From: Acidobacteriota bacterium
Lineage (GTDB): Bacteria; Acidobacteriota; Terriglobia; Acidiferrales; UBA7541
Reading direction: 5' to 3'
Assembly: GCA_003224235.1 (NCBI GenBank)
Contig: QHYU01000165.1
Coordinates: 1-59,005, forward strand
DNA: 59,005 bases
The position numbers were made by a program, and so were the translations under genes. Below, piece by piece: positions 1 through 59,005 of this stretch. Position 1 is the first letter of the stretch, and every line of letters starts with the position of its first letter. Under the pieces are notes generated by a model. That model was not told the DNA's origin, ran no database searches, and saw nothing but the letters and a program-made list of their open reading frames with translations.

Positions 1-87
1 GTTCTTGAGCACAACGCCTTTCCCATCGATCCCAGGCTCGCGCTGGAGCTTCATGTAGGCCTGCTGCCCGCCATGTTTGTCCTGCAC
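1..87 (-). CDS. Partial reading frame at the left edge, function unknown
   Basis: On the minus strand an open frame runs off the left edge of the window. It begins at a GTG (85-87) directly after an in-frame TGA and reads VQDKHGGQQAYMK onward with a protein-like composition. Only about 29 residues are visible and I do not recognise the family. The stop just before the GTG means it is either a genuine start or a broken continuation of a gene. No clear ribosome binding site precedes it. Confidence 0.25.
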   Translation of the reverse strand, partial: MQDKHGGQQAYMKLQREPGIDGKGVVLKN

Positions 88-135
88 TCACGGCGGGTCG
101 AAAGGCAACCGTTTCGGCCTCATGCGCCCCCGCGA

Positions 136-513
136 TCAACCTTGCTGTTTGTGCCACCACTCCCGAAGCGATTTGCAACGACAGTCAGCATCAAGAGAAA
201 TTAGGAAGATTCCATCCAGCTTGGTTTGCAGTCCGGGCGGAATGCGAACAAACGACGCCCACCATCGGGCAATCCCTATCTCAGGGGTCACAGCCAAGAT
301 CTCGTATCCAAATCGGATGTCCTCTTCAGTTTGGGCCACCTGCGACCAATACGCGAGAATCGCTTGGCGTCCGCGCATGGGCTCGAGAAAGGGTGTGACT
401 TGGTAGGTGCCGTCCTCCGCGAACAGTTTAGCGGCCGCCTGCGGGTCCCGGCTCTCCCACGCGCGGCCGTACGCATCCAGCCAGGACTTGAATGCGGCCG
501 GATCCACGCTCAT
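136..513 (-). CDS. NTF2/SnoaL-like small protein
   Basis: A 125-residue protein of the NTF2-like (SnoaL) superfamily. The helix-rich N-terminus contains WLDAYGRAWESRDPQAAAKL and FAEDGTY, followed by the pattern R-G-R-Q-A-I-L-A-Y-W. This layout is typical of the alpha+beta cone fold used by small polyketide cyclases, ketosteroid-isomerase-like enzymes and many stress proteins of unknown activity. The start at 513 is chosen because CGGAGG sits 6 nt upstream; an ATG 21 nt earlier lacks a site. There is no signal peptide, so it is probably cytoplasmic. Substrate cannot be inferred. Confidence 0.8.
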   Translation of the reverse strand: MSVDPAAFKSWLDAYGRAWESRDPQAAAKLFAEDGTYQVTPFLEPMRGRQAILAYWSQVAQTEEDIRFGYEILAVTPEIGIARWWASFVRIPPGLQTKLDGIFLISLDADCRCKSLREWWHKQQG

Positions 514-780
514 GCGCAGCCTCCGAGCGTGCATTATAAGGGCGTAAGCGAAGCCGCATATATAAACATTGGATGGTGAACCCGCAGTCTCTTTCTCTCC
601 AGAGCACCGGGCGCCGCCCGCCGGACCCGCTTGCCGCCTGCCGACAGGATTGCTTTTCAGCCGCAGCAGGTGATCCTCTGGAATCTGGGATAGGGGTGCA
701 TGTCGCCTTCCCGCCCCCGGTGGTTCAAAATGTCAGTTGCTGCGATCCATAGAGTAGGAGCGCTGGAGGCGGAGGCAGGC

Positions 781-2448
781 ATGCATCGAAGATTGCCAAA
801 GGGACTAATCCTCATGGTGCTGTATTGCTTTTCGATGCTCGCCTCGCAAGCCCAGATTCCCAGCGCCGTACCGCAACCGTCGCCGGCGCCACCGCCACCG
901 CAGATAACACCAGATCCTCTCGGACGAGACACTCCTCTCGGAACAGTTTTCGGTTTTATCAAAGCAGCTCAGGAAGAAAACTACCAGTTGGCGCTGAGGT
1001 ACTTTCAGGCCACGAGTCGTCGCAAACCGCGCCAAGAGGATGAGAAGCTCGTCCATCAACTGAACATGATTCTGAATCTGAGATTCGGCCCCTTCCTGAA
1101 CCAAATCAGCAAGGACCCGGCGGGCAGGTTGGATGATGGCCTGCCTGCGGACAAGGAGAAGGTGGGCGAAATCAATATCGGCGAGACGAAATTCACGCTT
1201 CTCCTCGTTCGAGTAAGCGATAAGGAAGGCGGCAAGATCTGGTTGATCTCCTCGGAGACGTTGGCAGGTATTCCCGATTTCTACGACCTGCTTGGCTTCC
1301 CCAGATTGGAAGCCAAGCTGCCACGGTGGCTGGTGGATTACCGACCGTGGTCGATGCCGCTGTGGCAGTGGATCGCAATCGCTTTACTTGCTCCATTCGC
1401 TTTTGGATTGGCGTGGTTCTTCGTACTTCTCGCCCGGCTCTGCTACCGGCTTGTTATGCGCCAGCGAAACAAGCCCATAGAAGGAGCCCGGTCTCTTTCT
1501 GCGGTTGGCCCTATCACCCTGCTGGCCGCGTTGTATCTGCACTATCGGTTTGTCAGCCTGCTCGGCGCGTCGCTGCTCTACCGCCAGTACTACAAGCTGA
1601 TTGTCGGCGCAATGCTAGCCTTCGGGCTTTATTGGGTGATTGTACGTTTGACCGATTTCATCGTGGCGCGAATCGAGCGTGGCCTGGCAGGGAGAGGAGA
1701 AGGTTCAGCGCATTCGTTGCTTGTGCTCGGCAGTCGCGCTTTCGATGCCCTCGTCTTCATTGCCATCGCGCTATTGGTGCTGAGGTCGTGGGGTGTGGAT
1801 GTGACGACGGCGCTGGCGGGCATCGGAATCGGCGGTATCGCCCTCGGTCTCGGCGCTCAGAAGACTTTCGAGAACCTGTTCGGCGGGGTCTCGGTGATCA
1901 GTGACAATGTCCTGAGGGTGGGGGATGTCTGCAAGGTGGGCAACCAGTTCGGCAGAGTCGAGGATATCGGACTGAGGTCCACGCAGATCCGCACGCTCGA
2001 CCGGACGCTGGTCTCCATTCCGAACGGTACTACGGCCACGGCAAACCTGGAGAACTACAGCAAACGCGACAAGATCTTGTTCAAGCAGATCGTTGGCCTC
2101 CGCCGGGAAACCTCTGCCGACCAACTCCGGTATGTCCTGGCAGAAGTCCGTCGTCTGCTCTATGAGCACTCCAAGGTGGAGTCCGCAACGGCTCAAGTTC
2201 GCTTGGTGCATTTCGCGGACGCCTCACTCAACATCGAAGTCTTTGCCTATGTTTGCACCACTGAAGCCGAACAGTTCCTGGCCACCCAGGAGGATTTACT
2301 TCTTCGCATTCTCGATATCGTGGAGAAATCGGGGACGCAGCTAGCAATCGCGGCGCAAACCGTGTACCTGACTCGGGACAAGGGGCTCAATCCCGAAAAG
2401 ACCAGCGCGGCCGAAGCGGTTGTGAATCGCTGGCGGGAGAACGGTTAG
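781..2448 (+). CDS. Mechanosensitive ion channel, MscS family
   Basis: A 555-residue membrane channel that would open under membrane tension to release solutes in hypo-osmotic shock. The start at 781 has GGAGG 5 nt upstream and gives a signal peptide ending near ASQAQ; an earlier in-frame ATG at 700 lacks this. A proline-rich and soluble periplasmic segment (about residues 25-190) precedes hydrophobic helices near 194-220, 243-263, 273-295 and 320-336. The pore-lining helix GIGIGGIALGLGAQKTFEN is near 347-365. The beta domain follows, with VGDVCKVG, GRVEDIGLRSTQIRT and PNG. The periplasmic part is longer than in small MscS and resembles YbdG/MscM-like members. It stands alone. Confidence 0.9.
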   Translation: MHRRLPKGLILMVLYCFSMLASQAQIPSAVPQPSPAPPPPQITPDPLGRDTPLGTVFGFIKAAQEENYQLALRYFQATSRRKPRQEDEKLVHQLNMILNLRFGPFLNQISKDPAGRLDDGLPADKEKVGEINIGETKFTLLLVRVSDKEGGKIWLISSETLAGIPDFYDLLGFPRLEAKLPRWLVDYRPWSMPLWQWIAIALLAPFAFGLAWFFVLLARLCYRLVMRQRNKPIEGARSLSAVGPITLLAALYLHYRFVSLLGASLLYRQYYKLIVGAMLAFGLYWVIVRLTDFIVARIERGLAGRGEGSAHSLLVLGSRAFDALVFIAIALLVLRSWGVDVTTALAGIGIGGIALGLGAQKTFENLFGGVSVISDNVLRVGDVCKVGNQFGRVEDIGLRSTQIRTLDRTLVSIPNGTTATANLENYSKRDKILFKQIVGLRRETSADQLRYVLAEVRRLLYEHSKVESATAQVRLVHFADASLNIEVFAYVCTTEAEQFLATQEDLLLRILDIVEKSGTQLAIAAQTVYLTRDKGLNPEKTSAAEAVVNRWRENG

Positions 2449-2680
2449 CTCCCTTTCCCGATTGCGACGCTTCACGTCAACCGCCAGCGTTCGCCGAAGA
2501 CGAATACGCGGCTCAAACGCAGATCGTGCGTCAGCAACCGGTCGCCAAACTCAAAGTTGGCGGGCAGCTTGGGTGTTGGGGGATTTGCTTGGCGCCCGTG
2601 TGGCACTCAAGGGTGCATCTTCCAATCTGAGGACGTCGAATCTTCGGCAAGGTTCGGTCACAATCAAGGATGAGAGCCCA

Positions 2681-3418
2681 TCATTTCGCGCCGCTGTCCT
2701 TGAACGTGAGGAGGACAAAGCGTGACGTGGGGCGCTCGCCCGAGTTCACGAAAGTTGCCGCAGCGCCGGCATTGAGCCAAAGCGCTTCGCCGGAGTGCAG
2801 CTTCTTTGCCGGCTGGCCGGGAGATTCCACATTCAGTTCGGATTGGTCAAGTACGGCGAGGAGCCGCGCGGGCTGTGTATCCGCGCCGGCGATTCTGAAA
2901 ATGGACGCAACCTCGCCCGACTGCACAGCAACCTCGTCGGTTTCGAAGACCAGTGTCGTGCCGGCACCGAGCGGGCTTGCGGTTGTGTGCGGACAATCCA
3001 GCGGGCTGTCGGCGATGACTTTCACGCACCGATTGCGCGGGGCTCCCTGCGGGCGGAGCAGCTCGATGGTGAAGTTGCGGAACGGCGTGTCGGTCTCGGT
3101 GCGCGCGACATGAGAGAAGCCGCCCTTCGAGTAGCTGACCTGCCCGTCGGTCAACGTGACGTGAGCCTCGGGTTTTCCGGTAACCGCGTTGATGAAGTCG
3201 GCGGAGCCGACCGCAATACCGAAATAGGGAAGGTCGTGATTATGAAGCAGCGTGGCTTGGTGCCCGGTGATCCCGAAGGCCCACGCGCGCGCGTAATCAT
3301 TTTCGAACAGAGGGTGGTGATGCGGCTCGTCTTTGAGCGCGACGGGAGCCGTCGCGGGCGCCTGAGCGCCGGCCGCCAACGAAAGAAGCAGAATCGACGA
3401 GAAGAGAATTGCTTTCAT
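2681..3418 (-). CDS. Secreted protein with cupin-like fold
   Basis: A 245-residue exported protein of unknown function. The N-terminus MKAILFSSILLLSLAAGAQA is a clear Sec signal peptide with an AxA cleavage site. The mature part has HHHPLFENDYARAW and LLHNHDLPYF, a pattern of histidines and beta strands typical of cupins. The second half (from about residue 150) again looks like beta strands with a GEALWLNAG turn, suggesting a bicupin arrangement. Metal binding by the first His cluster is plausible but unproven. Similar secreted cupin-like proteins are frequent in acidobacterial genomes. No operon partner is evident. Confidence 0.7.
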   Translation of the reverse strand: MKAILFSSILLLSLAAGAQAPATAPVALKDEPHHHPLFENDYARAWAFGITGHQATLLHNHDLPYFGIAVGSADFINAVTGKPEAHVTLTDGQVSYSKGGFSHVARTETDTPFRNFTIELLRPQGAPRNRCVKVIADSPLDCPHTTASPLGAGTTLVFETDEVAVQSGEVASIFRIAGADTQPARLLAVLDQSELNVESPGQPAKKLHSGEALWLNAGAAATFVNSGERPTSRFVLLTFKDSGAK

Positions 3419-3797
3419 GGCTGCGCCTCCGCGGAAGTGTTGAGGCGGAAGCTACTCCACATGGCCGCCGGTGTCAACGCCAGAGGAGCTTTTCGAGCGC
3501 GGTAGAGAGTTCCCATCGCGGCGATTAGCTCAGGCGCGATTCATGTCTCAGACTTTCCAGCCGACATTGATCTCCCCCAAATTCCTCCCCGTGTCCCAGT
3601 AAGCAACGGTTCCGCACGACGGACGCGAGTCTGGGCAACGGTCCCCAAAATGGCGGCTTTGCTGCAATCGGCTTGGCTTTGACGGGGTGCGCTGCGCAGG
3701 CGTACACTCGCTGCAACGGGTTCCCCTAGGCGCAAGCGCTGTCGAAGAAAAAGCACAGCATTTTCCATGGTTGCCGGTCAACGTTTTCAGCGCGGCG
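3419..3797. other. Intergenic stretch without a recognisable gene
   Basis: About 380 nt between two minus-strand genes, carrying the promoter region of the cupin-like gene on its left side and the downstream region of the kinase-like gene on its right. I found no convincing coding frame, tRNA, terminator or repeat in it. Small open frames here overlap one another and lack ribosome binding sites. Confidence 0.5.
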
Positions 3798-5216
3798 CTA
3801 GGGAGCTGTTTGCACCGGAAAGACGTGAGTTGCGGTCGTATCAAACTCGAATCGCAGGACCCATTCACTGGAGACAAACCGACCATCAACTTTCGCAGGC
3901 CAAAACTCCCAACTTTGCGCGGCCTGCAAAGCCAGATTGGCAAAATACTTGCTCGGTCCGGGAGAATCGAACCTCGCTCCTACCACCTTTCCTGACGGAT
4001 CAACAGCGACTCTCACGCTGACCCTCACCTTGCCTCGAATGGTGTCTCGCGCGTTCTGGGGCACGTCGGGCAAGACTTCCCGAAAGACTTCGCCTTGAAG
4101 AAGTCCGCCTGTGGGTGTCTTCACCGCCGTCTCGACTTGAAGGGAGGCAGGCGACGGAGCGGTGCCACGGGAACCTTGCTTTTCATCACTGGTCTTCGCC
4201 GTGAACTGTCCCCTTTCAGGCGTCACTGGCGTCTGCTCCGGTCTTGGCTGAACCCTGGGCTGTTCGGACACAATGGAAGGGGTTGGCTGAGGCTCCCGCC
4301 GACGGTGGAGCAGTCTTGGGCCTGCCAGCATGGCCGCCAGTGCTAGACCAACTGCGACCGCTGGGACAATGTAACGCCGCTTCGCGACCGCCTCTTGCGG
4401 CTCAGCAGTCCTCTGTTCTTCGGGCGTGGGCGCGGGAGCGGGCGCGGGTAAGGTGTGCTGCAGCCGCGCCGAGATCTGGGCAACTGTCCATCGGCGCTCC
4501 GGGTCCCGCCGCAGGCAGTGACGCGCTAAGTCAAGGAATGGCGCGGGCACTGTCTCCGGCAGTGCCGGTTCTCCGTGTTCCTTCCCTTCCCAAACGGGCA
4601 GACGCTGTGTCAGGGCCTCGACCAGGGTCATGCCAAGGGACCAAACGTCCCCAGCCGGTGAGATCGTTCCCCTTGCAGCCTCGGGTGGGTCGTAGACGCG
4701 CGGCTTCCTCCGGCCGCCAGTCGACTCGCCCATCCGGCAGAGCCCGTCGCTCGACAGTTTCAGTTGATCATCGATAGCCATGATGTTTGCGGGTTTCATG
4801 TGGCCGTGCACGAAACCTTTGCCGTGAACGTATGCCAGGGCGTCCAGAGCCGGCGCGAGCATGTCGCGCGCTTCCGCCGGCGTGAGCGGCCGGTGTGGAA
4901 GAATTTGCGACAGGTCCTCACCGGCGTACTCCATCACGACGTAGAGCAGCACCGCGGCGCCCAGTTGGCAGCGTCCCATCTGAAAGAGCCGGATCAAGCG
5001 AGGGTGTGAGAGTTTCGCGGCCAGCCTCCAGCGGGAGAGTTGGAGTTCCGCGTTCCCTGGATCCGCCGGAATGAGTTTGATCGCGGCTTTTTCAAGTCCC
5101 CGCTCCCCGTGCTCCGTAAGAAACACGGCGCTGTGCTCACAGCCACCCAAGTACTGGCGCAGGTAGAATTCCCCATCGACAACCTGGCCTTCCCACTGTT
5201 TCCAGGCCTCGCTCAT
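3798..5216 (-). CDS. Pseudokinase-TonB fusion protein
   Basis: A 472-residue protein with a Ser/Thr-kinase-like domain (about 10-255), a Pro-rich linker, one transmembrane helix (about 282-304) and a C-terminal TonB-type domain (about 389-459, with GKVRVSVRVAVDPSGKV and WEFWPAK). The beta3 lysine (AIK, about 47) is present. The catalytic loop reads HGHMKPAN instead of HRDxKxxN, so the catalytic Asp is His, and the DFG site reads SSDG. The glycine loop is also degenerate. PPE and DVWSLG motifs remain. By family rules it should be catalytically dead or very weak and may act as an ATP-sensing or scaffolding domain, with the TonB part in the periplasm. Start 5216 is preferred because GGGGGAG lies just upstream. 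Confidence 0.8.
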   Translation of the reverse strand: MSEAWKQWEGQVVDGEFYLRQYLGGCEHSAVFLTEHGERGLEKAAIKLIPADPGNAELQLSRWRLAAKLSHPRLIRLFQMGRCQLGAAVLLYVVMEYAGEDLSQILPHRPLTPAEARDMLAPALDALAYVHGKGFVHGHMKPANIMAIDDQLKLSSDGLCRMGESTGGRRKPRVYDPPEAARGTISPAGDVWSLGMTLVEALTQRLPVWEGKEHGEPALPETVPAPFLDLARHCLRRDPERRWTVAQISARLQHTLPAPAPAPTPEEQRTAEPQEAVAKRRYIVPAVAVGLALAAMLAGPRLLHRRREPQPTPSIVSEQPRVQPRPEQTPVTPERGQFTAKTSDEKQGSRGTAPSPASLQVETAVKTPTGGLLQGEVFREVLPDVPQNARDTIRGKVRVSVRVAVDPSGKVVGARFDSPGPSKYFANLALQAAQSWEFWPAKVDGRFVSSEWVLRFEFDTTATHVFPVQTAP

Positions 5217-5445
5217 ATGCTCCCCCGCCTGTCCGCTCACATACGTCAACGTTATTGTACCCGAGCACCCCGCCTGGGTTTCACACGAGAAGTAGCGCCG
5301 TTGCCTGAGGTAGCACGCGAACTCAAGGGCTTCTGGTTAGGCTGTCACGGGCCATCAACTCGTACATATGAGAAATCGCCTTAAGGAGCACAAGGGTACT
5401 TTGTCACAGGTCTTTTTTCACCGCAATGGTGTGCAAGGAGACCGT

Positions 5446-5474
5446 TTGGCGGTGACAAACCTCTTCTGTATACT
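5446..5474 (+). promoter_or_regulatory. Probable sigma70-type promoter
   Basis: TTGGCG (5446-5451) and TATACT (5469-5474) are separated by 17 nt, a good match to the housekeeping consensus. Transcription would start near 5481, just before the small leader frame at 5497 and the membrane protein gene at 5559. Prediction from sequence only. Confidence 0.5.
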
Positions 5475-5496
5475 CGCGCGTGCCCAGGAGATGAAG

Positions 5497-5562
5497 ATGG
5501 AAGCTGCGGTCAAGTTGAACCGCAACGCAAGCTCGGCGGCACAGGCAGGACCCTCGGAATGA
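5497..5562 (+). CDS. Possible 21-residue leader peptide
   Basis: A short frame (MEAAVKLNRNASS...PSE) starts 6 nt after AGGAG, and its TGA overlaps the ATG of the following membrane protein gene in an ATGA arrangement. The promoter-like pair just upstream would give a very short 5' leader. The arrangement suggests translational coupling. No attenuator hairpin or codon bias was seen. It could be a chance frame, or an N-terminal mis-start. Confidence 0.3.
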   Translation: MEAAVKLNRNASSAAQAGPSE

Positions 5563-6575
5563 TCACAACAGCACAGAGCGGTTGGTGGTTCAAGAATTTG
5601 CTGCGCGAACGGAGCGTGCAGATCGCGCTGGGGCTGTGGGTTGTGTGCATCGTCGCGATCTTCCCCTTGAGCGACGGGACGCTGCCGTTTAACCGGCCGA
5701 TACTGGCACAGATACCTTTCCGCGGCCAGGTTTTGGTGCAGATTTTGCAGCCGGTGCCCCCTTTCATCTTGATGGGGGTGACCTATTTCCTGACTCGACG
5801 GCGGTCCATTCCGGACATGGCCAGCCGGGCTCCGGCCCATGCTGTCGCACTGCGCGAGACATTGCTGCTGTGGGTCTATGCCGCGTTTGTGCTTGGGATG
5901 GGCCAGATCATCGGCCGCAGGTTTTTCGGTGAAGGAATCGGGCTGCATTTGAATGGCTCGCTGTTTGGTCCGACACGAGTCCAAACCCCACAGGAAGTGT
6001 GGTTCTGGGCCGGACACAATTTCTTGTTATATGCAGTTGTGCCGTACCTGACATTCCGCGCACGCGGGTATTCGCGGGAAGCGCTCAACTTAAAATCCGA
6101 TAACCTGCGAAACGACACGCTGGTCATTCTCGTGATCCTCGCGTTGGAATCTGCGGCCGAGCTGGCGGCGAGCGGTATCTTCAAGCTGACGAGCCACCAA
6201 TTACTCGCGGGCACCGCGCTTTCGTTCGCGGTGCATCTTCTGGGAACCGGATTGCCCGTGATGATTTTCATCTATAGCATTCTCCTGCCACGCTATCTGA
6301 AACTCACGGGCTCGGTCACGACGACGGTTCTGCTCGGGGCGCTCAGTTACGCCGCGCTGCACGTGTTCGAATACTGGACCGTGTACGATTCCGTTTCGCA
6401 TTCCGTATTGTCCGTGATTTTCGTCGTCCTCACGTTTATCGGCCCAGGGATGATCAAGTCGTATCTCACGCTGCGGACGGGCAATGCCTGGGTGCATTTG
6501 TGGGGCTACCACGCCATCGCACCGCACGTCACGACGGATACGCCTGTCGTGGTGAGAGTCTTCGGCATACGCTGA
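5559..6575 (+). CDS. Polytopic membrane protein, CPBP/CAAX-protease-like
   Basis: A 338-residue inner-membrane protein with about eight hydrophobic segments, for example around IALGLWVVCIVAIFPL, TLLLWVYAAFVLGMGQII, FWAGHNFLLYAVVPYLTF and SVLSVIFVVLTFIGPG. The segment LSYAALHVFEYW and the C-terminal AWVHLWGYHAIAPH resemble the second and third motifs of CPBP intramembrane proteases (an abortive-infection/CAAX protease-like superfamily). The first motif, a Glu-Glu pair with Arg, is not evident, so protease activity is doubtful. The start is coupled to a small upstream frame by a 4-nt overlap. No functional neighbour is visible. Confidence 0.6.
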   Translation: MITTAQSGWWFKNLLRERSVQIALGLWVVCIVAIFPLSDGTLPFNRPILAQIPFRGQVLVQILQPVPPFILMGVTYFLTRRRSIPDMASRAPAHAVALRETLLLWVYAAFVLGMGQIIGRRFFGEGIGLHLNGSLFGPTRVQTPQEVWFWAGHNFLLYAVVPYLTFRARGYSREALNLKSDNLRNDTLVILVILALESAAELAASGIFKLTSHQLLAGTALSFAVHLLGTGLPVMIFIYSILLPRYLKLTGSVTTTVLLGALSYAALHVFEYWTVYDSVSHSVLSVIFVVLTFIGPGMIKSYLTLRTGNAWVHLWGYHAIAPHVTTDTPVVVRVFGIR

Positions 6576-6721
6576 GATACTGCAGCAGGCCCTCTTGCCG
6601 GCGATTAGAACCACTCCGAATTGGAAAGAGCCAATAAGATCGCTCCCAGACTGAATATGTCCGCTTAAGTTCCGAATATTTCAGCAGAGCGGGCGAGAAC
6701 AGCGAGACTGGGTTGAGTACC

Positions 6722-8239
6722 TCAATTGGCGGGAACGGCGCGGTCGTGAGCCCAGGCACGCAGCCGGGCGATATCTTCGTGGCGGGTGACCGAGAGAGGC
6801 CGGGTGCCGCGGAGCTCAGCCAGCAGAACCTCGGTGGAGAGCTGCTGCTTTTGGGCGAACGCCGAATAGAGTCCGGAGATGATGGCCTGCTCGATTTCTG
6901 CGCCGGAGAAACCTTCGCAGGCAGAGGCGAGCGCAGCGAGATCAAACTGCGCCGCGTCGCGCCCGCGGCGCTTCAAGTGGATGCGGAAGAGTTCCGCGCG
7001 CCCCTCCGCGTCCGGCAGATCCACGAAGAAGATCTCGTCGAAGCGGCCTTTGCGCAGCAGCTCCGGCGGCAGAGCGGAGAGGTTGTTGGACGTGGCGACA
7101 ACGAAGACGCCGCTCTGGCGGTCCTGCAACCAGGTCAGAAAAGTCGCCAGGATGCGCTGCGACAGCCCGGCGTCCACGTCGGCGCTGGCCCCACTGGCGG
7201 CGAACCCTTTCTCAATCTCATCGATCCACAGGACGACAGGGGCGAGCTGTCCGGCAATTTCGAGCGACTTGCGCAGGCGCTTTTCGGATTCACCAACATA
7301 CTTGTCGTAGAGCGCGCCGGCATCGAGCTTCGCCAGCTCCAGACCCCATTCGCCCGCGACGGCCTTTGCCGCAAGGCTTTTCCCGCAACCCTGCACCCCG
7401 GTGATTATGATGCCTTTGGGCGGCACCAGGCCAAACCTCTGCCCCTCAGCCGTCAAGGCCCCGCGGCGTTTGCGCAGCCACTCCTTGAGGTTCTTCAGGT
7501 CTGCGACGTCGGCAAAGCTGGCGCTAGATTTCAGATACTCGAGGACCCCTTCCTGGCGCAGCGAGAGGCGCTTGGCCTCGAGCACGTCGGTGAGGGTTTG
7601 AGTGTCGGCGCGGCCGCGCGCCAGCAGGCATTTAGCCAGAGTGCGGCGGGCTTCGTCCCGGGTCAGGCCGGACAGGTTATGGGCCAACTGACGCAGGCCG
7701 ATCGAGTCGAGCTCGACCTTAAGCTGGTTCTGCTTGCCGAGTTCGGCCAGCGTCCCCAGGACCACCTGCAAGAGCAGCCCGGCATCGGGCAACTCGAAGC
7801 GGAATGGGACGACCTCATCGTCCAACTCCGCAGGCAACTTGAGCGACGCGCCGGAAAGGACGATCGAGCGGCGCGCGGCGCGAAAACCCTCGCCCAGCTC
7901 GCGCATCCGGCGGAGGATGCGGTCCTGCTCGAGGTAGCGCGCGAAGTCTTTAAGAAGAAACAGAGCGTCACCACTAATCAGGGCGACGCTGGCCAGCGCC
8001 TGCTCCGGGTTGTCGGTGTGGTAGATGGGGGCGTCAGCGCCTTTACGAGCGAGGCCTGTGGTCACGCTCCACACAAACAAGGGAACTCCCAATTCGGCGG
8101 CGACCTCGGCCAGGAGTTCTTCGACGCGGCCCTCCTCAGCGGTTTCGATGGCAATAATGGGGTGGCGCGAGTTGACGAGCAGGCGGAGCTCGTCCTTCTT
8201 GTCGCGTGCTTGGTCGGTCTGTGCCAAGAGAGGGCTCAT
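6722..8239 (-). CDS. AAA family ATPase, Ycf46-like
   Basis: A 505-residue cytoplasmic ATPase. Residues 1-220 form the divergent N-terminal module found in Ycf46-type proteins (SRHPIIAIETAEEGRVEELL). The AAA+ core follows with Walker A GVQGCGKS (281-288), Walker B VVLWIDEIEK (about 335-344), sensor-1 VATSNN and arginine-finger region RKGRFDE. The C-terminal lid has GFSGAEIEQAI. All catalytic elements are intact. Ycf46 proteins of plastids and cyanobacteria are linked to photosynthesis and inorganic carbon use; the role in heterotrophs is unknown. It is divergent from rpsT, about 95 nt away. Length matches the family. Confidence 0.85.
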   Translation of the reverse strand: MSPLLAQTDQARDKKDELRLLVNSRHPIIAIETAEEGRVEELLAEVAAELGVPLFVWSVTTGLARKGADAPIYHTDNPEQALASVALISGDALFLLKDFARYLEQDRILRRMRELGEGFRAARRSIVLSGASLKLPAELDDEVVPFRFELPDAGLLLQVVLGTLAELGKQNQLKVELDSIGLRQLAHNLSGLTRDEARRTLAKCLLARGRADTQTLTDVLEAKRLSLRQEGVLEYLKSSASFADVADLKNLKEWLRKRRGALTAEGQRFGLVPPKGIIITGVQGCGKSLAAKAVAGEWGLELAKLDAGALYDKYVGESEKRLRKSLEIAGQLAPVVLWIDEIEKGFAASGASADVDAGLSQRILATFLTWLQDRQSGVFVVATSNNLSALPPELLRKGRFDEIFFVDLPDAEGRAELFRIHLKRRGRDAAQFDLAALASACEGFSGAEIEQAIISGLYSAFAQKQQLSTEVLLAELRGTRPLSVTRHEDIARLRAWAHDRAVPAN

Positions 8240-8272
8240 GATGGACCCATTCAGCTTACAAGATCACCGGTT

Positions 8273-8301
8273 TGACAAAGGCTGGGTTCGTCGGCTACTG
8301 T
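8273..8301 (+). promoter_or_regulatory. Probable promoter of rpsT
   Basis: TTGACA (8273-8278) and TACTGT (8296-8301) are 17 nt apart, about 35 nt upstream of the rpsT ATG. The -35 is perfect and the -10 is weak. AGGAG lies 6 nt before the start codon. Confidence 0.5.
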
Positions 8302-8335
8302 AGTCGATTTGTTATCGTCTAACGAGGAGCCTTGA

Positions 8336-8641
8336 ATGCCTGCAGGCACGCCAACGAAAGTCAAGAAACGAAAGAAGTCGGTGCTGAAGCGCGCCAGGCA
8401 AACCGTGCAACGCGCTGCGGTCAATCGAGCCAACCGGACCCGCGTGCGCACGATGATCAAACGGATGCGCGCCGCGCTCGGCGCGGGCGACGCCACGGCC
8501 GCCGGGAACTTGCTTCGGCCAACGCTTGCGGCGATCGACCGAGCCATCAGCAAGGGCGTACTACACGAAAATACGGGGAACCGCTACAAGTCGCGGCTGG
8601 CGCAGGCCTACAACGCTCTGACCACAGCGAAGAGCGCGTAG
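8336..8641 (+). CDS. rpsT: 30S ribosomal protein S20
   Basis: A 101-residue, strongly basic helical protein that binds 16S rRNA early in 30S assembly. The N-terminal KKRKKSVLKRARQT, the central RTMIKRMRAAL and the ending GNRYKSRLAQAYNAL are typical of S20, including the H/K-ENTGNRxKSRL block. The length is slightly above the usual 85-90 because of the N-terminal extension. The start has AGGAG 6 nt upstream. It is monocistronic with its own promoter, as is usual for rpsT. Confidence 0.95.
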   Translation: MPAGTPTKVKKRKKSVLKRARQTVQRAAVNRANRTRVRTMIKRMRAALGAGDATAAGNLLRPTLAAIDRAISKGVLHENTGNRYKSRLAQAYNALTTAKSA

Positions 8642-8716
8642 GGTATCCGCTTCCCTTCCAGATCCGCGGCAGGCAGTTTGTTTCTGTAGCGGCATAGCAA
8701 GCTGTGCCCAACACGT

Positions 8717-9790
8717 TCATCCCGCCGCGGAGGCCGATTGCGTGCAGGTCAACCGCGCCACGAGAAACTCCATCACTGCGCGGGGATTTGCCGCGCCGGA
8801 CTTCAGCCGGCTGTCGGCTTCATAGAGCGCTGCGAGCCCGTCGAGAAGCTGCGCGCGCGGGATCTTGCGCGACTGCCGCAGCGCGAGCTCGGCAGTATCT
8901 GCCCGCATGCTCAACGCCCGCGCCGCCTGCCAACCGGAAAGATGCGGGGACAGGTCCTGGGCCTCGAGTAGCTTGCGGTACATCCAGGCCAGCGCCCCAA
9001 CCAGGCCAGCGGGCTGCTCGCCTTCGCGCAGCAGGCTATCGAGAAACTCCAGCGCGCGGGACCGCTCGCGAGTGGCCAGCAGGTCGGCTAGCTGCCAGAC
9101 CGAATACTTCCTGGCGGATATTACCAGCGCCTCGACATCGGCCAGGGTAATGCTCCGGCGCTCGGCGGCATAGGTCGCCAGCTTGCTGATTTCAGTGCGG
9201 ATGCGAGCTAAGTCGCCGTTGCTGCACTCAGAGAGTTCCTCAGCGGCATCGCCGAGCAACTTGACTCCCATCTCGCCAGCTATCTCTTGAGCCAGTGCGG
9301 TTGCAAGGCTAATGCGTTCCTCGGGGTTCTCTCCCAGCTCTACCAAGACCACGAGCACTTTCTCACTGAGCGTCTTGAAGAGCCGCAGGCGCTTGTCGAG
9401 CGTCCCGGCTTCCAGCACGAGGACGGTGAACGGCGCGGGATCGTCGAGATATGCAGCAAGCTCCTTCACCGTCGAATCTTCGTTGGAGTCGCCCTGGTCG
9501 GCCTTTCCGCCCCGCCCCTGCCACGCATCGACATCTTCTACGAAGACGACTTGCCTCGGCGTAAGCATCGGCAGAGTCTGAGCTCGGGCGAGGATGCGGT
9601 CGAGCGAATCTGAGGCGGCGGAAAACCTCGAGACGCCCCAATCGCGCGCATCCGCAGGGACGCAAGCTTCTACCAGCCGAGTGCGGCAGAGGTCGCGCAG
9701 GTACGCGTCGCTGCCGAGAAGGAGAACGCCCGGCACCGGCTTGCCCTTCGTGATGCGCTCAATGAATTTTTCCACGGCCAGCGTCGGCAT
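8717..9790 (-). CDS. holA: DNA polymerase III subunit delta
   Basis: A 357-residue clamp-loader subunit that opens the beta sliding clamp. It shows the family pattern: VLLLGSDAYLRDLCRTRLV near the N-terminus, LPMLTPRQVVFVEDVDAW (about 73-90), FTVLVLEAGTLDKR, and the C-terminal collar region with SVWQLADLLATRERSRAL. Walker A is absent, as expected for delta. Its ATG overlaps the stop of lptE by one base (TGATG), so the two are translated together; lptE-holA adjacency is common in Gram-negative bacteria. The last residues (TQSASAAG) are low complexity. Confidence 0.92.
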   Translation of the reverse strand: MPTLAVEKFIERITKGKPVPGVLLLGSDAYLRDLCRTRLVEACVPADARDWGVSRFSAASDSLDRILARAQTLPMLTPRQVVFVEDVDAWQGRGGKADQGDSNEDSTVKELAAYLDDPAPFTVLVLEAGTLDKRLRLFKTLSEKVLVVLVELGENPEERISLATALAQEIAGEMGVKLLGDAAEELSECSNGDLARIRTEISKLATYAAERRSITLADVEALVISARKYSVWQLADLLATRERSRALEFLDSLLREGEQPAGLVGALAWMYRKLLEAQDLSPHLSGWQAARALSMRADTAELALRQSRKIPRAQLLDGLAALYEADSRLKSGAANPRAVMEFLVARLTCTQSASAAG

Positions 9791-10347
9791 CAGAAGTTCT
9801 CCAGCAAAGCCGCAACCAGCTTTGCGGCGAAGTCGCGTGCGAGGCGGTCCAGCGCGGGATCCTGTTCCTCGAAGAAGCTGGGGACGTCGGTCGAGACTTC
9901 GTAGCGCTCGCGGAAAAGGAAATTGTCGTTCTGGTAGAGGGCATTTTTGCTGCCGCGCTCTTCCAAGCGCACCTTGAGGCGCACGGTGACCAGCATGGTG
10001 GTGGCGCGGCCAGTGACGCTGTCAAACACCACCGCGCTCGATTCGAGCCCGGTGATCTCACCTCGCAACACCGCGTCTCCCGCCGCTGGATCGGCCACGA
10101 CCCGATAAGAAGTGCGGGCCAGCAGCTCGTGTACCAGCGCAGAGGTGAGCCGTTGCTCGAGGCGGTAGCGCGAGGTGCGATTGTCCAGCGCGGGCACAGC
10201 GATAGTATTCAGGCTTGGCGGCAGCCGGCTGGCGCGTCCGGAGACGTGATAGCCGCAACCGCCCAGCACTAGCGCCCCAGTGAAGGAAGCCGCCGAGGTG
10301 CAGAGCCCACAGAGGAAAATGACTACACTAGTTTTTTTGGGGCTCAT
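9790..10347 (-). CDS. lptE: LPS-assembly lipoprotein LptE
   Basis: A 185-residue outer-membrane lipoprotein that plugs the LptD barrel during lipopolysaccharide export. The signal peptide ends in the lipobox VLGGC with Cys at 31, and the mature protein begins GCGYHVSGRAS, the hallmark LptE start. The segments LPPSLNTIAVPALDNRT and SALVHELLARTSYRVV fit the alpha/beta fold (about 45-90), and the ending ALDRLARDFAAKLVAALL is the usual C-terminal helix. It precedes holA with a 1-nt overlap. Presence of lptE supports a diderm cell with LPS. Confidence 0.9.
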   Translation of the reverse strand: MSPKKTSVVIFLCGLCTSAASFTGALVLGGCGYHVSGRASRLPPSLNTIAVPALDNRTSRYRLEQRLTSALVHELLARTSYRVVADPAAGDAVLRGEITGLESSAVVFDSVTGRATTMLVTVRLKVRLEERGSKNALYQNDNFLFRERYEVSTDVPSFFEEQDPALDRLARDFAAKLVAALLENF

Positions 10348-10385
10348 CTTTCTGTGCCTCTGTGTTAGTGGCCCCTTCCGGACGC

Positions 10386-11408
10386 TCAGGACGCAAGCAG
10401 CTTCTCCGCGATGCGCATGGCGTTGACCGCGGCGAGGCGCAGGTTGTCAGCGGCGCCCCAGAACCAATAGCCGCGCTCAACGTTCGGATCGCGTTCCGCT
10501 TGGCTGAGCAGAATGCGGCTTTCGCCTGCGACGCTTACGTTTGACGGCGCGGGCTCGTTTGGGGCTCCGACCTGCAGGCCCACGGCGTTCAGGGCTTGGT
10601 GAAGGCTAGCCGTCTCGGGCGGTGAACCGAATTCCGCATAAACCGTGAACGCACAGCCGTAGAACACAGGCGCCTGGACCAACTGGATCGCAGGCGCCGG
10701 CAGCCGACCTGCCAGATAACCGCGGACTTCGCAGCCGATTCTCGAGCGAGCGTCGGCGAGGCGCTCGGCGCTGGCTTCCCCGTAGCGATCCAACAGATTG
10801 AATGCCACCTGCGCGTCGAAAACTTCACGCGCGATGGGCTGGAACGATAGCAGCTTGATCGTCTGGGTTTCCAACTCTTCAATGCCCGCTTGGCCACGCT
10901 CGGAAACCGGCTGGAAAAAGACCAAGGCAAGCCGCTCAAGTGCAAAACCGCTGAAGGCGGCGGCCAACGAGCACGTCACAATGACGGGAGCAGGAGGGGA
11001 GAGAAAGAGACCCGCAGCGGGGACATCAGACTTTGGCGAAGGCGGCGGCAGGACCGCGTCGAGCGCGGGGATCCACCGCCGGGTCGAAGGCACGTCCGCG
11101 AGTCCGCCGCTCAAGTCAACCACGGTGGCGCCGGCGCGGTGAGCCACCTCCCAGTGTCGTGCGGTGAAAGCCGGCGACCCCGTAAAAAAAGCAAAGCGGA
11201 CGCGCTCGAAGCTATCTTCATCCACAGTTTGGATGACAACCGGCTCGCCACCTGCCTCTGTCAGCCTGCCAGCGCCGAGCTCCTCGTCCAGCAGGCGAAT
11301 TTCAGCGGCCGGAAAGGCGTTGTCTTCGATGAGCTGCTTGAGTTCCTTACCGCCAAGCGAAGAGGCGCCCGCAATAGCCACTCGGCAGGCTTGGACGTCG
11401 GCGGGCAT
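10386..11408 (-). CDS. Aspartate-semialdehyde dehydrogenase-like protein, probably non-catalytic
   Basis: A 340-residue member of the Asd/ArgC fold family. The N-terminal NADP-binding segment VAIAGASSLGGKELKQLI and the dimerization segment SERGQAGIEELETQT are clear. The nucleophilic Cys survives as VTCS (Cys146), but the usual NCS context is lost. The general-base His region reads APVFYGCAF, with Cys at 252 where active Asd has GH, and the preceding Arg is Gln. This resembles E. coli Usg, an inactive Asd paralog. It follows pssA by 3 nt, which suggests the same transcript. An alternative is a dehydrogenase with another substrate. Confidence 0.75.
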   Translation of the reverse strand: MPADVQACRVAIAGASSLGGKELKQLIEDNAFPAAEIRLLDEELGAGRLTEAGGEPVVIQTVDEDSFERVRFAFFTGSPAFTARHWEVAHRAGATVVDLSGGLADVPSTRRWIPALDAVLPPPSPKSDVPAAGLFLSPPAPVIVTCSLAAAFSGFALERLALVFFQPVSERGQAGIEELETQTIKLLSFQPIAREVFDAQVAFNLLDRYGEASAERLADARSRIGCEVRGYLAGRLPAPAIQLVQAPVFYGCAFTVYAEFGSPPETASLHQALNAVGLQVGAPNEPAPSNVSVAGESRILLSQAERDPNVERGYWFWGAADNLRLAAVNAMRIAEKLLAS

Positions 11409-11411
11409 CGT

Positions 11412-12242
11412 TCAGACAGGACGCGAGACCAGGCGATGCCGCACCGCACGGACCACGTGCAAGGTGATGCCCGAGGCCGTATACGTCGCAGCGATAAGGA
11501 GAAGGACTTCTTCAGAATAACGGATGACTAATCCAATTAACAGCGCGATCAGGACAAAGGCCAGCGAAGGCTGCCGCCGGGTCCAGGGAATATCTTTGAA
11601 GCTGTAATGGCGCACCGTGCTGGTCATCAGCGCCGCCAGAGCGCTGACCAGCGCCAGCCACGCAAGCGACCAGCGCCAATCTTCGATCGGCGTCTTCCAG
11701 GCGTGTACCGTCGCCGCGATCATCCCCGCCGCTGCGGGCGTGGGCATACCGACGAAATAGCGCGAGCCCCCCGGAGCCATGCCGTGCACGTTGAACCGCG
11801 CCAAACGCCACGCGCAGCAAATCACGAACGCCAGGCTGACCAGCCATCCGAGCTGAACCACGTGCCTGGCCGGGCCGACGCCACTCTCCAGCAACCCGCG
11901 GACCCCCCACGCGAAAGCCAGCAGAGCCGGGGCCACCCCAAAGCTGATCACGTCGGCCAACGAATCAAACTGCTTACCGAACTCAGAAGTTGCGCCCGTG
12001 GCGCGCGCTACCCAGCCATCGGCCGAATCAAACAACCACGCAAGGCCGATGGCGCGCGCCGCGTTATCGAAATCTGCGACGCTGCCCTGGAGCGAGGCCA
12101 GCACGGCGTAGTACCCGCAGAGCATGTTGGCCACAGTGAGGGAACCCGGCACCAGGTACACCCCACGCCGGAGGCGATGGTTCCTCTCCCTCTTTTGCTC
12201 GGGTACCGGGAGTTCGTATTGTTCGACCCCGTTCATGGCCAT
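11412..12242 (-). CDS. pssA: CDP-diacylglycerol-serine O-phosphatidyltransferase
   Basis: A 276-residue inner-membrane enzyme that makes phosphatidylserine from CDP-diacylglycerol and serine. The CDP-alcohol phosphotransferase signature DG-x2-AR-x8-G-x3-D-x3-D is complete: D75, G76, A79, R80, G89, D93, D97. Six or more hydrophobic segments follow, including LAWLALVSALAALM and PSLAFVLIALLIGLVI. The N-terminus is a basic cytosolic tail of about 27 residues. The gene overlaps psd by 10 nt, and the two catalyse consecutive steps towards phosphatidylethanolamine. Confidence 0.92.
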   Translation of the reverse strand: MAMNGVEQYELPVPEQKRERNHRLRRGVYLVPGSLTVANMLCGYYAVLASLQGSVADFDNAARAIGLAWLFDSADGWVARATGATSEFGKQFDSLADVISFGVAPALLAFAWGVRGLLESGVGPARHVVQLGWLVSLAFVICCAWRLARFNVHGMAPGGSRYFVGMPTPAAAGMIAATVHAWKTPIEDWRWSLAWLALVSALAALMTSTVRHYSFKDIPWTRRQPSLAFVLIALLIGLVIRYSEEVLLLIAATYTASGITLHVVRAVRHRLVSRPV

Positions 12243-12844
12243 CGCGCCAAAATGCTCGAGCCGCCGGCAACGTGCTGCCCTGGCCCCACTACGATTTCCG
12301 CTTCCAGGGGTAACCAGATGTCCACACGGGACCCAAAGCGGATCATGCCCACGCGCTCTCCTAGTGCGACTGTATCCCCTTCGGCTTTCCAGCAGAGCAC
12401 GCGTCGGGCGATCCAGCCGGCAATTTGCTTCAAGACGATTTCGCCGCGCTCAGTGGAAAGATGAATCACGTTCTGCTCGTTTTCCGCCGAGGCCCGCGAG
12501 CGCATGGCTGCGAGGAAGCGCCCCGGACGATACTCGAGCTTGCGGATGCGGCCGGCCAGTGGAGCGCGATTGACGTGTACGTCCCAGATGGCCAGAAAAA
12601 TGCTCACGCGTCGCCCCGGCCGCGAACCCATCGCCTGGTCCACGATCTCCATCACCCGGCCATCGGCCGGGGAAACCACGACCGCGGGGTCAGCCGGAAC
12701 TATCCGCTCGGGATCACGGAAAAAATACAGGATGAAAGCGGCCAGGAAAACCAGGATCCCGCCGGCCCAGTTCCAGCGCAGCGCAAGGGCCAACACGCCC
12801 AGCCCCAGCGGCGCCACGGCAAATTTGTAGCCTTCCTTCACCAT
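12233..12844 (-). CDS. psd: Phosphatidylserine decarboxylase, short (archaeal-type) form
   Basis: A 203-residue pyruvoyl-dependent enzyme that decarboxylates phosphatidylserine. MVKEGYKFAV is the usual start of the short class, followed by two hydrophobic stretches (about 8-40), FFRDPER, SPADGRV, and WDVHVNRAP. The self-cleavage site is RFGSRVD, where Ser172 becomes the pyruvoyl group; the small class uses GS rather than LGST. An in-frame GTG at 12892 would add 16 residues, but neither start has a convincing ribosome binding site, so the start is uncertain. The gene is followed by pssA with a 10-nt overlap. Confidence 0.9.
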   Translation of the reverse strand: MVKEGYKFAVAPLGLGVLALALRWNWAGGILVFLAAFILYFFRDPERIVPADPAVVVSPADGRVMEIVDQAMGSRPGRRVSIFLAIWDVHVNRAPLAGRIRKLEYRPGRFLAAMRSRASAENEQNVIHLSTERGEIVLKQIAGWIARRVLCWKAEGDTVALGERVGMIRFGSRVDIWLPLEAEIVVGPGQHVAGGSSILARWP

Positions 12845-12929
12845 GAGAGAGTTGCGGGGAAGCCGGCCGTGAAACCGACGCCACGCGCACACGCGTATTG
12901 TACGACAGAATGCGACGGGAAGGGCGACC

Positions 12930-13172
12930 TCAGCTCTGTGGCGCGGATTGCCAGTGTCGGGCGACCAGTTGCTCCATCTCGTCCTTGACGCGCAGCTTTA
13001 GCTTCTTCAGGGTGATCTGTTCGAGGAGGTCTTCCGAACTCAGGTAGGGCGCTTTGGAGAGCTGGTCAAGTCGGGCTTCATAGCGGGAATGCTCTTCGGC
13101 GAGCCGTTGATATTCGGCATTGTTGGCCATCAGGTGTTCGCGGATACCCCGGGTCGAGGTCGAGATGGACAT
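12930..13172 (-). CDS. DUF465 (YdcH-like) coiled-coil protein
   Basis: An 80-residue helical protein. HLMANNAEYQRLAEEHSRYE and LSSEDLLEQITLKKLKLRVKD carry the YdcH/DUF465 pattern, two helices expected to form a hairpin. AGGAGGG lies about 6 nt before the ATG at 13172, which fixes the start; a longer frame upstream has no site. The function of DUF465 proteins is not established. It sits between rimI (77-nt gap) and psd on the same strand. Confidence 0.82.
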   Translation of the reverse strand: MSISTSTRGIREHLMANNAEYQRLAEEHSRYEARLDQLSKAPYLSSEDLLEQITLKKLKLRVKDEMEQLVARHWQSAPQS

Positions 13173-13248
13173 CAATTCCCTCCTGATTGTGGGGGGTTTT
13201 ACATGGCGAGAAAAACCTAGCACAGCCCAAGGCCACAGCCAAGAGAAA

Positions 13249-13737
13249 TCAAAACGAATCTGAGACCAGTTGTCGTGAAAGCACAAGGGCATCCTCGGTC
13301 GGGTCAGTGTAGTAGCCTGGCCGGCGCCCCTCCAGCCCGAAGGACATCCGCTGGTAAAAGGCGATAGCGCCTGTGTTGGAGGCCCGCACTTCTAGAAATG
13401 CTTTCTTCGCTCCGCGTCTTAGCCCAAACTTGAGAGCAGCTTCCAGCAACCGGGTGGCGGTTCCGCGGCGCCGCGCAGCTGGTTCGACACCCAAATTCAA
13501 GATCTCCATTTCGTCGGCCAACCGCCGCGCGATGACGAATCCTACTACCCTGCGATTTTTTTCCGCCACCCAGCCATCGCACTCTCCGCTCGCGGCTCGC
13601 TCATAATCGCTCGGCGCCCAGAGCGCCGCTCCGGGGCTGCGCAAGGCGATATCTGACACCGCGAGGACATCCCCTGGTCGCAACCGGCGCACGGCAGGTG
13701 GTTTCTCTTTGTCGCTGCTAGGGGCGCGCCCCTCCAT
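13249..13737 (-). CDS. rimI: Ribosomal-protein-alanine N-acetyltransferase
   Basis: A 162-residue GNAT acetyltransferase that acetylates the N-terminal alanine of ribosomal protein S18. The acetyl-CoA-binding motif A is NLGVEPAARRRGTATRLLEA (about 94-113), preceded by RVVGFVIARRLADEMEI and followed by FLEVRASNTGAIAFYQRMSF, the RimI signature. The C-terminus GRRPGYYTDPTEDALVLSR is also typical. It starts 12 nt after tsaB, a frequent pairing. The N-terminal extension (EGRAPSSDKEKPP) is not conserved in the family. Confidence 0.9.
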   Translation of the reverse strand: MEGRAPSSDKEKPPAVRRLRPGDVLAVSDIALRSPGAALWAPSDYERAASGECDGWVAEKNRRVVGFVIARRLADEMEILNLGVEPAARRRGTATRLLEAALKFGLRRGAKKAFLEVRASNTGAIAFYQRMSFGLEGRRPGYYTDPTEDALVLSRQLVSDSF

Positions 13738-13749
13738 GGGGAAATCTCC

Positions 13750-14445
13750 CTACGGGCCCTTCCACGACAACTCGGCGTCAGAGCGGCGGACATAATTGGC
13801 GTCCAGGGTCAGCGCGTCGACCACGTCACCGCGCTTCGCTCGGGCAAAACCAAGCTGGCCGATAACCGGCGCCAACACTGCGGATACGGGCTCAATCGAG
13901 GCGCCGCGAAAAACCGTCTGTTCCAAGGCGGCGGAAAAGACTTCGGGCGCAGGTGACACAAACGCCCCGGCGCCACCTCCCAACTGACCGGTCAAGATCT
14001 CAAGGAATTCGGCGGGGGTCATTACCACTTCGTCGCCGCGGCGAACTTGGCTGCCGCCACGACGTTCATAGACGCCCGCGTAGACCTGTCCGCGGCGGGC
14101 GTCAATTACGGGAACCAGGATCGCTTCCGGGGCCTTGGCCTGCGCTGCAACGGCCTCAAGGGCACTAACGGCGGCGATGGGCTTGTTATAGACCTCGGCC
14201 CAGCCCTTAACTGCCGTCAGGCCAACGCGCAAGCCGGTAAACGAGCCGGGCCCGGCGGAGACCGCAAACAGGTCCACCTGCCGCAGATCGAGGGCCAGCT
14301 CGCGCAGAAGAAACTCCAGGTGACGGAATAGCCGGGAGGAGTAGGTTTCAGCCACACAGGTGGCGACCTCGCCTACGACGCGCGTATCCTGCAAGATGGC
14401 CAAGCTACCGGCCTGCGTGCTGGTGTCAAGGGCTAGGATGAGCAT
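13750..14445 (-). CDS. tsaB: tRNA threonylcarbamoyladenosine biosynthesis protein TsaB
   Basis: A 231-residue ASKHA-fold protein that partners TsaD to make the t6A modification at A37 of ANN-decoding tRNAs. MLILALDTSTQAGSLAI, FAVSAGPGSFTGLRVGL and the downstream IDARRGQVYAGVY are diagnostic. TsaB lacks the metal-binding HxxxH found in TsaD, as expected. It is the first gene of the minus-strand run tsaB-rimI-DUF465-psd-pssA. The partner tsaD is also in this window at 19.9-21.1 kb. Confidence 0.92.
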   Translation of the reverse strand: MLILALDTSTQAGSLAILQDTRVVGEVATCVAETYSSRLFRHLEFLLRELALDLRQVDLFAVSAGPGSFTGLRVGLTAVKGWAEVYNKPIAAVSALEAVAAQAKAPEAILVPVIDARRGQVYAGVYERRGGSQVRRGDEVVMTPAEFLEILTGQLGGGAGAFVSPAPEVFSAALEQTVFRGASIEPVSAVLAPVIGQLGFARAKRGDVVDALTLDANYVRRSDAELSWKGP

Positions 14446-14572
14446 TGGCGGGTATTCTAGCGCAACTCACAAGATGGGCAAGACTACGTAGGGATGCGGT
14501 AAATGCTGAGCAATTGGAGTGCCAATTCGACCCCTTATTTCTACTTAACCCCATGATTTTATGAGGAATAGC

Positions 14573-14602
14573 TTGACTGTTTGGACGCAATTTCCCTAGA
14601 AT
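14573..14602 (+). promoter_or_regulatory. Probable promoter of the CarD-like gene
   Basis: TTGACT (14573-14578) and TAGAAT (14597-14602) are 18 nt apart in an AT-rich patch, the strongest sigma70-like match in the region. Transcription would start near 14609, about 23 nt before the ATG. Confidence 0.6.
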
Positions 14603-14631
14603 TGAAATTGCGTACCGGGGGAAAAAGCATC

Positions 14632-15156
14632 ATGGACTATAAGATAGGCGACAAAGTTGTCTATCCGAACCACGGTGTTGGGTTGATCGAGCAGATTAGT
14701 TACGGAATGTTGAACGGCAGGACTGAAAAGTATTACATGCTGCGCATAGTTTCGAGTGGTCTGAAGGTGATGGTGCCGCAGAGCAATGCCGCGGCTGTGG
14801 GTTTGCGTCCTGTGATTCGCTCGGGTGAAACCGAGAAGGTCATGGGCTTCCTCGAAAAGGGCAAGTTCAACTCGCATCATGATTGGAAGCATCGGTTCAA
14901 GGAGAACTCGGAGCGTATGCGCACTGGGTCACTAATCGAGGTGGCCGCGGTCCTGAAGAGCTTGGTAGCGCTCAGTCGCAACAAGCCGCTGTCGTTCCGG
15001 GAAAAGAAGATGCTCGAACGCGCCAAGTACCTGCTGGTCAGCGAACTGGCCACCGCTCGGAACACGTCCGAAACGAACATCGAGAACGCGCTGGTGAAGT
15101 GCTTGGCCAAGGCAAAACTGCAAATGCCCGTGATAATGCAGAAGGTGGAAGGTTAG
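14632..15156 (+). CDS. CarD-like transcriptional regulator
   Basis: A 174-residue CarD/TRCF-family protein. The N-terminal Tudor-like RNA-polymerase-interacting domain contains DKVVYPNHGVGLIEQI and YYMLRI (residues 1-60). The helical C-terminal part (about 75-170) has KPLSFREKKMLERAKYLLVS, a close match to CarD helices that bind DNA near the promoter -10. CarD proteins stabilize RNA polymerase open complexes in mycobacteria, myxobacteria and acidobacteria. The start at 14632 is chosen because the Tudor domain begins immediately after it and GGGGGA lies upstream. Its strong promoter suggests high expression. Confidence 0.88.
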   Translation: MDYKIGDKVVYPNHGVGLIEQISYGMLNGRTEKYYMLRIVSSGLKVMVPQSNAAAVGLRPVIRSGETEKVMGFLEKGKFNSHHDWKHRFKENSERMRTGSLIEVAAVLKSLVALSRNKPLSFREKKMLERAKYLLVSELATARNTSETNIENALVKCLAKAKLQMPVIMQKVEG

Positions 15157-15319
15157 GGGCAGGTCAGTATTTGTGTTTCATAGGAACAAGGATCGGTCAG
15201 ATTTCAAGTGTCAGGTTCCTAAGGGGTTAGGCGGGCTTCCGGGCAACTCTCTGCTGCATATGCAGCGTTGATGATAGATAGAAGGTGGCCCACATTCTTT
15301 CTCCCGTAACGCCTGAAGC

Positions 15320-16951
15320 CTATTTTCTCTTCACCCTTTCTTTTTTTCTTTGCGTTCTTCCCTTTTGCTTTCCCCAGCCGCCTCCGCCAGGGGTTTCTAT
15401 CCGGACGATAGCTCCTGCAGGCGCATAGAAACCGCACTTACCGGCCAACAATCTCGGCCGACCGTCCACTATCAGTGCATTCCTTCCTGTTGCGCCGGGC
15501 TTGCCGCCCGCTAGCCCGTAGGGGCTAAACCGCCGCCGATCACAGAGTAGACCAACTTGAGTTTCAGTCAGTAGCTCGATTTCGCGCACGATCCCATCGC
15601 CGCCTCGGTAGAGACCGGGCCCCCCGGAGCCGCTTCGCAGAGCGTAGCAACGCACCCGGACCGGATAAGCTTCCTCGAGCGCTTCAACCGGTGTGTTTAG
15701 GGAATTGGTCATGTGAGTATGGATGCCGCTTACGCCGTCCTTGCCGGGACGGGCGCCCATGCCGCCAGCTATGGTTTCGTAGTAGGCAAACGGAGCGCCG
15801 CCCCGGCGGGGATCTGCGCCGCCCAGGGTAAGGTTATTCATGGTGCCCTGGCTCGCCGCGGGGATCCTTTTCGGGATGGCATGAGCCAGAGCACGCAGCA
15901 AGCTATCCACCATGCGCTGTGAGGTTTCCACGTTCCCGCCGGCCACAGCCGCCGGGGGCCGGGCATTGATGATTGTGCCCTCGGGCGCAAAGACGCGGAT
16001 AGGCTGCATCAGACCTGAGGTCGCAGGCACCTGCTCATCGAGCAGGCAACGAAATACGTAGAAAACCGCCGAATACGCGATCGCCGCGACCGCGTTGACA
16101 TTCCCGGCGCACTGAGGCGCCGAGCCCGAAAAATCCACCTCGGCCCGCTCGCCTCGGATGCGGATCGTGGAGGCAATGCGCAGCGGCACGTTCGAGATGC
16201 CGTCGTCGTCGAGAAAATCCTTGCCGCGATAGGACCCGTTGGGGATAGAGCGCAGGACCGTCCGCATCATAGATGCAGAATACGCCAGGAGATGATTCCC
16301 GTAAGCGGCGACCTCGCGCCGGCCGTACTTCGCGACAATCTCCCCTAGCCTGCGTTCGCCGATGCGGCAAGCGGCGATCTGCGCGGTCAGGTCCCCTTCG
16401 CGCTCGCGCGCTGTGCGAACGTTGCCTAGAATAAGCGCCAGGAGGTCGCGGTTCAGCCCGTTGCGCTCGATGATTCTTACCGGAGGGATGCGGAGGCCTT
16501 CCTGAAAGATGTCGCGCGCCAATCCCATCGAACCAGCCTGCGCGCCGCCAATATCAGCATGGTGAGCGCGGTTTGCAATGTAAAACATGGGTGCTGGGGA
16601 GCCGGGGAAATACACCGGCATGACCATGGTCAAATCGGGAAGGTGGGTGCCGCCGGCATAGGGGTCGTTCAGAAGAGCGACATCGCCCGGAGCCAGTTTC
16701 AGTGCCGCGATCGCCGCAGCCACCGACATGGGCATCGAGCCCAGGTGCACAGGCATGTGGTCGCCCATGGCCAGCACCCGGCCCGCGCCGTCGAACACCG
16801 CGCAGGAGTAGTCCCGCCGCTCCTTGATGTTCGGCGAAAAGGCCGCGCGGCGTAATGCCGCCCCCATTTCCTCCGCGACGGAGTGGAAGAGGTTCTTGAA
16901 GATTTCCAGCCGCGTGGGATCAAACGTCATCCGCACCTCGCTGCTTTCCAA
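15320..16951 (-). CDS. hyuB: Hydantoinase B / 5-oxoprolinase-like subunit
   Basis: A 543-residue HyuB-type subunit that pairs with HyuA to hydrolyse cyclic amides such as hydantoins or 5-oxoproline with ATP. MTFDPTRLEIFKNLFHSVAEEM, the block RRDYSCAVFDGAGRVLAMGD, the motif ALLNDPYAGGTHLPD and the C-terminal GGDGIVREIELL and GGGGWG are all typical. The last 17 residues form a basic tail (GKQKGRTQRKKERVKRK), not a normal family feature. HyuA lies 170 nt upstream on the same strand. Whether the substrate is a hydantoin or oxoproline cannot be told from sequence. Confidence 0.88.
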   Translation of the reverse strand: MESSEVRMTFDPTRLEIFKNLFHSVAEEMGAALRRAAFSPNIKERRDYSCAVFDGAGRVLAMGDHMPVHLGSMPMSVAAAIAALKLAPGDVALLNDPYAGGTHLPDLTMVMPVYFPGSPAPMFYIANRAHHADIGGAQAGSMGLARDIFQEGLRIPPVRIIERNGLNRDLLALILGNVRTAREREGDLTAQIAACRIGERRLGEIVAKYGRREVAAYGNHLLAYSASMMRTVLRSIPNGSYRGKDFLDDDGISNVPLRIASTIRIRGERAEVDFSGSAPQCAGNVNAVAAIAYSAVFYVFRCLLDEQVPATSGLMQPIRVFAPEGTIINARPPAAVAGGNVETSQRMVDSLLRALAHAIPKRIPAASQGTMNNLTLGGADPRRGGAPFAYYETIAGGMGARPGKDGVSGIHTHMTNSLNTPVEALEEAYPVRVRCYALRSGSGGPGLYRGGDGIVREIELLTETQVGLLCDRRRFSPYGLAGGKPGATGRNALIVDGRPRLLAGKCGFYAPAGAIVRIETPGGGGWGKQKGRTQRKKERVKRK

Positions 16952-17120
16952 GTGTCACCCCAGGCAAAGCGAGCGATCATTCCGGAGAGATTCCTCGCTT
17001 CGCCCCGACTGCATCGGGGCTCCGCTTGGGTTGACATCGTCGAACATGCGCGCTCACTCTGATTGACAACGCCCCCAAAGGCTCCATTGAAAATGACATC
17101 GCCAATCTGACGCGCCGGCG

Positions 17121-19211
17121 TCATGCAAGCGACGGCGTCAACGAGAGATTGCCGTAAGCGTCCACGCGGGCGCGCCAGCCGGGGGAAAGCACCGTCGTGG
17201 CGCTGTACTCGGTCAGGATTGCCGGGCCAGCGAAACGGTTTCCTGCGCGCAACTTCGCGCGGTCGTACACTAGCGTGGCCCAGGCGTGTCGAGCGAAGAC
17301 GGTGCGACGTGTCCCCAGCACAGCGGCGCTGGCGTCGGCTCCCCCCTCGCGCCGGCGCGGCAGCTCGGGCTTTGGCGTCGCGCCGATCAACCTCGCGCGG
17401 ACGTTGACAATTTCAGTAGACCGCGCCGGATCGGCATAGCCGTAGCGTCGTTCGTGCGCACGATGAAAACTTTCCACAAAATCGCCCACTGCGGGCACCG
17501 TCAGCTCGTACGCCTGGCCGACGTAGCGCATATCGAGCAGGCAATCGGTGCAAATCTGCCCGGGCGAGAAACCCTCGGCGCGCATCTCCCGCAAGCCGCG
17601 GCGCTTGAGGCGCCGAAACGCGTGGTCCAGAGCGGCTCGCGTCTCCTGCCGTGCGCCCACGGTCAGGCGCACAGTCTGCGAGAAGTCCTTCACCACATCG
17701 GCCCGCAAAATCCCCAATGCCGAAAGGCCTCCGGGAAACTTGGGCACCAGCACGCGAGGCATTCGCAGGGCGGAAGCGAGTTCGCAAGCATGCAGACCGC
17801 CGGCGCCGCCAAAGGCGACCAGGGCGTAGTCGCGCGGATCATGCCCCCGTTCGACCGAGATCACGCGAATCGCTTTTTCCATGACAGCGTTGGCCACATC
17901 AAGAATCCCCTGGGCGAACGCTTCGAGTGACCGCATCGAGCCTCTTGTTCGCTCCATCCACATCCGGGTGCGACGTTCGTCGAGCCGGAATTCGCCGCCC
18001 AGAAACCCCTCCGCGGCGATGCGGCCAAGCACCAGGTGCGCGTCGGTGACGGTCGGCTGCTCGCCCCGGCCGTAACAGATTGGGCCCGGGTCCGCGCCGG
18101 CGCTTTCCGGGCCGACACGCAAGGCGCCTGCACGGTCAAAGCGCGCAAGCGATCCGCCTCCCGCGCCGACAGTGTGGATGTCGAGCATGGGCACCGCGAC
18201 CGGCAGCTCGGCGACCTGCGATTCGTTGGTCGTCCGCAGGCTCCCTTCGATGAGCGCTACGTCGGTGGAGGTACCGCCCATGTCAAAGGTGATGATGCGG
18301 TCGAACCCCGCGCGGCTGGCGACGTACTGCGCGCCCAGCACTCCCCCGGCTGGGCCGGAGAGGATAGTGCGCACCGGCTCGCGTGCCGCTATGGATGCGC
18401 GAACGATTCCGCCGCTGGACTGCATGACCCGCACTTGAGTCCGAGCAGGGTGACTCCCTGCCCTTCCCTCGCGGGCTGCGTAGGCCGCGTGATGCTCGAT
18501 CTCGGCGAGATAACTGCTCAACACCGGCACCAGGTAGGCGTTGACCACAGTTGTGGAAGTGCGCTCATACTCGCGGAATTCCGGCAGGATCTCGTGCGAC
18601 ACGGAAACCTGGAGTCCCTTGGCGCGTAACGCGCGGGCTGCGGCCTGCTCGTGCGCCGGGTTGGCAAAGGAAAAAAGCAGGCAAACGGCAACGGATTGAA
18701 CTCTGCTGCGTACGACCTTGTTCACAATGCGGGCCAGCTCCGCAGGCGTGGGGCGCGCCAGCGCGCGGCCGTCGTACCCCACTCGTTCGCGCAGCCCGAA
18801 GCGTCGCTCGCGCGACACCAGCGGTAGAGGCTTTTCCACAAAGAAATCGTAGAGTCGCAGCCGCGCCTGCCGGCCGATTTCGACGACGTCTTCAAAGCCG
18901 GCGGTAGTAACAAGGGCCACGCGCCCGCCACGGCGTTCGAGCAACGCGTTGGTGCCGACGGTCGTCCCGCAAGTCAGGTCGAGAAAGGCCTCACCCCGCT
19001 GTCTACCGCTCTGCCTTCTTTGCAGAAATACGGGGTTTGAGCCGGGTGAAGTCGCGGGGCGCTGCGCCCCAAGGAGGATCTTTTCGAGCGCATGGCGGAT
19101 GGCCTCCGCAGGATTATGCGGAGTCGAGGGCACCTTGAGGACCTCGAGCGCGCCATCGCGCACGAAAACGCAGTCCGTAAATGTTCCACCGGTATCAATC
19201 GCGATGCGCAC
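17121..19211 (-). CDS. hyuA: Hydantoinase A / 5-oxoprolinase-like subunit
   Basis: A 696-residue ATP-dependent subunit of the hydantoinase/oxoprolinase family. The start is set at a GTG (19209-19211) so the protein begins VRIAIDTGGTFTDCVF, which matches the family N-terminus. The longer upstream frame would overlap the neighbouring gene and run through a palindromic repeat. Further motifs are TVGTNALLERRG, SGPAGGVLGA, DMGGTSTDVAL, AVGAGGGSLAR-like HTVGAGGGS and DPGPICYGRG. With HyuB it forms the alpha/beta pair. No transporter or regulator lies next to the pair, so the substrate is unknown. Confidence 0.88.
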   Translation of the reverse strand: MRIAIDTGGTFTDCVFVRDGALEVLKVPSTPHNPAEAIRHALEKILLGAQRPATSPGSNPVFLQRRQSGRQRGEAFLDLTCGTTVGTNALLERRGGRVALVTTAGFEDVVEIGRQARLRLYDFFVEKPLPLVSRERRFGLRERVGYDGRALARPTPAELARIVNKVVRSRVQSVAVCLLFSFANPAHEQAAARALRAKGLQVSVSHEILPEFREYERTSTTVVNAYLVPVLSSYLAEIEHHAAYAAREGRAGSHPARTQVRVMQSSGGIVRASIAAREPVRTILSGPAGGVLGAQYVASRAGFDRIITFDMGGTSTDVALIEGSLRTTNESQVAELPVAVPMLDIHTVGAGGGSLARFDRAGALRVGPESAGADPGPICYGRGEQPTVTDAHLVLGRIAAEGFLGGEFRLDERRTRMWMERTRGSMRSLEAFAQGILDVANAVMEKAIRVISVERGHDPRDYALVAFGGAGGLHACELASALRMPRVLVPKFPGGLSALGILRADVVKDFSQTVRLTVGARQETRAALDHAFRRLKRRGLREMRAEGFSPGQICTDCLLDMRYVGQAYELTVPAVGDFVESFHRAHERRYGYADPARSTEIVNVRARLIGATPKPELPRRREGGADASAAVLGTRRTVFARHAWATLVYDRAKLRAGNRFAGPAILTEYSATTVLSPGWRARVDAYGNLSLTPSLA

Positions 19212-19263
19212 GGGCCGCGCGATTCTATAACAATTGTGGCGATCTGCCCCGCTGGAGCAGTAG

Positions 19264-19327
19264 GACAGACATTCATGTCTGTCTTGCAGTGCCACCGCGT
19301 TTTCAAAGACAGGCAGGAATGCCTGCC
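19264..19327. repeat. Palindromic dispersed-repeat-like element
   Basis: Two inverted repeats sit in the hyuA/DUF4440 intergenic region: a 9-bp stem (19264-19272 with 19275-19283, GACAGACAT) and a weaker 6-bp stem (19312-19317 with 19322-19327, GGCAGG). Such GACAGACATT-type palindromes look like the REP/ISCR-like intergenic elements common in acidobacterial genomes; that identity is inference. They could act as transcript 3' or 5' structures. Confidence 0.5.
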
Positions 19328-19398
19328 CTGCCGGCGCCGCTTGACAAGGCAACGCGGGCGCGGCATCGTCCAACGCACCAAATCGAAGGAGGAACAGC

Positions 19399-19905
19399 AT
19401 GAGACGCAAGTCAGCTTCGATACAAACGCTGGCGGTAGTCGCGCTGCTGATGGTCTGCAGCGCCTGCGGCTACCAGCAGAAGCCTTCATCCGCACCGGCC
19501 CCACCGGAGGACACACGCGCTGCGGATGAGAGCGCTATCCGCGCCCAGGCGCTCGAGTGGGCGAAGGCCGCTGCCGCAAGAGATCTCGAGAAGACGCTCT
19601 CGTTCTACGCTGATGACGCGGCGATGTTTCCGCCGAATGTACCTATCGCGGCCACCAAAGAGGCTCGCCGCCAGTTGTGGTCGGCCTTTATGGCCACCCC
19701 AGGGTACGCGCTGGAAATCAAGACCTCCAAAGTCGAAGCAGCAAGGTCGGGCGACCTGGCTTACGAAACAGGAGTCTATTCGCTTACGCTAAACGACAAA
19801 AAGGGGAAGCCTGCAACCACAAACGGCAAGTACGTCGTCGTTTGGAAAAAGCAGGCCGACAGCGGATGGAAAGCCGTGGCCGATATCTTCAACGCGGATC
19901 AGTAG
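19399..19905 (+). CDS. DUF4440/SgcJ-like lipoprotein
   Basis: A 168-residue NTF2-like protein of the SgcJ/DUF4440 type. The N-terminus has a signal peptide ending at a Cys (CSACGYQQ), close to a lipobox, so it is probably a membrane-anchored lipoprotein. WAKAAAARDLEKTLSFYADDA and the late GKYVVVWKKQADSGWKAVAD fit the fold (about 50-168). AAGGAGG lies 6 nt before the ATG. The gene has no clear operon partner, and tsaD is convergent, with 10 nt between the stops. Function unknown. Confidence 0.75.
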   Translation: MRRKSASIQTLAVVALLMVCSACGYQQKPSSAPAPPEDTRAADESAIRAQALEWAKAAAARDLEKTLSFYADDAAMFPPNVPIAATKEARRQLWSAFMATPGYALEIKTSKVEAARSGDLAYETGVYSLTLNDKKGKPATTNGKYVVVWKKQADSGWKAVADIFNADQ

Positions 19906-19915
19906 AACGCGGGAG

Positions 19916-21058
19916 TCATGCCAGAGGCAGGCTGGCCTCAGCATTGAGTTGGGCGTCCGCGAGCTCGCCGGCCAGCAGCTTCGGAAAAGCCGCAGCTGCG
20001 ATCATTGCCGCGTTGTCGGTGGACAGCTGGCGGCTGGGGAAAAAGACGTCCAGGCCGCGCGAGCTGGCTTCCTCTTGAAAGCTGCGGCGGAGCTGGCGGT
20101 TTGCAGCGACGCCTCCCGAAACGAGGACCGAGCGTGCGCCGCTCTCCTCGGCAGCAGCGAGCGTGCGGCTGACCAAGTCCTCCGTCACCGCCTTCTGGAA
20201 GCTGGCAATCAAATCGAGCGTGCGCGTGCTGCAGAGCGGGCGGAGTTGATCCGCTCTGCGCTCGCCGCGGGCGAGCGCCGCCTGCCTTGCTTCGATTTCA
20301 GGGTGTAGCACCGGATGCGCGCGGACATAGTAAAGCACCGCGGTCTTAATTCCGCTGAAGCTGAAGTCGAGCGGATTGCCCTTCATTTTCGTGGGGCCAA
20401 AGCGCACCGCATCGGCGTCCGGTAGTGCTCCTGCCACCGTCGCTGCGCCGATGAGCTGGTCAATCACCGGCCCGCCCGGATAGCCCAGCGCGAGCATTTT
20501 GGCGACTTTGTCAAAGGCTTCGCCAGCAGCGTCGTCGCGCGTCTGGCCTAGGCGCCGGTAGCGAAAGCTGGTCGCGGGCGGAGTACCATTTGACCGCTTG
20601 GGCTGCACGTCGTAGAGCACGGTGTGCCCGCCGGAGACAACCAAGCAGACCGCGGGCAGCGTGGGCTCCCGGCCTGCCGCGTGAGCTTCCAGCAGCACCG
20701 CATGGATGTGCCCTTCCAAGTGATTGACCGGCACCAGGGGCTTGCCCAGCGCCATCGCCAGCACCTTGCCATACGTGATGCCCACTAGGAGCGAACCAAC
20801 CAGCCCCGGCCCGTGCGTGACCGCGATGGCATCCACGTCGGCGAATCCGAGGCCGGCCCGTTCGAGCGCTTCGCGCACCACCGGCACGATCTGCCGCAAG
20901 TGCTCCCGCGAGGCCAGCTCCGGCACTACCCCGCCATACTTCCGGTGGATATCCACCTGCGAGGCGACGATGTTGGAGAGGACTTCGCGGCCGTCGGCGA
21001 CGACGGCGGCGGCCGTCTCGTCACAGGAAGATTCGATGCCGAGGATGCGCGTGGTCAT
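19916..21058 (-). CDS. tsaD: tRNA N6-adenosine threonylcarbamoyltransferase TsaD
   Basis: A 380-residue Kae1/Qri7 family enzyme that transfers the threonylcarbamoyl group to A37 in the t6A pathway. Diagnostic blocks are [28 protein letters not shown], the metal-ligand pair in NHLEGHIHA (His113, His117), VSGGHTVLY and DNAAMIA near the C-terminus. It is longer than the E. coli protein (337) because of insertions around residues 150-165 and 255-275. All ligands are intact. TsaB is encoded 6 kb away, on the same strand. Confidence 0.94.
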
Positions 21059-21146
21059 CTTCGATTGGCCTGTCGGAGCGGCGTCGCCATATCCCCGCTG
21101 GGACGTCCTCTTAGGGGTGAACCCAACTTCGCCACTCCTTCCAAAT

Positions 21147-21164
21147 CGCTATGTTAGCATAGCG
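21147..21164. promoter_or_regulatory. Perfect palindrome between tsaD and the eIF2B-like gene
   Basis: CGCTATG-TTAG-CATAGCG is a perfect 7-bp inverted repeat with a 4-nt loop, ending 2 nt before the ATG at 21167. It may be an operator in the divergent intergenic region, or an RNA hairpin that hides the ribosome binding site. No Shine-Dalgarno sequence is visible outside it. Confidence 0.45.
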
Positions 21165-21166
21165 CG

Positions 21167-22090
21167 ATGGATCGTTTGCTTCGCCAGCAGCTGGATGCCA
21201 TTGCGCGCGACCGCCGGTCCGGCGCGGCCCAGCTTGCTCTCCGCGCGGTCACGGACCTCCAATCCTGGCTGCGCCGCCACCCCAAGCCCACCGAACAGGA
21301 GTTGCTCGACATCGCCCGCGCGCTGCTGCACGCACAGCCCTCAATGGCGCCATTGCTGCGCTTGGCAAACGATGTGGCGCTGGCCGCAGACGCCGAGGAT
21401 GCTTCCAGGGCCTTTCCATTCTCCCTTTCCCAATTGCATAAGGCGCTGGTAAGTGCCCCAGGGAAAATCGCAAACCACTTTTGGCGCGCGCTACCTCGTC
21501 ATCCCGACAGGTTCATGACCTATTCCTACAGCTCGACCGTGTTGAAAGCCCTGGTTCGCGCACGGTCGCGCATTCGGATTGTGTACTGCTCGGAGAGCCG
21601 CCCGGGTTACGAAGGACGCACCATGGCGAGCAAACTGGCGCGCGCGGGAATCTGGGTATGCCTGAAGACGGACGCTGCCCTGTTTTCCATGGCCCCTTTT
21701 GGGCATCTGGTTTTGGGCGCGGATAAGATCTTGCGAAACGGCTTCGAGAATAAGATTGGAACCGACGTTCTGGTCGAACGCGCACACAGGGGAGCTATCA
21801 AGGGACACATGAGAAAAATGAGATTCTGGGTGCTCGCTGACACGACAAAGTTTTGGCCAGAATCTGTTAATGCCCTGTCTCCATTCTGGAAACTGATTCA
21901 GGGACCGCACACGGAGGTGTGGAAAGAAGCGCCGAAGGGATTGTGGGTGTCCAACAACTACTTCTGTGGTGTGCGTTTCTTCTCCCCAATTCGGATTCTG
22001 ACTGAGCGCGGGTGGATGACGCCAAAGCAGGTGCGAGGATATCTCAAGAACATCCGGATTTCGCCGCGGCTGAGGGAGCTGGCCAATTGA
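21167..22090 (+). CDS. eIF2B alpha/beta/delta-like domain protein
   Basis: A 307-residue protein. The C-terminal half (about 115-260) matches the eIF2B alpha/beta/delta and methylthioribose-1-phosphate isomerase superfamily: TYSYSSTVLKALVRARSRIR, CSESRPGYEGRTMASKL, VLGADKILRNG and ENKIGTDVL. The N-terminal 100 residues are helical, as in these proteins. Archaeal and bacterial relatives include sugar-phosphate isomerases such as ribose-1,5-bisphosphate isomerase and MtnA, so the substrate is probably a phosphosugar. The order of motifs is intact. It stands alone, divergent from tsaD. Confidence 0.72.
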   Translation: MDRLLRQQLDAIARDRRSGAAQLALRAVTDLQSWLRRHPKPTEQELLDIARALLHAQPSMAPLLRLANDVALAADAEDASRAFPFSLSQLHKALVSAPGKIANHFWRALPRHPDRFMTYSYSSTVLKALVRARSRIRIVYCSESRPGYEGRTMASKLARAGIWVCLKTDAALFSMAPFGHLVLGADKILRNGFENKIGTDVLVERAHRGAIKGHMRKMRFWVLADTTKFWPESVNALSPFWKLIQGPHTEVWKEAPKGLWVSNNYFCGVRFFSPIRILTERGWMTPKQVRGYLKNIRISPRLRELAN

Positions 22091-22147
22091 CAGCGGTGCC
22101 GAGGCCGAATATCGTGCCTCTTCCCGTGTTCAACGGGGCGGAGGGAT

Positions 22148-22194
22148 GCCGGGCTGAAGCCCGGCGCTACAGGAGCCGAGCTACAGGAGCCGAG
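22148..22194. repeat. Palindrome and 14-bp tandem duplication upstream of galU
   Basis: GCCGGGCT-GA-AGCCCGGC (22148-22165) is an 8-bp perfect hairpin of the type seen as dispersed repeats. It is followed by two perfect tandem copies of CTACAGGAGCCGAG (22167-22180, 22181-22194). The tandem could reflect slippage. The element lies in the galU leader region. Confidence 0.5.
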
Positions 22195-22265
22195 TGGTAA
22201 AAATCCCCGGCGGGACGCTGGCGCTCCTGAAGTACGGTGCCAGATGAAATTCCAAATGAGGTGAG

Positions 22266-23159
22266 ATGGCAGCCAAGGTCAAACGCGTGCGCAAGGCGGT
22301 TCTGCCTGCGGCAGGACTGGGGACGCGGTTTCTGCCCGCTACCAAGGCACAGCCGAAGGAAATGCTGCCGGTGGTGGACAAGCCGCTGATCCAATACGTG
22401 GTCGAGGAGTGCGTCGCCTCGGGCATCGAGAACATCATCATCGTCACAGGCAAGGGCAAGAATGCGATTGAAGACCATTTCGATTCGGCGCCGGAACTGG
22501 AACGCTTCCTCGAACAGCGCGGTAAGGTCAAGCAGGCCGAGATGGTCCGGCAAATCAGCAACATGGTCCACTTCAGCTACACGCGGCAGAAGGAGCCGCT
22601 GGGGCTGGGTCATGCGGTGCTGGCGGCGCGCGAACTGGTGGGCGACGAGCCGTTTGCCGTGCTGTTGGGCGACGTCATCATGCCCGGCCCTCACCCCGCT
22701 ACCCGGCAACTGATCGACATCTACGAGGAAACCGGCTTGGGAGCCATCACCGTTGAAGAAGTGCCCCGCGAGAAAACCTCTCTCTACGGAATCGTGGACG
22801 CCGAGCCTGCGCCGCGGCCGCCCTGGGGCAAGCGGCTTCTGCGCATCCGTAATCTAGTGGAGAAACCGAAGCCCGAAGAGGCGCCGTCCAACCTGGGCAT
22901 CACCGGGCGGTACGTCCTACCGCCGCGAGTGTTCGATTACCTCGAACGCACCCAGCCCGGAAGCGGCGGCGAGATCCAGCTCACGGATGCGCTGCGCATG
23001 TTAGTTCAGGAGCATGGACTCTTGGCCCATATCTACGAGGGCCGATCCTACGACGCGGGAGACAAACTGGGTTTCCTGAAAGCTACGGTCGAGATGGCGC
23101 TCGAGAACCCTGATTTCGGCGAGACCTTCCGCGCCTACCTGCAATCGCTGAAGCTCTAG
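22266..23159 (+). CDS. galU: UTP-glucose-1-phosphate uridylyltransferase
   Basis: A 297-residue cytoplasmic nucleotidyltransferase that makes UDP-glucose from UTP and glucose-1-phosphate, feeding polysaccharide and trehalose synthesis. LPAAGLGTRFLPATKA is the nucleotide-binding signature, followed by KEMLPVVDKPLIQYVVEE, VLLGDVIMPG, and EKPKPEEAPSNLGITGRYVL. The C-terminal GEIQLTDALR and AGDKLGFLKATVEMAL are typical. GAGGTGAG lies just before the ATG. The intergenic repeat at 22148-22194 is upstream. Length equals the usual 290-300. Confidence 0.95.
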   Translation: MAAKVKRVRKAVLPAAGLGTRFLPATKAQPKEMLPVVDKPLIQYVVEECVASGIENIIIVTGKGKNAIEDHFDSAPELERFLEQRGKVKQAEMVRQISNMVHFSYTRQKEPLGLGHAVLAARELVGDEPFAVLLGDVIMPGPHPATRQLIDIYEETGLGAITVEEVPREKTSLYGIVDAEPAPRPPWGKRLLRIRNLVEKPKPEEAPSNLGITGRYVLPPRVFDYLERTQPGSGGEIQLTDALRMLVQEHGLLAHIYEGRSYDAGDKLGFLKATVEMALENPDFGETFRAYLQSLKL

Positions 23160-23261
23160 AATTCCGTTCGTCAACAAGATAAGCGCTGTCGCCCGGATCG
23201 CGGAGGTACGCGCTATGTCTGTAATACGCCAGCCTGCATTGAATTCGAAGAGAGAGACGGA

Positions 23262-23615
23262 CTACTTTTCCTTGCGGCCGGTGTGCGGCTTCTTGGCTGC
23301 TTTGGCGGGTGCGGAGTCCTTAGCCTGCTTAGCGTCCTTAGCGTCTTTAGCGTTCTTTGCCTCCTTTGCCTCCTTTGCTTCCTTCCCTCCGGCTTTCTCC
23401 CCCGTACCCTCGCCGGACGAATCCGCGCCGGATGTTTTCCGGGCATAGTCGGTCACGTACCAGCCCGAGCCCTTGAACTGAATAGCCGGGGCTGCGGGCA
23501 GGCGTTCCACTTTGCCGTTACACTGCGGGCAATTCTTCAGATGCGGCCCGGATACCTTCTCAATCTTCTCGACGCGATGGCCGCATTGGGTGCACCGGTA
23601 CTCGTAAAGAGGCAA
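23262..23615 (-). CDS. FmdB-type zinc ribbon protein with basic repeat tail
   Basis: A 117-residue protein. The N-terminus LPLYEYRCTQCGHRVEKIEK carries the FmdB/putative regulatory CxxC zinc ribbon (CTQC and CPQC). The start is set at a TTG (23613-23615) because the ribosome binding site GAGAGGAG is 7 nt upstream and the family begins MPLYEYRC. After a GSGWYVTDYARK link, residues 60 onward are an unusual Ala/Lys-rich tail built from repeated K-(E/D/N/Q)-A triplets. The tail resembles histone-H1-like or nucleic-acid-binding tails. The function of FmdB ribbons is unclear. Confidence 0.78.
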   Translation of the reverse strand: MPLYEYRCTQCGHRVEKIEKVSGPHLKNCPQCNGKVERLPAAPAIQFKGSGWYVTDYARKTSGADSSGEGTGEKAGGKEAKEAKEAKNAKDAKDAKQAKDSAPAKAAKKPHTGRKEK

Positions 23616-23718
23616 CGCAATGCTCCTCTCCCTGGGGGAAACACGACGCAAAATCTTACCACGGGTGATAAAGTATCCGCGAATACGACTCGGCACGGTG
23701 TTCAAGAAGGTCTCTCGA

Positions 23719-24579
23719 ATGAGCCGCTCGAACCAAACCGCCGCGGAAACGGGCTGCCTTTACCTGGTGGCTACGCCGATCGGCAACCTGGAAGACATTA
23801 CGCTGCGGGCGCTGCGTGTATTGAAGGAAGCCGACTTGGTGGCGTGCGAAGACACCCGCCGGACGCAGAAGCTGCTGAACCACTACAGCATCCGCAAGCG
23901 TTTGGTGAGCTATCACGAGCACAACGAAATGACGCGCGCGCCCGAGTTGATAATCGAGATGGAACAGGGGGCGAAGGCGGCGCTGGTGAGCGACGCAGGG
24001 ACGCCAGCGATCTCGGACCCGGGGCATCGCCTGGTGACGCTGTGCCTGCGTCATCGCATCCCGGTGGTGCCAATCCCCGGGCCGTCGGCTCTGATTGCTG
24101 CCCTGGCCGTTTCGGGAATGTCCACGGAGGAGTTTGTATTTGTCGGCTTCCTTCCCGCGCGGGGGGGAGAGCGGCGCAAAGCCCTCGCCGGATTGGCCAC
24201 CGAACCTCGCACGCTGGTTTTCTACGAAGCGCCGCACCGCCTTGCAGACACGCTGGCTGACGCCCTGGAAACCTTCGGCCCACGCCCCGCAGTCATCGCG
24301 CGGGAGGTCACGAAACTACACGAAGAATTCCTGCGGGGCACGCTCGAGGAGCTGGTGGAGCAGGTCAGGGGCAAACCGCCGCGTGGCGAAATAACCCTGC
24401 TCATCGGCCCCGGCCCTGTGCAACCCCCTGCCAACACACAGGACTCACTGGTGGAACGCGTCGGGCAGATCATGCGCGAGCAAAACCTGGACCGCAAAGC
24501 CGCCCTCAAGCAAGTCGCGCGGGAGCGCGGCTTGGCCAAGCGCGAAGCCTACAAGCAGTTGCTCTTGGAACGAAACTGA
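23719..24579 (+). CDS. rsmI: 16S rRNA 2'-O-methyltransferase RsmI
   Basis: A 286-residue SAM-dependent methyltransferase that modifies C1402 of 16S rRNA. GCLYLVATPIGNLEDITLRA is the family start, followed by ADLVACEDTRRTQKLLNHY, SDAGTPAISDPGHRLV and EFVFVGFLPARGGERRKAL. The C-terminal GEITLLIGPG and AKREAYKQLL are also characteristic. The start at 23719 is preferred because AAGAAGG lies upstream and the frame above it has no family sequence. It is divergent from the FmdB gene. Confidence 0.93.
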   Translation: MSRSNQTAAETGCLYLVATPIGNLEDITLRALRVLKEADLVACEDTRRTQKLLNHYSIRKRLVSYHEHNEMTRAPELIIEMEQGAKAALVSDAGTPAISDPGHRLVTLCLRHRIPVVPIPGPSALIAALAVSGMSTEEFVFVGFLPARGGERRKALAGLATEPRTLVFYEAPHRLADTLADALETFGPRPAVIAREVTKLHEEFLRGTLEELVEQVRGKPPRGEITLLIGPGPVQPPANTQDSLVERVGQIMREQNLDRKAALKQVARERGLAKREAYKQLLLERN

Positions 24580-24619
24580 GCGCGAAACGGAGGACTTTTG
24601 GTTATTCCTTTGACCCGAG

Positions 24620-24982
24620 CTAGCCCAGCGCCTCCGAACTAAATACGCGGTGGAACCGCGGCCCAGTGAACAGGACGCCGACGATTCTTTGGCGCTTGCC
24701 CTTCCCCGGCGCGACATGAACGACGCGCCCGCGGGTGGCAAAGTCGGTTTCCCCTTCGGCTTTTTGCTTCGGCAGAGGGATGGTGATTTCGACGTCGTCG
24801 CCTAGATCGAGGTTGTGCCAAGTGGCAAAAGCGGCTCCGGTGCGGCCGATGTTCTCGCTTTCAGTGAGTTCTTCGAAGCGCAGGCCCTGATGGTCGGTGC
24901 CCCGCACATGCATCGGCATGCGCACAACGATGCGGCGCTCCTGGCGACGTTCGAGCGCCCTTCCGGCAGCCCCTTCTGTCAT
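24620..24982 (-). CDS. PilZ-domain protein
   Basis: A 120-residue protein. The pattern ERRQERRIVVRMPM provides the PilZ RxxxR motif at the N-terminus, followed by a compact beta domain (about 17-115). The second motif reads SENIGRTGAAF, where the usual D/NxSxxG has Gly in place of Ser, so c-di-GMP binding may be weak. PilZ proteins bind c-di-GMP to control motility and polysaccharides. The start overlaps the stop of dusB by 4 nt (ATGA). No other c-di-GMP gene is nearby. Confidence 0.75.
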   Translation of the reverse strand: MTEGAAGRALERRQERRIVVRMPMHVRGTDHQGLRFEELTESENIGRTGAAFATWHNLDLGDDVEITIPLPKQKAEGETDFATRGRVVHVAPGKGKRQRIVGVLFTGPRFHRVFSSEALG

Positions 24983-25971
24983 CCTTCACCCCCGACCGCA
25001 ACCGTATCGGCAAAGAAGGCGTCTACGCGGTCTAAAACCTCCGTAGGAGTATGCGCCGAGTGGACTTGCCGGCGCAAGTCGCTACCTTTGCGCACGCCGT
25101 GAGTGAACCAACAGGCAAACTGTTTCATCTTGCCGACAGCGTCGGGCATCTCAGCAGCTACCAGCATGCGAAAGTACCCGGAAAGCAGGCGGTAGCGGTC
25201 AGCCTCGGACGGCTGGTCGTAATGACCCCTAGCGGCGAACTGTTCCATCTGGCGGAAGACCCAAGGATTGGTGGCCGCAGCGCGGCCGATCATCACCGCA
25301 TCACAGCCGGTTTCGCGAATCATCCGCGCGGCATCCTCGGGGGAATTGATATCGCCGTTGCCGATGACGGGGATGCGCACCGCCTGTTTCACCGCGCGAA
25401 TCACGCTCCAGTCGGCGCGACCGTTCAATCCCTGCATCCGCGTGCGGGGGTGCACGGCGATGGCCTCGATGCCAATCTGCTCGGCCAGCCGCGCTACCTC
25501 GACGGCCACGATGCTGTTTTCATCCCAGCCGGCGCGAATCTTAATGGTCAGCGGGATGCTCACGGAGCCGCGCACCGAGCGCAAGATCTGCTCGAGCAGT
25601 TGGAGGTCGCGAAGCAAGCCCGAGCCGCCGCACTTGACCACTTTCTTCGCGGGGCAACCCAGATTGATGTCCACCAGGTCGAACCCAAGTTCCTCGACCA
25701 GCGCCGCGGCGGCAGCCATAACCTCGGGGTTGGCGCCAAACAATTGCGCGGTGATTGGCCGCTCGTCGGGTTCGAAATAGAGATAGTGCAGGGTGCGCGC
25801 AGCGTTGCGGGTGACGCCCTCGGCGCTGGTGAACTCAGTCATGATCAGGCCGCAGCCGCCTAAGCCCCGGATCACGCGGCGGAAGACCGTATCGGTCACG
25901 CCGGCCATCGGCGCCAGCACCGTCGCCGGGCGAATCGCAAGGTCGCGAATGGTGAGCGCTGCGGGAAACAT
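24979..25971 (-). CDS. dusB: tRNA-dihydrouridine synthase
   Basis: A 330-residue FMN enzyme that reduces uridines in the tRNA D-loop. LAPMAGVTDTVFRRVIR is the FMN-binding start, TAQLFGANPEVM and VDINLGCPAKKVVKCGGSGLL carry the catalytic Cys (GCP, about 106), and IGNGDI, AVMIGRAA and NPWVFRQ are all present. Closest in layout to DusB. It lies 6 nt after the BlaI-type gene and overlaps the PilZ gene by 4 nt. Confidence 0.92.
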   Translation of the reverse strand: MFPAALTIRDLAIRPATVLAPMAGVTDTVFRRVIRGLGGCGLIMTEFTSAEGVTRNAARTLHYLYFEPDERPITAQLFGANPEVMAAAAALVEELGFDLVDINLGCPAKKVVKCGGSGLLRDLQLLEQILRSVRGSVSIPLTIKIRAGWDENSIVAVEVARLAEQIGIEAIAVHPRTRMQGLNGRADWSVIRAVKQAVRIPVIGNGDINSPEDAARMIRETGCDAVMIGRAAATNPWVFRQMEQFAARGHYDQPSEADRYRLLSGYFRMLVAAEMPDAVGKMKQFACWFTHGVRKGSDLRRQVHSAHTPTEVLDRVDAFFADTVAVGGEG

Positions 25972-25977
25972 CGCTGC

Positions 25978-26517
25978 CTAGAGTAAACTCTCGTCCAGTC
26001 GCGTCGCGGGAAGAACTTCCACCCGCTCCGTCGATGCGTCAACATTCTCAATAGATTTGGCGGCGGCCTTCTCGGGGCTCGGAGCAGGCGCCTGCGAGTT
26101 GGGATAGGGCACTTCCGCGCGCGGGGGCTGCGTGCCCCGGCGCGGCAGCGGCCCAGTGCCGCCGGCGACGCCCGCCAAGTGCGCCGCCAGCGCTTCCGGG
26201 GAGCCTGCGAAGAAACTTTCGACGACCTGCTCGACTGCGTGTGCCCGCGCTTCCTGGGCGCTGAGGTTCGGCCGGTAGAGGTACGCGCGGCCCACTTTTC
26301 GTCGCGTCACAATACCCTTATGCGCCAGCCGGTCCAGGATGGTCATAATCGTGGTGTAGGCGCGCGGCCGGTACGGCGCGAGGCACTGCTGAATCTGGCG
26401 GACGGTGCCTTCACCAAGTGGCCAGAGGGTATTCATGCAATCGAGTTCGAGCGGCGCCAGATCCAGGATCGACTTGCGCGGGCCGCTGCTTCTGAGCTGC
26501 TGTGCAGGAGAGGCCAT
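25978..26517 (-). CDS. BlaI/MecI-family transcriptional regulator
   Basis: A 179-residue winged-helix repressor. LAPLELDCMNTLWPLGEGTV and IQQCLAPYRPRAYTTIMTIL form the DNA-binding domain (about 20-90), then GYIVTRRKVGRAYLYRPNLS-like GIVTRRKVGRAYLYRP. A long, Pro/Ala-rich C-terminal tail (about 115-179) is not typical. BlaI proteins are usually cleaved by an M56 sensor peptidase encoded next door; none is visible here. Start 26517 is taken 2 nt after the stop of the upstream gene; a longer frame overlaps that gene. Confidence 0.83.
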   Translation of the reverse strand: MASPAQQLRSSGPRKSILDLAPLELDCMNTLWPLGEGTVRQIQQCLAPYRPRAYTTIMTILDRLAHKGIVTRRKVGRAYLYRPNLSAQEARAHAVEQVVESFFAGSPEALAAHLAGVAGGTGPLPRRGTQPPRAEVPYPNSQAPAPSPEKAAAKSIENVDASTERVEVLPATRLDESLL

Positions 26518-26519
26518 CG

Positions 26520-27539
26520 TCAATCTTCTTCTTGGCGCGGATCGAAAGAGAGTTGCGCCGGCACTTCCTTGCCCTCCGCCTGGACTTGGCGGTATTGTTC
26601 GACGCGCAGCAGGCGGCGATCGAGCGCGGCGCTCCAGCCGGTCCACTCGCCCTCGCCCCGGTCCGAAGCCAGGACGGCGCGCATGGCTCCCATCTTGGAA
26701 TCCAAATCGTCCAGATAGTGCAGCATCACGGCCTCGCGGAACAGCGGCAGCTTGGGCGAGCCGAACTCGTACTGCCCGTGATGGCTGATGAGCAGGTGCT
26801 GCACCAGGCGCTTCAGCTCCCGCGGGAAGCCCTCGATGGCGTCCATCTTCCTGGCGGTCAGTTCAAGCTCGAGGATGATGTGGCCGAGCAGATGACCCTC
26901 TGTGGTGTAGTTGATTGAGCGTTCGTAGCTGAGCTCGTTAATCTTGCCGATGTCGTGCAGCACCGCGCCGGCGAGCAGGAGGTCAGCGTCCGTTTCCAGG
27001 TAGTGCGCGGCGACCGCGCGGCACAGCCCGCACAGACTGACGATGTGTTCGAGCAGCCCGCCCAAATAGGCGTGATGCATCGTCTTTGCAGCGGGCGCGC
27101 GCTTCAGCTTCGGGACGATCTCCGGGTCTTCGACTACGCTGGAGAGCAGGCGCCGCAGCCATGTGTTGCCGATCGAGGCCACGTGCTCGCGGAGCTGCGC
27201 GTAGAGTTGCTCGACGTCCTGCGTCGTGTGCGGGAAGTAGTCAGCAGGGTCCACCTCGCCCGGTTCGGCGCGGCGCAAGCGGTCCACCATTAATTGAGTT
27301 TTGTTGCGGTAGACCTCGACCCGCCCTTGCACCTTGACAAAATCATCGCGCTCAATGGTGCCCGCGGTTTGCTCGAAGTTGTCCCACATTCGCGCTTCAA
27401 TCGTGCCGGTGCAGTCTCCCAGCTCCAGGCGCAAGAAGGGCTTACCCTCGCGGGTGGAGCGGATTTCCTTCCCGCACACCAGGAAGAATGACGTGATGGT
27501 CTGGTCGGCACTGAGGTCTGCGACGAACGCGGGTTTCAT
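26520..27539 (-). CDS. 3'-5' exoribonuclease YhaM-type (OB + HD)
   Basis: A 339-residue protein with an N-terminal OB fold (about 1-85, with FLRLELGDCTGTIEARMWDN) and an HD domain. The HD metal ligands are H155-H156 (KTMHHAY), H195-D196 (VLHDIGK) and downstream HHGQYEFG. YhaM trims RNA and DNA 3' ends in Gram-positive bacteria; here it lies in a Gram-negative genome. Its ATG overlaps the stop of the surA-like gene by 4 nt, and the BlaI-type gene starts just after its stop. The C-terminus is charged. Confidence 0.85.
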   Translation of the reverse strand: MKPAFVADLSADQTITSFFLVCGKEIRSTREGKPFLRLELGDCTGTIEARMWDNFEQTAGTIERDDFVKVQGRVEVYRNKTQLMVDRLRRAEPGEVDPADYFPHTTQDVEQLYAQLREHVASIGNTWLRRLLSSVVEDPEIVPKLKRAPAAKTMHHAYLGGLLEHIVSLCGLCRAVAAHYLETDADLLLAGAVLHDIGKINELSYERSINYTTEGHLLGHIILELELTARKMDAIEGFPRELKRLVQHLLISHHGQYEFGSPKLPLFREAVMLHYLDDLDSKMGAMRAVLASDRGEGEWTGWSAALDRRLLRVEQYRQVQAEGKEVPAQLSFDPRQEED

Positions 27540-28654
27540 TGGCCTGCTTTCTTCCTCTTTCCGAAAAGGAGAAACTTGCGTCTGCCTTTCTTTTCTTTTT
27601 CCTCGTCGGGCGTGGGCGCGACCTCTTGGATGGGCGTACCCGCCACAGCGGCCGAATCCGAGTAGCCGGGTTTGACCAGCACGTAGCTGTCCTGCCGCAA
27701 GGTCTGCAAGTAGGCGCGCAGGGCGGGCTCCATCTTTTCCATATAGAGCCGATTGGAAATTTCTCCCTCGACCTTCTCAATCGGCTGGAGGCCAGCCTCG
27801 AAGCGCTGTTCCACCTTGAGCAAGAGGAAACCGGTCTTCGTGCGGATAACGTCGGTCACCTGACCCTTTTTCATTTTGAAGACCATATCTTCAATTTCTT
27901 TGGAAAGCTGGCTGCGCTCGAAAACGCCCAGTTCGCCCCCGCGTTGCGCGGTGGCCCCGTCGGAATACCGCCTAGCCAGCTCGATAAAGTCTTCGCCCTT
28001 CTTCACCCGCTCGAGGAGGTTTTTAGCCTTTTTCTCCAGCTCGGGAATCTCCTCGTCCTTTTTTCCTTCCGTGCTCACGAAAATCTCGCGCAGATAGACC
28101 TGCTCGGGACGCTGGAACTCATTCTTGTGTTGGTCGTAATACTTCTGGATTTCATCGCGGCCGATAATGATGTGCGACCCGGCTTCGCGGCGGATGACCT
28201 CGTCCGTTAGCAATCGATTCCGAATGTTGGCCTTAAAATCCTCGGAGCTGATTCCCTGCTCGCTGATCTTTTTTTCCAGGTCCTCCATCGAGGCGATATT
28301 GTTTTGCTGGCGAATCTGGTCCAGGCGCTTCACGACCTCGGGTTCAACGTTGATACCCATGTCCTTAGCGCGCTGCACCAGCAGCGATTGATCGATCAGA
28401 TCGCGCAAAATATTTTTCTGCTTTTCGGCCGCCATCGCCTGCAGTTGCTGCGGCGAGCAATTGCGGCAATCCTGGCGGAGTTCCTCTTGGAGCGCGGCTT
28501 GCGCGCGCTCTAGGTCCGAATGCGTGATGATCTCGTTGTTCACGCGGGCGATGATTTCTTCGACCACGCGACCCTTGCTCTGCGCGGCCGCCGGCGAGCA
28601 GGCCAACAGGATGAGGAATGCAATCCGCCAGATTTTCATGGGCTTTTCCACCAT
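27536..28654 (-). CDS. SurA/PpiC-type periplasmic peptidyl-prolyl isomerase
   Basis: A 372-residue periplasmic folding factor. A signal peptide occupies about 6-25 (ending PAAAQ). A SurA N-terminal helical region (about 30-180) is followed by a parvulin domain (about 185-285) with ARRYSDGATAQRGGELGVF and VIRTKTGFLLLKVE. The C-terminus is a basic tail. It supports outer-membrane protein folding and prolyl isomerization. The start is uncertain between 28654 and an ATG at 28639. It begins 7 nt after the mfd stop and overlaps the YhaM-type gene by 4 nt. Confidence 0.87.
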   Translation of the reverse strand: MVEKPMKIWRIAFLILLACSPAAAQSKGRVVEEIIARVNNEIITHSDLERAQAALQEELRQDCRNCSPQQLQAMAAEKQKNILRDLIDQSLLVQRAKDMGINVEPEVVKRLDQIRQQNNIASMEDLEKKISEQGISSEDFKANIRNRLLTDEVIRREAGSHIIIGRDEIQKYYDQHKNEFQRPEQVYLREIFVSTEGKKDEEIPELEKKAKNLLERVKKGEDFIELARRYSDGATAQRGGELGVFERSQLSKEIEDMVFKMKKGQVTDVIRTKTGFLLLKVEQRFEAGLQPIEKVEGEISNRLYMEKMEPALRAYLQTLRQDSYVLVKPGYSDSAAVAGTPIQEVAPTPDEEKEKKGRRKFLLFGKRKKAGQ

Positions 28655-28661
28655 CGCGATT

Positions 28662-31600
28662 TTATCCCTCCGTTCGCAGTTGTAGCAATACGTTCCTGAC
28701 GGTCTGCGTCAGGCGGGGCCTGTCGCGCCCGAGATTCATCCAGAGCACCCCGCTGGGGTCCAGCCGCAAGCCGCCGTGCGCGCGGATCACCCCGACGACC
28801 TGTTCGGGCCGCACCGGCGTCTCGGGATGAAACTTGATGGCCACCTGCTCTGCGTGGCGCTCCACCGAGGCCACCAGGAGTTTCTCGCACAGCGCTTTCA
28901 GCACGGCGTAGTCGAGCAAGTTGTCCACCGCCGGGGGCGGCGGCCCGAAGCGATCCGCGAGCTCGCGACGCACCTCCTCGCGTCCGTCCTCGGTGGAAAT
29001 CTCGGCGATGCGCTTGTAGGTGCGCAGGCGCAGATTTTCACTCGGAATGTACTGTGGTGGGATGCGAATATCGAGCCCCAGGTTGAGCGTGGCGCGCAGT
29101 TCAGGAGCGCCCGCTTGGCCCTTCAGACTGGCCACGGCACGCTCCAGCATTTGGCAGTAGAGATCGAAGCCGACGGCATTGATGTGGCCATGCTGCTGGC
29201 GCCCCAACAGATTGCCGGCGCCGCGCAGCTCGAGGTCGAGTGCTGCGATGCGGAAGCCGGCGCCCAGCTCGCTGAACTCCTTGAGGGCCGCGAGCCGCTG
29301 CCGGGCAAGCGGGGTAAGCGCGCCTTCCGGCGGCACCAGCAAGTAGGCGTAGGCGCGCTGATTCGAGCGGCCGACGCGCCCGCGAAGCTGATACAGCTCG
29401 GAGAGCCCGAAGCGGTCGGCGCGGTTGATGATGATGGTGTTGGCGCGGGGGATGTCCAGGCCGTTCTCAATGATGGTGGTGGAGACCAGCACGTCGGCCT
29501 CGTCGCGGACGAACTTCAGCATCACGCTTTCGAGCTCCTTTTCGCCCATCTGGCCGTGGCCGACCACTACGCGAGCCTTGGGGACGAGCTTCTGCACCAG
29601 CGAGGCCAGCGAGTAGATCGACTCCACGCGGTTATGGACGAAAAACACCTGGCCTTGCCGCGCCAGCTCTTCCTCCACGGCGCGGCGGATGAGCGACTCC
29701 TGAAATGGCGCCACTACGGTTTGGATGGCCAGGCGGTCTTTCGGCGGCGTCTCAATCACAGACATGTCGCGCAATCCCACTAGAGACATGTTCAGCGTGC
29801 GCGGGATGGGAGTGGCCGAGAGGGTCAGCACGTCCACGTTTTTGCTCAGCTCCTTCAGCCGCTCTTTGTGCGCGACGCCGAAGCGCTGCTCCTCATCCAC
29901 CACCAGCAGGCCGAGATCGCGGAGGCGGACATCGCGCGAGAGCAGCCGGTGTGTGCCGATGACGACGTCTACCTGACCCGATTCCAGCCCAGCCAGCACC
30001 TCTTTCTGCTCGCGAGCGCTGCGAAAGCGGCTGAGCATCTCGACGCGAATGGGAAAAGCGGCGAAACGCCGGCGGAAAGTTTCGTAGTGCTGGAAGACCA
30101 GCACGGTGGTGGGCGCCAGCACGGCCACCTGCTTGGAATCCGTTACGGCCTTAAACGCGGCGCGCATGGGCGGTAGACTGGTCTGGCGTTTCCTCAAACT
30201 CGAAAGCGTCCTCGAACTCTTTCTGCCAGGGCGTGTCGGTGGAGAAGGCGAAACCCCCTGTGGTTTTTCGTTCGGCGTAGAGGCGGAGCAGCTGTTCCGC
30301 CAAGTCGGCGAGTGACTTGCGCACGCGGGCCTTACGCGCCACCCAAGCCGTTCCGCCGAGTTTGTCAAGCTGCGGCTCGGCTCCCTCGAGCGAGCGGAAA
30401 CTCTGCACCAGATCGAGTCGCTCGAGCGGCACGTAGAGCCGCGCGTCGTCGGCATAGCGCAGCAGCATGAACTCGCCCTGGGCGCCGTCGGTCTCCACCT
30501 GCCGCAGGCCCTCGAACTGGCCGATGCCATGGTCCACGTGCACCACGTAGTCGTCCGGCTTCAACTCGGAAAAATCGCTGAAGAAGCTGGCCGTCTTCGG
30601 ACGTTGCTTGGGGCGGGCCGCTGCCGGCAGAGTCCCAAACAAATCGCCAGTGCCATAGAGCACGAGCCGGCTTTCGGGGAAAACGACGCCCTCGGCGAGC
30701 GGCGCCTTCGCTAACACCATCGCCGGGACGCTCCCGGCGGTGGAATCTTCGGCCAAGCGTACGGTGGTGGCGGTCTCTTCCAACTCGCCCAACCGGTAGG
30801 GCAGTTCGTATTCGTGGCAGAGGTCGGCCAGGCGTTCGAGTTCGCCGGTCGTGCCGGCGGAAACCATTACCTGTTCGCCGGCAGCAATCCGCCCTCGGGC
30901 CTCGGCCATGAAGGCGGGCACGTTGCCGTGATAGCGCGGAGTGGGCTGCGTCTGGAGCACGCGCGGCTCAGCGTGATCGGGACCCTCTCCTCGGACGGCC
31001 AAGCGCTCGAGCAGAAGGCGCTGGTGCGCTTCGAGCGCGCATCGCCACTGCCCTGGGGTGAGGTAGTAGGCCTCCGGCGCAGCCGTCTCGCCAAGAGGGA
31101 TGCCTTTGGATTCGCCGGCGGAGCAGGCCTGGTCATACGCTTCCGCGAGCCGCTCGTGGAATTTGTTTGCCGCCTGCTCGAGTGCTTCCGGTTCATCGAG
31201 GATAACGACCGGCCGCTCGCACAAATCAAACAGCGTGGCCTCAGGAGGCTCCAGTAGCGCGGCTTGGAATTCCCACCCGGGGAAAACTCCGGCGAGACGC
31301 ACAGATTCATCCTGGAGGACCTCACCCGCGTGCCCGGCAGCCCTCGCAAACGCGCGCTCGAGCAGTTCGCTGCGGCGCGGAAATTCGGTAAGCGGCGGCA
31401 AGGTGAAACGTTCGAGTGGCCCGACAGACCGCTGCGTGCCGGGGTCGAACTCCCGCAGGGATTCCACGGTGTCGCCGAACAATTCAAGCCTCACCGGCCG
31501 GGGCGCTTCCGGCGAGAAGACGTCCACGATGCCGCCGCGCACTGTGAATTGACCGGGCATCTCGACTGTCTCGTGCCGCTCGTAGCCCACGCTTGCCAGG

Positions 31601-32100
31601 TGCGCGACCAACTCTTCGAGCGGGACCTCTTCGTCCCGCGCTACCGAGCGCCCCAGGGCGCGATAAAACTCGGCCTCGCGTAGCCGCATCTGCGCCGCGG
31701 CCATCGGTGCCACGACCAGCACCGTCTGGTTGCTCGCCAACCGCCACAGCGTCACCGCGCGCGTTTCTAGGATTTCCGGATGCGGCGAGAGGGATTGCCA
31801 CGGAAGCGTGTCCAGCGCCGGGAGGATGGCTACCTGGCTGGCGGGCTGGCCGGAGAGCGCCCGGTAGAAGAACCGCAAAGGCTCAGTCAGCGCCTCGGCT
31901 TGCTGGTTCGATTCCACCAGCAGAAGGACGGGCCGGCGCAGCACCGCTGCGCAGTGCGCGACGATGAGGGCCTTGGCCGTCTCAGTGAGGCCGGCCAACC
32001 GTGCCTCCCTGCCGCCGCGGCGCAACTCGTCCAGAATCTGCTCGACGGCGGGGTGGCGCCCCACCCCTCCGAGAAGCTCAGCGACCGAGGGAAGAATCAT
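28662..32100 (-). pseudogene. mfd: Transcription-repair coupling factor Mfd, internally deleted and frameshifted
   Basis: Mfd removes stalled RNA polymerase and recruits UvrAB. The 5' part (to about 30178) encodes the UvrB-like and RNA-polymerase-interacting regions (HGIGQFEGLRQ, WQKEFEDAFEFEETPDQ). The 3' part resumes at MRAAFKAV (about 30167) with VDEEQRFGV, the DEEQ motif and the C-terminal region. Between them roughly 30 family-conserved residues are missing, including Walker A (GDVGYGKT). Only 10 nt remain there, which shifts the frame. The first part would end in a stop 14 codons later. This means a dead gene or an assembly error. The ATG overlaps rfaE2 by 4 nt. Confidence 0.85.
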
Positions 32101-32627
32101 TCTCGAGGACCGCCTTGCGGGCCGCCGTGGCACTGGGGGTTCCGCCCAAGACTGCGTTCTGAGCTGCGAATTCGCTCTAGGATGTCGGTGGTGGAGTAGC
32201 CGGGCTCGAGCAGAACAGAGACCACTCGGCCGCCCGCCTCCTCCACTTCCTTCCGGCCGACGATTTCGTTCGGACCCCAGTCTCCACCCTTCACCAGCAC
32301 GTCGGGCCGTAGCCGCGCGATTAGCTCGTGCGGTGTCGGCGCGTCGAAGATCACCACGTAGTCCACAGCAGCGAGGGCCGCGAGGATCTCCGCTCGCTCA
32401 GCTTCGGGAACCAGCGGCCGGGCATCCCCCTTGATCTGCCGCACGCTCGAGTCGCTATTGATGGCTACGACGAGCAGGTCCCCGCAGGCACGTGCCTCCT
32501 CCAGAGTCCGGATGTGGCCGGGATGCAGGAGATCAAAACACCCGTTGGTGAATGCCACGCGTTGCCCGTTGCGTTTTCGCTCGGCCACGCAGAGAATGAG
32601 TTCGTCTTGCGAAACCACCTGCCCCAA
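32097..32627 (-). CDS. rfaE2: D-glycero-beta-D-manno-heptose-1-phosphate adenylyltransferase
   Basis: A 176-residue nucleotidyltransferase of the RfaE/HldE C-terminal type, which makes ADP-heptose for the LPS core. FTNGCFDLLHPGHIRTLEEA is the HxGH-type active site, followed by AINSDSSVRQIKG, RAEILAALAAVDYVVIFD and VLVKGGDW. The kinase domain is absent, so it is the separate RfaE2 form. A TTG start at 32625-32627 is supported by GAGGGAG 8 nt upstream. Its stop overlaps the mfd start by 4 nt. The tail (RNPQCHGGPQGGPRE) is low complexity. Confidence 0.88.
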   Translation of the reverse strand: MGQVVSQDELILCVAERKRNGQRVAFTNGCFDLLHPGHIRTLEEARACGDLLVVAINSDSSVRQIKGDARPLVPEAERAEILAALAAVDYVVIFDAPTPHELIARLRPDVLVKGGDWGPNEIVGRKEVEEAGGRVVSVLLEPGYSTTDILERIRSSERSLGRNPQCHGGPQGGPRE

Positions 32628-32722
32628 ATGTGGCGCTCCCTCTCGAGTGCTTCACGACCGGCCCTCTTCGGGGCGAGACGTGAGCGACTCGTTTCATTTT
32701 ATCACGCGACCTGGCGGGCCCG

Positions 32723-34264
32723 ATGAAGAGCGGCGAGTGGCGCCTTGCGGCGATCGGGATCACGCTGCTGGGCGCGGGGGCGGTTGGCACGCGGCTCTCG
32801 CAAGGTGCGATGCGCGATGCGGTGCTTCCCGGCGGGTGTCGCACTCCGGTCCGCGTGCTGGCGCCCCGAGCGCCGCAGGCCGTGGGCTCGGCGGTCGTTT
32901 TTCACGGGCTTTCCACCAGCGGACGGATGATGCAAACCCTGGGCCAGTGGCTTGCCACTCTCGGCCTGCAGGTCTACCTGGTCGATTCCCCCGGGCACGG
33001 CGAGAGCGATGAACCCTTTTCCTTTCCGCGCGCAGAAGAGTGCGCCGCAGATTTGGTTGACTCGCTGGCCCGTCGCAGCGAGATCGACCTCGGCCGTACG
33101 GTGCTTGTCGGACATTCCATGGGAGGCAGCATCGCCATCCGCCTCGCAGACCGCTTCCCCACCGCGGCAACCATCGCGATTTCCCCTGCACCGATGATAC
33201 GACCCGCAGGGCTGCCTCCCATTCTGGTGCCGTATGAACTGCCGCGGCGAATGCCGATCAACTTGCTGGTTTTTGTCGGCGGCTGGGAGCCGAGGTGGGC
33301 GGACGAAGGGGCACAGGCTTTGATGCGCGCCGCAGGCGGCGAACGCCTGCAGCCGGAGGACTTTCAGCAGCGGCGTGCAGCGAAGTTGGTGCTCATACCA
33401 CGGGCCACTCATACCAGCCTTCTATTTGATCGGCGGGTGGAAGACTGGAGCGTGGACTGGGCTCGAAATGCCTTAAACTTTAAGGCCGCCGAGCGCATCA
33501 CCACTCCGGGGTACCCCGTTCTCGGGGGCATCTTGGGCATTGTGGGACTGAGCCTGCTCTACCCGCTGGCTGCGAGCGCCTCAATCACGTTGCTTCGTGC
33601 ACAATCCAGCGAGGCTGCGGCTATACCTCCCTCGCCGCGTCGCATCCTGCTCACCTGGGTGCCTGCGGCCTTGATGGCGGTCGTGGTGCTGAAGTTCTGG
33701 GTGCCGCTCCGCGCGCTGCGCCTGTGGACCGGAGATTATCTCGCCTCTTTCTTCTTGCTTGCGGGGGTGCTCCTGCTGGCACTGCTGTGGAAAGCCAGCC
33801 ATGCCGCGCTGCGTTTCAATTTGAGCGCCATAGCCGGGGTCTGCGTGCTGGGGTTAGCGACAATTCTGGCATTTGGCGCCTGGCTTAACTGGCAACTCGA
33901 TGATGTCTGGATGAACGCGCCGCGTTGGCTGCGGTTTGCCCCCGTGGTGGCGGCTTCCCTGCCATACTTCGCCGCTGAGGAGTTGGCGCTTGGTGCCCCC
34001 AGCGGCAGCCAGCGCTGGCGCCGCTGGGGGATGTTCCTGTTGCTGCGGCTGATTCTCTGGCTCGCGTTAATATTCGCTCTGTTGGTTCTCTGGAGCGGGC
34101 AAATCCTGGTTCTTCTGCTCGCCATCTTCCTGTTGGCGTTCTCCATTGTGCAGCGCGCCGCAGCAGACGCGGTGTACCGTCGCACTGGTTCGGTCGCGGC
34201 AGCAGCGACGCTGGATGCTATTCTCGCCGGTTGGTTCATTGCGGCAGTGTTTCCGCTGACGTGA
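32723..34264 (+). CDS. Alpha/beta hydrolase with C-terminal membrane segments
   Basis: A 513-residue protein. The N-terminal half holds an alpha/beta-hydrolase fold with an N-terminal helix (10-25), an oxyanion region HGLSTSG, the nucleophile motif GHSMGG (Ser132) and LIPRATHTSLLF with the likely His. The C-terminal half (from about 270) has six or more hydrophobic segments such as LLLALLWKASHAALRF and ILVLLLAIFLLAFSIVQ. This combination suggests a membrane-bound lipase/esterase. The Asp of the triad is not certain. It begins about 95 nt from the divergent rfaE2 gene. Confidence 0.75.
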   Translation: MKSGEWRLAAIGITLLGAGAVGTRLSQGAMRDAVLPGGCRTPVRVLAPRAPQAVGSAVVFHGLSTSGRMMQTLGQWLATLGLQVYLVDSPGHGESDEPFSFPRAEECAADLVDSLARRSEIDLGRTVLVGHSMGGSIAIRLADRFPTAATIAISPAPMIRPAGLPPILVPYELPRRMPINLLVFVGGWEPRWADEGAQALMRAAGGERLQPEDFQQRRAAKLVLIPRATHTSLLFDRRVEDWSVDWARNALNFKAAERITTPGYPVLGGILGIVGLSLLYPLAASASITLLRAQSSEAAAIPPSPRRILLTWVPAALMAVVVLKFWVPLRALRLWTGDYLASFFLLAGVLLLALLWKASHAALRFNLSAIAGVCVLGLATILAFGAWLNWQLDDVWMNAPRWLRFAPVVAASLPYFAAEELALGAPSGSQRWRRWGMFLLLRLILWLALIFALLVLWSGQILVLLLAIFLLAFSIVQRAAADAVYRRTGSVAAAATLDAILAGWFIAAVFPLT

Positions 34265-34321
34265 CGCACGTGGACGCTCCTGCCAATGCGTAGCGAGCAA
34301 TGCAGTGAGCAGGGTTTGTTC

Positions 34322-35518
34322 ATGCGGGAAATCGCCATTGTCGGAGGAGGGCCTTCTGGATCGATGTGCGGAGAAGGCCTGGCGCGCGCCGGCTTCGAGG
34401 TGACGCTTTTCGACGAACACCTCGCCTGGGAGAAACCCTGCGGCGGTGGACTGACACAGAAAGCGATTGAAGCGTACCCCTTCCTGCTAAAAGGACCTCA
34501 TCCTAAAAAGCTCATCCACTCGGTCGAATTGATATCCAGCCGCGGACACCGCGCGCGGCTCGACCTCGACCAGCCGATCGTTGTTTACTCCCGCGCGGTG
34601 CTCAACGGCCTTCTACTGGACCGCGCCGCGGCGGCAGGCTGCCGGGTGGTGCGCTCGCGCGTGACGCAGGTGGATACCAGCGGCAAGCGAGCGCGCTTGA
34701 GCACAGGCGGCGCCGAGCACACCACCGACTTCGTCGTTCTGGCCGCGGGCGCGCGGAATACGCTGTTGCCCGACACGCGGCCGCTGCGGCCCAACGACTT
34801 GGAGATGACGCTCGGCTACTTCGTGCCGGCGCAAGCAGACAGCATCCAGGTAAAGTTTCTGCGGGGCTTCGAAGGCTATCTGTGGTCTTTCCCGCGCTGC
34901 GATCATCTCTCCGCGGGCATCTGCGGCAGCATGGCGCGCTATACCAGCCAGGAGCTGCGCCAGCATTTGCACGATTTCATGCGTGAAGAGCAGATCGAAA
35001 CCACGAGAGCGCGCTTCTACAGCCACGTGCTGCCCTCACCGCAGACGCAGACACTGCGTGCCCGGCGCGTGGTGGGACGAAACTGGGCGCTGGTCGGCGA
35101 CGCCGCCGCGTGGGTGGACCCAATCACTGGCGAAGGGCTCTATTACGCGCTGCGCTCGGGCGACCTGCTGGCGCAATCGCTCACCGCGGGCGCGCCCCAG
35201 GATTACCCGGCGCGCGTCCGCGCTGATTTCTCAGCAGACTTGGAACTCGCCGCCTGCATTGCGCCGCGCTTTTATCGTGGCCGCTTCCTCGGCGGGGCGG
35301 TCACTACGCGCATGATCCAGTTCGCCGAGCGCAGCATCACCTTCCGCGCGCTGATGGCGGACCTTTTCAGGGGCGCACAGGATTATCGCAGCCTGAGGCG
35401 CCGGCTTTGGGCGCAGCTAGGCGTGACGCTGACCGAAGTTGTCTCGAGCCTGCTGAATCTCCGGCCGGCCTCGCCGGAAGCACTCCCAGCGGCGCGAGGC
35501 CCTCGCGCTGAGGGTTGA
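34322..35518 (+). CDS. FAD-dependent geranylgeranyl reductase family protein
   Basis: A 398-residue flavoprotein. REIAIVGGGPSGSMCGEGLA is the Rossmann FAD-binding start, KPCGGGLTQKAIEAYPFL is a family feature, and WALVGDAAAWVDPITGEGLY is the GD motif near residues 260-280. The family includes geranylgeranyl diphosphate reductases and archaeal lipid reductases, and also many bacterial oxidoreductases of unknown substrate. An in-frame ATG at 34286 gives a 12-residue extension before the Rossmann strand, so 34322 is preferred. It follows the alpha/beta hydrolase gene by about 57 nt on the same strand. Confidence 0.82.
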   Translation: MREIAIVGGGPSGSMCGEGLARAGFEVTLFDEHLAWEKPCGGGLTQKAIEAYPFLLKGPHPKKLIHSVELISSRGHRARLDLDQPIVVYSRAVLNGLLLDRAAAAGCRVVRSRVTQVDTSGKRARLSTGGAEHTTDFVVLAAGARNTLLPDTRPLRPNDLEMTLGYFVPAQADSIQVKFLRGFEGYLWSFPRCDHLSAGICGSMARYTSQELRQHLHDFMREEQIETTRARFYSHVLPSPQTQTLRARRVVGRNWALVGDAAAWVDPITGEGLYYALRSGDLLAQSLTAGAPQDYPARVRADFSADLELAACIAPRFYRGRFLGGAVTTRMIQFAERSITFRALMADLFRGAQDYRSLRRRLWAQLGVTLTEVVSSLLNLRPASPEALPAARGPRAEG

Positions 35519-35674
35519 ACCCTCGCCCCTTGCCGCGCTCGCAGCCGACTCCTTTTAAGCGCAGCCGAAATCAGGCAACGAGAACCAGCCGGACTTGCAA
35601 TTTCCTGCGAGGATATCGTTTTCCCACACCATCAGACTGCCTGTTTCCAACTTCCAGTTTGGAATCTCTAGCTT

Positions 35675-36091
35675 CTAGTATAACGAGCGGCGCGGGGCGG
35701 CTTTGCGGGGCGGCGGGGGAACTAGCGTGGCCATCTTGCGGATCATGGCCAGGACGAGGCGTTTATCGCCCTCGGAAAGCCCCGAACTGTGCCTCTTGAT
35801 CTCGGAGAGGAACCGGATTTCATCCTCGGAGAGTTCACCCAGCATTTTCTGCGTATCGCGGTCGCGGGGCGTCTCGGCGCCTGGGAAGAACTCGGCCAAG
35901 CTGATGTCCATGGCTTCAGCGATCTTGGCCAGAGTTTCGAGGGAAGGAACCGTGTGACCGTTTTCCACGCGGGAGAGATAGCAACGCAACAGCCCGGTTC
36001 GGCGTTCGATGTCTCCCTGGGAGAGCCCACGCTGGCTCCGGTAGCTGCGAATGACTTCGCCGATGTTCACCTTGGGTTTTTCTTTTGGCAC
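35675..36091 (-). CDS. XRE-family helix-turn-helix regulator
   Basis: A 138-residue DNA-binding protein. The HTH_3 domain spans about residues 8-65: IGEVIRSYRSQRGLSQGDIE, RTGLLRCYLSRVENGHTVPS, LETLAKIAEAMDISLAEFF. The remaining helical region (about 75-125) and the C-terminal tail (PPPPRKAAPRRSLY) have no known fold. The GTG start at 36089-36091 follows GGAGAGG. Similar small XRE proteins occur in acidobacteria. It is monocistronic. Confidence 0.85.
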   Translation of the reverse strand: MPKEKPKVNIGEVIRSYRSQRGLSQGDIERRTGLLRCYLSRVENGHTVPSLETLAKIAEAMDISLAEFFPGAETPRDRDTQKMLGELSEDEIRFLSEIKRHSSGLSEGDKRLVLAMIRKMATLVPPPPRKAAPRRSLY

Positions 36092-36253
36092 CCGCTTTCC
36101 TCTCCAGTTTTCCGCGTATCTTACGTAGCGGTTCTTAGGCGCGCAAGTACAAATTGAGATGAAATGTGCTTAGCGTGCAAAGAGTAAAGCCCACTCTTGC
36201 GGAGAATGAAGCGTTCCACAGTGGATCTTGCAGGGGCATGGCGTCCTTCGATC

Positions 36254-36300
36254 CTTCGACAAGCTCAGGCGGAGCTTCGCTCGTTTCGACTCCGCTCAGG
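36254..36300. repeat. Short imperfect direct repeat
   Basis: CTTCGACAAGCTCAGG (36254-36269) and TTTCGACTCCGCTCAGG (36284-36300) are near copies 30 nt apart in the intergenic region. This GCTCAGG-ended sequence looks like a dispersed intergenic element; copy number in the genome is unknown. Confidence 0.35.
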
Positions 36301-36367
36301 ATAAGCGGGACAAATGCCGTGCCCCCGCAGATACCAAAACCGCGTCCGCGTTGCCAGTGCGCAGGGG

Positions 36368-37186
36368 TTACCGCCCGGTCGTGTGCGAAGGTTCGACCGT
36401 CAACGGCTGCTCGATGCGAAATTCGAGCAAGGTTTCACTGGGCACCCGCACCTGCTGGCCATGAGTGAAGACTTGGACAGCCGTGCCTGCGCCCGCGCCA
36501 ACGCCCGCGCCGATCGCAGCGCCCTTGCCGCCGCCGGCAATCGCGCCGATGATGGCGCCAAGGGCCGCGCCGCCGCCCACCTTCTTGGCAGTGTCAGCGC
36601 CGCGCGACTTCCCGGCCACATCATAATCACCGGTGATAATCGGATGCAATTCCTGGTTGATCAGGATATCGGTCAGTTCGAGCTTCAGCTCCGACTTCCC
36701 CGAGATATGGCCGGCCTCCTTGGCCTCTGCCAAGCGGCCGTAGACGTCGGCGCCCTTGGGCGCGACGATGGTATCTCCTACCGTGAGGTTCTCTTCCAGA
36801 CTGGCGCGGAATTTGTCTCCGACCCGGTTCTTCTGCGAGTCCACGGTATCAATCATGCGCACGAGTATTCGCGTCCCTGCCGGGATCGTGACGCGCTGCG
36901 AGCCGTAAGCGCGTTCGCCCGAGGACGACCGCACCCCAGATGTGGAAGGGTCGCCCCCGCTGGACTGAGCATCTCCGGTGAACGTCAGTGCCACGATCTG
37001 GTCGACGGGATACTCCTCCAGTTTCCCATTCACTTGAAAGCGGACGAACGACTGCGTGCCGCCGAGATATTTGCCTTTGATCAACCGGCGATCTTTCATC
37101 TCCAGCGTGTCGGCTGATGCGGAAAGAGCGAGCGCGAAGACGCCGCACAGCACTAGCAAAGCACGGCATCTTTTCAAACGATTCAT
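36368..37186 (-). CDS. Secreted glycine-zipper protein
   Basis: A 272-residue exported protein. The start at 37186 has GGGAGG upstream and gives a signal peptide ending ASADTLEM. Residues 25-80 look like a small beta domain ([20 protein letters not shown]). The middle (about 110-200) has [37 protein letters not shown] glycine zipper follows ([20 protein letters not shown] and [12 protein letters not shown]). Glycine zippers can insert in membranes. Known family parallels include acidobacterial secreted proteins with this three-part layout; function is unknown. Confidence 0.72.
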
Positions 37187-37415
37187 ACGCTTTACCTCCC
37201 CTCTGAAATTTGAAAGCAACAGACTTGTGATTTCAAATGATTTGGCCCCCACGGCCTAGGTTCGGGCTGGGTGCGACTATAAGACTCTCCCGGGCTGGAA
37301 CAACAGGATACACCTACCGGCCACATCGACGAAAGCAATCCATGTCGAACTCATGCGCCGCCTCGGCGGGCAAAGAGCCCCGGTTGCGGTTTTCACCGGC
37401 CGGAGGTCCACGCAG

Positions 37416-38345
37416 CTATTGGATGTCTTGATGGACAAGTTTGGTTATCTCCGCCATGAGCGCGGCGCTGCGTTCTTTCTCGGCAAGCCCCCGGACCAGA
37501 ATCACCAGCACGTAGGCCCGCGGCCCATAGACGATGGCGGCGTCGTGGTGGATTTTGGTGATCTCGCCCGTCTTGTGTGCCACCGGCGTGCCCGCGGGGA
37601 GGCCGGCGGGGATGGCTTCGTTGAATTTCTGGCGTTTGAGGATTTCCACCATGGCGTGGCTGGACGCTGGGTCCACCGCTTCGGACTTGGCAATGGCCTC
37701 CAGCAGGATGAGCAGCGCGCGGGCAGTGGTAGTGTTGTTGATGCCCTGGGCAAAGGCCTTGCCGTCTTCAACGCCGCGCCGCACCTGCATGCCATCGGCA
37801 TGCAGCGAGTGCACAGTGCGCCGGATGTTTTCGACGCCCAGCTTGTCGATGAGCAAGTTGGTAGCGAGATTGCTGCTGACAGTGATCATGGCTTCGCAGA
37901 GCCGGCCGAGCGTCATCGTCTGTCCTACGGCCTTGTACACCTCGGGGTCGGAATCGTCGGCGGCATCAAGTTGATAAACGCTGCCGTCCACGATGCTGCG
38001 AAACTCGTTCTTAACCGCGAGAGGCTCGTCCAGACGCACCTTCCCTGCCTGCACTTGGGTAAACAGCTCGATCATGACGGGAATCTTCATCGTACTGGCG
38101 GCGTGGAACGACTGGTCTGCGGCAATGAAGAGTTCGTCTCTGCCATCGAGGGTGCGCAAGGCAACGGCAACTTCAGCGCCGCTCGCGCCTATCAGTCTCT
38201 CCACCGCGCTTCGGGCCCGCAGTTCGCGCGCGGGCACCGCGCGCAGGCCTGAGACGCCGCAAGCGATCAGCAGCCCCAGAACAGCATACTTGCGCAGATT
38301 CACTTTGCTCGCGCTCTCCTCTCCGTTGCCGCACCTAAGTTTCAC
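37416..38345 (-). CDS. Class A beta-lactamase-like serine hydrolase
   Basis: A 309-residue exported protein of the class A beta-lactamase fold. The catalytic motif is S84-T-M-K87, the SDN loop reads SSN (157-159), E193 lies in the position of the omega-loop Glu (GVEDGKAF), and KTG is at 258-260 (AHKTGEI). All three main motifs remain, so hydrolysis is plausible, but the substrate could be peptidoglycan rather than a drug. The N-terminus has a hydrophobic helix (about 19-36). No ampR or blaI regulator lies next to it. The start codon choice is uncertain. Confidence 0.8.
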   Translation of the reverse strand: MKLRCGNGEESASKVNLRKYAVLGLLIACGVSGLRAVPARELRARSAVERLIGASGAEVAVALRTLDGRDELFIAADQSFHAASTMKIPVMIELFTQVQAGKVRLDEPLAVKNEFRSIVDGSVYQLDAADDSDPEVYKAVGQTMTLGRLCEAMITVSSNLATNLLIDKLGVENIRRTVHSLHADGMQVRRGVEDGKAFAQGINNTTTARALLILLEAIAKSEAVDPASSHAMVEILKRQKFNEAIPAGLPAGTPVAHKTGEITKIHHDAAIVYGPRAYVLVILVRGLAEKERSAALMAEITKLVHQDIQ

Positions 38346-38512
38346 ACCTCGGCGGACAGATAGTCAAAGCCTTGCAGCTTTCTCCCCGCTGGCGGCGATT
38401 GTCCAGAACGTTCCGCGGAGACGTGCCCTGCTTCTCGCCAAAACAGTTTGGCGGCCCTACGCTCTGGTAGTAGCATGAGCCCGATTCGATTTCGAAATTC
38501 AACGGCCTCGGC

Positions 38513-38532
38513 GGGCACAGCGTGCTGTGCCC
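38513..38532. repeat. Perfect 9-bp palindrome
   Basis: GGGCACAGC-GT-GCTGTGCCC is a perfect 9-bp inverted repeat with a 2-nt centre, 27 nt upstream of the gene at 38559. It resembles the small dispersed palindromes in this window and may form a hairpin near the leader. Confidence 0.45.
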
Positions 38533-38558
38533 CTACCGAACAAGGGAGGTCTTGCCCC

Positions 38559-39620
38559 ATGATTGCAGCCATTCGAACTGAGTTGAGCAAGGAGCGAATC
38601 TGTCGTTTCGCCGCCTGCGGGGCGATTCTGTTATTTTGCCTCGGAGCCACCGGAGCGCCGCCCGCTCCGGGCTATCATCAGCTAAAAAAGATTGCCCTAG
38701 GCGGCGAGGGCGGCTGGGACTACCTGACGATCGACAGCGCGGCTCGGCGGCTGTATATTGCGCGCGCCACGCGCGTGATGGTGCTCGACGCAGACTCCGG
38801 CGCACAGGTGGGCGAGATTGCCGACACCCCCGGCGTGCACGGTGTGGCGCTAGCGCCGCAGCTAGGTCGCGGGTTCACCAGCAACGGGCGCGCTTCGACC
38901 GTGACCATTTTTGATCTAAAAACACTCAAACCCCTGGGACAAGCCAAGACCGGCAGCAACCCCGATGCCATCGTCTACGACGCCGTGACGCGGCGCGTCT
39001 TTACTTTCAACGGCGCCAGCAAAGATGCGACAGTGATTGGCGCCGCAGACGGGTCTGTTTCGGGCACGATTGCCTTGGATGGTAAACCGGAGTTTGCGGT
39101 GGCCGATGGGGCTGGTCGAATCTACGTCAACCTGGAGGACAAGAGCGAACTGCTGGCAATCGATTCACGCCAACTCACCATACTGAATCGCTGGCCGCTG
39201 GCGTCGTGCAAGGAGCCTAGCGGCTTGGCCATGGATCGAAAGAACCGCCGGCTGTTCGTCGGCTGTGGCAACAAACTCATGGCGGTCGTGGACGCCGACA
39301 GCGGCCGCGTTTTGACCACGCTCGCGATCGGCAGCGGCGTGGATGCCACCGCATTTGATCCAGGGACTACCCTGGCCTTCAGCTCCAACGGGGACGGCAC
39401 GCTCACGGTAGTCCGCGAAGAATCTCTGGACAAGTTCACCGTGGTGGAAAACGTGGCGACGCAGCGCGGCGCGCGTACCATGGCGCTCGACGAAACAACA
39501 CACAATGTGTATCTGGTGACGGCCGAATTCGGGCCGCCGAGGGAGCCCACGCCGGACAATCCGCGCGGGCGGCCGAGCATGCTGCCGGGATCGTTCGTGC
39601 TCCTGGTGTTTGGCCAATGA
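38559..39620 (+). CDS. YncE-like secreted beta-propeller protein
   Basis: A 353-residue protein with repeated propeller blades, for example LYIARATRVMVLDADSGAQV, VFTFNGASKDATVIGAADGS and RRLFVGCGNKLMAVVDADSG. A signal peptide ends near ATGAPP. GGGAGGT lies 8 nt before the ATG, so start 38559 is preferred over an earlier in-frame ATG. YncE-type propellers bind surfaces or cofactors in the periplasm; no ligand is known. It precedes the FecR-domain gene by 120 nt. Confidence 0.78.
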   Translation: MIAAIRTELSKERICRFAACGAILLFCLGATGAPPAPGYHQLKKIALGGEGGWDYLTIDSAARRLYIARATRVMVLDADSGAQVGEIADTPGVHGVALAPQLGRGFTSNGRASTVTIFDLKTLKPLGQAKTGSNPDAIVYDAVTRRVFTFNGASKDATVIGAADGSVSGTIALDGKPEFAVADGAGRIYVNLEDKSELLAIDSRQLTILNRWPLASCKEPSGLAMDRKNRRLFVGCGNKLMAVVDADSGRVLTTLAIGSGVDATAFDPGTTLAFSSNGDGTLTVVREESLDKFTVVENVATQRGARTMALDETTHNVYLVTAEFGPPREPTPDNPRGRPSMLPGSFVLLVFGQ

Positions 39621-39740
39621 TTTCAGAGCAGAGAATAAGTGAGCCCCGCCGACCCAGCGCGCGGCCTAGCATCCAGCGTAGTCCCCTGGCTCGGTACGGC
39701 GCTCCCTGGGATGGGATTCCCTTGAACCCCCGCAAACGCG

Positions 39741-41291
39741 ATGTCTGACTCTGGAGCAGTTAGACAGTTCGCAGCGGCCGCAGGCTTGCTCCTGTTTTTT
39801 GCTAGTCCGTGTACCGGACAATCTCCTTCCGCGCGCGCCGGTGAAGTTCGCGCCGTTCTGCCTGTTGGCCGAATCCTCCGCGACAGCGCGCCGCCCAAAG
39901 ATGCCCAGCGCGACGACCCGGTCTTCTGGCAGGACATCGCGCAAACCGCTCGCAGCGGCCGCATGCGCATCGGGTTGCTCGACGGTTCGATCCTGAACGT
40001 CGGCTCTGAATCCCAAATGCAAATCCTCCAGCACGATCCCCAGACCCAAAACACTGGCATCGAGCTGGCGTATGGGCGCCTGCGGGCAAGAGTCGTGCGG
40101 CTGGCACGACCCCGGGCCAATTTTGAGGTTCGCACGCCAGTGGCCGTCACAGGTGTGGTCGGCACGGGTTTAGTGGTCCGGATTTTTGCTGACTTCACCG
40201 AGGTGCTTTGCCTGGAAGATTCCGTGCGCGTGCGGAACCGGAACGACATGATTCGCGGCGAAGTCGTTCTGCTGCCGGGGGAATTCACGCGTGTCGCGCG
40301 CGCTGCGCCGCCCACTCCGCCGGCGAAAGCTTCGCCTGAGCAACTTCGCGAAGCGCTGGAAGAAACTGACATTCCCGCCAGCGGGGTTGCGTGGTCTCGC
40401 GCTGAGGTCAGTTGGCCTCCGGCAGAGTGTGGCGAAGACGCCGAGCTGAGGGTGCGAGCCTGGTCCAAGCGGATCCAAAATAACAAGGAGGTCGAATCGC
40501 CGGTCGATCCAGAGCTGGTTTCCGGCACCCTGCGGCTCGGCACGCAGGTAATCCGTGTGGAAGCCAGCCTCGCCAACCAGGGTGCACTGCGCACACGCGA
40601 ACCGCCAGAGGGCGCGTTTACGCCCGCTGGCGCAGCGGAGCCTCTCCCAACGAAGATTTGGCGGGCACTGAAATGGGAAGAGGGCGAGGGATGGCGCGTG
40701 GCTCGCGCAGTGCCGGTTGGCAGCGCATTTTACCTGTTGGGGCCGATGGGCAAAACCGGGCGCCCTACTTTTAGCTTTGGCCAACATCCCGCCGAACTGC
40801 TCTGGCAAAGCCCCTGCGGAGCGGGATTTTTGGCGCCGCGTTTGCCTGGAAGTGAATACGAGGTGACGCTGGCGATCGACGGTCAGCCCGTAGCGCGTGG
40901 GAAAATGAACCTGATAGAGATGTCTTATGAGCTGCCGAATCCGCCCGCGGTACTGCGCGGCCAGAGCATCTCGTTCGGCATCAACGTGCGAGGGCTAGGC
41001 GGCCTTGATCGTTTCACGCAGGGGCGGCCGGCGATCATCACCGTGGTCACGAACCAAACGCCACACATCATTGGGAACCTGGGCAGCAACACGCCGGGGG
41101 CCAAAGCAAGCGGCGAGACGATCACCTATGCCATCGGAGGCGGCAACATCAGCTCCGCCGGGACGATTCGACTGGATGGCTCGGCGCGCGGACGGCAGGC
41201 CGGCACGTTTGTTTTGGGCATTGAGACCAGGCTTGACGAGGCGCTCGAGCGGCCGCGCAATCCGCTCGCGCCCGCGGCCCCTGTTCGTTAG
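39741..41291 (+). CDS. FecR-domain protein
   Basis: A 516-residue exported protein. A signal peptide (about 10-27) is followed by a FecR-type beta domain with MRIGLLDGSILNVGSESQMQ, TGIELAYGRLRARV and RANFEVRTPVAVTGVVGTG (about 70-155). The rest (about 190-510) is Pro/Ala-rich with beta-rich segments and no recognised domain. FecR domains classically regulate ECF sigma factors, but no FecI-like gene is nearby. Similar lone FecR proteins are common in acidobacteria. The start lacks a good ribosome binding site. Confidence 0.75.
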   Translation: MSDSGAVRQFAAAAGLLLFFASPCTGQSPSARAGEVRAVLPVGRILRDSAPPKDAQRDDPVFWQDIAQTARSGRMRIGLLDGSILNVGSESQMQILQHDPQTQNTGIELAYGRLRARVVRLARPRANFEVRTPVAVTGVVGTGLVVRIFADFTEVLCLEDSVRVRNRNDMIRGEVVLLPGEFTRVARAAPPTPPAKASPEQLREALEETDIPASGVAWSRAEVSWPPAECGEDAELRVRAWSKRIQNNKEVESPVDPELVSGTLRLGTQVIRVEASLANQGALRTREPPEGAFTPAGAAEPLPTKIWRALKWEEGEGWRVARAVPVGSAFYLLGPMGKTGRPTFSFGQHPAELLWQSPCGAGFLAPRLPGSEYEVTLAIDGQPVARGKMNLIEMSYELPNPPAVLRGQSISFGINVRGLGGLDRFTQGRPAIITVVTNQTPHIIGNLGSNTPGAKASGETITYAIGGGNISSAGTIRLDGSARGRQAGTFVLGIETRLDEALERPRNPLAPAAPVR

Positions 41292-41333
41292 CAGCAATTT
41301 CAAGGACTGACCGTCACCAAAGGAGAAGGCGCT

Positions 41334-43259
41334 ATGCGCAGGTTCATTGCCCTTAGTCTGTCATGGTTGGTGCTCATTCTGGGTAACCTTCCAGTCCAGG
41401 CCCGTCCACGGGCTCCGCAAGAGATCCGACTGGCAACCCCTCCCGCATCGGGCCAACAAAAAACCAAGGCCGTTCCGGCCCCGAAGAGAAAACCTGCGAG
41501 CCGCGCCGCGGAGCCGCCGGAGGCCAGCGCGAGGCTTGAGGGCTTCGACGCGTTTGTCGAGCAAGCGATGAAGGACTGGAAAGTCCCCGGCGTGGCTATC
41601 GCGGTGGCACAGAACGGCAAAGTGATCTTGTCTAGGGGCTATGGCTTCCGTGACATAAAGAACCAGCTTCCGGTCACGCCGAAGACGCTTTTCGCCATTG
41701 GCTCGATCACCAAGTCGTTCACCGTGGCCGCGCTGGCCCGGCTGGTGGATGAGGGCAAGCTGGACTGGGACAAGCCGGCGCGGGAATACATGCCCAGCTT
41801 TCGTCTCTATGACGGGGTGGCGAGCGAGCACATGACGCCGCGCGACCTCGTGACGCACCGCTCGGGCCTGCCGCGTCACGACGCTCTGTGGTACAACTCC
41901 GAGCTTGCCCGGCAGCAAATGGTGGAGCGGTTGCGATACCTGGAACCCAGCAAGGATTTCCGTTCGACATTCCAGTACAACAATCTGATGTTTCTGACCG
42001 CCGGATATCTGGCTGGCTACGTTGCCGGCACGTCGTGGGAGGAGCTGGCGCAGCAACGGATATTTGCCCCGCTGGGAATGCAGAGCAGCAACTTCGCGGT
42101 CAGCGCGTCGCAGAAGAGCAGTGACTTCGCGCTCCCTTACAAGAACGCGAAAGAAGGCGCGAAGGAAGAAGTGAAAGAAGTTCCTTTTCGCGTGATTGAC
42201 GCCGTCGGGCCGGCGGGCTCGATCAACTCCAACGTCGAGGACATGGCGCAGTACCTGCTGATGTACTTGAACAAGGGAAAGCATGGGGAGACGCAGGTGC
42301 TGTCCGAGAGCAACGTCACGCAGATGACCACGCCGCAGATGGTCTCGCCCAGCTCGCTGCGCTACCCCGAAATCGGGCACGCCAGCTACGGCATGGGGCT
42401 GGGGATCAACAGCTACCGCGGCCACAAAATGGTCTCACACGGCGGAGCCATTGATGGGTTCACAGCGCTGCTGAGTTTCCTGCCCCAGGACAACGTCGGC
42501 GTGGTTGTGCTCACCAATCTGGAATCCGATCGCAACAGCCTGCCCGGCATCTTGGCCTACAACGTTTACGACCGATTGCTGGGCCTGGACCAGGTGCCGT
42601 GGAACCAGCGCTTCCTGGAGGACCAGCGCAAGAGCGACCAGTCGCAGGCGGAGGCCAAGCAGAAAGGGTTTACGACGCAGAAGAAGGGCACGCATCCCTC
42701 CCACGAGTTGAAAGAATATGTGGCCGATTACGAGCACTCCGGCTACGGCATCGTGCGCATCGGCATGGACAAGGGCGAACTCACTCTCACCTACAATCGC
42801 ATGTCTTCGCCGTTAAAGCATTTTCACTACGACATCTTCGAGACGCCGGCCAACCCCCTGGACGCGCTGGAGAAGACCAAGGTCAGCTTTTTCACCAACA
42901 CGGAAGGCGACATCGGCAGCCTCTCCATTCCCCTGGAACCTGCCGTGAAGGAGATTGTTTTCACGCGCCTGGCGGAGCGCGGCATGACCGATAAGGCGTT
43001 TCTGCAGAAATTCATCGGTCAATATGAAGTCGGCCCGAACATTGTGAGCGTTTCGCTGCGCGGAGAAAACACGTTGATTCTGACTTTACCCGGTCAACGC
43101 GAGTACGAGCTCGTGCCGAAGCGCGGCACCCTGTTTGAGCTCAAAGGGCTTGCGGGTTTCAGCATGGAGTTCAAGCTGGATACCTCGGGTGCGGTTAGTG
43201 AGGCAGCGCTGTATCAGCCCAATGGCACTTTCGTAGCGAAGAAGAAGCAGCAGCAATAA
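41334..43259 (+). CDS. Class C beta-lactamase-like serine hydrolase
   Basis: A 641-residue exported protein of the beta-lactamase/penicillin-binding class C fold. The signal peptide ends near VQARP. The catalytic motif is S124-I-T-K127, YNN is at 215-217, and the third motif reads SHGGAIDG. A C-terminal domain of about 200 residues (from about 440) resembles DUF3471. Such proteins can be esterases or D-amino-acid peptidases as well as beta-lactamases. AAGGAG lies upstream of the start. It follows the FecR gene by 42 nt. Confidence 0.85.
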   Translation: MRRFIALSLSWLVLILGNLPVQARPRAPQEIRLATPPASGQQKTKAVPAPKRKPASRAAEPPEASARLEGFDAFVEQAMKDWKVPGVAIAVAQNGKVILSRGYGFRDIKNQLPVTPKTLFAIGSITKSFTVAALARLVDEGKLDWDKPAREYMPSFRLYDGVASEHMTPRDLVTHRSGLPRHDALWYNSELARQQMVERLRYLEPSKDFRSTFQYNNLMFLTAGYLAGYVAGTSWEELAQQRIFAPLGMQSSNFAVSASQKSSDFALPYKNAKEGAKEEVKEVPFRVIDAVGPAGSINSNVEDMAQYLLMYLNKGKHGETQVLSESNVTQMTTPQMVSPSSLRYPEIGHASYGMGLGINSYRGHKMVSHGGAIDGFTALLSFLPQDNVGVVVLTNLESDRNSLPGILAYNVYDRLLGLDQVPWNQRFLEDQRKSDQSQAEAKQKGFTTQKKGTHPSHELKEYVADYEHSGYGIVRIGMDKGELTLTYNRMSSPLKHFHYDIFETPANPLDALEKTKVSFFTNTEGDIGSLSIPLEPAVKEIVFTRLAERGMTDKAFLQKFIGQYEVGPNIVSVSLRGENTLILTLPGQREYELVPKRGTLFELKGLAGFSMEFKLDTSGAVSEAALYQPNGTFVAKKKQQQ

Positions 43260-43311
43260 GAGACGGTAGAGCCAGCGGAAGTGGGCCGAGACTACCGGCG
43301 GGATGGCGGTG

Positions 43312-46300
43312 TTACGCGCGGCGCTCGAGCAGCGAGTAGAGCACGGGCATCACCAGGAGCGTGATGAAGGTGGAAAGCAGCAGCCCGCCGATGACCGCCA
43401 GCGCCAGCGGCTTTTGCAATTCCGCTCCGGCGCCCAATCCCAGGGCTAGCGGCAACAGCCCGAATAGCGTCGCCAGCGTGGTCATCAGAATGGGGCGCAC
43501 GCGGATGCGGCCCGCCGCGACCAGCGCCTCGTCCAACGACAGCTTTTCCTCTACCCAAAGACGGTGAACGCTTTCAAAAAGGATGATGCCGTTCTTCACC
43601 ACCAAACCCATCATCAAAATGATCCCCATGAAGGAAGAGACGTTCAGGGGAGTTGCGCTCAGCTCGAGCATTGCGAAGACGCCGACCAGGGAAAGCGGAG
43701 CCGCGGACAGAATGATCAGCGCCGGGCGGAACGAGCGGAACTGGATGACCAGCACGGTGAAGACCGCGGCCAGCGCGAGGCAGAGCACTCGGAGCAGGTC
43801 GCGGAAAGAACTCTGCTGGCTTTCGTACTGCCCGCCAATCTCGTAGGTGCAGCCGAGCGGTAGCCGGACTTCGTGCATCACGCGCTGCACGTCCCGGATG
43901 GCGCTGCCCAGGTCTCGGTTCTCCAGACGAGCCGTCAGCGCGACCATCAGTCGCTGGTTCTCGCGGTTCAGCTGAGTTGCGCCCCGCGCTTCTTCCACTT
44001 GGGCGATGCTTCCCAGCGGCACGATCTGTTTGCTGGCCGTAACGATGGGATACTGCCGGATATTGGCATAGTCCATCCGGAAGCCATCGGGAAAGCGCAC
44101 GCGGATCCCCACGGTGCGGTCGGCCTCGCGAAAGGAAGTTTGCGTCAAGCCGAGAAGCCCCGCGCTGACCTGCTGCGAAACTTGGTCCACGGTCAGGCCC
44201 AGCCGTCCCGCGAGCGCGGGGTCAACGTGAAAGATGATTTCGGGATTGCCTTTCAGAATTCCCTTGTAGTCCACGATCCCTGGGATCTTCTGGATTTTGG
44301 CGCCAATCTCCTCGGCCGCCTGAGCCAGCACGGGCATGCTGTCGCCGAACAGCTTAATCTCCACCGGTTCGGGCGAGCCTTCCAAGTCGCCGATCATATC
44401 CTGCAAAATCTTGATGAACTCGACTTGAATCCCGGGGACATTCTGCTGGATCTGGCTGCGCAAATCGGCGATGACTTCATCCGTGGAGCGCTTGCGCTGG
44501 GAGCGCGGCTTCATCTTGACCAGGAAGTCTCCTTTGTTTTGCTCCGTGACGAACAGGCCCAGTTCGGCGCCGGTGCGCCGCGAAAACGACCCGGTTTCCG
44601 GCATGCGTTGGATGCGGGTCTCAATCTGGCGGAGGATGCGGTCAGTTTCCGCGAGCGAAGTCCCAGGCGGGGTCCAGTAATCGAGCACGTAACCGCCCTC
44701 ATCCATTTCGGGCAGAAAGCCGGTTTCCAGCCGCGTGTAGAGAAAGACGCCCAGCAGAACGGAAGCCGCGGTCACAGCAACCACTCTTCTCCGGTGGCCC
44801 AAGGCCCATCGCACGGCCCTCTCATACGCCCGATAAACCGGTTCAATGAACCGCTCGGAAGAGACCCGGTGAGCTCCAGGCGACAGGAACCGCTGGGAGA
44901 GGAGAGGAATGAAGGTGACGGCAAACACCAACGAAAGGAGTACGGAAACCCCGAGCGTGAGGCAGAGCGCAGAGAAGAAATCACCGACCACTCCCTTCAG
45001 GAGTCCCAGCGGGAGAAAGACCACGAGGGTGGTGGCCGTCGAGCCCACCACCGCTCCCAGTAACTCTCGCGTACCGAGCTCAGCGGCCTGTGGCGGGGAC
45101 TCGCCGAGCCCTAGGTGGCGATAGATGTTCTCAATGACCACGACGGCGTCATCGATGACCAGGCCGATGGCGATCGCCAGGCCGCCGAGCGACATCAAGT
45201 TGACTGTGCCGCCGAAGAGCTTCACGAAGAAAAACGTTCCGATCACGGAGAGCGGCAGCGAGGTAGCCGCGATCAGCGTGGTTCGACCTTCGCGGAGAAA
45301 AACAAAAAGGATCAGCACCGCAAGCACAGCACCCAGCAAAATAGCGTCGCGGACGTTCGCGATGGCGCTGTGGACGAATTCGGCCAGGTCATACACCACC
45401 GAGAGGCGCAGCGTAGACGGGATCGCCGTGCCCAGGTTAGCAGCACCCTGCTTGATGTCCCCCGCAATCTGCAGAATATTCCCGCCGATCTGCCGCGAAA
45501 TGTTGATCAGCGCCGCAGGCTGTCCGTTGCCGGTGATCAGGGTGCGGCGGTCTTCGACGCCCTCGCGCACCTCAGCAATGTCTCGCAAGCGGACGGGGGC
45601 TTGGCCTTCGACGGCCACCACCGTGTTGCGAATCTCTTCGAGATTCGCGAATTGGCCTGTGGTTAGCACCAGGTACTGTAAGTAGTCTTTCTGAAGCCTC
45701 CCTACTGAGGTCACCTGATTGGTGGCGCGCAGCCGGTCGGCAACCTCCACCAAGGAAAGCCGGTGAGATAGAGCCTTTTGCGGGTCTACGATGACAGCGA
45801 TTTCCCGGGTGTCGGTGGCCTGCACTTCCACACGCCCGACTCCGGGGACGCGGCTGAAGAGCGGGCGCAGGATGTAGAAGGCATAGTCGCGCAACTCCTG
45901 ACTGGGGACGTGGCCATTCAGGATCAGGCTCAGTACGGGAAAAACAGCTGGCGTGACGCGTTCCACCACGACCTCGGTATCCGGCGGCAGGGAGCTGCGC
46001 GCTTCGCTGATGCGTGCCTGCACCAGTTGCAGCGCGTATTGCATGTCCATGTTGGGGCTGAACAGCACCGAGATTTCGGCCGCGCCCCGGATGGTCTTAG
46101 AGCGCACGCGCCGCACGCCCAGCACGGTGCTAGCCGATTCTTCCAGGGGCCGCGCCACCGTGAGCAGCATGACCTCCGGAGCGAGGTCTCCTGAGTGGGC
46201 CAAGATGAGGATGCGTGGAAAATTCAACTCTGGATAGATGTTGCTCGGCAAGACGAACACAGAGAAAAGGCCTGCGGCAGCCAGAAAAGCGGTCAGCAGG

Positions 46301-46344
46301 TAAACGGCATAGCGATTGCGCTGGCAAAAGCGCACCACATTCAT
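43312..46344 (-). CDS. RND efflux permease (HAE1/CusA-like)
   Basis: A 1010-residue inner-membrane proton-driven transporter. MNVVRFCQRNRYAVYLLTAF and LPSNIYPELNFPRI are the family start. TM4 carries the paired Asp of GLVIDDAVVVIENIYRH, needed for proton relay. The second half has LMTTLATLFGLLPLALGLGA near the C-terminus. The porter domains are complete. It forms a tripartite pump with the TolC-like and adaptor genes. The ATG overlaps the adaptor stop by 4 nt. Substrate cannot be predicted; the heavy-metal HME signature is not evident. Confidence 0.9.
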   Translation of the reverse strand: MNVVRFCQRNRYAVYLLTAFLAAAGLFSVFVLPSNIYPELNFPRILILAHSGDLAPEVMLLTVARPLEESASTVLGVRRVRSKTIRGAAEISVLFSPNMDMQYALQLVQARISEARSSLPPDTEVVVERVTPAVFPVLSLILNGHVPSQELRDYAFYILRPLFSRVPGVGRVEVQATDTREIAVIVDPQKALSHRLSLVEVADRLRATNQVTSVGRLQKDYLQYLVLTTGQFANLEEIRNTVVAVEGQAPVRLRDIAEVREGVEDRRTLITGNGQPAALINISRQIGGNILQIAGDIKQGAANLGTAIPSTLRLSVVYDLAEFVHSAIANVRDAILLGAVLAVLILFVFLREGRTTLIAATSLPLSVIGTFFFVKLFGGTVNLMSLGGLAIAIGLVIDDAVVVIENIYRHLGLGESPPQAAELGTRELLGAVVGSTATTLVVFLPLGLLKGVVGDFFSALCLTLGVSVLLSLVFAVTFIPLLSQRFLSPGAHRVSSERFIEPVYRAYERAVRWALGHRRRVVAVTAASVLLGVFLYTRLETGFLPEMDEGGYVLDYWTPPGTSLAETDRILRQIETRIQRMPETGSFSRRTGAELGLFVTEQNKGDFLVKMKPRSQRKRSTDEVIADLRSQIQQNVPGIQVEFIKILQDMIGDLEGSPEPVEIKLFGDSMPVLAQAAEEIGAKIQKIPGIVDYKGILKGNPEIIFHVDPALAGRLGLTVDQVSQQVSAGLLGLTQTSFREADRTVGIRVRFPDGFRMDYANIRQYPIVTASKQIVPLGSIAQVEEARGATQLNRENQRLMVALTARLENRDLGSAIRDVQRVMHEVRLPLGCTYEIGGQYESQQSSFRDLLRVLCLALAAVFTVLVIQFRSFRPALIILSAAPLSLVGVFAMLELSATPLNVSSFMGIILMMGLVVKNGIILFESVHRLWVEEKLSLDEALVAAGRIRVRPILMTTLATLFGLLPLALGLGAGAELQKPLALAVIGGLLLSTFITLLVMPVLYSLLERRA

Positions 46345-47407
46345 GGTTTGGCCTGGCCCTTGACCTTTACTTTGGCCTTCTCGCCCAAGCCGTAGCCGCC
46401 GCTCAGAATCACGGTCTCGCCTACCTGCACTCCGGAAAGCAACTCGACGCGGTCCGGCGACTCGATGCCCACCTGCACCGGAACCGCTGTGGCGTTCTCC
46501 CCCTCAACGCGGTAGACGTGTGGCTGGCCCTCCTCATCGCGATAGACGGCCTGTGGCGGCACGACCAGCGCTCCGGCGTGAGTCTCGATAGGCACCTGCG
46601 CGCTCAGGAACATTCCCAGGCGCAGCAAGCCCTTGGAGTTGGCGATGCGGATGCGAATCAGGCCGACGTTCGTGGCGGGATCGACGGCTGCCGGAATCGC
46701 TACCACGCGTCCGGTGAAGCTCTGCCCTGGAAACGCCTCGCTCCCGAAGGAGAGCGTGCGATTCACGCGCAGTTTGCCAAGGTAGACGGCCGGAACGTTC
46801 GCGATTAGCTCGACCTGAGTGAGGTCGGCGACCTCGAGGATGGGCTGCGCTGCCGTACCGTCCACCTGCTCGCCTACGCTCACAAAGCGCTTAACCACCG
46901 TGCCCGTGAGCGGAGAATGAACGGAGGTCCGGGCGAGTTGCAGGCGGGCAAGCGAAAGCGCAGCTTCCGCCTGTTGTAGCGCTGCGGTGGCCACGCTTTC
47001 CTGCGTGCGGGAGTCTTCGAGATCTTTGCGGGCAGCAATCCCGCGCTCAAATAGGTTTTCATTGCGAGCGCGGGCTAGCGTCGCATTCGCCAGATTTGCC
47101 CGCGCCTGCGCTGCCGCCGCCTCCGCCTGCGCAAGCTGGTCGCGAATGGGACGATCGTCAATCTGCGCCACCAACTGCCCGGCGCGAACTCGGTCGCCCT
47201 CTGCCGCCTTCATTTCCGCGACGCGGCCGGGGACCAGTGAACTGACGCGCACGTCTCGGCGCGCTTGATCTGCGTGAGTGTCACCTCGGCTACCGCGGGT
47301 TCTTCGGTTTCTGAGGCGGCCTTGCGCGAGCACGCAGTCAAACTCAAGACCAGCGACGCCAGGGCCGCAGGGATCCACATACATGTTCTGTTGTTCTTGG
47401 CGCGCAT
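46341..47407 (-). pseudogene. RND efflux periplasmic adaptor with internal deletion and frameshift
   Basis: The gene starts at 47407 with a lipoprotein signal (VLSLTACSRK) and reads to about VTLTQIKRAE. The sequence then resumes in another frame at RDVRVSSLVPGRVAEMKA, near 47255. In related adaptors about 18-20 residues (a TGTVAALP-like stretch) lie between these blocks, and they are gone. The frame is broken around 47253-47266. Downstream parts are intact: barrel-sandwich AAEGDRVRAGQLV, coiled-coil hairpin, and GTVVKRFVSVGEQVDG. The ATG directly abuts the TolC stop. It is either decayed or mis-assembled; if decayed, the pump would lack its adaptor. Confidence 0.82.
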
Positions 47408-48673
47408 TTAGTCGAGTGATGCTCCCACCGTTTCTTCCAGACCGGCAAACGCCACTTGCAAGGCGGTCAAGCTGTCCAGGTAATCGCGCTCCACCTGCTG
47501 GATATTCCGCTGGGCGTCCAGCACAGTTAAGATGCTGGATTTGCCCGCGCGGTAACTCTCCTCGGCTAGACCCTGCAGCCGGCGCGCCGCCGGGAGCAGC
47601 GTGCGGCGGTAGAGGTCGACCTGCGCCTGCCGGGTGGCCCACTCGAAGTACACCGCCTCAACCCGCCCGGCCACGGCTCGACGGGTAGCTGCGAGCGCGG
47701 CCTCGAGCAGGCGCAGACTCGCCGCCGATTGCTGGAGCTCGCCCTGATTTCGGGTGAACAGCGGCAGTGCCATGGAAAGCTGGCCGCGCGGGCCAACCCG
47801 AAAGTCAGGCGGCGCGTTGAAGTCGCTGCCAAATTGTACGTTAAGGTTGGGGATTCGTTCAGCCCGGAGCAAAGTCCGACGGCTCTGTTCAACCTTCTGC
47901 TCCTGAACCAGGTGTTGCAGCTCGGCGTTGGATTGCTCGGCGTGCTGGACTAATTCGGTCAAAGAAATCTGCGCCGGCAAGTCCTCGAGCCTGCTCGCAA
48001 GCTCCCAGCGCGTCTCCGCAGGTTCGTTCAGCAGAACATTCAGTTGGCTGAAGGAAACTCTCTCCCTCTGCTGGGCGACCTGGAAGTCGGCCTCGGCCCG
48101 CGCCACTTCCAGCTCGGCCTGGAAAACCTCGAGCTGCGGGACGTCGCCCGCTTCAAAGCGAGACTTTGCGGTGTCGCCCAGCCGTCGGGCCAACTCCAGC
48201 GCTTGCGCGCGTTGGCCGGTCAGGCCTCGCGCAAGCGCCGCGGCATAAAAGGCCTCACGAACCCTTCGGCGCACCTGGCGGGAAACAGTTGCGATCTCCA
48301 CGTCGGTCAGCTCGACTTGCTGCCTGGCAAACTCCGTGCGCCGCTGGCGCTTGCCCCCGAGTTCCAAGGGCTGCTCAAAAACCAAGCTTTGATGCGGCAA
48401 ATCGCGGCTCATGGAAAAGGCCGCGGTGGGGTTGGGCAACTGTCGTGCGATCTGCACACCAGCTTGCGTGACCGACTGCCGCAGGCGCGCTGCCAACAGA
48501 TCCAGATTTTGCCGGCTGGCCAAGTCCAGTGCCGCCGAAAGCGTCAGTCGCCTCCCCGGTGTTTGGGCGCCACCCTGTACCACCCTGTCTCCAGCGGCAT
48601 CTTGGGGGCTCTGCTGGCTGCAGGCAGGCACGGCAACAAACAGGGCCTGGAAGACTATGATCAGTAGCTTCAT
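47408..48673 (-). CDS. TolC-family outer-membrane efflux protein
   Basis: A 421-residue outer-membrane channel. The start at 48673 is the second of two adjacent ATGs after CGGAG. The signal peptide ends at PACSQQ, possibly a lipoprotein Cys. TLSAALDLASRQNLDLLAAR, QLPNPTAAFS, FEQPLELGGKRQRR and a second repeat with YRAGKSSILTVLDAQRNIQQ are typical of the two TolC repeats. It is the first gene of the tripartite pump operon; the adaptor ATG follows its TAA directly. Confidence 0.9.
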   Translation of the reverse strand: MKLLIIVFQALFVAVPACSQQSPQDAAGDRVVQGGAQTPGRRLTLSAALDLASRQNLDLLAARLRQSVTQAGVQIARQLPNPTAAFSMSRDLPHQSLVFEQPLELGGKRQRRTEFARQQVELTDVEIATVSRQVRRRVREAFYAAALARGLTGQRAQALELARRLGDTAKSRFEAGDVPQLEVFQAELEVARAEADFQVAQQRERVSFSQLNVLLNEPAETRWELASRLEDLPAQISLTELVQHAEQSNAELQHLVQEQKVEQSRRTLLRAERIPNLNVQFGSDFNAPPDFRVGPRGQLSMALPLFTRNQGELQQSAASLRLLEAALAATRRAVAGRVEAVYFEWATRQAQVDLYRRTLLPAARRLQGLAEESYRAGKSSILTVLDAQRNIQQVERDYLDSLTALQVAFAGLEETVGASLD

Positions 48674-48854
48674 CATGGCTCCGAGTGTTTGGTAAAACCG
48701 CCATAGCAGATTTGTTTGCTGTGGCGCTGCGTGAGTCGCTGCCCTCATTGAGAGCAGCTTGCAGCGACAGCGGCGGCATTATAGCCCGGCAAAGCAGGGT
48801 GGGCCGAATATTTCGGGTGCCCTGCGGGAGGGCAGCAGCCGTGCCGGTAGTTAG

Positions 48855-49748
48855 TTAGTGTGGTGTGTTCGCTCGATTATTCGTGGGCTTCGGTCGCTTT
48901 GAGCTGCGTGACGCCTTTGCGGTCTGTTCCAATTTGGCGCCCGACTGGGGCGTGCGGCCCGAAAGCCGCTGCACCTGTTTGATCCCCGGTGGGCGCTCGC
49001 TCTTACTGACAAGCTCGCGCCAATTGTTTCGCGGTTTAGGCAACTGGTTTGCGGCGACGTTGAGCGCAGGGCGCGTGGGAAGTGCAGCCGCCTTGCCAGC
49101 CTGCAGGGGCTGGTCGCGATGCGCGCGCATCGTTTGCCCGGCTGTGAGCCTGACGCTCTGCTGCTCGCCTGCCGAGCCGGAAGACCGGGCGCGCTTCGTC
49201 ATCTCCAGTTCTCCTTCGGCCAAGGTGAATTCGCTCTGCTCGGCGTTCTTCACGCGCACCAGCCCTTGTGTGCCGCGCAATCCGCCCACCGCGGTAGGCG
49301 TTGCCAATTCAGTCTTGTGGTTGAGCCCGCGCTGCATTTGAAACCAAACGTCGCCCAGGAAAATCTCGATGCGACGCAACGCATTGCCGGCTGTTCCCCC
49401 CTCGGCTTCGGCAATGGTCAAGTGGGTGCCGACGTCCAGCACCAGGGTTGAGTCGTCGCGCAAAAAATGGACTTCGGCGCGGCCCCGGTCTGTGGAGACA
49501 GCGTCGCCGTTCAATAGTTCGAGCGGCACCTCGGTCACGCGACCCCAGGCCTGCGCGTGCCGCACCAAGACATCTCCGGTGACCTTGGTCACCGTCGCCA
49601 CTGGCTGCTGCTCCGCGTCCTTCTGCGCGGGGCCGGCTTGTGCAGGCGCCTGGAGTGTCGCGGGTTGCGGCGTGGCGTCTGCCTGCGTAGCGTGCTTTTC
49701 CGCGGCAAACGCCGGGGAGGCCAACAATAGACAAAGCAGGAATTTCAT
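48855..49748 (-). CDS. FecR-domain protein next to the cyclase
   Basis: A 297-residue exported protein. Start 49748 follows GGAGGAG, and the signal peptide ends at AFAAE. The FecR domain (about 55-185) has VTKVTGDVLVRHAQAW, FLRDDSTLVLDVGTHLTIAE and PTAVGGLRGTQGLVRV. The C-terminal 100 residues are low-complexity, basic and Ser/Lys-rich. It lies 165 nt downstream of a CHASE2 adenylate-cyclase gene on the same strand, a pairing seen in several phyla. There is no sigma factor nearby. Confidence 0.78.
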   Translation of the reverse strand: MKFLLCLLLASPAFAAEKHATQADATPQPATLQAPAQAGPAQKDAEQQPVATVTKVTGDVLVRHAQAWGRVTEVPLELLNGDAVSTDRGRAEVHFLRDDSTLVLDVGTHLTIAEAEGGTAGNALRRIEIFLGDVWFQMQRGLNHKTELATPTAVGGLRGTQGLVRVKNAEQSEFTLAEGELEMTKRARSSGSAGEQQSVRLTAGQTMRAHRDQPLQAGKAAALPTRPALNVAANQLPKPRNNWRELVSKSERPPGIKQVQRLSGRTPQSGAKLEQTAKASRSSKRPKPTNNRANTPH

Positions 49749-49913
49749 TTTGCTCCTCCTCATCCGCACCAGTTCCCTTCCCCTACATCTCCTCCGCGCG
49801 AGGTCTGTGAAACTGAGCCTTCGCCGCGCTCTGCTAAGTGCGCGAAGCGTCCCGGGCCGATCCGGTCCTGGGCGCCGCTCGGTGTGATCCTGTTTCGCTG
49901 CCCGGACTTCGAA

Positions 49914-52058
49914 CTAGCGCGGACCCAGTGCTCTCTCCCATTCTTGCTGGGAAGAAGAATTCTTAGCGAGCTGTTCGGCGTGCGATAGATAAAACTTCGC
50001 GCAGGCATCCAATGAATTACGGGCCACCGCGGCGCCGAATGCCCGGGTGGCGGTGGCCCAGTCGCCTTGCCAGTAGGCCTCCAGCCCCTCGGCGAACGCA
50101 GCAAGCCAGTCGGCGTCGATGCCCAGCTCCTCCCTGCGGGCCAGAAGCTCATACACCGTGAGGGTACCTGTCCGGCCCCGCACGCGCACCCGGTCGATCG
50201 CTCGAAACCAAAACTTTTCGCGGGCCGCGGCGTAGGTGTCCGGGCCCACAAGGATCTGCGTGCCGTAGAGTTTGTGCCCGGAGTTAATCCCCACGCCGCA
50301 CTGGATCCCCGCCGGGGTGGGGTCGCTTGGTCGCCGCGAGCTGTCCCAAGGACAAACGGGCAAGTGGGCCCAGCGCATCCGCAGCTCGTCAAAGGCGCGA
50401 ATCATCCCCAGGGCGGCGGCACAACCCTGCACGGCATGGTCTTGACGCTCGAGCGGGGCGCCCCAGATAGCCATGATCTGATCGCCAACGAACTTGTCCA
50501 CCAACCCGCCGTTTGAGAACACTACTCCCGTCATCGTGGTGAAGAATTCGTTGAGCATTTCCACGGTGGCTTCAGGCGGCAAGCCTTCGGCCAGGGTGGT
50601 GAAATTCCGGATGTCGCAGAATAACACCGTCAAGTCGCGTCGCTCCCCGCCAAGACGGAGAAGCTCAGGCCGTTCGAGTAGCTCGCTGATGACGCTGCGA
50701 TCCAAGTAATGCTCGAAACTGCGTTCCAGCTGCTGGCGCTTCTTTTCCTCGGTGAAGTAGCTCACCACCAGAGTGCCGCCCAGCAGCGTGACCATGGCGA
50801 ACAGCGGTGACACCACAGAGAGCGCATAGCCCGTGCGCGTGAAAAGCAAATAGTGTCCCACGAGCCAGAGCAGCAGGAAGGCTGACGCCAGAGCTCCGAC
50901 GCGCTGCAGCCCATAGCCACGCGCCCATGGCAGCACCAGCGCGCCGGCGATGCCCAGCAGCGCCAGTTGCGCAAAGCTCAGCAGGCGCGTGTACCAATTG
51001 CGAACTAGAAAATTTCCGCGCAACAGGTTATCGATCGCATTGGCATGAATCTCCACCCCGGGCAGCAGCGGGTCGAACGGTGTCGCCCAGACGTCGGCTG
51101 CGCCGGCGGCCGTCGAACCAATTAACACGATGCGGCCACGAATCTGCTCGACCGAGACTCGGCCGGCGAGCACATCCGCTACGGAATAGGTGGCGTAGCT
51201 GCCGCGTCCCCCCGCGAATCGGAGCAGCAACTGCCCGCGCTCGTCCGTGGTGATGCGGTGATCCCCCAAGCGCAGGCCTTCAACGCGTCGCCTGCCGATG
51301 AGCACCTCGGGGCGAATCTCTCCTTGCGTGTCCTTGCCGACGTCGCTGAGGTAGACGCAAGCTACCTCGACCGCAAACCCGCTATAGAAGTCGTCTTGAT
51401 AGCGAGCCACCAGCGGCATCGCGCGGATGATTCCATCGCCGCCGGGCACCAGATTCAGGTGACCGTAGGCGCGCGCGGCAGTCGGCAGGCCGGGCGCAAG
51501 CGTGTGCACTTCGCTGGCCACAGGCACCGGCGGCGCTGCGGTCGCCGGCCGCGCGCCGCCCAGATACAGCAGGCGCCGCACGCGATGTTCGCGAAATCCC
51601 GAGTCGGGCAGTAGGGGCGGACCATCCGGGTCGGCATCGAAATCGAAGTAGTTGCCTAGCACTACTTTGCCGCTGCGCTTGGCGGCCTCGCGAAGAGGTT
51701 GCAGCTCCGGGCGTCCGGCTGCGGCTCCGCGCTCGTGCGCCTCCCCCTCTGCCGAGAACGCGAAATCAAAGGCAATCACGCGCGGAGCGGCGCGATCGAG
51801 TGCCGTGATGATTTCCGCCATCCGTGAAGGCGGCCAGCGGAGCGGGCCGTAGCGGTGCACGGCTCTTTCATCCACAGCCACGATGATGATGTCAGGGGAA
51901 GCGTGGGAGGGCGGCCCCAAGCGAAGCTCAGTGTCGAGGGCAGCAAGTTCAAAGCGCTCCAGGAGGCCACGGTCCGTAGCGACCAGCACAATCCAGAGCA
52001 AGCCACTGCCCAGGCAGATCAAGCGGACCAGCAGCGCACCGCGTCCTTTGGGGGTCAT
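49914..52058 (-). CDS. CHASE2 class III nucleotide cyclase with internal deletion
   Basis: A 714-residue membrane protein with an N-terminal helix, a CHASE2 domain (about 35-335, SPDIIIVAVDERAVHRYGP and DPLLPGVEIHANAIDNLL), three helices (about 355-435) and a class III cyclase domain. Metal Asp residues D482 (LFCDIRNF) and D526 (VGDQIMAIWG) are present. GVGINSG (588-594) is followed at once by HKLYGTQILVG. In active relatives about 33 residues lie between, including the GDxVNxAxRL block that holds the transition-state Asn and Arg. The loss is in frame. Cyclase activity is therefore unlikely unless the sequence is wrong. Substrate (ATP or GTP) is uncertain. Confidence 0.82.
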   Translation of the reverse strand: MTPKGRGALLVRLICLGSGLLWIVLVATDRGLLERFELAALDTELRLGPPSHASPDIIIVAVDERAVHRYGPLRWPPSRMAEIITALDRAAPRVIAFDFAFSAEGEAHERGAAAGRPELQPLREAAKRSGKVVLGNYFDFDADPDGPPLLPDSGFREHRVRRLLYLGGARPATAAPPVPVASEVHTLAPGLPTAARAYGHLNLVPGGDGIIRAMPLVARYQDDFYSGFAVEVACVYLSDVGKDTQGEIRPEVLIGRRRVEGLRLGDHRITTDERGQLLLRFAGGRGSYATYSVADVLAGRVSVEQIRGRIVLIGSTAAGAADVWATPFDPLLPGVEIHANAIDNLLRGNFLVRNWYTRLLSFAQLALLGIAGALVLPWARGYGLQRVGALASAFLLLWLVGHYLLFTRTGYALSVVSPLFAMVTLLGGTLVVSYFTEEKKRQQLERSFEHYLDRSVISELLERPELLRLGGERRDLTVLFCDIRNFTTLAEGLPPEATVEMLNEFFTTMTGVVFSNGGLVDKFVGDQIMAIWGAPLERQDHAVQGCAAALGMIRAFDELRMRWAHLPVCPWDSSRRPSDPTPAGIQCGVGINSGHKLYGTQILVGPDTYAAAREKFWFRAIDRVRVRGRTGTLTVYELLARREELGIDADWLAAFAEGLEAYWQGDWATATRAFGAAVARNSLDACAKFYLSHAEQLAKNSSSQQEWERALGPR

Positions 52059-52585
52059 GCGAGCTTCACGACCTCGTCAGACCGATGTTAGTGGCTCCCG
52101 GAAAGCCTCACAATTGGTCGCTGCGCTCACTGTTCCACCAAGGCAAACCTGCGTCTCTGAGGTGCTCCGAGAATAGGCCGCGGATCAACAGGAGAGCCAC
52201 CACCCAAGAGTTCCATGCGACGGGACGCGCCCCAACCTAGAATTGGGGGTGTTGAAAGTCTGAGGTGCAAAAGCTCCCTGTGCAAATCTTGTGGAAATCT
52301 TCTTGTTGACCCGTGGACAAGCTACTTTGTTAGGAGGAGAATCTGCGCGTCCCTATTGAGTTATCGCGGGTCACCAGCCGGCCCGTGGTGGGGTGCTGAA
52401 CTCGAGACGTAGCGTCCCCCAGACCTAAACCTATCCGCGGAGGCAACGTGCCAGAGGTTTTTCGCGGCGGATCGTTCGCCCGGGCATGGTCTCTGCTGCT
52501 TCCGTCACTGACGCCGTGCCGTGCAGTTTTTGAGCGCGGTACGCTGAAACGATTCCCACCTTTTTGTTCCTAAAGGAGAGTGATC
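52059..52585. other. Intergenic stretch upstream of the amidohydrolase gene
   Basis: About 530 nt between the divergent cyclase and amidohydrolase genes, with no convincing coding frame, tRNA or repeat. TTGACC is present near 52306 but the matching -10 is weak, so I do not call a promoter. AAGGAG at about 52573-52578 serves the gene at 52586. Confidence 0.5.
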
Positions 52586-54484
52586 ATGGGAAAACAATCG
52601 AAGCCGAGTTTCGGCGCGCCCGCAGTTTTCACAAATAAGAAATCGCAACTTCCAGAATCATCAACCCGCGCGCCAGGATCCCGTGAAGACGATGCCTGGT
52701 TGAGTGATGAACAACTCTCTAAGTGCGCCCCCGCGGAGACGGAAGAATTCCGGTCGCCCGTCCCAACCCGAATGGTCTCCAACGGCGAGTACATGCCCAT
52801 TCCCCAAACGGAGAAGCAGAAGCGGGTGGAGGCGAGGATCAAGGAACTCGCGAACTCCGCCGCCAAGAAACTGGGGATAAACCGGCGGAAATTCCTCACC
52901 ACGTCCGGCGGGATGGCGGCGTGCTTCGTGGCGATGAACGAGGTGTACGGAAAGTTTTTCGATGTCGACCCGGTCGAGATGTTTGAACCCGCTGCCTCCG
53001 CCACCAAGGCACCGCCAGAAGACCTGTTTGTGTTTGACGACCAGACGCACATGGTCAGATCATCAATGAGGCAGGGTCGATCCTTGAGAGCCATCGCGCA
53101 AGGGCCCGGCGCGGCATCCTTCAATGCAGGCTTCCTGACCAACCCGTTCAACGCGCCTCCCAACGTTCCTGGTGTAGATGAGTTCGGCGGGGCTTGGACC
53201 CCATGGAACCCAGCCCTTGGCCAGATCCCGAATAGAGGAGACCGCTTCCAATTGGTCGAGTACATTCGGGGGTTTTTCTTTGACAGCCAGGTTACGGTGG
53301 CCATTCTGAGCAACGCCAACATTGCCGTCATTCGCGACCCCGGGTCGGCAGTACCCCGTCCGCCAAGGAATGTGGCGGAATCGCTCGCCAATGAGAGTCT
53401 GACGGGAGAGCAAACAGCGGGAGTGAGGGACTTTGTTAACCAGATTTCGGGGTCAACGCGCGTGCTGGCACACGGCCAACTCTACACCGGAATCGGCAAT
53501 CTCGACTTCATGCAGTTCCAGATAGACTCCTTCCATCCCGACTCGTGGAAGGGGTACAACGTCGCTGCTGCGGCCAAGGTCGACACCGACCCCAGCAGCT
53601 TGTTTCGGCAGTGGCGGCTCGACGATGAAAAGGTGGCCTACCCTTCCTATGAGGTCATTGCCAGGAATAGGCAGGAGCTGAAGAAACACCCCGGGTTCTT
53701 CAACATCTGTGTGCACAAGGGGCTGGCGCCTGGTCCACCCCTCATTCCCGAGAGAGGGTTTCCGACGGACATTCCCAAGGCGGCGGCCGACTGGCCCCAG
53801 TTCAACTTCATCATCTACCACTCCTGTATCCAGCCCTCCTTCTGGGACCTTCAGTCCCTCCAGGAGATCAGATCCGGAGTGTTGCGAGAGGGTGTACCAG
53901 ATATCAGTTGGACCACCCAGTTCGCCCAGCTCGCGGCGCCGTTGCGGAATGTTTACGGCGAGATTGGGACGACCTTTGCGTCGTCGGTGATCACCTTCCC
54001 CACGGTGTGGGCGCACATCATCGGCCAGCTCCTGAAATACCTTGGCGATGAACGGGTGGTGTTTGGCTCCGACTCGCTCTGGTATGGCAATCCGCAGTGG
54101 CAGATCGAAGCCTTTTGGCGCTTCCAGATCCCGGATGAGATTTCCGAGCAGTGGGACTATCCAGAGCTAGATAAGGAGGCCAAGCGGAACATCCTGGGGC
54201 TCAACTCGGCTCGGCTGTACAAGTTGCGCACAGGCAGAGGGGAAGACGAGGACGATCACGAGCATGAACACGAGCATGAGCACGAACGCGAGCACAGCCG
54301 ACTGAGCGACATCTACAAGCCCGTGCCCGCCAACTTCGAATCGCTCATCCCCAATAAGCTGAAGACGCTCTTGGAGTTCCCTGGGTTTACCAGTGATAAC
54401 CTCTCGAAGATAAGAGCCGAGTATCTGGCCATGGGTAGGCAGTTGGATAACACCCGCTACGGCTGGATCAGGACGAGAGTGTAG
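52586..54484 (+). CDS. Tat-type amidohydrolase-fold protein with His-Glu repeat tail
   Basis: A 632-residue protein of the Amidohydro_2 metal-dependent hydrolase superfamily. A Tat-like motif (NRRKFLTTSGGMAACFVAMN) sits about residue 100, after a hydrophilic extension rather than at the N-terminus. The barrel (about 140-550) shows FDDQTHMV, NICVHKGL, FIIYHSC and VVFGSDSLWYG, which supply candidate His and Asp metal ligands. Near the C-terminus a DDHEHEHEHEHEREHS segment could bind divalent metals. AAGGAG lies 7 nt before the ATG. The terminator at 54530 follows. Substrate unknown. Confidence 0.75.
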   Translation: MGKQSKPSFGAPAVFTNKKSQLPESSTRAPGSREDDAWLSDEQLSKCAPAETEEFRSPVPTRMVSNGEYMPIPQTEKQKRVEARIKELANSAAKKLGINRRKFLTTSGGMAACFVAMNEVYGKFFDVDPVEMFEPAASATKAPPEDLFVFDDQTHMVRSSMRQGRSLRAIAQGPGAASFNAGFLTNPFNAPPNVPGVDEFGGAWTPWNPALGQIPNRGDRFQLVEYIRGFFFDSQVTVAILSNANIAVIRDPGSAVPRPPRNVAESLANESLTGEQTAGVRDFVNQISGSTRVLAHGQLYTGIGNLDFMQFQIDSFHPDSWKGYNVAAAAKVDTDPSSLFRQWRLDDEKVAYPSYEVIARNRQELKKHPGFFNICVHKGLAPGPPLIPERGFPTDIPKAAADWPQFNFIIYHSCIQPSFWDLQSLQEIRSGVLREGVPDISWTTQFAQLAAPLRNVYGEIGTTFASSVITFPTVWAHIIGQLLKYLGDERVVFGSDSLWYGNPQWQIEAFWRFQIPDEISEQWDYPELDKEAKRNILGLNSARLYKLRTGRGEDEDDHEHEHEHEHEREHSRLSDIYKPVPANFESLIPNKLKTLLEFPGFTSDNLSKIRAEYLAMGRQLDNTRYGWIRTRV

Positions 54485-54529
54485 AGCACAGGCCGGGAGC
54501 ATGACTCTGGCTCATGTGATCAACCTGAG

Positions 54530-54560
54530 GCAGCCCTCCTCCCACAAAGAGGAGGGCTGC
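54530..54560 (+). terminator. Rho-independent terminator after the amidohydrolase gene
   Basis: A perfect 12-bp stem (GCAGCCCTCCTC and GAGGAGGGCTGC, loop CCACAAA) is followed by a T-rich run (TTCGTTTGTC). It lies 46 nt after the stop at 54484 and separates the amidohydrolase from the propeller gene. Confidence 0.8.
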
Positions 54561-54622
54561 TTCGTTTGTCTCTACTCCCCGCCCCTCAGTTTACTGAATC
54601 TATTCGTCGTCAAGGTGGTCAG

Positions 54623-55572
54623 ATGCAGTGGACAGCGATCGGCAGTGGTCTCTTTTGCCCCGTGGCGGTCTGCCCAAAGCCGGAGCACATTACCCTGTTC
54701 GCACGCGGGGCCACGGGTGAGTTGCTCTTCAAGGAGTGGGAGGGTACAGAGTGGAGCGAGTTCCGCTCCCTGGGGATTCCCATCGCTCATCGTGAGGCAT
54801 CGCTGGGATCAGTGCCAGCGGGCTGGCTGTTTTCCGCGTGCAGCTGCACATGGCCAGGACTGGAGGCCAGTGGGGCGCGTTCGAATGCCTTGGCGCGCCA
54901 GCCATGATGAGGGGCAGCATCGCCATTCCCCTTGGTCTTGCTGGCCCGCCTGCGGCGTGCAGCGGGAGACCAGGGCGGATCGACGTCTTCGTCGCCGGCC
55001 ATAGCGGCGAGCTGCTTCATACTTGGTCCAATGGCGGAGATTGGAGCCCATTTGAATCCCTGGGAGCCCCCACCGTGCGGATTGCCGAGACACAACAGCC
55101 TCTCCCGCTATCCGGACCCCTCGCGGCCTGTAGTTGCGGGATTGACCGGATAGGGGTCTTCATCCGTGGTCCCCTAGGCGACCTCCAGCTGAAGTGGTGG
55201 GACGGGAAGCACTGGAGTGAGTTTGCCTCCCTGGGGTGGCCTCAAGTGCTAGACGAAATCTATCCCGCCGTCACAGTCGCCGTCCCGCTGGCAGGCCCCC
55301 CTGCTGCGTGCAGCTGGGGCCCAGGACGGATGGATGTCTTCGCCAGGGGCCCAGATGGTGATCTGCTCCACAAGCGGTGGGACGGCCGTGTGTGGGGCCC
55401 GTTCGAATGCTTGGGGATGCCCACAGCTCGTGACCCGGAACCGAGATGTATTCCATTCACTGGGGCAGTAACCGCATGTACCTGGGGAGCAAACCGCGTG
55501 GACGTGTTCGCCCGAGCGCTAGACGAAAACCTCTATCATGCCTGGTGGGACGGGAGTTGGGACCACGACTAA
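54623..55572 (+). pseudogene. PLL-like beta-propeller lectin protein, frameshifted
   Basis: Repeats of the DUF346/PLL-like type carry pattern blocks such as HITLFARGATGELLFKEWEG, RIDVFVAGHSGELLHTW and RMDVFARGPDGDLLHKRWDG. Start 54623 has AAGGTGG upstream. Around 54838-54850 the first frame (SVPAGWLFSACSC) breaks and the next repeat resumes in another frame (QLHMARTGGQWGAFECLG); about half of one repeat is missing. Later repeats are intact to 55572. This is either a pseudogene or a sequence error. Such propellers bind fucose or related glycans. No signal peptide is obvious. Confidence 0.7.
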
Positions 55573-55607
55573 GCGTCGGGCCTGCCTCAACCACGGCGCT
55601 TTGCGGG

Positions 55608-56123
55608 TTACTTCGCGGGGATTTTCAGCGCCTTTTCCATCTCTTTGTGCTCGTTGTCGTCTAGGAAGACAGCGGGCGGGCCAAGGCTCCCCTTTGTGGG
55701 CAGGTGGCGCATAAACCTAACCATGTACCACATCTCATCGTCTTTGAGGACACCATCCCATCCAGGCATGCCAGTGAAGCGGATACCATTTTCAATGATC
55801 CACTTCAGTTGCCCATCGGTGTAGGCTTGAATATCCTGTCCACCCAAGTCCGCCACCGGGGGAGACATTCGATCGGCGAAAGGAACACCGGTATTGTGGC
55901 CATCCAGTCCGTGACAGACTTGGCAGTGGCGCTGGAAGTGCCGCTCACCGATCTTCACTGCCTCCGGGGTGTCGGGCACGGGATTCTTCCAATCCTTGCC
56001 GCCGATGGTGACCTTCTTCGCTTTCTTCGCAGCCAGAGTTTCCCATTTGCCGGGGCCGCTAACCTTGCAAGAGCTCAACACTAGGATGCCGAACAGGCCG
56101 AGCACGCCCAGAAGAACCTTCAT
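55608..56123 (-). CDS. c-type cytochrome lipoprotein
   Basis: A 171-residue electron-transfer protein. Start 56123 has GGGAGGAG upstream. The signal peptide ends in a lipobox (LVLSSCK), so it is probably anchored in the membrane facing the periplasm. A single heme-binding CxxCH reads CQVCHGLDG (about 68), and the axial Met is likely in GMPGWDG (about 120). The MPGWDGVLKDDEMWYMVRF block is typical of mono-heme cytochrome c domains. It is next to a cupredoxin-type protein and another heme motif. Confidence 0.87.
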   Translation of the reverse strand: MKVLLGVLGLFGILVLSSCKVSGPGKWETLAAKKAKKVTIGGKDWKNPVPDTPEAVKIGERHFQRHCQVCHGLDGHNTGVPFADRMSPPVADLGGQDIQAYTDGQLKWIIENGIRFTGMPGWDGVLKDDEMWYMVRFMRHLPTKGSLGPPAVFLDDNEHKEMEKALKIPAK

Positions 56124-56285
56124 TAACTCTCCTCCCGGAGTGCAACAAACTCGGGCGCGCCAGCCCGCAGCCAATCCCTTCCGCCTGTCGCAGGTTCCCA
56201 GCCTGAGCCTCGGGACGATGGGGATGAGACGGATGCCTCGCCGGAATGCGCGGAACACAACGGGAACTTTGCAACGGATATCCTG

Positions 56286-56699
56286 CTACGGCGTAACGAT
56301 CACCTTCATTCGCATCTCGTTATGCCCGATCCCGCACTTGACGGTGCACTGTGCCTTGTACTCTCCCGGCTCGCTCGGGGCCTTGAGCGAAAACTCCTGT
56401 GTCCCTTCCTTCAGAAGCAAGTCCCAGCCTTCGTCTTCTAGACCAATGATGGTGAAGCTGTGCACCGTCCCATCTTTTCTCCACTCTCCCCCTCTACGCG
56501 CTGTGATTCGCAGCAGGACCGGCTCGCCGGCCTTCAGCGTGATGACGGCTTTCTTCTGACCGGGCACCTTGAACTGATTATCGCTGTCAGCGATGATCTC
56601 GATCAGCCGGCCATCGGCTGTCACCCGGTCTAACTGGATAAGTAGCAGGATCCCCAGCAGAAGAGCAATCAGGAACACCGTTCGATATGCTTGCTCCAT
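56286..56699 (-). CDS. CuA/cupredoxin-type protein (COX2 C-terminal-like)
   Basis: A 137-residue protein with one N-terminal helix (about 7-21) and a cupredoxin domain. The copper ligand set of the CuA site is visible: His in TVHSFTI, then CTVKCGIGHNEM matching C-x3-C-x3-H-x2-M. Full cytochrome oxidase subunit II has a second transmembrane helix and additional residues, absent here, so it may be a stand-alone periplasmic CuA electron carrier, as in nitrous oxide reductase-like or COX2-like proteins. It lies just downstream of a heme motif. Confidence 0.82.
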   Translation of the reverse strand: MEQAYRTVFLIALLLGILLLIQLDRVTADGRLIEIIADSDNQFKVPGQKKAVITLKAGEPVLLRITARRGGEWRKDGTVHSFTIIGLEDEGWDLLLKEGTQEFSLKAPSEPGEYKAQCTVKCGIGHNEMRMKVIVTP

Positions 56700-56736
56700 A
56701 TCGCACCTGCGATTTCCTCTCCGCGGTCCACCTCTG

Positions 56737-57051
56737 TTACCGGAGATAATATAGAACGGTTTTGGTCTCTAACTCGGTCAAATTCGCACGCGCGCGCATG
56801 TGCCGCATGACGGTGGCCAGCTCTCGCGCGGGGGAATTGCCCGGCTCCACATGGCAGCGGCGGCAATTCGCTTTGCAGCTCTGGTCAGGGTTTGCGCGGA
56901 AGCTTGGCTTTTCTCCCGCGCGTGTCCCCGTACCCGCCGGCGAACGCTCTGCGGGCCCCAATGGGATGGCAAAATTCAGATTGCTTGCGCACCAACGCCC
57001 CACCACAGCCCAATGTTCAACGGCAATTTGCTGACCACTCCGCAACCCCAA
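56737..57051 (-). pseudogene. Cytochrome c remnant or short heme protein
   Basis: The C-terminal part reads NCRRCHVEPG (a CxxCH heme motif), followed by ATVMRHMRARANLTELETK, close to small mono-heme cytochromes. No signal peptide or convincing upstream start is present in any frame of the preceding 200 nt, so export would fail. It could be a truncated gene. It lies upstream of the cupredoxin and cytochrome genes on the same strand. Confidence 0.5.
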
Positions 57052-57228
57052 TCCGCCGACTGTAACCTATCAATTGCAAACCACTTGCCTGTTAAGGCAG
57101 GCATGAAAACGCCTGGGGCCTGTGGCTTTTTGTATGGCTCGGTGTCTCGGTTCCAGTTTTCTGTAGGCGGCGCAATTTCGGTGCTGCAATTTTCGCTTCC
57201 CATCGGGCTTTCAGCTAACATATGCGGA

Positions 57229-58512
57229 ATGAAACTGGGGTTGCGACTCGTAATTTCAATGCTTTTCAGTGCGCTTTCTGTGAGGGCGCAGTCCAAACCC
57301 CTTGTGTTTAACAACGTGGACGTCTTCGATGGCTATCACATTTTGCGAGGGCGGACGGTCACGGTCGAAGACGGGATGATTCGGAGCGTCACCGCCGCTG
57401 GAGTAAGACCGCCCGACTCCGCAGTCGTGATCGACGGTGCGGGCAGGACGCTGCTACCCGGACTGATCGATGCCCACGTGCATATTGGACGTGAAGAGTC
57501 CCTGGAGCAAGCTGCTGCTCTCGGCGTGACGACGGTGCTAGACATGTGGGGTGATCCAACTACCCTTATACCGCTGAAGAAAGAGATAGAACGGGGCGAG
57601 CATCCGAACGCGGCGGATTTTCGGACCGCAGGCACCGGAGCAACAGTTCCGCGTGGCCATCCCACGCAGATGGCCGGGCCAGAGTTCCCGACACTGGGTG
57701 CAGGTGATAACGTGCAAGCGTTTGTGGATGCCCGCTTTGCGGAAGGCTCGGATTATTTGAAGATCATCTATGACCACTTTTTGCCGACTCTCTCGGCGGA
57801 GCAGCTCCATGCCTTGGTGTTGGCGGTCCACAAGCGGAACAAGTTGGTGGTGGCTCACGAGGGCACGCAATCCGAAGGGCTGGAGGAAATGCGGGCAGGC
57901 GTGGATGGCATTGAGCATATCTTCGACGACACGCCCATCTCTCGCGAGTTTCTGGATACTGCCGTAGTCTCGCATGCCGTGTTCACGCCAACACTCTCGA
58001 TTATTCAAGCAGTCGGTGGAAAACCGACCGGGTCTGTTCTGGCGACTGATCCGCGCTTCGAGCCCTATATTTTAGGGTGGGCGTTTCAAATCTTGACGAC
58101 CAAACTTCCGGAGAGCCTCACAAAAAAACATCACTACGAAAACGCCCAGGCGGCGGTGAGGGCGCTCCATAATGCGGGCATTACCATTCTAGCCGGCACC
58201 GATTCGCCGAATCCCGATACGAGCTATGGAGTCAGTCTTCACCAAGAACTGTTGCTGTTGACCGAGTGCGGCCTTTCGAACGAAGAAGCTCTACGTGCGG
58301 CGACGTCCAGTCCGGCTCGGGAATTCGGGTTAGTTGACCGCGGACGGATAGAGACTGGACGGCGCGCGGACCTATTATTAGTGAAAGGCGACCCCTCGAA
58401 GGATATTCGCGCTACGCGAGATATCGTTGGTGTGTGGAAGATGGGAATCGCGATCCACAGGGAGGAGGTCGCCAAGCGTGCAGCCGAGAGCAGAAAGAAT
58501 AGACAGAACTGA
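57229..58512 (+). CDS. Secreted amidohydrolase (imidazolonepropionase/prolidase-like)
   Basis: A 427-residue exported metal-dependent hydrolase. The start at 57229 gives a signal peptide ending VRAQS; the long upstream frame lacks family sequence. The HxH metal site is in DAHVHIG, further ligands are in VVAHEGTQSEG and GIEHIFDD, and the Asp is in AGTDSPNPD. EERLLPGLIDAHVH-type wording is not needed: GRTLLPGLIDAHVHIG matches the family. Such secreted amidohydrolases often act on peptides or cyclic amides. The upstream 530 nt contain only the cytochrome remnant on the other strand. Confidence 0.82.
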   Translation: MKLGLRLVISMLFSALSVRAQSKPLVFNNVDVFDGYHILRGRTVTVEDGMIRSVTAAGVRPPDSAVVIDGAGRTLLPGLIDAHVHIGREESLEQAAALGVTTVLDMWGDPTTLIPLKKEIERGEHPNAADFRTAGTGATVPRGHPTQMAGPEFPTLGAGDNVQAFVDARFAEGSDYLKIIYDHFLPTLSAEQLHALVLAVHKRNKLVVAHEGTQSEGLEEMRAGVDGIEHIFDDTPISREFLDTAVVSHAVFTPTLSIIQAVGGKPTGSVLATDPRFEPYILGWAFQILTTKLPESLTKKHHYENAQAAVRALHNAGITILAGTDSPNPDTSYGVSLHQELLLLTECGLSNEEALRAATSSPAREFGLVDRGRIETGRRADLLLVKGDPSKDIRATRDIVGVWKMGIAIHREEVAKRAAESRKNRQN

Positions 58513-58800
58513 TTCGCAGAGCTGGCTGCAACATCCGGGCCGTCACACCCTGAAACTGAACCGGGAGGGAACGCCGGCATGAACTCTGGAGCGCGCCTAT
58601 TCGTCAAGATTGGCGTCGCACAGTTTTCGCAGCCGTTTTCTGCGCAACCTGTGAGCGGGGCCTCGCCCTCCGTCGTCCAGCCAACGAAGCAGATTCTCCA
58701 GGTTCACTTTTGGATTTCTGGACACGAATTGCCGGAATAGTTCGACCCAATTTGTGAGGTCCTCGCGACGGGTCTGAAGAGGGAAAAGGAGAGAGTTGGT

Positions 58801-58888
58801 TGGTGCTGGAGGAGGGACTTGAACCCCCACGTCCTTTTGGGACACGAGATTTTGAGTCTCGCGCGTCTGCCAGTTCCGCCACTCCAGC
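58801..58888 (-). tRNA. tRNA-Leu (anticodon CAA)
   Basis: An 88-nt class II tRNA on the minus strand with encoded CCA (58801-58803), discriminator A, acceptor stem GCTGGAG/CTCCAGC, and a TTCAAGTCC T-arm. The anticodon stem-loop is CGAGA-CTCAAAA-TCTCG, so the anticodon is CAA (58852-58854). The long variable arm fits Leu. Two overlapping open frames here are chance frames. Confidence 0.93.
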
Positions 58889-59005
58889 AGTGTGGAAAAA
58901 GGTTACCACGCTACGCGGCTAGCGACAATCGCCACTTGCCCAGTCCAGCGATTTCGGAATCCGATCAGTCTGGGGGAGGTGCGAGCATACCTGGCGCTTT
59001 TTTTG

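Follow-up and report, generated by a model that had tools for sequence, protein, structure and literature searches.

One gene in the 59,005-nucleotide stretch of acidobacterial DNA analysed here as a whole (the window, contig QHYU01000165.1) raises the question of what a kinase fold can do in the cell when its catalytic residues are replaced and it is joined, across a membrane helix, to a TonB-type domain. The initial annotation had described the product as a cytoplasmic pseudokinase linked to a periplasmic TonB domain and had suggested that such a protein could couple an internal signal to outer-membrane transport.

The protein is composed of a pseudokinase domain, one membrane helix, a Pro-rich linker and a TonB_C domain, in this order (Table 1). 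This order of kinase, helix and TonB_C was already seen by the initial annotation and is borne out by Pfam, by the structure model and by a single hydrophobic helix between both domains in 64/65 rows of a family alignment, which contains the window protein and 64 of 83 relative ORFs picked as full length. Pfam matches Pkinase with an E-value of 2.1e-24 (86.8 bits, cut-off 31.7) and TonB_C with an E-value of 1.7e-6 (28.9 bits, cut-off 24.6), the latter also being recognised by NCBIfam tonB_Cterm (E 6.9e-9), and both Pfam families are matched at E≤0.01 in 65/65 alignment rows. The ATG taken as start has an equivalent in 65/65 rows, the starts of which were chosen near the expected place; an alternative longer frame starts with TTG at 5249. 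An AlphaFold2 model based on the 65 rows has a mean pLDDT of 83.5; values mostly exceed 90 in the kinase part and in the TonB part, between which lie one long helix and a linker of low confidence. In the relatives this linker has a median length of 64 residues (range 27-127, 64 rows). The order of kinase, helix and outer domain is that of PASTA kinases; PASTA repeats were found by Pfam neither in the window protein nor among the families matched by the 65-row set.

Table 1. Position of the gene and of its features in the window.
Feature	Position	Strand	Basis or remark
Gene for pseudokinase, membrane helix and TonB_C, 472 aa	3798..5216	-	ATG at 5216, stop ends at 3798
Pseudokinase domain, residues 23-249	4470..5150	-	Pfam Pkinase and structure model
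beta3 Lys47, kept	5076..5078	-	Column counts, 77 relatives
HGH replacing HRD, residues 137-139	4800..4808	-	Basic residue in the catalytic-Asp column
SSDG at the DFG site, residues 155-158	4743..4754	-	S156 aligned with the Asp, D157 with the Phe
One membrane helix lacking Ser-x3-His, residues 283-303	4308..4370	-	Structure model and alignment
Pro-rich linker	4093..4307	-	Mostly low model confidence
TonB_C domain, residues 398-459, family signature GPS[KRQ]YFA	3840..4025	-	Pfam, profile, Foldseek

In the structure model the kinase part adopts a bilobal kinase fold that is PknB/Aurora-like with Z values of about 25 (Z 25.1 to PknB, 1o6y, with 239 residues superposed at an rmsd of 2.7), and PknB is also the top sequence match of this part in the PDB. 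The assignment as pseudokinase was confirmed, as the protein carries HGH for HRD (within HGHMKPAN, residues 137-144) and SSDG at the DFG site and keeps the beta3 Lys47. For the survey of relatives, 80 of 97 loci were taken, giving 83 ORFs; the column counts refer to the 77 that are near full length, from 77 loci, with 6 split or short ORFs left out. The column of the HRD Asp contains His in 39, Arg in 35, Gly in 2 and Gln in 1 of these, i.e., His or Arg in 74/77, and the column of the DFG Asp (156) contains Ser in 41, Ala in 14, Thr in 8, Val in 5, Cys and Gly in 4 each and Ile in 1; Asp occurs in neither (0/77). No homolog with intact HRD and DFG is thus present among the 77, and the two relatives in which both motifs are intact, L181 and L192, are more distant. 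Judged from these alignment columns, the motif losses are family traits and not chance.

The surrounding positions show which parts of the site were kept. The column of Lys47 holds Lys in 76/77 and Arg in 1/77, Asn144 is kept in 74/77, and Asp157, one residue past the DFG-Asp column, in 75/77. The first glycine of the G-loop is kept in 72/77 relatives, the second in 2/77 and the third in 11/77. Within alphaC, any one of columns 58-67 holds an acidic residue in no more than 14/77 rows and column 57, at the start of the helix, in 59/77, and in both phmmer alignments of the window protein with PknB that show the alphaC Glu of PknB, this Glu stands opposite a gap. The distance from Asn144 to Asp157 is +13, the same as in PknB, and Asp157 was considered as a shifted metal-binding Asp of the DFG motif. 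This was rejected: the intact relatives L181 (HRD, KLSDFG) and L192 (HRD, KISDFG) have a shorter hairpin with an Asn-to-Asp distance of +12, read by eye, and set the register by aligning S156 with the Asp and D157 with the Phe. Since D157 is kept in 75/77 relatives, the alignments suggest that the DFG site was remodelled and did not simply decay.

The family is widespread within one class. Matches with E≤1e-25 were found in 38/101 genomes, the window's own included, and in the same 38 with the TonB part alone; the one other genome listed under the same genus (G001, 80% complete) gave no match. The whole protein as query matched 111/399 genomes of the class of the source organism and 15/396 genomes in a sample of the phylum, in which the sole match labelled as outside the class is L192, by eye an intact kinase. 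We take 78 of the 80 loci to be from Acidobacteriota by their labels, which give either the phylum or genera belonging to it. The labels of L143 (Gammaproteobacteria) and L170 (Steroidobacter) differ from this and probably denote mis-binned contigs.

Within the class the outer domain is exchanged on the same kind of kinase domain. The TonB piece as query matched 102/399 class genomes, 88 of them at E≤1e-12, a cut chosen after viewing the list by which 14 weaker matches were dropped as uncertain, and the SPOR piece matched 66/399 at E≤1e-6. Both types occur together in 1 genome (G336), compared with about 15 expected if they were independent and kinship is left uncorrected, and in 7 genomes once the 14 weaker TonB matches are counted. 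This apparent exclusivity follows genus boundaries in part. Among the SPOR-type loci 28/66 were read, and all 28 have a kinase-domain match and none has HRD (0/28); the beta3 Lys/Arg is also lost in several SPOR-type members. Conversely, 87 of the 88 TonB_C-type genomes match the whole protein, and for the remaining one (G219) L211 shows a kinase-like match. In G013 and G036, which belong to the 87, the match is confined to the TonB part, which is joined to another, Cys-containing N-terminus. In these, L042 4038-4931 (-) and L043 2596-3501 (+) encode the same TonB_C tail and helix with the Cys-containing N-terminus in place of the kinase, and this N-terminus has no Pfam match at E≤0.001.

Twenty divergent class matches (L172-L191) were fetched in addition. 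Ten have SPOR-type ends, L175 has an RlpA-like end, L181 has a TPR end and 8 are of TonB type or cut by the contig end. Pfam SPOR is above the cut-off in 5/10 of the divergent SPOR-type members and below it in 5/10, and Pfam Pkinase is above the cut-off in 7/10 SPOR-type proteins and below it in 3/10. L175 1111-2511 (+) encodes a degenerate kinase (CRT, DLG) with an RlpA-like DPBB_1 lytic transglycosylase domain, which is over the cut-off, and L181 is an intact kinase with TPR repeats at its end. Further variants were seen along the way. L032 3395-5110 (-), L039 4950-6731 (+) and L040 3140-4858 (-) encode pseudokinase paralogs that have Cys tails of CDECGKEY type and no TonB part; L032 has no Pfam match other than the kinase, and the paralog in L039 adjoins a short, tail-less pseudokinase. 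In seven genomes (G155, G170, G176, G191, G201, G285 and G297) one stop codon lies within the SPOR-type match.

In a tree of 59 kinase-domain rows, one pseudokinase clade of 48 rows with support of 100/99 unites the proteins of TonB_C and SPOR type with the tail-less ones; within the tree, L169 is without and G078 with a TonB part. L175 and then L181, the closest intact kinase, fall outside this clade (99/78 and 100/99), the place of L175 being unsure because of its long branch. The distribution of TonB_C and SPOR requires three changes on the tree. Separate origins of the SPOR type were not upheld, as a topology with a single SPOR-type clade passes (p-AU 0.425) and is not rejected, and therefore the number of exchanges may be as low as one or two. 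On this kinase-domain tree, catalysis was probably lost before, or together with, the exchange of the outer domain.

The outer domain very probably is periplasmic, in agreement with what the initial annotation assumed for the TonB domain. This placement follows from relatives that carry SPOR-type or lytic-transglycosylase-type domains in the same position and from the net charge flanking the helix, which is higher on the kinase side in 36/64 relatives and lower in 13/64.

The genomic surroundings do not supply a partner. Flanks were clustered for 80 loci, which comprise the window and all fetched loci but L102 (79/80), and neither a conserved neighbour gene nor an operon partner was found, the commonest neighbour occurring in 13/80; a convergent downstream gene recurs in 10/80. 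Between 136 and 10347 of the window, the neighbours with Pfam matches are a SnoaL-like protein, an MscS-type channel, an AAA ATPase, ribosomal protein S20, DNA polymerase III delta and LptE; for the ORFs 2681-3418 and 5559-6575, Pfam gave nothing at E≤0.001. The scans gave 2 promoter-like sites, both on the plus strand with the gene on the minus strand, and no terminator. An assignment to a defence system was discarded, as the PADLOC matches (mad6, PD-T4-6 and others) sit on the kinase domain, some extending to residue 338, and the neighbours are ordinary. A viral origin was likewise set aside with just 1 relative in viral contigs, at 25% identity.

Taken together, the protein is best read as belonging to a pseudokinase family that spans the class and shares the layout of PASTA kinases, and its function we infer from there. 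For a non-catalytic, kinase-fold membrane receptor or scaffold, neither enzyme nor energy transducer, we see about an even chance. The cytoplasmic domain would lack the residues for phosphotransfer, judged by the conserved motif losses, and one helix would span the inner membrane. The periplasmic domain of TonB_C fold, on its Pro-rich tether, might dock on the cell wall or on a protein of the outer-membrane side; docking on an envelope component is suggested because TonB_C is exchanged with SPOR and RlpA-like domains, and SPOR is described to bind peptidoglycan (PMC3355149). Such docking would probably alter how the inner domain clusters or which conformation it takes, and this domain could then recruit a cytoplasmic partner, possibly another kinase-domain protein of the genome, in which 19 further Pkinase matches were found. 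In its mode of action the protein would resemble PASTA kinases or the wall-associated pseudokinase MviN, though it has neither catalysis nor a PASTA fold. The conserved Lys47, His/Arg139 and Asp157 may serve non-catalytically to keep the pocket closed or to bind phosphate or a nucleotide. More tentatively, it is possible that the TonB-fold domain has been freed from energy transduction to become an exchangeable envelope sensor and that the pocket rebuilt on Lys47, His/Arg139 and Asp157 reads a ligand or phosphate.

The kinase fold might instead be a pure structural tether that assembles a membrane complex and transmits no envelope signal, like EssB/YukC, a known bacterial transmembrane pseudokinase scaffold (PMC12599244). 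We regard this as rather doubtful. The loss of the catalytic motifs and the lack of a linked partner enzyme would be expected of a tether; however, EssB is degraded in all three motifs and here K47, N144 and D157 are conserved, which suggests that the pocket is used, and the outer domain changes its kind while the inner domain stays.

The role in outer-membrane transport proposed by the initial annotation turns on the nature of the TonB_C domain. Its fold as a TonB C-terminal domain is confirmed by the model and by profile. Folded alone, the C-terminal part reaches a pLDDT of 93.6; its Foldseek search lists TonB or FusB domains in the first 11 rows (best E 2.7e-3, none below 0.001; 1xx3 with TMq 0.68), and TonB domains are matched by its profile with E-values starting at 6.2e-8 (2k9k). 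The domain could accordingly bind the TonB boxes of receptors and compete with or report to the real TonB, with the pseudokinase linking an internal signal, and the genome has 17 Plug-domain and two ExbB-type matches. That the fold is nearest to true TonB domains, whose known partners are receptor TonB boxes, also speaks against docking on the envelope as outlined above.

The membrane helix points the other way. In the helices of TonB and TolA a Ser-x3-His contacts ExbB or TolQ (PMC12905483). The Ser-x3-His of this SHLS motif is present in the membrane helix of 0/64 relatives; in a wider frame it appears in 2/65, where the Ser is in each case the final residue of the helix or lies immediately behind it. 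The remaining 14 TonB_C proteins encoded by the genome served as control. A hydrophobic segment precedes the domain in 12 of them: Ser-x3-His is found in 5 of these 12, Ser-x3-Gln in 2 and neither in 5. In the other 2/14 (L072 and L075, contig C76) no such segment was called, which argues that TonB_C is apparently used outside transducers in this genome. L075 has its TonB_C near the N-terminus, followed by a TPR-like sequence as judged by eye. The D-box of TonB, which binds ExbD (PMC10907165), is matched as a pattern in 0/65 family rows but in just 3/12 of the other TonB_C proteins of the genome and is not discriminating. Neither an ExbB nor a Plug-receptor gene, both of which were searched, lies on the window's contig, so that the search for a TonB-dependent receptor partner led only to the 17 Plug matches elsewhere in the genome. 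Despite its TonB domain, the protein is therefore not filed as a TonB energy transducer, as it has no Ser-x3-His and no conserved neighbour. Moreover, SPOR takes the place of TonB_C in the same clade, and this exchange, as far as it can be read from the sequences, fits binding to the envelope better than transport. Considering these observations together, coupling to outer-membrane transport is unlikely, although the domain may still bind the TonB box of a receptor directly.

Least probable, and quite improbable in our view, is another enzymatic activity, of a kinase with a rebuilt site or of an AMPylase or glutamylase in the manner of SelO or SidJ, which are pseudokinases with gained chemistry (PMC12599244): K47, N144 and D157 are strongly conserved and a basic residue fills the HRD-Asp column in 74/77, but columns 58-67 of alphaC hold no conserved acid, two of the three G-loop glycines are rarely kept (the counts are given above) and several SPOR-type members have lost the beta3 Lys/Arg, so that the clade overall keeps no site.

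For the receptor or scaffold favoured here, the family would have a meaning beyond the single locus. A family kept within a class in which one dead kinase carries either of two outer domains that nearly exclude each other amounts to a natural domain-swap experiment, in which the feature common to TonB_C and SPOR should reveal what is sensed. If TonB_C binds the wall or an outer-membrane protein in this family without ExbBD, many TonB_C proteins of the phylum that would be called energy transducers may need to be read again.

Bacterial pseudokinases are described as little explored by experiment (PMC12599244). Among the matches listed in open-access full-text searches, judged by titles and the openings of abstracts, no TonB- or SPOR-fused pseudokinase was found. 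By the text descriptions of a review, as distinct from its logos, the motifs fit none of the seven families treated there (ActPs1-3, GLW, CP1, DYD and DLHK), and the combination of beta3 Lys, H-x-[HR] and [SAT]D is described for none of these; CP1 shows varied losses but is described without a membrane region (PMC12599244). In YARHG-domain kinases, a kinase is likewise joined to an outer domain for which peptidoglycan binding has been proposed, with the difference that the outer domain is another one and that loss of catalytic residues is not among the features described (PMC3355149). With TonB energy transducers the protein shares the TonB-fold C-terminal domain and the Pro-rich linker; it differs from them in the kinase domain that precedes the helix and in the absence of Ser-x3-His.

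The PASTA Ser/Thr kinases of PknB type have the same plan, with a kinase fold inside, one helix and an envelope-binding domain outside; in contrast, the family described here has lost the HRD and DFG Asp in 77/77 and has TonB_C or SPOR outside and no PASTA. In MviN (ActPs3) of Mycobacterium tuberculosis the pseudokinase comes after a flippase-type membrane protein and is not known to carry a TonB_C or SPOR tail. MviN is alike in being a membrane-linked pseudokinase with control of the cell wall through recruitment of a partner, as it regulates wall synthesis by recruiting an inhibitor, and unlike in having no beta3 Lys (VALT) (PMC12599244). The DYD pseudokinases of Actinobacteria and Firmicutes have a beta3 Arg and the DYD motif, in contrast to the beta3 Lys, [SAT]D and H-x-[HR] found here. 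Their alphaC Glu is reported as missing, and they are similar in having an acid near the DFG site for which pairing with the basic beta3 residue was proposed (PMC12599244); the combination of Asp157 with a beta3 base in the present family recalls, by analogy, the salt bridge proposed for them.
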